Source: a virus | DNA: 29,962 nt | Reading direction: 5' to 3' (one strand) | Virus record (IMG/VR): IMGVR_UViG_3300038429_000794 | Span: 1 to 29,962 of that record | Shown: piece after piece, positions 1 through 29,962 of the stretch | Layout of the letters: every line of letters begins with the position of its first letter | How positions within the stretch are numbered: position 1 is the first letter of the stretch | The notes under the pieces: model-generated | The model's database searches: none | Told to the model about the DNA's origin: nothing | What the model saw: only the letters and a program-made list of their open reading frames with translations | Made by a program: the position numbers and the translations under genes

Positions 1-1170
1 GGAGAGTTTGTCTTTTTCCATTTTAGAGCGGGCTTCCGCTTCCAGTTTAATTTCATTGGCGGTGCGGGTATAATATTCGGCATTGAGAGCTTCAGTTTTT
101 TGCAGAGAGTCGCTGTTGATTTTAAATTCATCGCCGCCGGCGGCAGTCATCAGCGCCACGATATATTTGATATTGTCTTCCTGGGATTTCAGATAATCCT
201 TATCGAGCGCCTTCATTGATTCCAGGTCGGCTTTCTTTTGAACGACCAACCCGAGCGATGCCTTCAACTGGTCATTATAATTCTTTGCCATCTTCTCCGC
301 AGCGGCGACATCTGCGGCTGATTGTGCGCCGGCGGGAGTCGATTCGGGGGAATGAATTGAGGTAAATTGTATTGCCCGCGCCAGAGGAGACACCTTCTCC
401 AGCCATTCCAGCACCGGGATGCCGGTATTATATAAAAATTGGGAGAGAGATTCTTTGTATTCCTGCCATCTGGCTCTATTGGCCTGAAGTTTTTCTGCGG
501 AGTCATCCAGAAGCGGACCCAGTCGGGATTGCTGCAAAGCATAATTAGATGTCGCTATGCTTAATAAATCAATATCCGCCACACCTTCGGCCATTGCCTG
601 GTTGACTATATTCTGCTGTTCTTTGGTGATGAGCCCGTATTGGCGCAAGGCCCGGGGCATATTGGTGCTGATGGCATCAGTGATCTTATCGAAGACCTGT
701 CCAACGTCCTCTCCGGTCATCCTGGCGCCCTGCCTGGCCATCTCCATCATCTTAGTAATTTGGTCGCCGGAAAAATCCAGCATCATGGCTTTGGTGGCTT
801 TCTGCTCCATTTGATAGGTATCGATCGTGCCGGCGGATGCCCTTTTCATGGCGGCAATGATCCGGTCGGCGGATTCATTGGCTGTGGCCGCCAGAGCGCG
901 GAAGGATGTTTCCGCCTGGGCGGCCTTTGCGCCTTCATTCAGAAACTGCATTGCTTGTTGTACTTTGGCCACTCCATATTCGACAGCGCCGATCGCCAGC
1001 CCGGCTTTCACCCAGGCGCTGCTCATTATATCCAGAGAGGATGCCGTCTTCGGAGCAGCGGTTGTTACCTTTCCCAGGGCGTCTTCGGCATTCTTGCCGA
1101 ATTGCTGCACGACGACGGTACCGTCGTCTTTGACGGTGAGTGTGAGCTGTATGGTGTTTTGGTTAGGCAT
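1..1170 (-). CDS. tail tape measure protein, N-terminal part (cut by window edge)
   Basis: An open frame runs from an ATG at 1170 to the left edge without a stop (390 codons visible). The protein is helix-rich and rich in Ala, Gln, Lys and Met, with long heptad-like stretches and a small hydrophobic patch around residues 55-70 (SSAWVKAGLAIGAVEYGVAK). The last 120 residues look coiled coil. This composition, together with its place after the tail tube and the chaperone-like pair, is what tail tape measure proteins show. They set tail length and are threaded inside the tube. The start overlaps the stop of the preceding gene as TAATG, which suggests translational coupling. The 3' part lies outside the window, so total length and any peptidase or hydrolase domain cannot be judged. 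Confidence 0.75.
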   Translation of the reverse strand, partial: MPNQNTIQLTLTVKDDGTVVVQQFGKNAEDALGKVTTAAPKTASSLDIMSSAWVKAGLAIGAVEYGVAKVQQAMQFLNEGAKAAQAETSFRALAATANESADRIIAAMKRASAGTIDTYQMEQKATKAMMLDFSGDQITKMMEMARQGARMTGEDVGQVFDKITDAISTNMPRALRQYGLITKEQQNIVNQAMAEGVADIDLLSIATSNYALQQSRLGPLLDDSAEKLQANRARWQEYKESLSQFLYNTGIPVLEWLEKVSPLARAIQFTSIHSPESTPAGAQSAADVAAAEKMAKNYNDQLKASLGLVVQKKADLESMKALDKDYLKSQEDNIKYIVALMTAAGGDEFKINSDSLQKTEALNAEYYTRTANEIKLEAEARSKMEKDKLS

Positions 1171-1499
1171 TAAAATCCCTGTCTCAAGATATCGTTTAAT
1201 TTCCCCAGATCTTCCCACTCCTCGGCAGTCAGATCATTTTTGCCGAAGGGATAGCCGGCAGCCTGCAAATTACGGATGCGGAGCATTTTGAGTGTGTAAA
1301 CGTTCAAATCCTGCGCCCGCAATTTTCCGCATTTGGCACAGGTAACTTCCAAAAAGTCGCCGAATTCATTTTTGCATTTCGCCTGGTCGAATTCACTGCA
1401 CAGCCCTTTGCGGATCGCTTCCAGATCCGCTAAGTAGGGTCCTCGTTTGTATCCTCGACCTTCAGCAATCCCGCCTCGAATACCTGCATGGCCAGCCAT
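1170..1499 (-). CDS. tail assembly chaperone second frame (GT-like), zinc-ribbon-like CxxC motifs
   Basis: This frame is open from 1499 to a TAA at 1170. Only the part after about residue 21 looks like real protein: acidic and helical, with a CAKCGK pair and further cysteines at about 34 and 42. The first 21 residues are Gly/Arg-rich and merely mirror the neighbouring frame. The ATG at 1499 has no visible Shine-Dalgarno sequence. The frame is -1 relative to the upstream gene, and the two overlap by 70 nt just before the upstream stop. With the tape measure immediately downstream, this matches the G/GT tail chaperone layout, in which the second frame is made as a fusion by ribosomal slippage. 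An independent start at 1499 remains possible. Confidence 0.6.
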   Translation of the reverse strand: MAGHAGIRGGIAEGRGYKRGPYLADLEAIRKGLCSEFDQAKCKNEFGDFLEVTCAKCGKLRAQDLNVYTLKMLRIRNLQAAGYPFGKNDLTAEEWEDLGKLNDILRQGF

Positions 1500-1834
1500 G
1501 CGGCGACATCAGAGGCATATTGTCGTACGATCTCTTTCCACTTTGGATCATAATTCTTTGATTTAGGATCGGAAGACAAAGGGACCTTATTGCCTTGAGA
1601 ATCTTTTTTGAGAAATGCATTATCGTCAAAGCCAGTCATTATTTTTAAGCCGTTATTGATTCTGGTCTCTCCCAGGGAGGTTTCGATTTTATTTCCCTTC
1701 CGGGTCACAAAAGAATTGGCATAACTGATTCTTTCTTCGACCGTGGGTGGACGATAAAACAAGGTAAACATGCTTTCAGTTGCTGTATCTTTGCCTTTAA
1801 TTGATTTTATTTCGTCTGATAATAGTCTGGGCAT
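1430..1834 (-). CDS. putative tail assembly chaperone first frame (G-like)
   Basis: Encodes 134 residues from an ATG at 1834 with a GAGAGG ribosome binding site about 9 nt upstream. A TTG further upstream at 1861 would add nine residues and is less likely. The protein is soluble and charged, with no signal or membrane segment and no family that I recognise by sequence. Its position between the tail tube gene and the tape measure, and the -1 overlap with the next frame, give the role. Tail assembly chaperones coat the tape measure during assembly. It ends in TAG at 1430-1432. The two-hairpin repeat lies directly in front of it. Function is inferred from synteny. Confidence 0.55.
   Translation of the reverse strand: MPRLLSDEIKSIKGKDTATESMFTLFYRPPTVEERISYANSFVTRKGNKIETSLGETRINNGLKIMTGFDDNAFLKKDSQGNKVPLSSDPKSKNYDPKWKEIVRQYASDVAAWLAMQVFEAGLLKVEDTNEDPT
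1436..1442 (-). promoter_or_regulatory. candidate -1 ribosomal slippage site
   Basis: On the coding strand this reads GGACCCT, phased as G GAC CCT in the first frame and followed by ACT and the TAG stop. It is one base off the X XXY YYZ slippery pattern: YYY is CCC, but XXX is GGA. Re-pairing by one base would open the second frame, which continues to 1170. No better heptamer was seen in the 70 nt overlap. This is an inference. Confidence 0.35.
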
Positions 1835-1843
1835 CTTAAAAAT

Positions 1844-1938
1844 CCTCTCAATAAAACTCAAATTTCAGAAGTTAAGCGCGCTGAAATTTGATAGTTGAAT
1901 TGATCCTATCCGCCGGAGCGCTTCCCTGGCGGATAGGA
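1844..1938 (-). repeat. two-hairpin intergenic repeat, copy A
   Basis: Hairpin 2 has perfect 11-base arms (TCCTATCCGCC at 1904-1914 and its complement at 1928-1938). Hairpin 1 has 10-base arms (CAAATTTCAG at 1859-1868 and CTGAAATTTG at 1881-1890) separated by exactly 12 nt, with outer AACT/AGTT pairing. The shared core GAATTGATCC lies between them. On the coding strand the element starts 18 nt after the tail tube stop and ends at the GAGAGG ribosome binding site of the next gene. No U-run follows either hairpin, so it does not look like a terminator. Confidence 0.8.
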
Positions 1939-1956
1939 CTTCTTCCTTTAATTTTT

Positions 1957-3246
1957 CTACCCCGCATACGCGGTTTGTTTATTCTGAACATTCACGATCA
2001 CGGAGCCGTAAGTACTGTCTTCCAACACCTGGATATCTCCGGCTTCGGCCAAACGCTTTCCGTCCACGGAAATCGGCGCAGTCAGGACTGCTACTTTGGG
2101 GAAGATAATCTCCACCTGATATTTGTAGGTGGTATCATATAGCTCGCCTTCAGCCAGAATGTAGAGGCCCATAGAGTCATTGTCGGCCATGTGCTGCTGC
2201 ATAATATATTCGCGGAATTCCCGGTCGAGTTTGATCATCTGCGCCCGGCCGTCACGGATAGCGCGCGCCGCATAGACGCCGCCGGCTCCCGGGACATATT
2301 CGACCTTTAAATTATTCTGCAATGTCCACACGAGCTGCTTCATTTCCGCCGACAGGATCCTGCCTCCGGCAAATGCCGATCCGCTCCATGTTCCGCCCAC
2401 ATTCAAATTCATCTGAGAGACGATAAGCGGTGTTTCCGTAATGCGGGCCGGAAAGGTCATCCAGGCTGATCCGGATTCCGCCGGGATATAAAGAATCTTG
2501 AAGTTTTTCAGCGTGTGAGTAGCCCCCGGAGCGACCATCGTGATCACTGACGGAGGTCCGGCGGTAACCGCCGAATAAACGACTTCTGTCCAGACACCGG
2601 TCGTCAATTCTACCCTGATCCTCTGGACATTCATTAACCTGGTGGGACCATCTGCTCCTTCCACGCTATTGGCTGCCAGGGATAGAGATGTCCCGTCAAT
2701 GTAAGCGGAGACAATTTCCTCAGTGATGTTATCCGTTCTCTTGCCCGTTCCCTTGATCGTTCCGGATATTTTGCAAAAGGCATCCCGGGCGAAGGTGGCT
2801 GTAATTTGATCCACAAACATCGAGGCGAATCGCCGTTTGAGGACGGTCAGGCCATAGCGCTGTGCCGCCGTAAAAGAGGGGATGGAGCGGCTGGCATCCA
2901 GGTCTCCGGCAATCGGCGTAATGACATGTTTATAACCGCCGACGCCCAATGCGGAGGGCGTGTCCACTCCCAGAGCATAAGCCAGTAAGAAGGCGAAATG
3001 TTGCGGCTGTGCTTTCTCGAAATCAAAAACTGCACTGGCCAGGGCGCCTCGATCATAAATTACATCCGGCTCTTCTTTGCCGATGGCCTCATTGCCGTTA
3101 TTCTCCCGGCGGAAGTCCAGATTGATAATATTGGCCAGGGCGCAGAGCATCGTGACATCCAGCGTCTGCTCGGTATTGATCGCCGTCTCACGCGCGGCGG
3201 CGGAAACGGCAATTAAATTGTTTGTCGCTTGATAGTTTCTGGGCAT
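1957..3246 (-). CDS. putative major tail tube protein
   Basis: Encodes 429 residues from the ATG at 3246, which sits 9 nt after AAGGAGG. An ATG two codons earlier (3252) is only 3 nt from that site and is less likely. The protein is rich in beta-prone and small residues, with no signal peptide or membrane segment. The N-terminal half has a head- or tail-protein-like mix (ATNNLIAVSAAARETAIN), and the C-terminus contains strand-rich stretches ending in KQTAYAG. It lies between the tail completion genes and the tape measure, where siphoviruses keep the tail tube gene. No sheath-like gene was seen beside it. Assignment rests on position, length and composition, not on a recognised motif. Confidence 0.6.
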   Translation of the reverse strand: MPRNYQATNNLIAVSAAARETAINTEQTLDVTMLCALANIINLDFRRENNGNEAIGKEEPDVIYDRGALASAVFDFEKAQPQHFAFLLAYALGVDTPSALGVGGYKHVITPIAGDLDASRSIPSFTAAQRYGLTVLKRRFASMFVDQITATFARDAFCKISGTIKGTGKRTDNITEEIVSAYIDGTSLSLAANSVEGADGPTRLMNVQRIRVELTTGVWTEVVYSAVTAGPPSVITMVAPGATHTLKNFKILYIPAESGSAWMTFPARITETPLIVSQMNLNVGGTWSGSAFAGGRILSAEMKQLVWTLQNNLKVEYVPGAGGVYAARAIRDGRAQMIKLDREFREYIMQQHMADNDSMGLYILAEGELYDTTYKYQVEIIFPKVAVLTAPISVDGKRLAEAGDIQVLEDSTYGSVIVNVQNKQTAYAG

Positions 3247-3248
3247 AA

Positions 3249-3425
3249 TCATTTACCTCCTTTTTTGTCGCCTTTGCTCGCCGGTTCATCTTTTGCTTTT
3301 TCAAATCTATTAGCTTCCTGCGGCGGGATATCGTTGTAAATTATTCCCGGTTTGAAATCCTTGCCGGCGTAAGGACCGTCGACAACCTGAAAAGCCTCCG
3401 CTGTTTCTTTTAATTTGAATGGCAT
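3249..3425 (-). CDS. small hypothetical protein between tail completion and tail tube genes
   Basis: A 58-codon frame with ATG at 3425 preceded by GAGGTGATTT and a TGA at 3251-3249. It contains GPYAGKDFKPG and NDIPPQEANRF and ends in a Lys/Gly-rich tail (KGDKKGGK). The first half resembles the short beta-fold modules that often accompany phage head-tail proteins, but I cannot name a family. The ribosome binding site of the tail tube gene (AAGGAGG) is made from its last codons, so the two genes are tightly coupled. It is probably a structural or joining protein. Confidence 0.6.
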   Translation of the reverse strand: MPFKLKETAEAFQVVDGPYAGKDFKPGIIYNDIPPQEANRFEKAKDEPASKGDKKGGK

Positions 3426-3440
3426 AAATCACCTCTCGTT

Positions 3441-3911
3441 TTATGATTGATATTCCTCTGCACACAGACGCATTTCCGCGTAGTGGCACAGAACGTTTCC
3501 GAACATTCTTTCTTCGATTATCGTTATCTGCATTCCGGCATGCCCGGCCATCGGGCCGAAATCCGGCATACAGGTAGAACACGTGCCGTTAAGATCGTCA
3601 TACTTTTCAAATTCCCGTTCGATGGCATCGAGCATCCCATCGAATTGGATGCCGCTTTGCTTTCCATCGTTCAGTGCCATGATGGCGCGAAAAACAAATA
3701 CATGCGCCCGCGCCCAGGAACTACCGCGCTCTTTGGCCATTTTCTCCCGCGCAAACATCACGCCCTTAAACTGGCCATCCGGTGTCTTGAAGAAATTCAA
3801 TACGGTAGTGTAATCCACCGCCAGTCGGGTGTAATCATGCACCATGCCGATATCGGGGACGCCGGAGAGGATGACTTTTATTTGTTCCCGTATGTCGGTT
3901 AATTGGCTCAT
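3441..3911 (-). CDS. tail terminator/completion-like protein
   Basis: Encodes 156 residues. The start overlaps the upstream stop as ATGA. The protein has short helices and strands, including an aromatic strand (ARAHVFVFRAIMALND) and a Cys-rich patch (CSTC) near residue 110. It sits between an HK97-gp10-like gene and the tail tube gene. In many siphoviruses this is the slot of the tail terminator, which caps the tail tube at the neck. I do not recognise a specific motif, so this is a positional call. Confidence 0.5.
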   Translation of the reverse strand: MSQLTDIREQIKVILSGVPDIGMVHDYTRLAVDYTTVLNFFKTPDGQFKGVMFAREKMAKERGSSWARAHVFVFRAIMALNDGKQSGIQFDGMLDAIEREFEKYDDLNGTCSTCMPDFGPMAGHAGMQITIIEERMFGNVLCHYAEMRLCAEEYQS

Positions 3912-4399
3912 TTCGTTATCCTCGCTATAATATCGGCCGGAATCGAATTCAGTATGGAAATAACCTTCGCCTCATTCTGTTCAAAAGTTTTACTGAACAT
4001 GCCGTATCCTTTTGTGCCGCGTTTGCTTATCGCCCGGGCGATTAAAAATGCCACCGAGGCTGCCTCTTTCCCGCTGTATCCCAACTTCTGCTCGACCCAG
4101 AATTGAATCGGCTCTACGGGTGGAAAGTGCGGCCTGGCGCCCATTTCCACCGGTAGGCCATATACCGCCGGCGTCCCCAGGATCCCCTCGACCGGCTCGC
4201 CGTTATCCACCTTGCTGAAAATCGTATCCCTCAAGTGAATCGGCCCGGCGCCGACCGGCGTGGCCTGTTTAACTGCGCCTTCCAGAAACAACAACGCTTC
4301 CGTTATCCGCCCGAAGCGCGCCTGCTGTGATGCTTCCGGAAAATCCTTGCTCAACTGTTGCAGGCCTTTGATGTCGGTCTTGACACTAATATCTAACAT
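3908..4399 (-). CDS. HK97 gp10-like tail completion protein
   Basis: Encodes 163 residues. The pattern TPVGAGPIHLRDTI at about residues 46-59 matches the TPVdTGxLRxSI stretch of the HK97 gp10 / minor tail completion family. It is followed by a tyrosine-glutamate-glycine segment (VYGLPVEMGARPHFPP) that is also typical of it. These proteins join the head-tail connector to the tail. The start overlaps the upstream stop as TGATG. The length is normal for the family (110-170). Confidence 0.7.
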   Translation of the reverse strand: MLDISVKTDIKGLQQLSKDFPEASQQARFGRITEALLFLEGAVKQATPVGAGPIHLRDTIFSKVDNGEPVEGILGTPAVYGLPVEMGARPHFPPVEPIQFWVEQKLGYSGKEAASVAFLIARAISKRGTKGYGMFSKTFEQNEAKVISILNSIPADIIARITK

Positions 4400-5070
4400 C
4401 AGCGAAACTTTCTGCTATGCGTTATCCTGTCGCCATAAGAACCATCGACATTCTGATTCTTCGTCACGGATGCCGCCGGATTTTCACCATCTTTAATGCC
4501 CAGATGACTGAAGTAATTAGCCCGGTAGGCTTTGGCACGCGCCTGATATTCAGCGGATTTACTCTTGTGATCCACCGCATCGGCCATGATCGTGCTGTCC
4601 TGATTCTGGGCAAAATAAGCCGCGAGCATCTCACAGAAAAGAGCTGCCGCCAGCATCTGCACTGCCGCCTCATCGTAGGCCGGAATCGTGCAAGCATCAT
4701 CTGTGCAGGTATGCAGTGCCTCATAAAAAATGCGCATGCTCTGGGAAGCTGCCGGGGAATCGGCAATCCGCAGATAGAAACCAGCCGGTTTATGAATGAT
4801 GCTCCATTCATCATCGATAAGCGGCGTATCGATGGGATACTCGACTCCTGTAATCTCGGAAAAACCTTCCGCCCACTCGGCCAGCAGGCTGATGGCGTAA
4901 TCGCGCGTGCCGTTGCCCACTTCATCTTCTGAAATTTCCCGCGGCCGATGCCCGGAATATTTTTTTACCGCCGTGTCGATGGCGAATATTTTCTCCGGCT
5001 CTCCCAGGGGAAGGTTATCTCCTTTTACAAGCAAACCCACTGCTGTTATGTAATCCTGTTTCGTGCTCAA
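4399..5070 (-). CDS. putative head-tail connector or neck protein
   Basis: Encodes 223 residues with a TTG start that overlaps the upstream TGA (TTGA). It is acidic and helical, with cysteines near residues 120-126 and 145 and a polar C-terminus. I recognise no named domain. It lies after the head genes and before gp10- and terminator-like genes, the place of gp6-like connectors (Mu gp36 slot). A GGGGG stretch about 10 nt upstream could serve for ribosome binding, so expression may rely on coupling with the preceding gene. Confidence 0.5.
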   Translation of the reverse strand: MSTKQDYITAVGLLVKGDNLPLGEPEKIFAIDTAVKKYSGHRPREISEDEVGNGTRDYAISLLAEWAEGFSEITGVEYPIDTPLIDDEWSIIHKPAGFYLRIADSPAASQSMRIFYEALHTCTDDACTIPAYDEAAVQMLAAALFCEMLAAYFAQNQDSTIMADAVDHKSKSAEYQARAKAYRANYFSHLGIKDGENPAASVTKNQNVDGSYGDRITHSRKFR

Positions 5071-5573
5071 TTCTTAAATACCCCCGTCACGCTGAAAGTA
5101 TAACTTGTGCCGCCGACCGTATAGGATAGGCGCACATATTTGCCGAAATTGGTGATCGCCTGCCGGTATTGCCCGGTGCCCGTAATCTGCGTCATCGCCG
5201 TGTGTGTAAACCAGGTGATATTATCCGGCGATGTTTGAATCGTGATGTCCAGTGTTGAAGTGCTGGCCTCGACGGTCACATCGACGAAGATCTGGCCTTC
5301 GGTATAGGCCGAAACTTCAAAAGCGCTTGTTTGCACCGTGGCTGCTGTTTTGACCCCGGAAGAAAGGAAACTGATCACCCGTGTGGCATGATCAGCAGCC
5401 GCAATTGGCGAAAAGGGGGTCAGAATAAGCACGGAAACTATGACCAGGCTGGCAAAACCTAGCCTCGTTTTAACGAACGACCCCTCCAATACCCGAATAT
5501 AGCCTCCGACCCTGAAAAACGCCTGAAAAAGCCATTTAAATCGTTTCTTGAGTCCTGCAAAGCTGGATTTCAT
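5067..5573 (-). CDS. membrane-anchored or exported beta-rich protein in the head module
   Basis: Encodes 168 residues with AAGGAGGGC 6 nt before the ATG, so the long basic N-terminus is probably real. A hydrophobic segment at about residues 38-58 (FASLVIVSVLILTPFSPIAA) ending in AAAD looks like a signal peptide or anchor. The remaining 110 residues are Thr/Ser/Val-rich beta strands (LDITIQTSPDNITW, YVRLSYTVGG), a pattern common in phage decoration and Ig-like or carbohydrate-binding folds. It follows two capsid-cement-like genes that also carry N-terminal signal sequences. Function unknown; a surface-exposed structural role is inferred. Confidence 0.6.
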   Translation of the reverse strand: MKSSFAGLKKRFKWLFQAFFRVGGYIRVLEGSFVKTRLGFASLVIVSVLILTPFSPIAAADHATRVISFLSSGVKTAATVQTSAFEVSAYTEGQIFVDVTVEASTSTLDITIQTSPDNITWFTHTAMTQITGTGQYRQAITNFGKYVRLSYTVGGTSYTFSVTGVFKN

Positions 5574-5601
5574 CTTTTTTGCCCTCCTTCAGCCCGAAAT
5601 T

Positions 5602-5680
5602 CGGTTTCCACAGGCGGGAATCTGCTTGTCCCGTTAGAGGCGACGCCTCTAATGGGATTGATTCCGGCTTCTGGAAACCG
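5602..5680. repeat. nested palindrome around CCCGTTAGAGGC (copy F1)
   Basis: The inner arms CCCGTTAGAGGC (5630-5641) and GCCTCTAATGGG (5645-5656) form a near-perfect 12-base stem. It is enclosed by GGAATC/GATTCC (5617-5622, 5660-5665) and CGGTTTCC/GGAAACCG (5602-5609, 5673-5680), giving one long imperfect stem-loop. It lies in the 179 bp gap between two coding regions. Confidence 0.75.
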
Positions 5681-5690
5681 GAGGAGGTCC

Positions 5691-5720
5691 CCCCGTTAGA
5701 AGCGATAACTTCTAACGGGG
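5691..5720. repeat. palindrome CCCCGTTAGAAG (copy F2)
   Basis: Perfect 12-base arms (5691-5702 and 5709-5720) with a 6 nt loop, followed by CAAGT. It belongs to the same family as the palindromes at 5629, 16429, 21354, 21543 and 22071. The whole gap 5574-5752 holds only these two palindromes and the next gene's ribosome binding site. Confidence 0.8.
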
Positions 5721-5752
5721 CAAGTCTCCCTCCGGATGATTGATATTTCAAA

Positions 5753-6232
5753 TTAGTATCCAGCTCCGCCGGTACCGACTATTACCGGCCGCACATAATA
5801 TATCGTCGATGCGCCGCTGGTACCGACTGTCTGGGGCATTACAAACCCCATCGGTTGAGCATTTGTTCCTACAGTTGTCGTCAGTGCTCCTGCGGTCGTT
5901 GCCGACAGATATACTCTGGCACCGGGGCTGGCACTCGTCTGTCCGGTGAGTATCCCGTCCATCACGATTTCGACGGTCGCTCCGGCAGCCCCACCTTTTC
6001 CGATAACGCCTATTGCCGGCCGTAAACTGGAATCATCGGCATCGGCCTTCCAGATTTTACTATCCGCCGCCTTAATGCAAACTGCATCACCGGTGGCCAG
6101 TGTCTCTCCGGCTGTCCCGGAAATGCGGATATTTTTTGTTTGCCAGAAACTTCCCGCATAGACTGTGGCGATGAATAAAACCACCAGTATCGCGGCGAGC
6201 TCGGCAATAAACCCAAATCTTTTTTGTTTCAT
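5753..6232 (-). CDS. capsid-cement-like protein with signal peptide (paralogue 2)
   Basis: Encodes 159 residues starting at the ATG at 6232, 6 nt after GAGGAGG. An in-frame ATG two codons earlier abuts that site. Residues 1-26 form a signal peptide (MKQKRF, a hydrophobic core, then ATVYA). The core (AGETLATGDAVCIK, LRPAIGVIGKGGAAGA, VEIVMDGILTG) matches the DUF2190-type capsid cement/decoration pattern and is closely similar to the neighbouring gene at 6321-7250. Such proteins normally bind the capsid surface and have no export signal. A two-hairpin repeat lies directly upstream. The signal sequence makes a secreted or membrane-facing form possible. Confidence 0.65.
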   Translation of the reverse strand: MKQKRFGFIAELAAILVVLFIATVYAGSFWQTKNIRISGTAGETLATGDAVCIKAADSKIWKADADDSSLRPAIGVIGKGGAAGATVEIVMDGILTGQTSASPGARVYLSATTAGALTTTVGTNAQPMGFVMPQTVGTSGASTIYYVRPVIVGTGGAGY

Positions 6233-6238
6233 TGGCAT

Positions 6239-6313
6239 CCTCCTCAATGAGCCTCTGGATCCCGAATAGGATCCCAAAGCGAATTGATCCTGTCGCCTTT
6301 AGGCGATCAGGAT
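6239..6313 (-). repeat. two-hairpin intergenic repeat, copy B
   Basis: Hairpin 2 is TCCTG-CGCC paired with GGCG-CAGGA around 6288-6313. The common core GAATTGATCC lies at 6281-6290. Hairpin 1 is replaced by a GGATCC...GGATCC pair. On the coding strand the element ends in CATTGAGGAGG, the ribosome binding site of the next gene. It begins 8 nt after the stop at 6321. Confidence 0.7.
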
Positions 6314-6320
6314 TGAATAT

Positions 6321-7250
6321 TTATGTCTGGACCGCTGTCCTCGTCAACTCAAACCAATGCGTCCCATTGGAAATGAATTTGATGACATAATATCTCGCCG
6401 CCGTGGCACTGACAGTCAATGCGCCGGTGGATGAAACCAGGGTCGCATTGAAAGTAATAGCCTCAGTCGATGATGTGGAACTAACAAGAATGATAGTTAC
6501 TTCATCGCCGACTGCTCCTGCCCCTGAAAATGTGATTTCTTCAGCCTCTCCATCGTTAGGAGTCAGGGAGAAGAGGGTCGAGGTCGCGACATTCAATGCA
6601 ACTGCCGCACCCGGCGTCAATACCGTTGCCGCCGTGGTTGGTTGTGTGGCCACCCGCAGGTAACCGGTCTTATTTGGCAGATAAACATTCTTGCTGGGTG
6701 ACGTCGGATCAACTATATTCAGGGTTGTCGTATAGGAATCTACCGTCGCTCCATCAAACACCAGCGGCGTCGCCCCGGTCAGTGTTCCCAGCGTTGTCAA
6801 TGCCGTAGTGTCCAGATAGTTGCGGCAATTGATCAGGTAAGCCGTAGTGCTGATGGCATAACCTATTTGCTGGCTATACGCCGGTGACGACTGTGTGATC
6901 GCGCCGGCTGTCGTTCCGGAAAGATAACCTGCGCCGCTTATAGTCAGCGAGGAATTGCCTTCCAAAATGCCATAACCAACGATTTCGACGCTGGCGCCGG
7001 CCGCTCCGCCCTTGTCGATAACGCCTACCGCTGGCCGGAGAGTCCCGGAAGCGGCGTTGGCTTTATAAACCAGGCCGTCGGAGTTTTTGATGGTAACTAC
7101 ATTGCCGGTGGCCAGTGTTTCCCCGGCGACCGCGGTAAAACGAACGAACTTATTTGTCCAACGCAATGCAGCCTGTGCCGGCATGGCCATTACCGCTGCA
7201 AAAATCAAGGCCATGAACACGGCAAAAATATTTAATCGCAGTTTTTTCAT
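6321..7250 (-). CDS. capsid-cement-like protein with signal peptide (paralogue 1)
   Basis: Encodes 309 residues from the ATG at 7250, preceded by GTGAGG. Residues 1-27 are a classical Sec signal peptide (MKKLRL, a hydrophobic core, then MPAQA before Ala). Residues 30-150 match the DUF2190-like cement core (AGETLATGNVVTIK, LRPAVGVIDKGGAAGA, VEIVGYGILEG). The C-terminal 150 residues are Thr/Ala/Val-rich beta sequence, like a phage surface domain (TPNDGEAEEITFSGAGAVGD). It directly follows the capsid gene, the usual place for a decoration protein. The signal peptide is unexpected for an internal virion component. Confidence 0.65.
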   Translation of the reverse strand: MKKLRLNIFAVFMALIFAAVMAMPAQAALRWTNKFVRFTAVAGETLATGNVVTIKNSDGLVYKANAASGTLRPAVGVIDKGGAAGASVEIVGYGILEGNSSLTISGAGYLSGTTAGAITQSSPAYSQQIGYAISTTAYLINCRNYLDTTALTTLGTLTGATPLVFDGATVDSYTTTLNIVDPTSPSKNVYLPNKTGYLRVATQPTTAATVLTPGAAVALNVATSTLFSLTPNDGEAEEITFSGAGAVGDEVTIILVSSTSSTEAITFNATLVSSTGALTVSATAARYYVIKFISNGTHWFELTRTAVQT

Positions 7251-7275
7251 ATTAGCCTCACTTTCAGGATTAAGG

Positions 7276-7310
7276 CGGAAGGCTGAAGTTTTCAATGGTT
7301 CAGCCTTCCG
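7276..7310 (-). repeat. strong hairpin between capsid and cement-like genes
   Basis: Perfect 12-base arms (CGGAAGGCTGAA and its complement) with an 11 nt loop. No U-run follows in the direction of transcription, so it is probably not a terminator. It may limit read-through, stabilise the mRNA or mark a processing site after the highly expressed capsid gene. A structured RNA downstream of Mu gpT-type genes has been described (Mu-gpT-DE, from memory); identity with it was not tested. Confidence 0.6.
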
Positions 7311-7358
7311 GCCTGATAATTAACTTTTGCCGAACACTTCCTTCTTCACGACTTGCTG

Positions 7359-8933
7359 CTATACACTCGCTTTGTAGCCGCTGCGGTAATCGATCACTGC
7401 GCCCGCATATTCATGGCGGATCTTGTGGCGGATTTTGTCGGCCACAAAAACCTGCTCGGACTGCGGCATATCGGCCACGAACAATTCCGGATCCTCGCGC
7501 CCGTTTAGATAACCCATCTCGATAATGTCGCAAACATTCGGCGGCAGAATCAGATACCAGTCGTTTGCATCGGTCAAAAGTGAAAGCACCACCGCATTGA
7601 TTTTCCCGGCGAGCGGGTTGGGCAATTTTGTCGTCAGATCGTTCGCGGAATAATAGAACTGTTCCGTGGCGATCTTGTTGATTGTTTCCATAATGTCGAT
7701 GGGGCCGATGAGATTCGGTTTTACGCTCGGATCATCCAGAAGCCCCAATCTTTCGCCGGAATCCTTCTCCGTCATCTCGGCCAGCGCCTTATAGGCGATG
7801 AGCGCGGTGGCATAGGTCAGAGCCGAGGTGCCCAGGTTGAGGTGGGCGCCCGCGCCGGTGAACCAGGCTGTGGCATCGGTACAATTCGAGTTGTTGATGG
7901 CGAAATTCCACACGTACTTCGCATGAGTTCTGCGTGCGGCACGGGAAAGGCCCGCAATCAATCTCATGATGATGCTGATATCGTCGTTGATGATGGTCTT
8001 CCGGCTGATGGAGAGCAGGTTGCCCTTTTGCCCGATGGAGTAGGTGGACTCTTCATCGGTCACGCCGGCGATTTCCTGATAATCATTCACTTCCGGATCC
8101 ACAGTGGACAGATCCGGGAATCCACCGACCAGCACCGCTTCCTGCTGACGGAAATCTTTGACCGGTTTCTTTATCGAGATAAGCAACTCTTCCTGGTATT
8201 TCATCTCGCGGTAAAGCGCCACGAGCCTACGGCCTAAAGTATTACCCAGCACATAGGTGAAAGTGGCGGAGTTGATGTCCATCGAAGAGCGCAACTCCGG
8301 AGCCAGGGCTTTGCGGTTGAACCTTCCGGTTACTTCCGGATCGCCCGTGAAAAAGGTGTACATCTCGCGCAGAGAGTGGAAAGCCGGAACCTTCTCGAAA
8401 TCGGCGTAATCCTGGGTGGAACGCATGTCCTCGAAGAAAGGACGATGATCCAGGCGTTCCACTTTCGCCATCTTCTCGATAGTTGCTTTATCCAGCCCGA
8501 ATAACTTATCCACGGCCATGCAGGCGCGTAAAAACGATCCTAATCCGCCGGTGACCGAACTTCCGGGGATGACGGTACCGTCGCCCGGCTGCGGATTGAC
8601 TTTGGCCAGATACTCCTTTTCCGCCGCGATGGCGCGAGTCAACTCGTCATCTTTGAAAACCTTGTCCTTGAAGGTAATGCGAATGCGGTCTTTGGCCACT
8701 TCCGGCAGATCACTCGCTGCCAGTGTGTCTTTGAGCGCCATCTCGCAACGCAGGGCCGCAAACATTTCCTTCGTTACCAGGTTGTCCTTGTCCTTCCCGT
8801 CTCCGTCCGGAGGCGGCTCCATTGCCATCCTGGCCAGTGTCTCCATTTCGTCGTCGGATACCTTGTCGAACTCTTTATCTTTCAGGAGATCCGGCCTTTT
8901 CGCTTTGATCAAATCCCAAATCTTTTGTTTCAT
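7359..8933 (-). CDS. nested in-frame product: scaffold-major capsid protein from an internal start
   Basis: Inside the long capsid frame an ATG at 8933-8931 is preceded by AAGGAGG at 8945-8939 with 5 nt spacing, as good a ribosome binding site as any in the window. It would give 524 residues starting MKQKIWDLIKAKRPDLL, a charged helical scaffold segment followed by the capsid domain. Mu makes its scaffold Z from an internal start in protease gene I, and lambda does the same with C/Nu3. Here the nested product would also carry the capsid. This would supply capsid in excess over the protease. Inferred from the start signals. Confidence 0.65.
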   Translation of the reverse strand: MKQKIWDLIKAKRPDLLKDKEFDKVSDDEMETLARMAMEPPPDGDGKDKDNLVTKEMFAALRCEMALKDTLAASDLPEVAKDRIRITFKDKVFKDDELTRAIAAEKEYLAKVNPQPGDGTVIPGSSVTGGLGSFLRACMAVDKLFGLDKATIEKMAKVERLDHRPFFEDMRSTQDYADFEKVPAFHSLREMYTFFTGDPEVTGRFNRKALAPELRSSMDINSATFTYVLGNTLGRRLVALYREMKYQEELLISIKKPVKDFRQQEAVLVGGFPDLSTVDPEVNDYQEIAGVTDEESTYSIGQKGNLLSISRKTIINDDISIIMRLIAGLSRAARRTHAKYVWNFAINNSNCTDATAWFTGAGAHLNLGTSALTYATALIAYKALAEMTEKDSGERLGLLDDPSVKPNLIGPIDIMETINKIATEQFYYSANDLTTKLPNPLAGKINAVVLSLLTDANDWYLILPPNVCDIIEMGYLNGREDPELFVADMPQSEQVFVADKIRHKIRHEYAGAVIDYRSGYKASV

Positions 8934-10025
8934 GAGATCCTCCTTGTTTTGGGCCGGCATGGATGCCACTGCCCGGTTAAATTTCCCGCCCGCGGCGGGC
9001 CTCGTTACTATGTCCACGGAATCGGCGGCAATAAACTTTAGAATTTTAAAAACTTTCTTGCCGTCGATTTCGTCTTTCGCTGCGCGCACCCGGGCATCAT
9101 AGGAAAGCCCGTAAACGAATTTTTTATCATTCAGTGCTTTGAGTATATTTTTCCCGAGCCATTGAGCGGAATCCAGGAAGTGCAGCACGCCCATCAGCCC
9201 TTTGCCGGCAACAGCCTTCACACTGTCAATAAAGGCGACCTTGTTTTTCACCAGGAGCGATTTCAGGTCGAACAATTCATCCGGCAGATGTGTCGCGCCT
9301 TTCCCCTCCGGCAACTCGAAAATATTAACATCCACGTTCTCGAACAATGCCGCCGCTGCCGGCAGTATGTCTTCGGGAATAAACCAGCCGTTTTTGGTAA
9401 AGCCCGGCTCGCAGATCGTTACATCGAAGGCCTTGCCTTCCACGTCTTTGGCGGCAAGTTGCATGATGACTTCCATGCCTTCATCCGTTTCGGCCTGAGC
9501 GGATTGCGTTTCGATCCAGGTCTCCTCGACTTCCACCGGGTTTTCGCCCAGCGTAACGGCATCATCGAGGACGGAGTAAGATCGTTTGAAAAAAGTATCT
9601 CCCTGCCCATAAATCACATAATCCGGATAAACTTCCTCGATGCAGATCGGATCATTGGGAGCCAGGGCCTGCAGGGCATCCCACAGGGCACTCCGGATAT
9701 CGCTGAAACTCATATCCTGTACCGAGCGCAGTGTTTCCGGCAGATCCGCTTCTTTGGTCTTCAGCGTTTTGGTATAAATGCTGCGAATCTTCGCCATGAC
9801 TTTCTTTTTATCGGCTTCCGGCATTTCCACCTTCTGGCCCCGGAATCCGCCCGGAGAAAATGCGGCTACGGCTTTTCCCAATTGCGCCGGATCGAGCTGC
9901 AACTTGCCGTCAATGTAATTTTTATAGCGCAGTTTCCAGGTGCTGGGGCTTTTCGGATCAGGCACATATAAGTACGCCGTTGCCGGATAATCAACACCGC
10001 CTTCTTTTTGAGTTTTTTTCGCCAT
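7359..10025 (-). CDS. prohead protease-scaffold-major capsid fusion protein
   Basis: Encodes 888 residues with AAGGAG before the ATG. Residues 1-100 are a charged leader with a helix-extension-like region. Residues about 170-355 are a Mu I / prohead-protease-like domain. The segment GATHLPDE holds His246 and YGLSYDA holds Ser308, fitting the family's His/Ser catalytic pair, and it closes with DIVTRPAAGG. Residues 365-480 are helical and charged like a scaffold. Residues about 490-888 are a Mu gpT/HK97-type capsid domain (SMDINSATFTYVLGNTLGRR, LPNPLAGKINAVV, SGYKASV at the C-terminus). A nested start at 8933 very likely produces scaffold-capsid separately. The fusion therefore replaces the separate I, Z and T genes of Mu. 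Confidence 0.8.
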   Translation of the reverse strand: MAKKTQKEGGVDYPATAYLYVPDPKSPSTWKLRYKNYIDGKLQLDPAQLGKAVAAFSPGGFRGQKVEMPEADKKKVMAKIRSIYTKTLKTKEADLPETLRSVQDMSFSDIRSALWDALQALAPNDPICIEEVYPDYVIYGQGDTFFKRSYSVLDDAVTLGENPVEVEETWIETQSAQAETDEGMEVIMQLAAKDVEGKAFDVTICEPGFTKNGWFIPEDILPAAAALFENVDVNIFELPEGKGATHLPDELFDLKSLLVKNKVAFIDSVKAVAGKGLMGVLHFLDSAQWLGKNILKALNDKKFVYGLSYDARVRAAKDEIDGKKVFKILKFIAADSVDIVTRPAAGGKFNRAVASMPAQNKEDLMKQKIWDLIKAKRPDLLKDKEFDKVSDDEMETLARMAMEPPPDGDGKDKDNLVTKEMFAALRCEMALKDTLAASDLPEVAKDRIRITFKDKVFKDDELTRAIAAEKEYLAKVNPQPGDGTVIPGSSVTGGLGSFLRACMAVDKLFGLDKATIEKMAKVERLDHRPFFEDMRSTQDYADFEKVPAFHSLREMYTFFTGDPEVTGRFNRKALAPELRSSMDINSATFTYVLGNTLGRRLVALYREMKYQEELLISIKKPVKDFRQQEAVLVGGFPDLSTVDPEVNDYQEIAGVTDEESTYSIGQKGNLLSISRKTIINDDISIIMRLIAGLSRAARRTHAKYVWNFAINNSNCTDATAWFTGAGAHLNLGTSALTYATALIAYKALAEMTEKDSGERLGLLDDPSVKPNLIGPIDIMETINKIATEQFYYSANDLTTKLPNPLAGKINAVVLSLLTDANDWYLILPPNVCDIIEMGYLNGREDPELFVADMPQSEQVFVADKIRHKIRHEYAGAVIDYRSGYKASV
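8931..8945 (-). promoter_or_regulatory. internal ribosome binding site and start codon within the capsid gene
   Basis: Reads AAGGAGGATCTCATG on the coding strand. In the host frame these bases encode Lys-Glu-Asp-Leu-Met, so the site could be fortuitous. However, its strength and its place at the protease/scaffold boundary argue for use. Confidence 0.65.
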
Positions 10026-10072
10026 ATCTGTCTATTCTCCTTACCCCCGAGTCTAATTATCGCCGGGACTCG

Positions 10073-10519
10073 TTATTTTTTATCTTTGCCGCCGGTGATC
10101 GGTTTTCTCTTGGGCGCCCGATTAATGCCGGTGATGGCAATCTCCGGGAGCGGATCGACCTTAGCGCCCGATGAATAACGCACCTTTGTTCCGCCGACAG
10201 TCGTAATGACCGCCTCGCCGGTAACATCATCGATGCGGCTTCCCGCCACATATTTTTCACCGATGCCGAAAGCGTCCAGGGCTTCGGCGATTAATTTGTC
10301 ACCGGTTGCATTTTTGCCGGACTTAGGTTTGATGATGTCGACTTCAGCCAGAGGTGTGACTTCTGCTCCTGCCTTGAAGCGCACTTCTTTACCCGCCGCG
10401 GTGACGATAACCGCCTCTTCGGTCTTGTCATCGAAGTTGCTGCTGGCAACGAATTTCTTATCGATGCCGTAAGCCTTCAATGCATCCGCGATTAATTTGT
10501 CGATTGCTTTCTTGTCCAT
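10073..10519 (-). CDS. small head-module protein with two tandem repeats
   Basis: Encodes 148 residues with GGAGG before the ATG. Two units of about 65-70 residues repeat the order: a helix (LIADALKAYGI / LIAEALDAFGI), KFVA or KYVAGS, a beta segment ending in EAVI, an AAGKEVRF or GGTKVRY strand, and a GAEVTPL or GAKVDPL strand. The C-terminus is Lys/Arg-rich. It lies between gpF and the protease-capsid gene. I know no family name; by position it may be a small head or DNA-binding structural protein. The internal duplication is visible directly. Confidence 0.65.
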   Translation of the reverse strand: MDKKAIDKLIADALKAYGIDKKFVASSNFDDKTEEAVIVTAAGKEVRFKAGAEVTPLAEVDIIKPKSGKNATGDKLIAEALDAFGIGEKYVAGSRIDDVTGEAVITTVGGTKVRYSSGAKVDPLPEIAITGINRAPKRKPITGGKDKK

Positions 10520-10555
10520 GATTTTTTTACCTCCATATTAAAAATTATTTATATT

Positions 10556-11380
10556 TCAAGCCGCTTTATCCAGCGCCTCACTCCAATCCGCAGAATAGGG
10601 TACGGTGTAGCAACTGCAATTGATCGTATTCCTCGGCGATCCGTTCATGTCGCGCGGGTACATCAATTGTTCGCCGCCGACCAGGAACGGTTCATTAACA
10701 GCACGGACCTGATCCACAGCCGCGAGATGCGTCAATCGCGGCACTCTTGACGTGCCGTGCTTCCACTGTTTTTTCAGTCCCGGCACCACCTCCGCCGCGC
10801 GCTCCATGCGCGCCTGCGTGGCTTCCTCCAGGATCCGGCCGCATTCCTGCCGCGTGATCGTTTCCGCACGGGAGGCAATCGAATTAAAAATCGACGGTTC
10901 ATTCAGATTGGCGCCCACCGCCTGCATCACCTCGAAGGGCGATTTCTTCCCGATTAATCCCATTGCGAATTCGTTATATATTTTGGCCGTGGCGTCGGCG
11001 CCCAGGCTGTCGATCAGATGCTTGGAATAATTCTGCAAGGCGCCGAAAATAGTGGTATCGATCGCCGGTATGGCGGCAATTATGCCGATCGTGCGCAGCG
11101 GGTCATCCACCATCTGCTGCCCGAAATTCCAGAATTGCGATTCGTCACGGTTCAATTCCACGCCGTAGCGCGAAGCAAACTCCTGCATCGCCCGTTCGAT
11201 TGCCGTTTTCAACTGCGGCAGATGATAAATCTGCCAGTCCGTTGTGCCGACGGTCGAAAGCACTTCCCGGCGCGCCCGCTCCAGAATCTGGATGGCTTTC
11301 GCCACCTGGTCATCCGTCATCTGTTCGGCCTGCCGGATCAATTCAGCTATCTTATTATCAAATTCAGTTTGTAGAGACAT
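10556..11380 (-). CDS. Mu gpF-like minor head protein
   Basis: Encodes 274 residues from the ATG at 11380 (AGAAAAAGGGG upstream). An ATG at 11425 would lie well inside the portal gene. The C-terminal 120 residues show the Mu F / SPP1 gp7 pattern: ITRQECGRILEEATQ, WKHGTSRVPRLTHLAAVD, a PF segment, and the closing NTINCSC signature. The N-terminal part is helical. Members are minor capsid proteins placed beside the portal and needed for head morphogenesis. It overlaps the end of the portal gene by 17 nt, as in many phages. The length is normal for the short form. Confidence 0.8.
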   Translation of the reverse strand: MSLQTEFDNKIAELIRQAEQMTDDQVAKAIQILERARREVLSTVGTTDWQIYHLPQLKTAIERAMQEFASRYGVELNRDESQFWNFGQQMVDDPLRTIGIIAAIPAIDTTIFGALQNYSKHLIDSLGADATAKIYNEFAMGLIGKKSPFEVMQAVGANLNEPSIFNSIASRAETITRQECGRILEEATQARMERAAEVVPGLKKQWKHGTSRVPRLTHLAAVDQVRAVNEPFLVGGEQLMYPRDMNGSPRNTINCSCYTVPYSADWSEALDKAA

Positions 11381-12905
11381 GAGACCCCTTTTTCTTCTGC
11401 CGTGAATTAAAATCTTTGATTGCATCTGTCATCTTATCGATGGTCGCCTGATCTAGTAGTGATGCTTTATTATTTATCGTCTCATCCTTCGGTGTCTTCT
11501 TTAACAGTGCCGCATAGTCGGTCTGTTCAGGCGGCAATGTCTTTCCCGCCGCTTCGATTTCATCATCGGCACTTATTTCATAACCCAGGTTATCCGCCGC
11601 GAAGGCAAACATCCTCGTTGCCGTATCCTTGCGTATCCAACTCTGATTTTCCGCCACAACCAGCGCCGCCGTTAATTGCGGAATACCGGCAATTATTTTG
11701 TTCATATCTTTTTTCGATATCGTCGGCATGGTCACCGTAAATCCGGCGGCGGCTTTTTCGGCGGAGAGCATTCCATGAATTACCGCCTGATCGATGACGA
11801 ATTGGATTAAAGTTTCAATGTTGTATTGATGGAATTCCTGCCGCTGTTCGAGATCGGCAATGGGCACCTGCTGCATCTGTTCCGCTTCGGTCTGATAAAC
11901 TTTGCCGCCTTTACCGAACCAGGAATCCGGCCTGCCTGCCGCACCCATGATGAAAGCCTTGCCCATGTCGAAACCTTCCGTCATATCGTGCGATTTGAGG
12001 TCCGGCGCCACCGCCTGCCAGGTCACATTTTCATTATGTGCCCGCTGGCTTCCCGGCTGAGGCGGCGGGTTCTCCTGCAGCCATTTGCGAATCGCTGTTT
12101 CATCCGCGCCTTTGAGTTCAATATCCCAGACAAAATTCAGAAGCAGTTCCGCCCGTTCCAGATAGTTATAGCCGTAGCGTTCCAGGGCATCGATCCAATC
12201 AAAAAGCGTGATGAAGTCGGAACGTCCGCGTTGAGCACTGGGCGGGTGATTGACGGACAAATATAGGCAATCGCCCATCAGCCTCTCAAAGCTTTTGGAA
12301 TAAATGTTCGTATCGCGCCGGATGGTATTATATTTTCTGGAGGGCCTCCCGGAAAATTGCATCGTTTCCACCTGCAGCACCTGTTCGGTGTTGTCCGGAT
12401 TCACCCAGACCTCCTTGATCAGCGACGGGTCGATGTATTTGAGCCGTACAAATCCGGTTTGCGGATTCACTTCCACCGGCCACAACTGGTCTCCCAGGAT
12501 GGAAAGCCACATGGCTTTATCCGGGTAGCGGATGTCCATTTTGTTTTCTTCATCGTTCCAGAATTTATCAATCAAAGCCTTGACATCATCGTCCTCCGAG
12601 GTGATATCGATCCTGTCCGAGAAGAGAAATCCGCGGTCGAGTACCGCGAGGCGGCGAAACATTGCGGAGGAATCCCACATGAAATAGGCGATTTCATACA
12701 TGCGGTATTGCTGCACCGGCATGAGATTGCGGTTGATTATGCTGTCGGAATACCGGCGGTAACCGTCGCCCGTGAGATCATAATTGGAGGTGATCGGCAG
12801 CGCCATGCGCACGCGTTTGATTTCCTCGGCGACGAGAGTTTTTATTTCCGTCTCATTCTTCAATCCCGGCACTATTTTTTTCACGATGCTTTCTAAAATG
12901 CTCAT
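11364..12905 (-). CDS. portal protein (Mu gp29-like position)
   Basis: Encodes 513 residues. It follows the large terminase and precedes gpF, the standard portal slot. It has an N-terminal helical region, an aromatic core (YDLTGDGYRRYSDSIINRNL, AYFMWDSSAMFRRL), a wing/stem-like acidic helical centre, and C-terminal helices with a polar basic tail. Portal proteins form the dodecameric ring through which DNA is packed. The length fits the 450-550 residue range. Sequence support is by overall pattern rather than a short motif. A two-hairpin repeat lies between the terminase and this gene, and its end provides the GAGAGG-like region upstream. Confidence 0.75.
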   Translation of the reverse strand: MSILESIVKKIVPGLKNETEIKTLVAEEIKRVRMALPITSNYDLTGDGYRRYSDSIINRNLMPVQQYRMYEIAYFMWDSSAMFRRLAVLDRGFLFSDRIDITSEDDDVKALIDKFWNDEENKMDIRYPDKAMWLSILGDQLWPVEVNPQTGFVRLKYIDPSLIKEVWVNPDNTEQVLQVETMQFSGRPSRKYNTIRRDTNIYSKSFERLMGDCLYLSVNHPPSAQRGRSDFITLFDWIDALERYGYNYLERAELLLNFVWDIELKGADETAIRKWLQENPPPQPGSQRAHNENVTWQAVAPDLKSHDMTEGFDMGKAFIMGAAGRPDSWFGKGGKVYQTEAEQMQQVPIADLEQRQEFHQYNIETLIQFVIDQAVIHGMLSAEKAAAGFTVTMPTISKKDMNKIIAGIPQLTAALVVAENQSWIRKDTATRMFAFAADNLGYEISADDEIEAAGKTLPPEQTDYAALLKKTPKDETINNKASLLDQATIDKMTDAIKDFNSRQKKKGSHVSTN

Positions 12906-12910
12906 TTCAG

Positions 12911-13005
12911 CCTCTCAATGAGACCCGAATTTCAGAAATAAAATGCACTGAAATTCGCAGGTCGAATTGATCCCGTCCCTAACCGCTATGCGGTGGGATC
13001 GGGAT
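12911..13005 (-). repeat. two-hairpin intergenic repeat, copy C
   Basis: Hairpin 1 arms are CGAATTTCAG (12926-12935) and CTGAAATTCG (12948-12957) with a 12 nt spacer and outer GACC/GGTC pairs. The core GAATTGATCC lies at 12964-12973. Hairpin 2 pairs ATCCCG-TCCC with GGGA-TCGGGAT. Its loop contains the stop codon of the terminase gene, so the element overlaps the coding end and fills the gap before the portal start. Confidence 0.8.
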
Positions 13006-14587
13006 GATACACTTCATGTTTTGCAAACCTCCCGAAAAATCCACCCGGCCGGGCCGGATCCCGGTAGTTTCTGCCGAATGCTGTTTCCCTTTTTTTCGGG
13101 TCGGTTCCCAGACTCACCGCTTCCGAACCCAGTGAGCTGATTGCTCCCTCCAGCGAGTCCGGCCCGTCATCGTTGACATTCGGGTCCATGATATAGATTA
13201 CCTGCTCGACCAGGAGGTCCTGATCGGAATTGCCCTTGATGAAACGAAGCCGGCCGAATTCCGCCAGCGGCGATATCCGGTTGACGATCCGGGCGATCTT
13301 TTCCGTGGAATGAGTTACTTCGTTCATATTCACCCAGCGCCCGGCCTTCTCGGCATAATTTTTATAAGAATCGATCAGGAAATCCTGAAACATGTTGATT
13401 TCCACGCCCATCCCGCAATGAAATTCCTCATCGATTTTCCAGACGTGCGCCCACATTTCATTGACCGAAGCGTGCCGGATCCAGGCATGGAGAACATCGA
13501 TGATATTGGTCTCCACACATTTGCCGACTACGGAGATAGCTTTATAATCGGTCGTTTCCGTGCCTTTCCCCGAGGGGTCAAGAAAAGCCGCAACGACAAA
13601 TTTCTTTTTGAGCCAGATCTCCGGCGCGAGTTCGGTTGCCGGGACATAAAGAATCCAGGATTCCTTGATCGGGCTGTCTTCCGCGCCCACACGGTTGCGC
13701 ATTTCCTTGTTGAAGCGGACGGTTCCCATTTGCCGGCGGCGTTTTTCGATTCTTTCCGCAGGCCAAAGAGCAGGCCACAAGGGAGATCCGTCATCCCGGA
13801 TGGCATCATAAATTTTGCTGACGTACAGGGGCTTTCCGGTTTCATCCTCCGTCTCTTTCATCAATTGCGAGAGAATCGACCGGGCGGCAAACAGATTGCC
13901 GACCATCGTAAAAGAGAAGCCTTCACCCAGGGATCCCAGAACGGCGGTTAAGAGCCAATCAATTCCCTGTTTGACCAGTTTGGGATTGCGGACGTTTTGA
14001 TCGTTTTCAAAATCGTCAACGATAACCCTGTCCGGGCGGTACTGCATATTTTTCAGGCCGCGCACTTTTTCCCCGCGCCCGCGCGCCAGTACCCGCACGC
14101 CGTTCGCCGTGGTGAAATCACTGTCCGACCACTTCCGTCCCTGGAATTCGCCGAAATCATGCAGGAGCCGAGGATTTTCTTCGAGCTCGAGCCGTATCGG
14201 CAGAGTAAATCCTTTAGCCTGGTCATTGGTGTCAGAAATCAAAATAATAAAATGCTTGAGCGCGTAAGCAATATCGTGAATCGGTAATCCTAAGGAAAAG
14301 AATGTCGATTTCGCATGCTCACGCGGAGCAGCCAGAAGTCCCACTTCATTTTTCAGATCGGCGAGTTCCGACCATTCCTCATGAAAATCTTCAAACTCCA
14401 CAAAAAAGTAATGCGGCAGATATGTTTTAAAAAAATAAAGGCGATCCCAGGAGGCGCGCTCTTTGCGCTCTTTTTGTTTATCGGGAGTATCGTCCTCAAA
14501 CGGAGAGACGCTCTTGCGGATCCACTCGCGAAGATCATCCGCCCATTGATCGAATCTAAATTCGGATATTTCAGGTCGTTTGCGCAT
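12986..14587 (-). CDS. terminase large subunit (Mu gp28-like)
   Basis: Encodes 533 residues from the ATG at 14587 (AAGGCG upstream). An ATG at 14620 would add 11 residues. The ATPase domain has LLAAPREHAKST as Walker A, a form seen in several terminases, and VIVDDFEND as Walker B with adjacent acidic residues. The nuclease half has AAFLDPSGKG, with an acidic residue typical of the RNase-H-like fold, and a late acidic segment (DDGPDSLEGAI). The enzyme cuts and pumps DNA into the prohead; in transposable phages it packages by headful from the integrated copy. It overlaps the small-subunit gene by 17 nt. Confidence 0.88.
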   Translation of the reverse strand: MRKRPEISEFRFDQWADDLREWIRKSVSPFEDDTPDKQKERKERASWDRLYFFKTYLPHYFFVEFEDFHEEWSELADLKNEVGLLAAPREHAKSTFFSLGLPIHDIAYALKHFIILISDTNDQAKGFTLPIRLELEENPRLLHDFGEFQGRKWSDSDFTTANGVRVLARGRGEKVRGLKNMQYRPDRVIVDDFENDQNVRNPKLVKQGIDWLLTAVLGSLGEGFSFTMVGNLFAARSILSQLMKETEDETGKPLYVSKIYDAIRDDGSPLWPALWPAERIEKRRRQMGTVRFNKEMRNRVGAEDSPIKESWILYVPATELAPEIWLKKKFVVAAFLDPSGKGTETTDYKAISVVGKCVETNIIDVLHAWIRHASVNEMWAHVWKIDEEFHCGMGVEINMFQDFLIDSYKNYAEKAGRWVNMNEVTHSTEKIARIVNRISPLAEFGRLRFIKGNSDQDLLVEQVIYIMDPNVNDDGPDSLEGAISSLGSEAVSLGTDPKKRETAFGRNYRDPARPGGFFGRFAKHEVYHPDPTA

Positions 14588-15041
14588 ATTTCGCCTTAAA
14601 TGTTTCGATGAGTTTATCAAAATTATTGCCCAATATCTTCAGACCCGCCGGGTCGTTATCTTTTAAAAAAGCCGCTATAAATTCAATTGCTTCCATGAAC
14701 AGGGCCGGGCGGTCGATCTTCATTGCAGCGCCTTCCGGCCTTCTTTCTCTTTTCTCCGCGATTGCCTCGAGGCGGATAAAAGCAAAAATTTTCTGCGGAT
14801 CGGCATCTTTAGCCGCCTCGGTAGCGAGTTTTTGGCGCAGAAGCATTAACGTGGAGCGGATATCTTTTTTGGCTTTGCGGTATTCCTCCCTTTTTTCTCG
14901 CCATCCCTCGGCAGCCGACCAGTTCTTGAGCTGGTTTACGGAAACCTTCGTCTGGGCCGCTGTCTCTTCAAAGGTCAGTCCGTCAACGACATATAATTCT
15001 TCCGCCCTCTCGCGGATCTCCCAGTCGATTTCTTTAGCCAC
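14571..15041 (-). CDS. terminase small subunit-like (Mu gp27 / DUF1804 type)
   Basis: Encodes 156 residues with a GTG start lying inside the last codons of the upstream gene. The N-terminal 45 residues form an HTH of the terminase/DUF1804 type (AEELYVVDGLTFEETAAQTK, SVNQLKNWSAAEGW). A long charged helix follows (EKREEYRKAKKDIRS), then a helical oligomerisation-like region. Small terminase subunits recognise phage DNA and regulate the large subunit, whose gene follows directly with an overlap. The length fits Mu gp27-like proteins. Confidence 0.75.
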   Translation of the reverse strand: MAKEIDWEIRERAEELYVVDGLTFEETAAQTKVSVNQLKNWSAAEGWREKREEYRKAKKDIRSTLMLLRQKLATEAAKDADPQKIFAFIRLEAIAEKRERRPEGAAMKIDRPALFMEAIEFIAAFLKDNDPAGLKILGNNFDKLIETFKAKYAQTT

Positions 15042-15285
15042 AGTTTTTCCCCAGGATGCCCTCGATCTGTTTCAGGCCATCGAGAATTTCCATATATCTG
15101 TCTCTGGCCACGGTGAGTTCGATTGCCCACTCCGCGATGGCATCCGTTTTCAATTCCACTATGGAAATAAGCGGATCAAGGGCGTCACGCAGATTTTTAA
15201 TCAAACCCTGGATGTGGATTTCCGTTTTCCTTTTTTCCAGATTCAATTCCTGCCTGCGCCCTAAAAATTTCAGATATTCAGTCAT
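15034..15285 (-). CDS. small helical hypothetical protein
   Basis: Encodes 83 residues and overlaps the upstream stop as ATGA. It is almost entirely charged amphipathic helix (ELNLEKRKTEIHIQGLIKNL) and probably coiled coil. It has no signal or membrane segment and no recognised family. It sits between the membrane/coiled-coil gene and the small terminase, where Mu-like phages keep several small unassigned genes (the Mu gp25-26 region). Confidence 0.6.
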   Translation of the reverse strand: MTEYLKFLGRRQELNLEKRKTEIHIQGLIKNLRDALDPLISIVELKTDAIAEWAIELTVARDRYMEILDGLKQIEGILGKNCG

Positions 15286-15632
15286 CCCTCGACCCTCTCC
15301 TTCTGCAGTCTTTTAGCCAGGCGCACGACTTTTTGCTGATCCACACGCACCAGCGGACAAAACTGATTTTGATTGATGGCATCTTTTGCTTCCGTCATTG
15401 CTTGAATATTCAGAGTGACAATATCCCTTAAATCATTGGCGATACTGGCAAAATCTTTGCAAAGAGACACATTGGTTTCATACATTTTGCGCTGTTCGGT
15501 CATGTCTTTTTTGTATTGTTCCAAAATATTCATGATCGTCCGGTTATCCTTCCACCAGAGAAAGATCACCAAACCGAGAGCTCCAAAGTCACCAAGTATT
15601 TTCAGAATATTAGGAAGAGTGAATGTGTCCAT
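15282..15632 (-). CDS. membrane-anchored coiled-coil protein
   Basis: Encodes 116 residues with GGAGAG before the ATG. One transmembrane segment lies at about residues 12-28 (LGDFGALGLVIFLWW). A long charged helix follows (KKDMTEQRKMYETN) and a basic C-terminus (RLAKRLQKERVEG). The layout resembles small i-spanin-like or Mu gp25-type proteins, but no spanin partner with a lipobox was found nested in it. It overlaps the DksA-like gene. The role is unknown; a lysis accessory is possible by position. Confidence 0.6.
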   Translation of the reverse strand: MDTFTLPNILKILGDFGALGLVIFLWWKDNRTIMNILEQYKKDMTEQRKMYETNVSLCKDFASIANDLRDIVTLNIQAMTEAKDAINQNQFCPLVRVDQQKVVRLAKRLQKERVEG

Positions 15633-15852
15633 TTTTTTCTCTCCGTTCTTGTTTTGTCTGACAATCGATGCATCTCACGGCTTGTGGATTTGCCGCCATG
15701 CGCGCCCGCGATATGAGCCCTTCACAATCGATGCAGATACCTGGCTCTATTTCGCCGGCTTCCACATCTGCCGGTCTCTTCGCCAACTGCGTTTTCAACG
15801 CTGCATCCAGATAAATCTCATTATTTTTTTGCGCAAAATCCGCTGTATCCAC
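15610..15852 (-). CDS. TraR/DksA-type zinc-finger protein
   Basis: Encodes 80 residues with a GTG start. Four cysteines are arranged as CIDC at 40-43 and CIDC at 61-64, the TraR/DksA zinc finger, including the PQAVRCIDCQTKQER ending common to the family. The N-terminal helix is shorter than in DksA, as in TraR and phage relatives. These proteins insert into the RNA polymerase secondary channel and alter promoter choice without ppGpp. Many Mu-like phages carry one near the lysis genes. It lies in the late operon, so it may bias transcription late in infection. Confidence 0.85.
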   Translation of the reverse strand: MDTADFAQKNNEIYLDAALKTQLAKRPADVEAGEIEPGICIDCEGLISRARMAANPQAVRCIDCQTKQERREKNGHIHSS

Positions 15853-15860
15853 CGGAGATA

Positions 15861-16409
15861 TTATTCCTTTATTGGCGTCGAATTATAAAGCATTGCCGTT
15901 TTTGCTTGACTGCTTGCAGTCGTTCCTTTTCTGAAATTGACCACACTCATAAAGGCGGCGACTATTGCACCAATCATCATGCCTATGTAAGTGCTCTCGA
16001 CTGGCTTAAAATAAAGTAAACCCATCAAACAAAGAAAAAAGGCGACGATAATGATCCAATCAAAAGCCTTATCTTCCTTGTCTCTTTTCCCCGTTATCTC
16101 GGTGATTTTTTCGTCCCGGTCGCGGGCATTTTGAGTATCGGCCAATTCCATGCCCAATTTCTGCACTGCCAATTTTTGCAATTCAACTTTAGCGTTGATC
16201 TCCAGTTCTTTGATTTTTTCAATGGCATTGGGATCGGTTACGACCGCCTGGGCAATGGCTTCTTTGCTCGGTTCAACTCCCAGCACGGAAGAAATAAGGT
16301 TTATGCCTGCATCGACGGTTGCCCCAACTGCCGTTCCGGCCGGACCAAACAGCGATCCCACCATAGGCGCGGCTACTTTAATCAAATCGAATGCTTTCCC
16401 CCAGTCCAT
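15861..16409 (-). CDS. holin-like protein (3-TM holin type)
   Basis: Encodes 182 residues with GAGGAGGG before the ATG. A weakly hydrophobic Gly/Ala-rich N-terminus (APMVGSLFGPAGTAVGATV) is followed by an amphipathic helix with ARDRDEKITE, then two strong membrane segments at about residues 118-134 (WIIIVAFFLCLMGLLYF) and 141-157 (IGMMIGAIVAAFMSVV). This matches the Holin_3TM group, in which an ARD-containing helix precedes the membrane hairpin. The likely role is to permeabilise the inner membrane for the endolysins encoded upstream. Start and context are good; the family call is by pattern only. Confidence 0.65.
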   Translation of the reverse strand: MDWGKAFDLIKVAAPMVGSLFGPAGTAVGATVDAGINLISSVLGVEPSKEAIAQAVVTDPNAIEKIKELEINAKVELQKLAVQKLGMELADTQNARDRDEKITEITGKRDKEDKAFDWIIIVAFFLCLMGLLYFKPVESTYIGMMIGAIVAAFMSVVNFRKGTTASSQAKTAMLYNSTPIKE

Positions 16410-16428
16410 ATTATTCCCTCCTCTTTAT

Positions 16429-16509
16429 CCCGTTAGAAATCCTCATGTATGGTGTTGCTTATCCCGCCAAAATGCTCCGTTTTTCATGTTTCCGGAGATT
16501 TCTAACGGG
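16429..16509. repeat. 81 nt palindrome-bounded element (copy F3, long form)
   Basis: Perfect terminal inverted repeats CCCGTTAGAAAT (16429-16440 and 16498-16509) bound about 57 nt. The interior shares TCCGGA next to one end and a central GATAAGCA (on the minus strand) with the 80 nt copy at 21354-21433. It lies between two small membrane-protein genes. It looks like a tiny MITE or REP-type unit; no flanking target duplication was resolved. Confidence 0.7.
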
Positions 16510-16511
16510 AA

Positions 16512-16661
16512 TTACCTGACAGGGATATCTCCCGGCAGTTTATTATGTTTTTTTCTCGCCGCACGTATCTTAAATAAACCCCAGGCGCCGGCGACTACTG
16601 TTAGGATGGCGACAATTCCTATGATGATTTTTTTCTTTCGCGTGATTTTTAACTTACCCAT
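16512..16661 (-). CDS. small membrane protein (49 aa)
   Basis: A 49-codon frame with its ATG overlapping the stop of the transglycosylase gene (TAATG). A very basic N-terminus (KLKITRKKK) is followed by one membrane segment (IIIGIVAILTVVAGAWGLF) and a basic tail. The topology suggests an N-in single-pass protein. Translational coupling with a lytic enzyme and closeness to a holin-like gene suggest a lysis role such as antiholin or accessory. No family recognised. Confidence 0.6.
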   Translation of the reverse strand: MGKLKITRKKKIIIGIVAILTVVAGAWGLFKIRAARKKHNKLPGDIPVR

Positions 16662-17326
16662 TAAGACCTGCTCTTTCTTGTGATCTCTATATTTTCATAA
16701 CTCGGATCCGGTACTGATATTGCCTGATATTTTTTCCCGGCCGCACGCACACGGTAGGGATAATAGATATTAATCTGACACAAATTCAGGTTGCCTTTTG
16801 CCGTCTCGATAATATTCCGGCGGCATTTTTTCTCTACTGCCTTATGGAAACAGGTTCCGGCTCTGGCAATTTCCTTATTCATCAGGGTGAGGCCCCCGTT
16901 ATAAGCCCGGAAAGCATAATGCCAATCCCGGCAATCCACATTTTCATAGAGCCAGCGGTCAAAAAGAACGACCGCCCGGATCGACCATGCCGGATTGAGA
17001 GGCCGCGCCTTTACTGCAATTTCCCGGAGTGCTTTTTCTTTTTTTTGAAGCCAGGAGGCAGTATCCCAATTAAACTGTCCCAACCCAATATCACCGGTAG
17101 GGCCTATGGCTTTGGGGTTACAATTGCTTTCGATTTCGATCTGCCCCATGAAATCATGCGCAGGGGCATCCATCCCGATGTGATAACGAGCTTCGCGGAT
17201 AACCGTCGGCCAATACTTCAGGCAGTAATTGATGCTGCCTGATGCACTAGAGGCCGAGGCAGAAACCAATAATGCAGCCAGCGTAAAGCAGGCCGCGAAA
17301 AACCATGCAACTGTTCTTCCAATCAT
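16661..17326 (-). CDS. lytic transglycosylase-like protein (SLT type) with signal peptide
   Basis: Encodes 221 residues with GAGG 9 nt before the ATG. Residues 1-28 are a Sec signal peptide ending ASA-SS. IEIESNCNPKA contains the catalytic Glu66 followed by Ser, and GPTGDIGLGQFN at about 75-86 is the GxxGxxQ-type motif of Slt/lysozyme-fold enzymes. Cysteines in the C-terminal half could form disulfides in the periplasm. It cleaves the MurNAc-GlcNAc bond. Its N-terminus overlaps the previous membrane-protein gene by 80 nt. Together with the GH108 enzyme it gives the phage two muralytic activities. Confidence 0.8.
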   Translation of the reverse strand: MIGRTVAWFFAACFTLAALLVSASASSASGSINYCLKYWPTVIREARYHIGMDAPAHDFMGQIEIESNCNPKAIGPTGDIGLGQFNWDTASWLQKKEKALREIAVKARPLNPAWSIRAVVLFDRWLYENVDCRDWHYAFRAYNGGLTLMNKEIARAGTCFHKAVEKKCRRNIIETAKGNLNLCQINIYYPYRVRAAGKKYQAISVPDPSYENIEITRKSRS

Positions 17327-17606
17327 CGGATGTAGCCTCCGCTATGCCGAAATAAGGTTTGAAAAATACCGCCCAGATCAACTCGGCGACCGCGACGCCT
17401 ATAAAAACATTGGCAATTTTATAAAAAATGATCGGAATGGAATCAGGGCCGCGAAAATATTTGAGGATGGGAACGACGACCATAATCACAAGTCCGAAAC
17501 GGATAAAATATTTTATGGTTTCGCTCCTGTGCAGTCGCCAGATGCATTTAATATAGGCCAGACAAAAGTCTCTAAATGCAACCATGATGTGTATTATTTT
17601 TATCAA
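17247..17606 (-). CDS. multi-pass membrane protein in the lysis region
   Basis: Encodes 119 residues starting at a TTG 4 nt after AAGGAGG. An ATG at 17585 has no ribosome binding site. Hydrophobic segments at about 35-52 (YFIRFGLVIMVVVPILKYF), 60-82 (IFYKIANVFIGVAVAELIWAV) and near the C-terminus suggest two or three passes. It lies between the cold-shock gene and the transglycosylase and could be a holin, but has no motif I can name. The long overlap with the next gene is typical for compact phage lysis modules. Confidence 0.6.
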   Translation of the reverse strand: MIKIIHIMVAFRDFCLAYIKCIWRLHRSETIKYFIRFGLVIMVVVPILKYFRGPDSIPIIFYKIANVFIGVAVAELIWAVFFKPYFGIAEATSDDWKNSCMVFRGLLYAGCIIGFCLGL

Positions 17607-17616
17607 TATTCCTCCT

Positions 17617-17814
17617 TCACTCCGGTCTTACATTCACTGCAGCCGGGCCCTTGCTGTTGGTCTCGACATCGAATGTAACTCTTTGCCCTTCGGTTAGTGT
17701 CTTGAATCCGGAACTTTGAATCGCACTGTAATGGACGAACACATCCTTGCCGTCGTCGGCTTCGATAAATCCAAAACCCTTCTTTTCATTGAACCATTTT
17801 ACTTTTCCATTCAT
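17617..17814 (-). CDS. CspA-family cold-shock protein
   Basis: Encodes 65 residues, full length for the family. KGFGFIEAD (residues 12-20) is RNP1 and VFVHYSAI (25-32) is RNP2, both with the aromatic residues that bind nucleic acid. It begins [13 protein letters not shown], as CspA proteins do. It binds single-stranded RNA/DNA, melts RNA hairpins and can prevent transcription termination. Its ribosome binding site (GGAGC) is formed by the end of the endolysin gene, so it is embedded in the lysis operon. A terminator sits just upstream of this operon. Confidence 0.92.
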
Positions 17815-17816
17815 CG

Positions 17817-18257
17817 TCAGTTTGCTCCTTTTAATTTTTTGATTTGTTCATAGAGGCGTAGCACTCTAAAAATATGACCTTTGACATAATCCGGTTTGGA
17901 AACGTGCATATACCTGACCATCCGTAACATCATGTATTCTTCCCAGTTTTCCGGGCCCTGATTTAATATTTCCTGATTGCCGCCGCCGGGGAGTCTCGGA
18001 TCGTTTTGTGGATTTACTTGCGAATCAAAAAGACATATATCCATCGGGAAGGAAGCATTATCGCATCCGGCAGGAATCCAATATTGATTCAGATAAACTT
18101 CTTTGGCATATTCAATCGACGTATAAAAATTGATTTCCGGATGATATTTTTTAGCCAATCCCCAGATCGTGAATCCTCCGGGATCCCGGGGATCATTGGA
18201 GGGCTTTCCCTCCAAGCCGATGGTCAATTCAAAAGCTTTATCGAAACTGCTGCGCAT
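17817..18257 (-). CDS. GH108-type endolysin (N-acetylmuramidase)
   Basis: Encodes 146 residues with GAGGTTAG upstream of the [18 protein letters not shown] holds Glu16, the catalytic glutamate of the glycosyl hydrolase 108 family, and the conserved NDPxDPGG calcium/fold motif. It is followed by [23 protein letters not shown] and a C-terminal helical segment. The family normally reads GLEGGYSNDP; Lys replaces the second Gly here. No signal peptide is visible, so it needs a holin. The usual peptidoglycan-binding C-terminal domain is short or absent. Confidence 0.85.
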
Positions 18258-18351
18258 TCTTTTCTAACCTCATTTTTTACTCCGGCCGGGGGCTGCCCGT
18301 CCACTCCGGCCGGAGCCAACACAAAGAAGGAGAAGAGATTTATCAATGAAG

Positions 18352-18489
18352 CTACACCTTCGGCTGAGCGGGATCGGCCTTCTTTGGAAACAATTTCCCG
18401 AGTAACTGAATACCGTATTTCTTCCATGCCCACTGTGCCGCGATGCAAAGTACAATTCCCAATGCGACCAAAGCTAAATTTTCGAACAT
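18352..18489 (-). CDS. small single-pass membrane protein at the head of the lysis operon (holin/antiholin candidate)
   Basis: A 45-codon frame with a perfect AAGGAGG 7 nt before the ATG at 18489 and TAG at 18354-18352. Residues 4-20 form one membrane segment (LALVALGIVLCIAAQW). A basic amphipathic part (KKYGIQLLGKLFPKK) and a Pro-rich end follow. It is the first gene after a promoter-leader-terminator and directly precedes the endolysin, a position often held by holins or pinholins. The family is not recognised. The gap to the endolysin (18258-18351) holds two copies of CCGGCCGGAGT but no convincing gene. Confidence 0.65.
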   Translation of the reverse strand: MFENLALVALGIVLCIAAQWAWKKYGIQLLGKLFPKKADPAQPKV

Positions 18490-18503
18490 AATGTTACCTC
18501 CTT

Positions 18504-18544
18504 AAAATAAAAAAGAGGCCACCGATCCGAAGATCGATGGCCTC
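18504..18544 (-). terminator. strong intrinsic terminator before the lysis genes
   Basis: A 13 bp stem (18544-18532 with 18527-18515, one G-U pair) is capped by a UUCG tetraloop and followed by UUUUUUAUUUU. The next gene's AAGGAGG starts at the end of the U-run, so lysis transcription from upstream must read through it. Confidence 0.92.
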
Positions 18545-18622
18545 CCTGGGCCTGATACATGCCGGCCAGATTTACTGACTGATCCCTCCCTGGGGACTCT
18601 CGGCATTCAATAATCTTAATTG
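18505..18622 (-). ncRNA. late leader RNA between promoter and terminator
   Basis: A transcript from the promoter at 18629-18656 would be about 115 nt long and end at the intrinsic terminator. It contains a GAGTCCCC/GGGAGGGATC region and a GGCC...GGCC pair before the terminator stem. No start codon with a ribosome binding site and no riboswitch consensus known to me was found. It could be a stable small RNA, a lambda 6S-like leader or a put-like antitermination element. Existence is inferred from the promoter and terminator. Confidence 0.5.
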
Positions 18623-18628
18623 ACTGCG

Positions 18629-18656
18629 ATTTTACCTCTATTTTTTACAATTGCAA
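18629..18656 (-). promoter_or_regulatory. candidate late (lysis operon) promoter
   Basis: TTGCAA (18656-18651) and TAAAAT (18634-18629) are spaced by 16 bp, close to the sigma70 consensus, and lie just after the stop of the upstream gene. The expected start is near 18622. Confidence 0.6.
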
Positions 18657-18664
18657 GAATTATT

Positions 18665-19051
18665 TCATCCTGCCTTACTTTTAAAATATTCTATCAGTTC
18701 CTGCAATTTCCTGATTGCCAACTGCGGTGAGTCGCCTTTTTTGAAATTCAGGGCAAAGCCAAAGTTGGAAAATTGAAATACTAAATAATATTTTTTAGTC
18801 GCGCCGGCACTGAACTGAGATTCGTCAACCCGGATATATTTCAATCCTTCCGATACTGGCAGCGGCATTGTTCCTATTTTCTCGATCAATTCCTTTGATA
18901 ATGGTTCTGATAATAAATTTGGCGGATCCGTCGAGAGTGTTCCGTGATGGGTTTTTTTGCCCGATCGATCTACTAAAAATACCCGCCGCCGCGTTCTTGG
19001 TTTTAATTTCTTTACTCGAGGTGAAAGTTTTTTAATTGCTTTTTTCTTCAT
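18665..19051 (-). CDS. basic hypothetical protein
   Basis: Encodes 128 residues from the ATG at 19051, with TTGAGG (end of the two-hairpin repeat) upstream. An ATG at 19066 would fall within the repeat. The first 25 residues are extremely Lys/Arg-rich (KKKAIKKLSPRVKKLKPR). The remainder is mixed, with aromatic strands (KKYYLVFQFSNFGFALNF). No membrane segment. It could bind nucleic acid. It is the last gene before the late promoter, so it may belong to the end of the middle operon. Confidence 0.55.
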   Translation of the reverse strand: MKKKAIKKLSPRVKKLKPRTRRRVFLVDRSGKKTHHGTLSTDPPNLLSEPLSKELIEKIGTMPLPVSEGLKYIRVDESQFSAGATKKYYLVFQFSNFGFALNFKKGDSPQLAIRKLQELIEYFKSKAG

Positions 19052-19059
19052 AATATTTA

Positions 19060-19143
19060 TCCTCAATGAAACTTACATTTCAGAAGTGAATCGCGCTGAA
19101 ATGTGATAGCTGAATTGATCCCTTCGCCTTCAGGCAATAGGGA
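19060..19143 (-). repeat. two-hairpin intergenic repeat, copy D
   Basis: Hairpin 1 arms ACATTTCAG (19075-19083) and CTGAAATGT (19096-19104) have a 12 nt spacer, and the outer AGCT/AGTT needs a G-U pair on the coding strand. The core GAATTGATCC follows, and hairpin 2 (TCCCT...AGGGA, 19119-19143) abuts the stop codon of the lipoprotein gene. Confidence 0.8.
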
Positions 19144-19722
19144 CTATATCGCCGCGGCCATGAGTAATATCTTTGCCTGAATCTGTGCATTCGAGGCGGC
19201 ATCAAGATGTCCGTCAACATCAAAGGTCAGGGTCATTGCCGAGGTATCCACATAATGCTCTGTCCCGCAGATGCTCTTAATGGCGGCATTGAGTTCGGCG
19301 ATTTTCGCCTGATCTTTGCCCGGGGTGTTCAAAGGAATGCTGACACCGAAAGTCTCGCCTTTGATCGACCAAAACACTGTAGCCCAATCGATTATTATCT
19401 GGGTCAAATCCTGATCCGCGGCGCCCGTCAGATCGCTCGCGCCGAGGAATAAAACGGCTTTGTTCGGCCACAGCAGCCGGGCATCGGGATTATCCAGGAA
19501 GAGCTTTATTTTTGCCCCCTTCACGCCGTCGTTTTCCGAACCGGCCCACTGATTGGCAAGTTCCCAGGCCATGTCACCCTTGATCGTCCAGGCTTTGACA
19601 TCAGTGCCTAAAACGGGCGGAGTTGTGCTGGAATCAGTGGGATCGCCCTTGCTGCAAGCGGAAATTAAAAATAACATTGTGATAATAAGCAACCACGATA
19701 AATAAAAGCGTTTTTGTTTCAT
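19144..19722 (-). CDS. phage-encoded lipoprotein (accessory)
   Basis: Encodes 192 residues. MKQKRF, a hydrophobic core and the lipobox LISAC (Cys23) show a lipoprotein signal; SKGD after Cys includes Asp at +4. The mature protein has no recognised domain. It contains WTIKGDMAWELANQWAGSEN and SIPLNTPGKDQAKIAEL and looks globular. Phage lipoproteins often block superinfection or alter the envelope of the lysogen, but nothing here proves that. It follows the Com-like gene across a two-hairpin repeat. Its first six residues are identical to those of the cement-like protein at 5753-6232. Confidence 0.7.
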   Translation of the reverse strand: MKQKRFYLSWLLIITMLFLISACSKGDPTDSSTTPPVLGTDVKAWTIKGDMAWELANQWAGSENDGVKGAKIKLFLDNPDARLLWPNKAVLFLGASDLTGAADQDLTQIIIDWATVFWSIKGETFGVSIPLNTPGKDQAKIAELNAAIKSICGTEHYVDTSAMTLTFDVDGHLDAASNAQIQAKILLMAAAI

Positions 19723-19793
19723 AATGAATACCTACCTCTCTTAAAAAAGCCTTTGTTTTATATCAATTTCCAGTTGCGACTGCAACCGTATTT

Positions 19794-19901
19794 TCAATGA
19801 CACTCGCTAAGAGCGAACCCTGGTGAAGCTCGAAGCGCCAGCGGAATTGATCCCTCTCTTTTTAGTCACCCGCATGGGTGATCGCCGCCAGGCGATAGGG
19901 A
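19794..19901 (-). repeat. two-hairpin intergenic repeat, copy E (variant)
   Basis: Shares TCAATGA, the core GAATTGATCC and a terminal TCCCT...CGCC...GGCG..AGGGA stem with the other copies. Its hairpin 1 is changed (CTGG...CCAG), and hairpin 2 has a longer loop. Hairpin 2 overlaps the last codons of the Com-like gene. The 72 nt between the repeat and the lipoprotein start (19723-19793) hold nothing else I can identify. Confidence 0.65.
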
Positions 19902-20063
19902 CGCTTTCCCCAATATTTTCCCTATATATTGGGCATTAATTTTTACGACTCCACAAGATTTAGTGTTCCGGCATTTTATACGCACCTCAAAATCCGGAGC
20001 GCAGGAATGCCCGCTAAAATCGAATAACCGCTTCCCGCAAATAGGGCAGGGGATCACTGTCAT
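19866..20063 (-). CDS. Com-like zinc-finger protein
   Basis: Encodes 65 residues; the ATG overlaps the upstream TGA as ATGA. Cys6-Cys9 (PCPICGKRLFDF) and Cys31/Cys37 (IKCRNTKSCGVVKINA) follow the layout of Mu Com, a small zinc finger that activates translation of mom mRNA. No mom-like gene is seen next to it; the next gene encodes a lipoprotein. Its last ten residues are coded inside a two-hairpin repeat and are probably not ancestral. It may control translation of a neighbour. Confidence 0.65.
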   Translation of the reverse strand: MTVIPCPICGKRLFDFSGHSCAPDFEVRIKCRNTKSCGVVKINAQYIGKILGKASLSPGGDHPCG

Positions 20064-20575
20064 TTCTTTTTACCCACACCATCAATCAGGTCATGAATCT
20101 TTTTCAAATTTTCCTGTGCCTTCTCCGGAGACGGCCGCACTGCGTCCTGAAGTTTTTGCTCCTTATCCCTCGGCACCTTTTCATCACTGCGGGATTTGTC
20201 TTTGCTCTCGCGTTCGGAGATCCCGATCATGATTTTTTTAAGATAGTTGTGATTTTCGAGCGGAGTCTCGAAGTTTTTTTTGATGCAGATATCGAGCGCC
20301 TCGGCAATTCCTGCATGGCTGATCGGATAGGTTTTTTTCTGATAGGAAAATGACTGCGTATCGAAGAGCCGTTTCAATTCTTCCAATAACAACCGCATTT
20401 TTTTAGCTTTCAGACGGAAGGGTGTCACGCCGAAAAGATAACAGTAGCCCATGACGTACTGCGAATATCGAGTCCCGAATGCCGGCAGCATATCAATGAT
20501 CGCCTGCAGATCCGCTTCAAAGTGCATTTCCATAAAATCCAACTCCTTTTTACAGTAGGGACAGTTGAAGGTCAT
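20060..20575 (-). CDS. hypothetical protein with N-terminal CxxC zinc motif
   Basis: Encodes 171 residues from the ATG at 20575, overlapping the radical SAM stop as ATGA. MTFNCPYCKKELDF forms a CxxC knuckle. The middle is helical and aromatic (FGTRYSQYVMGYCYLFGVTP), then basic (LKAKKMRLLLEELKRLF). The C-terminal 60 residues are charged and likely disordered. It has no second obvious CxxC. A DNA- or RNA-binding regulatory role is possible. It is coupled to both neighbours. Confidence 0.6.
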   Translation of the reverse strand: MTFNCPYCKKELDFMEMHFEADLQAIIDMLPAFGTRYSQYVMGYCYLFGVTPFRLKAKKMRLLLEELKRLFDTQSFSYQKKTYPISHAGIAEALDICIKKNFETPLENHNYLKKIMIGISERESKDKSRSDEKVPRDKEQKLQDAVRPSPEKAQENLKKIHDLIDGVGKKK

Positions 20576-21369
20576 CCGACTTCTTCCTCCGGTAACCCCA
20601 GAATCTTTTTGATGCTGTCTTTCCAACGGATTTTGGGATTTTTTTTCAATCTATTATAAAGGTACTCGACATGGTGCCACGATGAAAAACATAAAACATT
20701 GTTGAGAAAATCTATGCCACCCCCTGTAAGCCGTGCGCTATCAACTCTTTTCACGATGTCATTCATTATACCGATCCAAATCGTATCGGTGACCAGCGGG
20801 GAAAGGCAACTGACGAGATCTTCGATGGTATGATCGAGATATGGCTCGCAGGAAACCGATGTCTGAAAGCCTGTATGGAAGGCAAAAGCCAATGCCGCAT
20901 GGCGTTCTTCAAAGGTCGGTGCTCCCGGCTCCCAAAAGGCAAGACTTTGATTTTCCGCGGACCCAATGGTGAAGCGGAAAACGATCTGCTCTTTGAAATC
21001 TGATAATGAAGCGCAAAGTTCCCGAATCACATCCAGATGCGGCTTCGTGACAATCAGGACATTATTGCCGGCTATAAGCCATTGATGAAGTGCGGCAATA
21101 GTAGTATCAATGTGCTCCGGAAAAATATCGTGCGTGGTCGGAAACATGATCCGGCCGGAGAGGTATTTTGGCGCGGCGATGATCAAAGATTTATTTCTCT
21201 TCATCACCACCCATTCCTCGGCTGATTTGATTAAGCCCACGCGCAGGGCGTGCTCGCGGGCATAGCAATACCGGCAATCATGTTTACAACCGACGAAGAG
21301 GTTTTTGCTGACTTCTGCCCATTCACGTGTTCCTGTTTTTCGTTTTTCATTCACCCCGTTAGAAATCAT
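20572..21369 (-). CDS. radical SAM protein (spore-photoproduct-lyase-like)
   Basis: Encodes 265 residues. GCKHDCRYCYA gives Cys28, Cys32 and Cys35 in the CxxxCxxC arrangement that binds the 4Fe-4S cluster and SAM. The following pattern (IMFPTTHDIFPEH, VLIVTKPHLDVI, GASF-like TIGSAENQ, EPYLD) fits the short SplB-related radical SAM proteins found in phages, which lack the C-terminal part of spore photoproduct lyase. The substrate is unknown; DNA or protein modification is possible. The chosen ATG abuts the arm of palindrome F4, with a purine-rich GAGGGGGG 11 nt upstream. An in-frame GTG five codons later is an alternative. Confidence 0.82.
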   Translation of the reverse strand: MISNGVNEKRKTGTREWAEVSKNLFVGCKHDCRYCYAREHALRVGLIKSAEEWVVMKRNKSLIIAAPKYLSGRIMFPTTHDIFPEHIDTTIAALHQWLIAGNNVLIVTKPHLDVIRELCASLSDFKEQIVFRFTIGSAENQSLAFWEPGAPTFEERHAALAFAFHTGFQTSVSCEPYLDHTIEDLVSCLSPLVTDTIWIGIMNDIVKRVDSARLTGGGIDFLNNVLCFSSWHHVEYLYNRLKKNPKIRWKDSIKKILGLPEEEVG

Positions 21370-21433
21370 CGTAAATCATTCCCCCCTCTAGTGCTTATCT
21401 CCCCCGTCGATTCTCCGGAAATTTCTAACGGGG
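21354..21433. repeat. 80 nt palindrome-bounded element (copy F4, long form)
   Basis: Terminal inverted repeats CCCCGTTAGAAAT (21354-21366) and its complement (21421-21433) are perfect over 13 bases. The interior resembles the copy at 16429 (TCCGGA at one end, GATAAGCA in the middle). One arm encodes the first codons of the radical SAM protein, so its start could be hidden in the RNA stem. Confidence 0.75.
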
Positions 21434-21434
21434 A

Positions 21435-21521
21435 TCACTCATTTTTCCACCAAAAATATAAAGCAATTAAAAACAGCGCGACCAAAATGATATTGAGAGT
21501 TTGTTGGTCGATCTGCGGCAT
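21435..21521 (-). CDS. 28-residue membrane peptide
   Basis: An ATG at 21521 overlaps the upstream TAA (TAATG), and the frame ends in TGA at 21437-21435. Residues 10-24 are hydrophobic (NIILVALFLIALYFWW), and the peptide ends KNE. Translational coupling and a clean membrane segment support a real mini-protein. Its function is unknown. Confidence 0.5.
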   Translation of the reverse strand: MPQIDQQTLNIILVALFLIALYFWWKNE

Positions 21522-21958
21522 TATTTTCCACCTCTCCCCAATCCCGCTTTAGAGGTCTTCGCCTCTAACGGGGCAAGCCGCTGGATTTCCTTTTGGGATT
21601 TATCTAACTCATTTTCCAGTTTTTTTATTTCGACCTCTTTTCCACAATCTCTGCAATCAACATTCTGCCAACTCTGAATAGATGCTATTGAACATCCGGT
21701 ATTTTGTTCAAGGTCATATTCGACATACTTAATATAAGACATGTCTTTGATCGCGGGATAAATGCGGGCGGTCCGGGGATAGGCAAGTTTATTGTTGCTG
21801 CCTTTAAATTTCCCTTCTTTTGTAAATTCTTTTCTCTCCTGGCACCAGTAAAATACGTGCGAGGCCTGCGGCGTCAGCCATTTGGGAATGAAATAGATGC
21901 CACCTAAAATAAGGATGACGGCCAGAACAATAACCATGATTTGTTCGCATATTTTCAT
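21521..21958 (-). CDS. membrane-anchored hypothetical protein with paired cysteines
   Basis: Encodes 145 residues; the start overlaps the upstream stop (TGATG). One N-terminal membrane segment (residues 7-24, IMVIVLAVILILGGIYFI) precedes a probably periplasmic part with Cys39, Cys90, Cys102 and Cys105 (CRDC), then a coiled-coil tail. The C-terminal 18 residues are encoded by palindrome F5, so the original end may have been different. No family recognised. Confidence 0.6.
   Translation of the reverse strand: MKICEQIMVIVLAVILILGGIYFIPKWLTPQASHVFYWCQERKEFTKEGKFKGSNNKLAYPRTARIYPAIKDMSYIKYVEYDLEQNTGCSIASIQSWQNVDCRDCGKEVEIKKLENELDKSQKEIQRLAPLEAKTSKAGLGRGGK
21543..21573. repeat. palindrome TTTAGAGG/CCTCTAACGGGG (copy F5, inside a gene)
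   Basis: A degenerate member of the CCCGTTAGA family, followed by CAAGC as in copies F2 and F6. It lies within the C-terminal codons of the gene at 21521-21958. Confidence 0.65.
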
Positions 21959-22281
21959 CAGAATGTCCTTTCAGTTAGATATAAATAATTGATGCTACCG
22001 ATTAATACAAACAGTGACAAAATTACAACTGCAATCGCCAATTCCAGGCTGTATTCCCTGAGCCAATTCACCCCGTTAGAAATCCAATTTCTAACGGGGC
22101 AAGCCCCCATTTTCAAGGTCATTGTCTGCCGGGTTTCTTTCACTTCTTTTTCCAATATCGGCCCTGCCGGTACCGGGACGTCAGGAATAGTAATAGTGAG
22201 ACAAGACCCGTGCTCCAAAACGGTTCGCCTCTCCTGCCTTTTCTCTCTATGTTTTCTCATCTGGCTTTGGCTCTTTTTCAT
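21958..22281 (-). CDS. single-pass membrane protein with palindrome-encoded insertion
   Basis: Encodes 107 residues with AAAGGA 9 nt before the ATG. The first 50 residues are basic and polar (KSQSQMRKHREKRQERR). A membrane segment follows at about residues 81-99 (ELAIAVVILSLFVLIGSINY). The joining residues (PVRNWISNGVNW) are encoded by palindrome F6, as if two reading frames were bridged by the repeat. Alternatively, a GTG just after the repeat could start a 40-residue membrane peptide. Function unknown. Confidence 0.5.
   Translation of the reverse strand: MKKSQSQMRKHREKRQERRTVLEHGSCLTITIPDVPVPAGPILEKEVKETRQTMTLKMGACPVRNWISNGVNWLREYSLELAIAVVILSLFVLIGSINYLYLTERTF
22071..22099. repeat. palindrome CCCCGTTAGAAAT (copy F6, inside a gene)
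   Basis: Perfect 13-base arms (22071-22083, 22087-22099) with a 3 nt loop, followed by CAAGCCCCC. It lies within the membrane-protein frame 21958-22281 without breaking it. Confidence 0.8.
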
Positions 22282-22465
22282 TTCTCAGTTCCTTTAATTT
22301 AGCTGTCAGCGCCTCTGGGTGCACACAATTAGAGTGAATGAGCGTCACACAATTACCTGGATATAATGTCTGTGCCTCCGCATAGAAGGCACATGCCCTT
22401 TGATCATCGAGGTTTTGAGCGCCGCATTGACCGTCAAGTGTGCAAAAATTTATTTTTTCTGACAT
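22247..22465 (-). CDS. small cysteine-containing hypothetical protein
   Basis: Encodes 72 residues from the ATG at 22465, preceded by AAGGAAG. The frame is open much further upstream through the tRNA-like region, but that part is not protein-like. Cysteines fall at about 8, 14, 25, 39 and 47 (NFCTLDGQCGAQNL, RACAFY, GNCVTL, SNCVHP), which suggests metal binding or disulfides. The C-terminus is charged. It overlaps the start of the next gene. It is the first gene after the structured 128 bp gap. No family known to me. Confidence 0.6.
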   Translation of the reverse strand: MSEKINFCTLDGQCGAQNLDDQRACAFYAEAQTLYPGNCVTLIHSNCVHPEALTAKLKELRNEKEPKPDEKT

Positions 22466-22497
22466 GATTTCGGCCTTCCTTACTTTCCTTTTTAGAC

Positions 22498-22523
22498 GGA
22501 GGAGGGACTTAGTCCCTCTCTCC
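22498..22523 (-). repeat. stable hairpin downstream of the tRNA-like structure
   Basis: AGGGACT pairs with AGTCCCT (22517-22511, 22509-22503), extended by GGAG/CTCC. No U-run follows, so it is not a standard terminator. It could define the 3' boundary of the structured RNA upstream. Confidence 0.6.
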
Positions 22524-22527
22524 GGTT

Positions 22528-22591
22528 CCGGTGCGCGACCGCTGCGCCTACAAGATTTCTCCTGTGCGGGATTCGAACCCGCGTCCTCCGG
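22528..22591 (-). ncRNA. circularly permuted tRNA-like structure
   Basis: Reading the minus strand, a complete T arm comes first: GCGGG, loop TTCGAAT, CCCGC (22582-22566). The 3' acceptor-like ACAGGA (22565-22560) follows, then a GAAA tetraloop and the 5' acceptor-like TCTTGT (22555-22550), which pairs with it (one G-U). Next comes a D arm GCGC-AGCGGTC-GCGC (22547-22533) with the GG of the D loop. Finally CCGG (22531-22528) can pair with CCGG (22591-22588) as an anticodon-stem remnant. A 5 nt variable loop AGGAC precedes the T arm. The order is that of a tRNA opened in its anticodon loop and closed at its acceptor end. No anticodon loop, U8 or CCA is present. Confidence 0.6.
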
Positions 22592-22593
22592 TT

Positions 22594-23079
22594 CTATCGG
22601 GCTGAAACGGGATGCTTCAACTCGTACCCAAACTCTTCTTTCGTTTTCCTCGAGGCGCCGATGAGGAGCAGTTTCGCATCCGGCCACTTTTCGATGATGT
22701 CGCGATCCGCGTGCTCCACAGTCCTGATGGCCTCGAAGAATTTCTGCTCTTTCAACCGCTCCACGGCATCCTTCGGGATGCTCACTTTGTCTGCGGTATT
22801 GTGGATAAGGCTGCCGTTGCCGAGTTTCAAAATATCGGTACCGGCAAAGAGATAAGCCCGCTCTTTTTTCATGAGGGCAATGAGTGACTGTTCGGCAATA
22901 GAAAGTGCTTCATGGCTATCGTAGAACAGAGACGCATATTTTTTATCCAAAGCTTCCTGTTCTTTATAAAAACGTGTCTCTACTTTCGCCACTTTAGTCT
23001 TCTGTCTCCGGATGCAATCAAGCAGTGTGTCGGCCTGATGGGCCGGAGAATCAGAAAAGTTCTTTTTGGCCTGGTTCAT
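22594..23079 (-). CDS. gam: Gam-like host-nuclease inhibitor
   Basis: Encodes 161 residues with GGAGGGG before the ATG. A long N-terminal coiled coil (RQKTKVAKVETRFYKEQEAL) is followed by the Gam-family middle segment (LFAGTDILKLGNGSLIHN) and VSIPKDAVERLKEQKF near residue 100. In Mu, Gam dimers bind double-stranded DNA ends like Ku and protect them from exonucleases. The length is near the family norm. It lies in the early region downstream of MuA, MuB and GemA genes, as in Mu-like phages. Its stop is right at the border of the tRNA-like structure. Confidence 0.85.
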   Translation of the reverse strand: MNQAKKNFSDSPAHQADTLLDCIRRQKTKVAKVETRFYKEQEALDKKYASLFYDSHEALSIAEQSLIALMKKERAYLFAGTDILKLGNGSLIHNTADKVSIPKDAVERLKEQKFFEAIRTVEHADRDIIEKWPDAKLLLIGASRKTKEEFGYELKHPVSAR

Positions 23080-23494
23080 TGTATGTCCCCTCCATTTCCA
23101 GTTTGATCTGCCCCATATAATTCGGCAGGCTTATCTTCATGATTTTGGCATTATCCTGGAGCATCGAAAGCGCCTTGAGTTTTCTTTTTTTCAGAAAATC
23201 GGCCAATTCCGAACCGGCTGCCGCGAGATAATAGCCGCCGCCGTTGCGCGTGGAAGTCGAACAAATCGGTATGCCCTCTTTGCGCATTTTTGCAGTGAGT
23301 CTGCGAATATCGCGTGTATCGTTGACCCGATCATGCCAGGGACGTTCATAGACAACCTCAAAAAGTTCCGTCATCGATATGGCATTAACTTTACAGATCC
23401 GCATGGCGAGCTCCGCCAGAAGTTTATTCCGGTAAACATCGGCATCGTATTCGAGGTTATTATCCTGTAGTGACTTTCTTTTCTTCATCATCAA
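23051..23494 (-). CDS. winged-helix-like hypothetical protein
   Basis: Encodes 147 residues with GAGGAAGG before three successive ATG codons; the first is chosen. DTRDIRRLTAKMRKEGIPIC followed by STSTRNGGGYYLAA fits a recognition helix and wing of a winged-helix domain. The C-terminal part contains MLQDNAKIMKISLPNYMGQI. Proteins like this occur beside Gam and GemA in Mu-like phages of related bacteria. A DNA-binding regulatory role is inferred. It overlaps both neighbours. Confidence 0.65.
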   Translation of the reverse strand: MMMKKRKSLQDNNLEYDADVYRNKLLAELAMRICKVNAISMTELFEVVYERPWHDRVNDTRDIRRLTAKMRKEGIPICSTSTRNGGGYYLAAAGSELADFLKKRKLKALSMLQDNAKIMKISLPNYMGQIKLEMEGTYNEPGQKELF

Positions 23495-23960
23495 CTACCT
23501 TCCTCAGAACGGCCAAAAGCCGTTCTATTTTCTTCACGTCTTGACACCAGATCACCTGCGAAGTTCCGCAGATTTTACTGGCCAATCCCGCCAGGCGCTT
23601 CTCGCCGTTGGGAATTTCGCGGGCAAGGTCCATACAGCGCTGTCTGAGCGCTATTATCTGCTCAGGATTGACCTCAGCTTTGCGTAGTGATAACTCCTTC
23701 CAGCCATAACGTTTCATCAGTTTCACGCAGTTTTCCAATTGTTCGATCGTCATATCTCCGGCGGAAGCAACATGGAAACCGCGCAGGATCATCTCGTATT
23801 CACCGGAGTTCAGGCCCATCTGCTTTTTAGCGATGTGAATCTTTGCCAGAAGGCCGTTGCGCTGTTTCACTTCCGCCGCGTTTCTGAGCGGCGGCGGACC
23901 TTTGCGGGCGATAACGGTAAAAGGAAAATCTGTGCCGGGGATTAAAATTGGTGAGTTCAT
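23460..23960 (-). CDS. gemA: GemA / Mu gp16-like regulatory protein
   Basis: Encodes 166 residues; the ATG overlaps the upstream TGA as ATGA. The pattern RNGLLAKIHIAKKQMGLNSG, EYEMILRGFHVASAGDMT, and QLENCVKLMKRYGW is the conserved DUF1018 (gp16/GemA) core, and the C-terminal half with IIALRQRCMDLAREIPNG extends it. In Mu, GemA modulates host gene expression and DNA topology. The length fits the family. Confidence 0.85.
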   Translation of the reverse strand: MNSPILIPGTDFPFTVIARKGPPPLRNAAEVKQRNGLLAKIHIAKKQMGLNSGEYEMILRGFHVASAGDMTIEQLENCVKLMKRYGWKELSLRKAEVNPEQIIALRQRCMDLAREIPNGEKRLAGLASKICGTSQVIWCQDVKKIERLLAVLRKVVDDEEKKVTTG

Positions 23961-24358
23961 TTTTTACCTCTCAAAATAAATGCCGTTACATTCGATGAAT
24001 TTTTGCACTGCTTTCTTGATGTTGTCTCAATCCAGGGAATGCGTCCCATTGGTCTTAATTCCGCACCTGCATTTAAAAGTAGGTTGATAAAAGACATCGT
24101 GGGCAATACGCTTACTGATGAATTGCCGGATTGTTGTTCCGCGATGGCTTTGCGGACAAATGCAGTTGGCCCCGCGCCGAAAGCCCCGTCAGATCGTCGA
24201 AACGGCGGATTGACATAATTTACTTTACCCCACGGAACCTCTATCCCGTTAAAATCCTGCGGCCGCGGATAAGGACATGGATCAAAATCAAATTTGAATT
24301 CGGCGTCTAGTGCTGCATATGTGTCGGCAGGAGTAAGCCAATATTGTTTTCTCGTCAT
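23957..24358 (-). CDS. phage N6-adenine DNA methyltransferase (Dam-type, PF05869-like)
   Basis: Encodes 133 residues; the start overlaps the upstream stop as ATGA. YWLTPADTYAALDAEFKFDF is the family's start. DPCPYP and VNPPF (Asn50-Pro-Pro-Phe53) provide the catalytic motif, and SVSVLPTMSFINLL the following strand. The enzyme would transfer a methyl group to adenine, possibly protecting phage DNA or marking replication. It is shorter than the common 160-180 residues, mainly in the C-terminal part, so activity is not certain. Confidence 0.8.
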   Translation of the reverse strand: MTRKQYWLTPADTYAALDAEFKFDFDPCPYPRPQDFNGIEVPWGKVNYVNPPFRRSDGAFGAGPTAFVRKAIAEQQSGNSSVSVLPTMSFINLLLNAGAELRPMGRIPWIETTSRKQCKNSSNVTAFILRGKK

Positions 24359-24870
24359 TTCATTAACTCCAAATTAAACCTGTCCCGATCGACGACGCGG
24401 TAAACCTTCTCCGCGCCGGATCCGTGAGCGCACAACCTACGTGCGACCTGCTGCAAATATCCTTCTTTGACCATCCGCCGCACGATCTTGTCGGCCCAGT
24501 TTCGATCCTTCTGTTTTTTGATTCCCACCAGGCGCACGATATCCGTCACGGCAAAACTCGAAGAAACATACATGGCCTTGAATATTTTGCGGTTTATCCG
24601 GCCTTTAAGTGCCCGGCGCCAGGTCTGGTTATATAAATAATGTCGCCGTTTTCGTTTGCGGTTAAACCGGAATGTGACCTCACCGCGCAGGAGAAAATCC
24701 GTCAGCGCGTTGCGTACTTTTTGCCGCTCATAACCTTCCGGAATACCCAGAGCGACGTATAATTCCCGTGAGAAAAATCGGCGTTCACCGACAGAGCCGG
24801 TGCGAGAGCGCATCCAGGCCCGCATGCGTTTGGCCAGATTTGTTTTCTTAACGGCCGTCGTTAATGACAT
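24355..24870 (-). CDS. basic winged-helix-like protein next to MuB
   Basis: Encodes 171 residues with GGAG about 10 nt before the ATG and a 23 nt overlap with the MuB gene. It is very Arg/Lys-rich. Two helix-turn-helix-like segments are visible: FFSRELYVALGIPEGYERQK (about 27-47) and FAVTDIVRLVGIKKQKDRNW (about 105-125), each followed by a hydrophobic helix and basic strand. It appears to be a two-winged-helix DNA-binding protein. The role is unknown; replication or regulation is possible by position. Confidence 0.6.
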   Translation of the reverse strand: MSLTTAVKKTNLAKRMRAWMRSRTGSVGERRFFSRELYVALGIPEGYERQKVRNALTDFLLRGEVTFRFNRKRKRRHYLYNQTWRRALKGRINRKIFKAMYVSSSFAVTDIVRLVGIKKQKDRNWADKIVRRMVKEGYLQQVARRLCAHGSGAEKVYRVVDRDRFNLELMK

Positions 24871-25543
24871 CAGTTATCATCTCCACCGTGGCTTCTTTAA
24901 GGTTCGATGCTTTCATTGCCCGCTCGATGCCGATCGCGCAGGTGAGTACCGGCCGCCAGTCGCCGCGGCAATGTTTCAGGATCGCCGCAACTACGTCGGC
25001 GGAAGGTTTCAGCGCCATGCACTTTTTGAAAAAGTAAGCGATATCCTGCTGGGAAATGGGCGCGAATTCCATGCGCCTCCGGACGCGGCTGGCCAGCCTT
25101 CTTTGTGATTCGATCTTGCCCTTCAGCCGGTCCTCGCCGATGAGCACGATCGGGCAGCCGTATCGTTCATTAATATTGCGGAGCATCTCCAGGATGGCCA
25201 TCGGCTTCAGATCCGCTTCGTCGATAATGATCAGGCGGCGTTCTTTGGCTATTTCCTTGCCGATGATTTCGAGGCAGGCCTCCGATGTCCGGGGACGAAC
25301 CTTGCCGAGTTCAAAGGCGATTTCCCTCAGCAGCATCGGCGCCGAGCAGATGTTCATCGGCGGGATATAGATGGCGCTTTCGTGGATGACGTAATGCTTC
25401 GCGGCTTCCGTTTTTCCGCGTCCCGCGGGCCCCGTGACCATCGCCAGCGACGGCCCGATAAGCGCATCGGGATTCTCCAATTCCTCGCAAATCTTCTGAA
25501 ACTTGTTGATGTTGATTGTCTCGATAAATTCATTCTTAATCAT
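24848..25543 (-). CDS. MuB-like AAA+ ATPase, target-DNA activator
   Basis: Encodes 231 residues with GGAGG before the ATG. GPAGRGKT (residues 38-45) is Walker A, LIIIDEAD (104-111) Walker B, VLIGEDRL the sensor-1 region, and RRLASRVRRR the arginine-rich part with a likely arginine finger. MuB binds target DNA with ATP, delivers it to MuA and gives target immunity. Mu's own B is about 312 residues with an N-terminal HTH; this shorter form lacks it, as in several B3-like phages. It lies after MuA, separated by one small gene. Confidence 0.88.
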   Translation of the reverse strand: MIKNEFIETININKFQKICEELENPDALIGPSLAMVTGPAGRGKTEAAKHYVIHESAIYIPPMNICSAPMLLREIAFELGKVRPRTSEACLEIIGKEIAKERRLIIIDEADLKPMAILEMLRNINERYGCPIVLIGEDRLKGKIESQRRLASRVRRRMEFAPISQQDIAYFFKKCMALKPSADVVAAILKHCRGDWRPVLTCAIGIERAMKASNLKEATVEMITDVINDGR

Positions 25544-25582
25544 TTGGGCAGTCCTCCGTAAAAATATTAAAATTTCTAACTA

Positions 25583-25882
25583 CTATCTCCTCGCTCTTCT
25601 CTTGCGTTGAGCGTCACGTTTTTTGGCTTTCCTATGCGCGGCAATGGTTCTCTTTTTCGCCGCCGCTTTCCGTTCTTTTTGTTGGTTAGCTTTGAAATTG
25701 CCCCCTCGACTTGGCGCCGGATAATTATCGCCCATGAGACGCGGGGTGAATAAAGCGTCGAGGTCTGCAAAGGGTGACCGTCTCTTTAATGACGATCCTC
25801 TCTTCACTTTCGCACTTGGATTCCTGAAACTAGCTGCAGTGAGTAACCCTAAAAAAGTTTTTCCTAAATTGCTAAAATTCAT
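25583..25882 (-). CDS. very basic small protein between MuA and MuB
   Basis: Encodes 99 residues with AGGAG before the ATG. The last 35 residues are almost only Lys, Arg, Ala and Gln (QQKERKAAAKK, RKAKKRDAQRKRRARR). The N-terminal third is hydrophobic/amphipathic (NLGKTFLGLLTAASF). In Mu, the A and B genes are adjacent, so this is an insertion in the transposition module. It is probably a DNA- or RNA-binding accessory. An alternative frame (25576-25770) lacks a good start. Confidence 0.55.
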   Translation of the reverse strand: MNFSNLGKTFLGLLTAASFRNPSAKVKRGSSLKRRSPFADLDALFTPRLMGDNYPAPSRGGNFKANQQKERKAAAKKRTIAAHRKAKKRDAQRKRRARR

Positions 25883-25894
25883 TATCCAAATCTC

Positions 25895-28141
25895 CTAACT
25901 TTGCCCCATTTGATACTGCCAGAATTCCCGTTGGCTTTCGGATTGTGCCGCCAGATATTGCTCGCGGAATATTTCATCATCTTCATTCAAAGCGCCGCCG
26001 GCGCGGAGATGTTTGGCGATCCATTCCATCCGGGTCAGATCATCCAGGAAGTATTGCGGCCGCTCCGGGAGCGGCTTTGCGGCCTTTTTTGGGAGCACGA
26101 TCCCCGCTTCCATCTTTTCGATGTGCTGTTCGATTTCTTGCTGGGAGACGGGTTTGGTGAACTGCTTATTTTCGATGGCGCGGCGTTTCCGATCCGTGCC
26201 GATGAGTGCGGCTACGCGCTCGGCTTCCGGAACCTTTGAATACTGCCGGAAATCGGGGGCAATGGCGGAAATCTTCTGGAATTCTGCGGCGAATTTTAAA
26301 CGTCGTTCGCGTTTCTCGGCAATTTTCCTTGAGGCGAGATCCGCATCGATCATGGATGAATATTCTACCGGCGCAGCCGTGCATAAATACTTGCCGCCGC
26401 GGAAAATATGCAGCTCCGCGAGCGTCATCGGGTTATAACGGATATCCACGCGCTCGCCGTGCAATTCCAGGAGCGCGTCGCTTTCGTATTGTTCGTTTTC
26501 CAGGCTGATACGGCCGCGATTAACCATGCGCGAAGCCCGCGCGAGGAAAATAAGATCGGCCGCGTTATTGGAAACCATCTTCGGCCGCCAGCCCGCGCCA
26601 TAGCAGGCTTTCAGGCAATCCCAGGGTGTGACTTCCTTCGGCTTCGGCTTCCACGCCCACTCGGCGAGCACGCCGCGGTGCGTTTTCTTACTGTTGTAAT
26701 GATCGCAGGCCAGATACATCGCCAGTGCAAATTCCCGGCTGGTGAGAAGTTTCCCTTTTTTAACCAGGCTCATCGCTTCTTCATGGTCGATATCCTGCCA
26801 GTGAATGTCATCGGAGAGTTTCTTCGTCTGCCCCGGGAGCATCATTACGGATCCCATGATTTGCTCGAGGCGGTAAAATGTGCCTTCAATCATCTTGGCT
26901 TTGGCATTTTTGACGATGGCTTTGCGGTGCGTACCCGGCAGAACACAGCAGGGTGTGATGTTTTCCGCTTCGACATCCAGAACATCGAGGATGATCTCTT
27001 CGGTTTTCTGCCAGTCCATTCCCAGGGAATGCATGTTGGCGAGAACCGAGGTCAGAAATTTGGATATTTCCGGTTTGCCGTTATCCGTATAGATGCTGCC
27101 GAAAGCGCCGTAACAGGAGACGCCGATGCGCAGTGCCAGGCCGATCAGCCAGGCATCATATTTTTTATCCACCGCGGCGCCGTAAATTACCCGGGTGCGC
27201 AGGTCCTGCCAGAGATAGCCTTCCGGGCGGAAGATCTCGCCGGTTTCTTCATCCACTACCCAGCGATCGAAACGGTGCTGATCGCCGACCAGGATTTGGA
27301 AGGGCGCGAGATCCGAATAGTCGCGTAGAACCGGCGGGAGAAGATTATCCAGGGCGCGCATGCCGCCGCGCTGCATGGCGTCGAGCAGTGGATTCCACTT
27401 TTTCTTAAACCACCAGTTGGCGGATTCGTAACCGCCGATTTTCCAGTCGCGCCGCTGCGCTTCGATGGCCAATATTTCATAGAGGTCTCTGCGGTTAGCC
27501 CCGCGATGCTCACGCTTGCCGCAAAGGCTTACCCAGAAATCAACCGCCTCCGGCGTCCAGGCCAGGGCCTGCCCGTTTGTGGATTTGGTATGCCGCAGGC
27601 CCGCGATGCCCTTTGCTTCATATTTTTTTATCCATCTATATATAGATTGCCACCGGACGTTGTTTTTCTTGGCGACAAGCTCAAGCCATTTGCGTTTGCC
27701 TTTTGCCCAGTCGGTCGGTACAGCTTCGGCCTCCCGGAGGATGGCCAGAAGCGCCTTGATGCGCGGGTTTTGCAGATCCTGATCACTGATGCAGGTCTCC
27801 ACGTCGTAACCATTTTTATCTTTTGTCTGGGGGGATGCGAAGGCAACCTGGGCAAGGGGTTTGATCACCTCATCGAAGCCGGTGTGTTTTTCCATCATCA
27901 TGGCGGCAGCGGATGGTTTGAGTACCGGCAGAATCTCCGGTTTTACGCCTTCCTTATATATATATGCCTCCTGGATGTCCCCCGGCAGAACGGAAAGGGC
28001 ATACTTCTTTGTTTTGCCGTTGCGGCCGTTACCATTCTCTTCTATATAGGTCCAGGCTTCCTTTTTGGCTCTCAATTCAATGTGGCGCGTCGATTTGCCC
28101 ATGAGTGTTGCGATTTTATTTGCCGTAAATGTCCTGTCCAT
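25895..28141 (-). CDS. MuA-like DDE transposase
   Basis: Encodes 748 residues from the ATG at 28141, with GAGGTG upstream; the ATG at 28186 would lie within the upstream gene. The N-terminal part (FTANKIATLMGKSTRHIELR) is the Mu-type DNA-binding domain for the enhancer and ends. It is followed by helix-turn-helix parts (NNVRWQSIYRWIKKYEAKGI). The catalytic core has Asp287 (LVGDQHRFDRW), Asp353 (YTDNGKP) and Glu419 (KMIEGTFYRLEQ) as the DDE triad. A Mu C-terminal beta-barrel (ERVDIRYNPMTLAELHIF) and a helical MuB-contact tail follow. It cuts the phage ends and joins them to target DNA. Confidence 0.93.
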   Translation of the reverse strand: MDRTFTANKIATLMGKSTRHIELRAKKEAWTYIEENGNGRNGKTKKYALSVLPGDIQEAYIYKEGVKPEILPVLKPSAAAMMMEKHTGFDEVIKPLAQVAFASPQTKDKNGYDVETCISDQDLQNPRIKALLAILREAEAVPTDWAKGKRKWLELVAKKNNVRWQSIYRWIKKYEAKGIAGLRHTKSTNGQALAWTPEAVDFWVSLCGKREHRGANRRDLYEILAIEAQRRDWKIGGYESANWWFKKKWNPLLDAMQRGGMRALDNLLPPVLRDYSDLAPFQILVGDQHRFDRWVVDEETGEIFRPEGYLWQDLRTRVIYGAAVDKKYDAWLIGLALRIGVSCYGAFGSIYTDNGKPEISKFLTSVLANMHSLGMDWQKTEEIILDVLDVEAENITPCCVLPGTHRKAIVKNAKAKMIEGTFYRLEQIMGSVMMLPGQTKKLSDDIHWQDIDHEEAMSLVKKGKLLTSREFALAMYLACDHYNSKKTHRGVLAEWAWKPKPKEVTPWDCLKACYGAGWRPKMVSNNAADLIFLARASRMVNRGRISLENEQYESDALLELHGERVDIRYNPMTLAELHIFRGGKYLCTAAPVEYSSMIDADLASRKIAEKRERRLKFAAEFQKISAIAPDFRQYSKVPEAERVAALIGTDRKRRAIENKQFTKPVSQQEIEQHIEKMEAGIVLPKKAAKPLPERPQYFLDDLTRMEWIAKHLRAGGALNEDDEIFREQYLAAQSESQREFWQYQMGQS

Positions 28142-28151
28142 TGATTGCACC

Positions 28152-28346
28152 TCACCTGTTAATAATGATAAAAATGACCCGTCCAAAAAAACAAACAGCG
28201 AAGCCGATGATGAACCAGGTTACTTTCTTCAACCCTGCGCTTTTAAAAAAAGCCTCAAAGCCGTCGATAATTCCCTCGGCCCAGGCATCACGGCGGTTAA
28301 GATGATTGGCGAGTCCGCCATATCTGTCGTTGAGTATTTTTTTCAT
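28152..28346 (-). CDS. small single-pass membrane protein (64 aa)
   Basis: The ATG overlaps the upstream TGA (ATGA), and the protein has 64 residues. The N-terminal 35 residues are polar (KKILNDRYGGLANHLNRRDA, then GIIDGFEAFF). Residues 42-61 form a membrane segment (VTWFIIGFAVCFFGRVIFII). It lies just upstream of the transposase gene in the early operon. No family recognised; superinfection control or a host-membrane effect is conceivable but not shown. Confidence 0.6.
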   Translation of the reverse strand: MKKILNDRYGGLANHLNRRDAWAEGIIDGFEAFFKSAGLKKVTWFIIGFAVCFFGRVIFIIINR

Positions 28347-28810
28347 TTCTCCATCTCCTTTAAGAATATCTCCCGCTTTCGCTTCTCTGCCTGCTTGCGA
28401 TTAATCTCTTCGCTGATTCGTTGAATTTCCGCCCGGAGTGCTTCCGGCCCCGGTAGAATAAATACGCCGACCAGCCGTCCCATCATCTTCATGGGTTCAC
28501 TGCAACCGGCCGCCTCGCAAAAAGCGGGCAAAAAAATAGCCGGAAAACGGTGACCCTCTTTGGATTCCGCTGTCCAGCTATCGAGCATGGCCTTTGTGAT
28601 TTCACATCCGGTCAATTCCGACATTCGCCCTGCCACCTGCCAGCGCGATAATGGGCAGTGTTTCAGCGCTTCGCTGATAGCCGCCCGGAACTGACTGTCG
28701 ATGTCGAAGCTCCCCGCGGGGTGCGGGGACTGATTTTCTTCCTGGTAGGCCTTCAGAATATCGAAAAGGGAGGTCTGTTTGCTGTCTATTCTTGGTTTTA
28801 ACTTAGCCAT
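28343..28810 (-). CDS. early hypothetical protein with HTH-like segment
   Basis: Encodes 155 residues with AAAAAGGG upstream of the ATG. LSRWQVAGRMSELTGCEITK and AMLDSWTAES (about residues 54-85) resemble an HTH of phage regulatory proteins. FPAIFLPAFCEAAG and RLVGVFILPGPEALRAEIQR follow, then a long charged C-terminal helix. Homologues of this layout are found next to Ner in Mu-like phages. A regulatory role is inferred. Confidence 0.6.
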   Translation of the reverse strand: MAKLKPRIDSKQTSLFDILKAYQEENQSPHPAGSFDIDSQFRAAISEALKHCPLSRWQVAGRMSELTGCEITKAMLDSWTAESKEGHRFPAIFLPAFCEAAGCSEPMKMMGRLVGVFILPGPEALRAEIQRISEEINRKQAEKRKREIFLKEMEK

Positions 28811-28874
28811 TGAAAACCCTTTTTAAATAAGTTATAAAGTAGCCATGAAAAGCCGACTCCTAAATCCCGGCAGG

Positions 28875-29168
28875 TTAAGCCGCCCGCCGTTCGCCGCCAA
28901 TCGGCCTTCCCGGTTTGCGCGGACCACCGTAAATGAGATACGGGTCCGGCCAGATGCGTTTGATATCGACACCCACTTTTTTGGCGATATACTTCCGGAT
29001 AACATCAGAAACCGTATTGCCTTCGATCACATGGTAAACAAGTGTCGGCTTTTTATCGCAGTCGCGGGCAATCTCTGCCTGCGTAACCTCGGCGTCAAAA
29101 AGCAATTGCCGGATCTGTTTGGGTGTCATGTTTTGCGGTCGTTGTGCGACCTTCGGGTTGTTGGGCAT
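28875..29168 (-). CDS. Ner-like / HTH early regulator
   Basis: Encodes 97 residues with AAAAGGAG 8 nt before the ATG. The HTH QIRQLLFDAEVTQAEIARDC followed by KPTLVYHVIEGNTVSDVIRK and YIAKKVGVDIKRIWPDPY is typical of phage Ner/Nlp-like or short HTH repressors that act on the early promoter. The Arg/Pro/Gly-rich tail (RKPGRPIGGERRAA) may contact DNA. It is the first gene of the early operon, divergent from the repressor gene, the same place as ner in Mu. Confidence 0.75.
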   Translation of the reverse strand: MPNNPKVAQRPQNMTPKQIRQLLFDAEVTQAEIARDCDKKPTLVYHVIEGNTVSDVIRKYIAKKVGVDIKRIWPDPYLIYGGPRKPGRPIGGERRAA

Positions 29169-29214
29169 TAAAAGGCTCCTTTTTTTTAAAAGGATTATTT
29201 ACTATTTGAATTGT

Positions 29215-29243
29215 CTTATAAACCGAAAATTTAAGCGTGTCAA
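29215..29243 (-). promoter_or_regulatory. early promoter (sigma70-type)
   Basis: TTGACA (29243-29238) and TATAAG (29220-29215) are separated by exactly 17 bp. It drives the Ner-like gene and the early operon. A TTTCGCAGTT box lies 12 bp upstream of the -35. It is the strongest promoter-like sequence I found in the window. Confidence 0.85.
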
Positions 29244-29255
29244 GTAAAATCTGCA

Positions 29256-29265
29256 TTTCGCAGTT
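29256..29265. promoter_or_regulatory. operator-like box TTTCGCAGTT (copy 1)
   Basis: Same decamer as the two copies upstream of the repressor gene. It lies just upstream of the early -35 element, where a bound regulator could activate or repress. Confidence 0.55.
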
Positions 29266-29338
29266 AAATTTCGTTATTTTTGGCTTTTATTAATGGTAAG
29301 TAATTGATATTATAAATAAAAATGATGATTTCGGAGTA

Positions 29339-29377
29339 TTTCGCAGTTCATTTCGCAGTTAGGCGGGGAACTGCGAA
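29339..29377. promoter_or_regulatory. operator cluster in front of the repressor gene
   Basis: Two direct copies of TTTCGCAGTT (29339-29348 and 29351-29360, spaced by 12 bp) are followed by an inverted AACTGCGAA (29369-29377). The last two form an inverted repeat with 8 bp between arms. It lies 19-57 bp before the repressor ATG, as expected for autoregulation. The rest of the 29169-29395 gap is AT-rich, with no clear -35/-10 for the repressor. Confidence 0.65.
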
Positions 29378-29395
29378 CGAGGGAAAAGGGTAATT

Positions 29396-29962
29396 ATGGC
29401 TGGTGAAGAATTAAAAACAAGAACTCGATGGGCTGTTAATTACGTCTGCCGAAGGGATAATTTAACCAATAAAACTTTGGCCGATCTTCTAAAGATGAAT
29501 ACCAGCAACATCAGCCAGTATCGCTCTAAAAAAATACGCCCCAGTGCTGAATTCATGGAGGCGTTTTGTAAACAGTTTGGATTTAATGAAGCATGGTTTC
29601 TTTCGGGTGTGGGTGAGCCTTTCCCCGGAGCCTTTAAAGACCATCCTGAAATTTGTGGCCCAGCGGGATCCGCGCCGGCGGTGCATGAGCCATCGCCGCC
29701 TTATGGCGCTCTCATAACAGAGCAGAAAATCAACATTGAAGAGGCTGTAGGAAAGGCTTATAAGATTCTCTCCTCTGGCACACCCGCGGCCGCCGTCCTT
29801 TATTTAAATATCCAGCAAATCGCCGCAGACCTGGCTTGCCGGGCCGAAATAGAAGAGCTGAAGGCACAAGTGGCCGAGCTTAAAGGATGGGTGAAGCGTC
29901 TTTCCCCAAACCCTTCTTCTGCCGTAGAGCCCGACGCTGGTTCGGACAAAGAGGCAATGTGA
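29396..29962 (+). CDS. phage HTH repressor (CI/c-like), no cleavage domain visible
   Basis: Encodes 188 residues, the only plus-strand gene. GAGGGAAAAGGG lies upstream of the ATG. Residues 25-43 (NKTLADLLKMNTSNISQYRS) are a helix-turn-helix, and KKIRPSAEFMEAFCKQFGFN, EAWFLSGVGEPF match phage CI-type N-terminal domains (Bac_CI_repr style). The C-terminal half is helical (EEAVGKAYKILSS, IEELKAQVAELKGWVKRL) and probably dimerises by coiled coil. No Ser-Lys LexA-type peptidase motif is seen. It should maintain lysogeny by binding the TTCGCAGTT boxes. The stop is at the last base of the window. Confidence 0.8.
   Translation: MAGEELKTRTRWAVNYVCRRDNLTNKTLADLLKMNTSNISQYRSKKIRPSAEFMEAFCKQFGFNEAWFLSGVGEPFPGAFKDHPEICGPAGSAPAVHEPSPPYGALITEQKINIEEAVGKAYKILSSGTPAAAVLYLNIQQIAADLACRAEIEELKAQVAELKGWVKRLSPNPSSAVEPDAGSDKEAM

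Follow-up and report, generated by a model that had tools for sequence, protein, structure and literature searches.

In canonical Y RNAs, the 5' and 3' ends form a Y stem that closes the RNA and binds Ro (PMC8394870). The Y RNA tethers Rsr to PNPase, and the tRNA-like domain is described as the PNPase-binding part (PMC8394870, PMC7790460). A crystal structure exists for the tRNA-like module of YrlA, the bacterial Y RNA (PDB 6CU1, cited in PMC8394870), and this half of the molecule has so far been studied as one end of the Ro60-PNPase tether. According to Wolin and colleagues, the YrlA tRNA-like domain may, in Salmonella, act as a competitive inhibitor of an anticodon nuclease by which it is not itself cut (PMC7790460). 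In addition, phage tRNAs can defeat tRNA-depleting defences or evade tRNA-targeting immunity (PMC11555353).

We analysed a stretch of 29,962 nt, IMG/VR record IMGVR_UViG_3300038429_000794 (hereafter the window; positions are counted on the whole of it). It belongs to a Mu-like phage encoding MuA (PHROG 310), MuB (PHROG 296), GemA, Gam, and head and tail genes. Its minus strand carries, between gam and a small gene, an RNA unit whose core we assign with great confidence to the YrlA type of tRNA-like module; this core very probably descends from the YrlA tRNA mimic. The YrlA module itself is already known, and what is new here is a Ro-less variant of it. The features of the locus are the following.

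22594..23079, minus strand: gam, a Mu Gam-like host-nuclease inhibitor gene just upstream of the unit (Pfam PF07352, E 7.7e-15; PHROG 491)
22495..22594, minus strand: whole conserved RNA unit of ~100 nt (tRNA-like module and 3' hairpin), with boundaries common to the ortholog L178:11832-11938
22586..22594, minus strand: first copy of the direct repeat GAACCGGAG, containing the 5' strand of the basal stem (from the sequence; identical in L178)
22528..22591, minus strand: YrlA-type tRNA-like module with basal CCGG/CCGG, variable loop AGGAC, T arm, acceptor hairpin, D arm and A26 (from covariance model R1 and RF02553)
22566..22582, minus strand: T arm GCGGG-TTCGAAT-CCCGC, with T54, T55, C56 and A58 kept in the T loop (from the sequence)
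22550..22565, minus strand: acceptor-like stem ACAGGA/TCTTGT, closed by GAAA (from the fold)
22533..22547, minus strand: D arm GCGC-AGCGGTC-GCGC with G18G19 (from the sequence and R1)
22520..22528, minus strand: second copy of GAACCGGAG, containing the 5' strand of the 3' hairpin (from the sequence; identical in L178)
22497..22524, minus strand: 3' hairpin CGGAG-(A)-GAGGGAC-TAA-GTCCCTC-CTCCG with one bulged base (from the fold)
22247..22465, minus strand: small cysteine-containing protein of 72 aa, downstream of the unit; its homologue abuts gam in the relative L121

Fold and YrlA-type identity of the module

Read 5' to 3' on the minus strand, the element runs GAA CCGG AGGAC GCGGG-TTCGAAT-CCCGC ACAGGA-GAAA-TCTTGT AG GCGC-AGCGGTC-GCGC A CCGG AAC. 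The original prediction had described on this strand a T arm, a six-pair acceptor closed by GAAA, a D arm, a CCGG/CCGG pairing and a 5-nt variable loop. All are present exactly as described, and the four stems appear in both the MFE and the centroid fold of 22495-22594 (-47.4 kcal/mol, z -3.4). A strict pattern, requiring a T stem of 5 bp around a TTCGA loop, an acceptor hairpin of 6 bp, a linker of 2 nt and a 4-bp D stem carrying GG, is found once in the window and in 0 of 150 dinucleotide shuffles of it, which argues against a chance resemblance to tRNA. Among the positions of the tRNA core, T54, T55, C56, A58, G18, G19, G15, C48 and A26 are present. Two tertiary positions are off consensus (A instead of U at 8, C instead of A at D-loop position 21), so the elbow of the window module may be imperfect.

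The extent first given, 22528-22594, covers the module (22528-22591), but the conserved unit is larger (22594-22495) and includes a bulged 3' hairpin that had been missed. No T run follows this hairpin (22497..22524), and it is not called as a terminator. Likewise, the 9-nt repeat reported at both ends is indeed present twice, but its copies (22594-22586 and 22528-22520) run past 22528-22594. If copy 1 pairs with the 3' end, the fold loses 3.6 kcal/mol relative to the MFE; we considered and discarded a conformational switch between the copies, which is possible on paper but 3.6-5.5 kcal/mol less stable.

At gathering scores, no Rfam family matches the stretch. In a relaxed search of 281 bases, YrlA (RF02553) is the best-scoring family by bits (27.8 bits, E 3.6e-4), with a match covering model positions 23-87 of 114, that is, the tRNA-like part without the Y stem. 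The gathering score of RF02553 is 69 bits; as canonical phage YrlA RNAs in the loci L015 and L021 also fall below it, this cut-off does not discriminate. That it misses these RNAs also makes it probable that phage Y RNAs are under-annotated.

A covariance model, R1, was built from 19 hairpin-closed phage YrlA modules collected from IMG/VR by a degenerate T-arm/D-arm pattern, the window being excluded. The six acceptor pairs, without exception, and the basal stem covary strongly in the family. R1 matches the window at 22528-22591 (56.5 bits, E 2.4e-14), over positions 1-65 of 65 with all pairs standard. Because the collecting pattern resembles the window, the agreement in the T and D arms is partly by construction; R1 also agrees with the window outside this pattern, in the variable loop AGG-C, the unpaired A and the basal CCGG. 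The model detects canonical YrlA RNAs a few hundred bases 5' of rsr in L181, L187, L188, L190-L192 and L194, and these seven Rsr loci show that it recognises Y RNAs. Tandem tRNA pairs, combining the T arm of one tRNA with the D arm of the next, score with R1 as well; the window has no tRNA.

The element had been predicted to be a tRNA mimic rather than an adaptor, with its 3' half before its 5' half. Both points were right: this is the order of YrlA, the matching family, where the succession of T arm, hairpin-closed acceptor and D arm is the rule. The suggested likeness to permuted tRNA genes or two-piece tmRNA, on the other hand, does not hold, as the element has a true D stem, no anticodon loop and no separable acceptor ends. 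We reject the idea that such a gene is processed here into a tRNA-like adaptor, and consider it to have next to no likelihood. It would share the order of the two halves, but the CCGG/CCGG ends have no loop between them, the 6-bp acceptor is closed by GAAA, and there is no CCA. The 4-bp D stem is a feature that tmRNA lacks, the scores obtained with tmRNA models, 15.8 and 10.5 bits, stay below the cut-off of 47, and ARAGORN calls neither a tRNA nor a tmRNA in the window.

Ortholog, distribution and insertion at the gam junction

An R1 search of genomes carrying MuA relatives was swamped by tandem tRNA pairs and was filtered by length (~64 nt without insert). It gave one short match, in the Deltaproteobacteria MAG G002, where a Mu-like prophage of the same kind as the window (L140) is present too. 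This near-identical ortholog, at positions 11832-11938 of contig C273 (L178), reads GAACCGGAGGTTG GCTGG-TTCGAAT-CCAGC ACAAGA-GAAA-TCTTGT TG GCGC-AGCGGTA-GCGC A CCGG AAC CGGAGGG-C-AGGA...TCCT-CCCTCCG TC. It has in common with the window all 19 module pairs, the GAAA loop, both 9-nt repeats and the bulged 3' hairpin. T stem pair 3 is G-C in the window and U-A in the ortholog, and with two sequences and this one compensatory pair covariation within the unit is thin. One G-U of the window's acceptor stem is A-U in the ortholog. Both strands of the ortholog's 3' hairpin, CGGAGGG-(C)-AGGA.../TCCT-CCCTCCG, differ from those of the window, and the pairing is kept. We rejected a target-site duplication as the origin of the 9-nt repeats because each copy is also present within the ortholog and forms part of the folded structure.

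The ortholog starts directly after the CCA of a tRNA-Met. About 3 kb upstream, its contig encodes a full-length Ro60/Rsr (PF05731, E 6.5e-14; PHROG 850), preceded by canonical Y RNAs, and it also carries RecE-like, helicase and resolvase genes typical of phage. As a separate observation, Y RNAs upstream of phage rsr at L178:7166-7293 (+) and L179:1520-1647 (+) are in unpermuted tRNA order, with a 7-bp acceptor bearing CCA, a D arm, a Y-motif stretch replacing the anticodon arm, and a T arm. They look like the circular-permutation counterpart of YrlA.

The unit is very rare. A scan of IMG/VR with the exact ortholog pattern gave no other occurrence, and DNA similarity searches against sequenced phages returned tRNA-type T-arm matches only. 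A more specific model, R2, was built after the tandem-tRNA problem and includes the window, which it matches at 22520-22594 with 104 bits, as a member of its own training set. Among 155 genomes of the class and 395 of the phylum (Desulfobacterota), R2 found no copy outside G002. The original prediction had looked to related phages for conservation of the fold. The Mu-like relatives lack the element, with no full-length R1 match in nine of them (121.8 kb, control set), but the fold is complete in the ortholog, on another phage-like contig. The presence of a ~100-bp unit with sharp boundaries in two unrelated contexts would also be expected of a dispersed palindromic DNA repeat (REP/MITE-like) that resembles a tRNA by chance. 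This explanation is contradicted by the single copy in the 3.3 Mb of G002 and by the 0 of 394 other Desulfobacterota genomes, as well as by the shuffles above, and we regard it as highly improbable.

Two further candidates came up. A looser YrlA-like module (R1, 51.4 bits) lies at L008:220-282 (-), with no clear Y stem and a long 3' hairpin. L008 is another Mu-like phage, with head genes 25-41% identical to the window's, and its module is downstream of a tail gene. L114, considered as a second Ro-less module, was set aside, as it can be read as a normal phage tRNA whose acceptor has 7 bp.

A single-protein Gam search of IMG/VR gave no relatives, whereas a MuA search did, with L121-L123 and L128 at 65% identity. 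These relatives and prophages are located in Deltaproteobacteria/Syntrophaceae MAGs. In both L121 and L122, gam directly adjoins or overlaps the homologue of the next gene. In the window, 128 nt separate the two genes, the unit begins on the final base of the gam stop codon TAG, and a purine-rich AAGGAAAG precedes the next start codon. The tight junction in relatives that have no unit indicates that the unit is an acquired insertion, in gene orientation.

In place of the tight coupling of the relatives, the unit could act in cis to separate gam from the next gene, as an RNase cleavage site, an mRNA stabiliser or a translation insulator. The 128-nt spacing with its purine-rich stretch and the strong local folding would fit such a role, as would the lack of any promoter-like or terminator-like site near the unit on its strand. 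However, the ortholog conserves the unit behind a tRNA gene, an unrelated context, and a simple spacer need not keep T54, T55, C56, G18, G19, A26 and C48. We hold a cis role to be rather improbable.

Other elements were noted in this phage lineage. Directly after MuA, L121:5725-5815 and L122:4436-4526 (+) carry an element in tRNA order (GGGGCGTTAGTAAGCC...T arm...CGCGCCCACTGCCACCA) whose acceptor stem is extended and whose anticodon arm is poor; ARAGORN does not call it at default settings. The two T stems differ by a compensatory change, and the pattern has no other occurrence in IMG/VR; this is a second tRNA-like element of the lineage, unrelated to the window unit. The window itself contains three copies of the inverted arms CCCGTTAGAAAT / ATTTCTAACGGG (16429-16510, 21355-21433 and 22071-22099). 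One copy, located inside an ORF, forms a perfect hairpin of 13 bp around a 3-nt loop, and the others are longer-looped. Absent from all other loci compared, these arms look like a small dispersed palindromic repeat. At 20575-21369 (-), the window encodes a radical-SAM-like protein (weak PF04055; best NCBIfam rSAM_mob_pairB, 8.6e-8).

Absence of the Ro-binding parts

The best helix between the flanks of the window unit has 5 bp, the same as in shuffled flanks (p about 0.8), and the flank helix of the ortholog is no better than in shuffled flanks either (p about 1.0). By the same test, many canonical phage YrlA flanks give longer helices (p <= 0.1). The Ro-binding motif of the stem is GNCGAAN0-1G, as reportedly given by Chen et al. 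in 2014, and the phage YrlA set has a GGTTACTTC-like motif. On the minus strand, GNCGAANG is absent from 22300-22900, and the flanks of the window unit and of the ortholog hold no Y motif. No TROVE gene (PF05731), that is, no rsr, was found in the 29,962-bp record, which may be incomplete. Among ten genomes with related Mu prophages, only G002 has a TROVE gene, on the contig of the ortholog. Since the Y stem and the Ro motif, two defining features, were looked for and are absent, the unit is not to be filed as YrlA proper. It is a tRNA mimic minus its Ro tether, with a bulged 3' hairpin instead.

Such a unit could be a decaying relic: the functionless remnant of a YrlA RNA that has shed its Y stem and is disappearing. 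The lack of both a Ro stem and rsr in the record, the two non-consensus tertiary positions and the rarity of the unit would be consistent with decay. Against this, all module pairs and the hairpin are retained, through pair-preserving changes, in both copies, which lie in different contexts, and exact retention of both repeats would be unexpected. Moreover, the unit and its ortholog lack the Y stem in the same way, so its loss probably predates their split. Functionless decay appears to us an improbable account.

Possible roles and comparison with known systems

We favour, tentatively, a role in trans and without Ro60 as the most likely function. The unit would be an orphan RNA of the YrlA type, namely the tRNA-like effector module from a bacterial or phage Y RNA whose Ro-binding Y stem was lost, acquired as a ~100-nt piece into the gam/small-gene junction. 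It would be expressed within the operon transcript, in gene orientation, possibly as a stable RNA. The T loop docked on the D loop and the T stem stacked on the hairpin-capped acceptor would then present a tRNA elbow. Because the element lacks an anticodon and an open acceptor end, this mimic could not be charged, decode or be cut at the anticodon. Its targets would be host or defence proteins recognising the body of a tRNA, for which it may serve as a decoy or competitor.

A solo tether or trap for PNPase is a possible, if unlikely, reading: the unit might titrate host PNPase or park it on the phage transcript, altering gam mRNA decay. In the Ro-Y RNA-PNPase machine, PNPase is reported to be bound by the YrlA module (PMC8394870, PMC7790460); here the module is intact, stands between two operon genes and is followed by a stable 3' hairpin that could block exonucleases. 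However, the ortholog follows a tRNA and is not between two coding genes. Besides PNPase, the tRNA enzymes TruB and DusA are counted among the proteins that recognise YrlA RNAs.

Returning to the elbow decoy, we raise with some doubt a broader suggestion, namely a Ro-independent phage RNA class made of a YrlA-type mimic and a hairpin only, which would pass from one phage to another as a cassette of ~100 nt and serve as elbow decoys that counter nucleases of the host or immunity directed at tRNA. That the module is kept in a phage without its Ro half implies that the mimic is useful alone. It may offer a small natural tool for asking which proteins see only the tRNA elbow, and whether phages turn tRNA look-alikes that can be neither cleaved nor charged against tRNA-targeting defences or employ them to steer PNPase.

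Compared with known systems, the element shares with permuted tRNA genes of archaea and red algae the order of 3' half before 5' half; unlike them, it has no anticodon loop, separable 7-bp acceptor ends or splice motif, and is not an adaptor. tmRNA, including its permuted two-piece form (RF00023, RF04321), has in common with it the T arm and the tRNA-like shape, but the element differs in having a D stem and in lacking both a tag reading frame and a CCA end, and it scores far under the cut-off. Phage tRNAs that counter tRNA-targeting defences (PMC11555353) share the proposed anti-defence use of the tRNA shape; those tRNAs are intact and chargeable, whereas the window element cannot decode. Phage Rsr/Y RNA loci (L187, L188, L190-L192, L194) bear the same phage-borne module, detected by the same model, but there it lies 100-400 nt 5' of rsr, mostly with a Y stem carrying GGTTACTTC-like motifs. 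The closest likeness is to the YrlA tRNA-like module, with the same order of T arm, hairpin-closed acceptor and D arm, an unpaired A before an adjoining basal stem, a 5-nt variable loop ending in C, and T54 T55 C56 and G18 G19. In contrast to YrlA, the window unit has no terminal Y stem, Ro-binding motifs or rsr in its record; it carries a bulged hairpin 3' of the module and sits inserted in the gam operon of a Mu-like phage.
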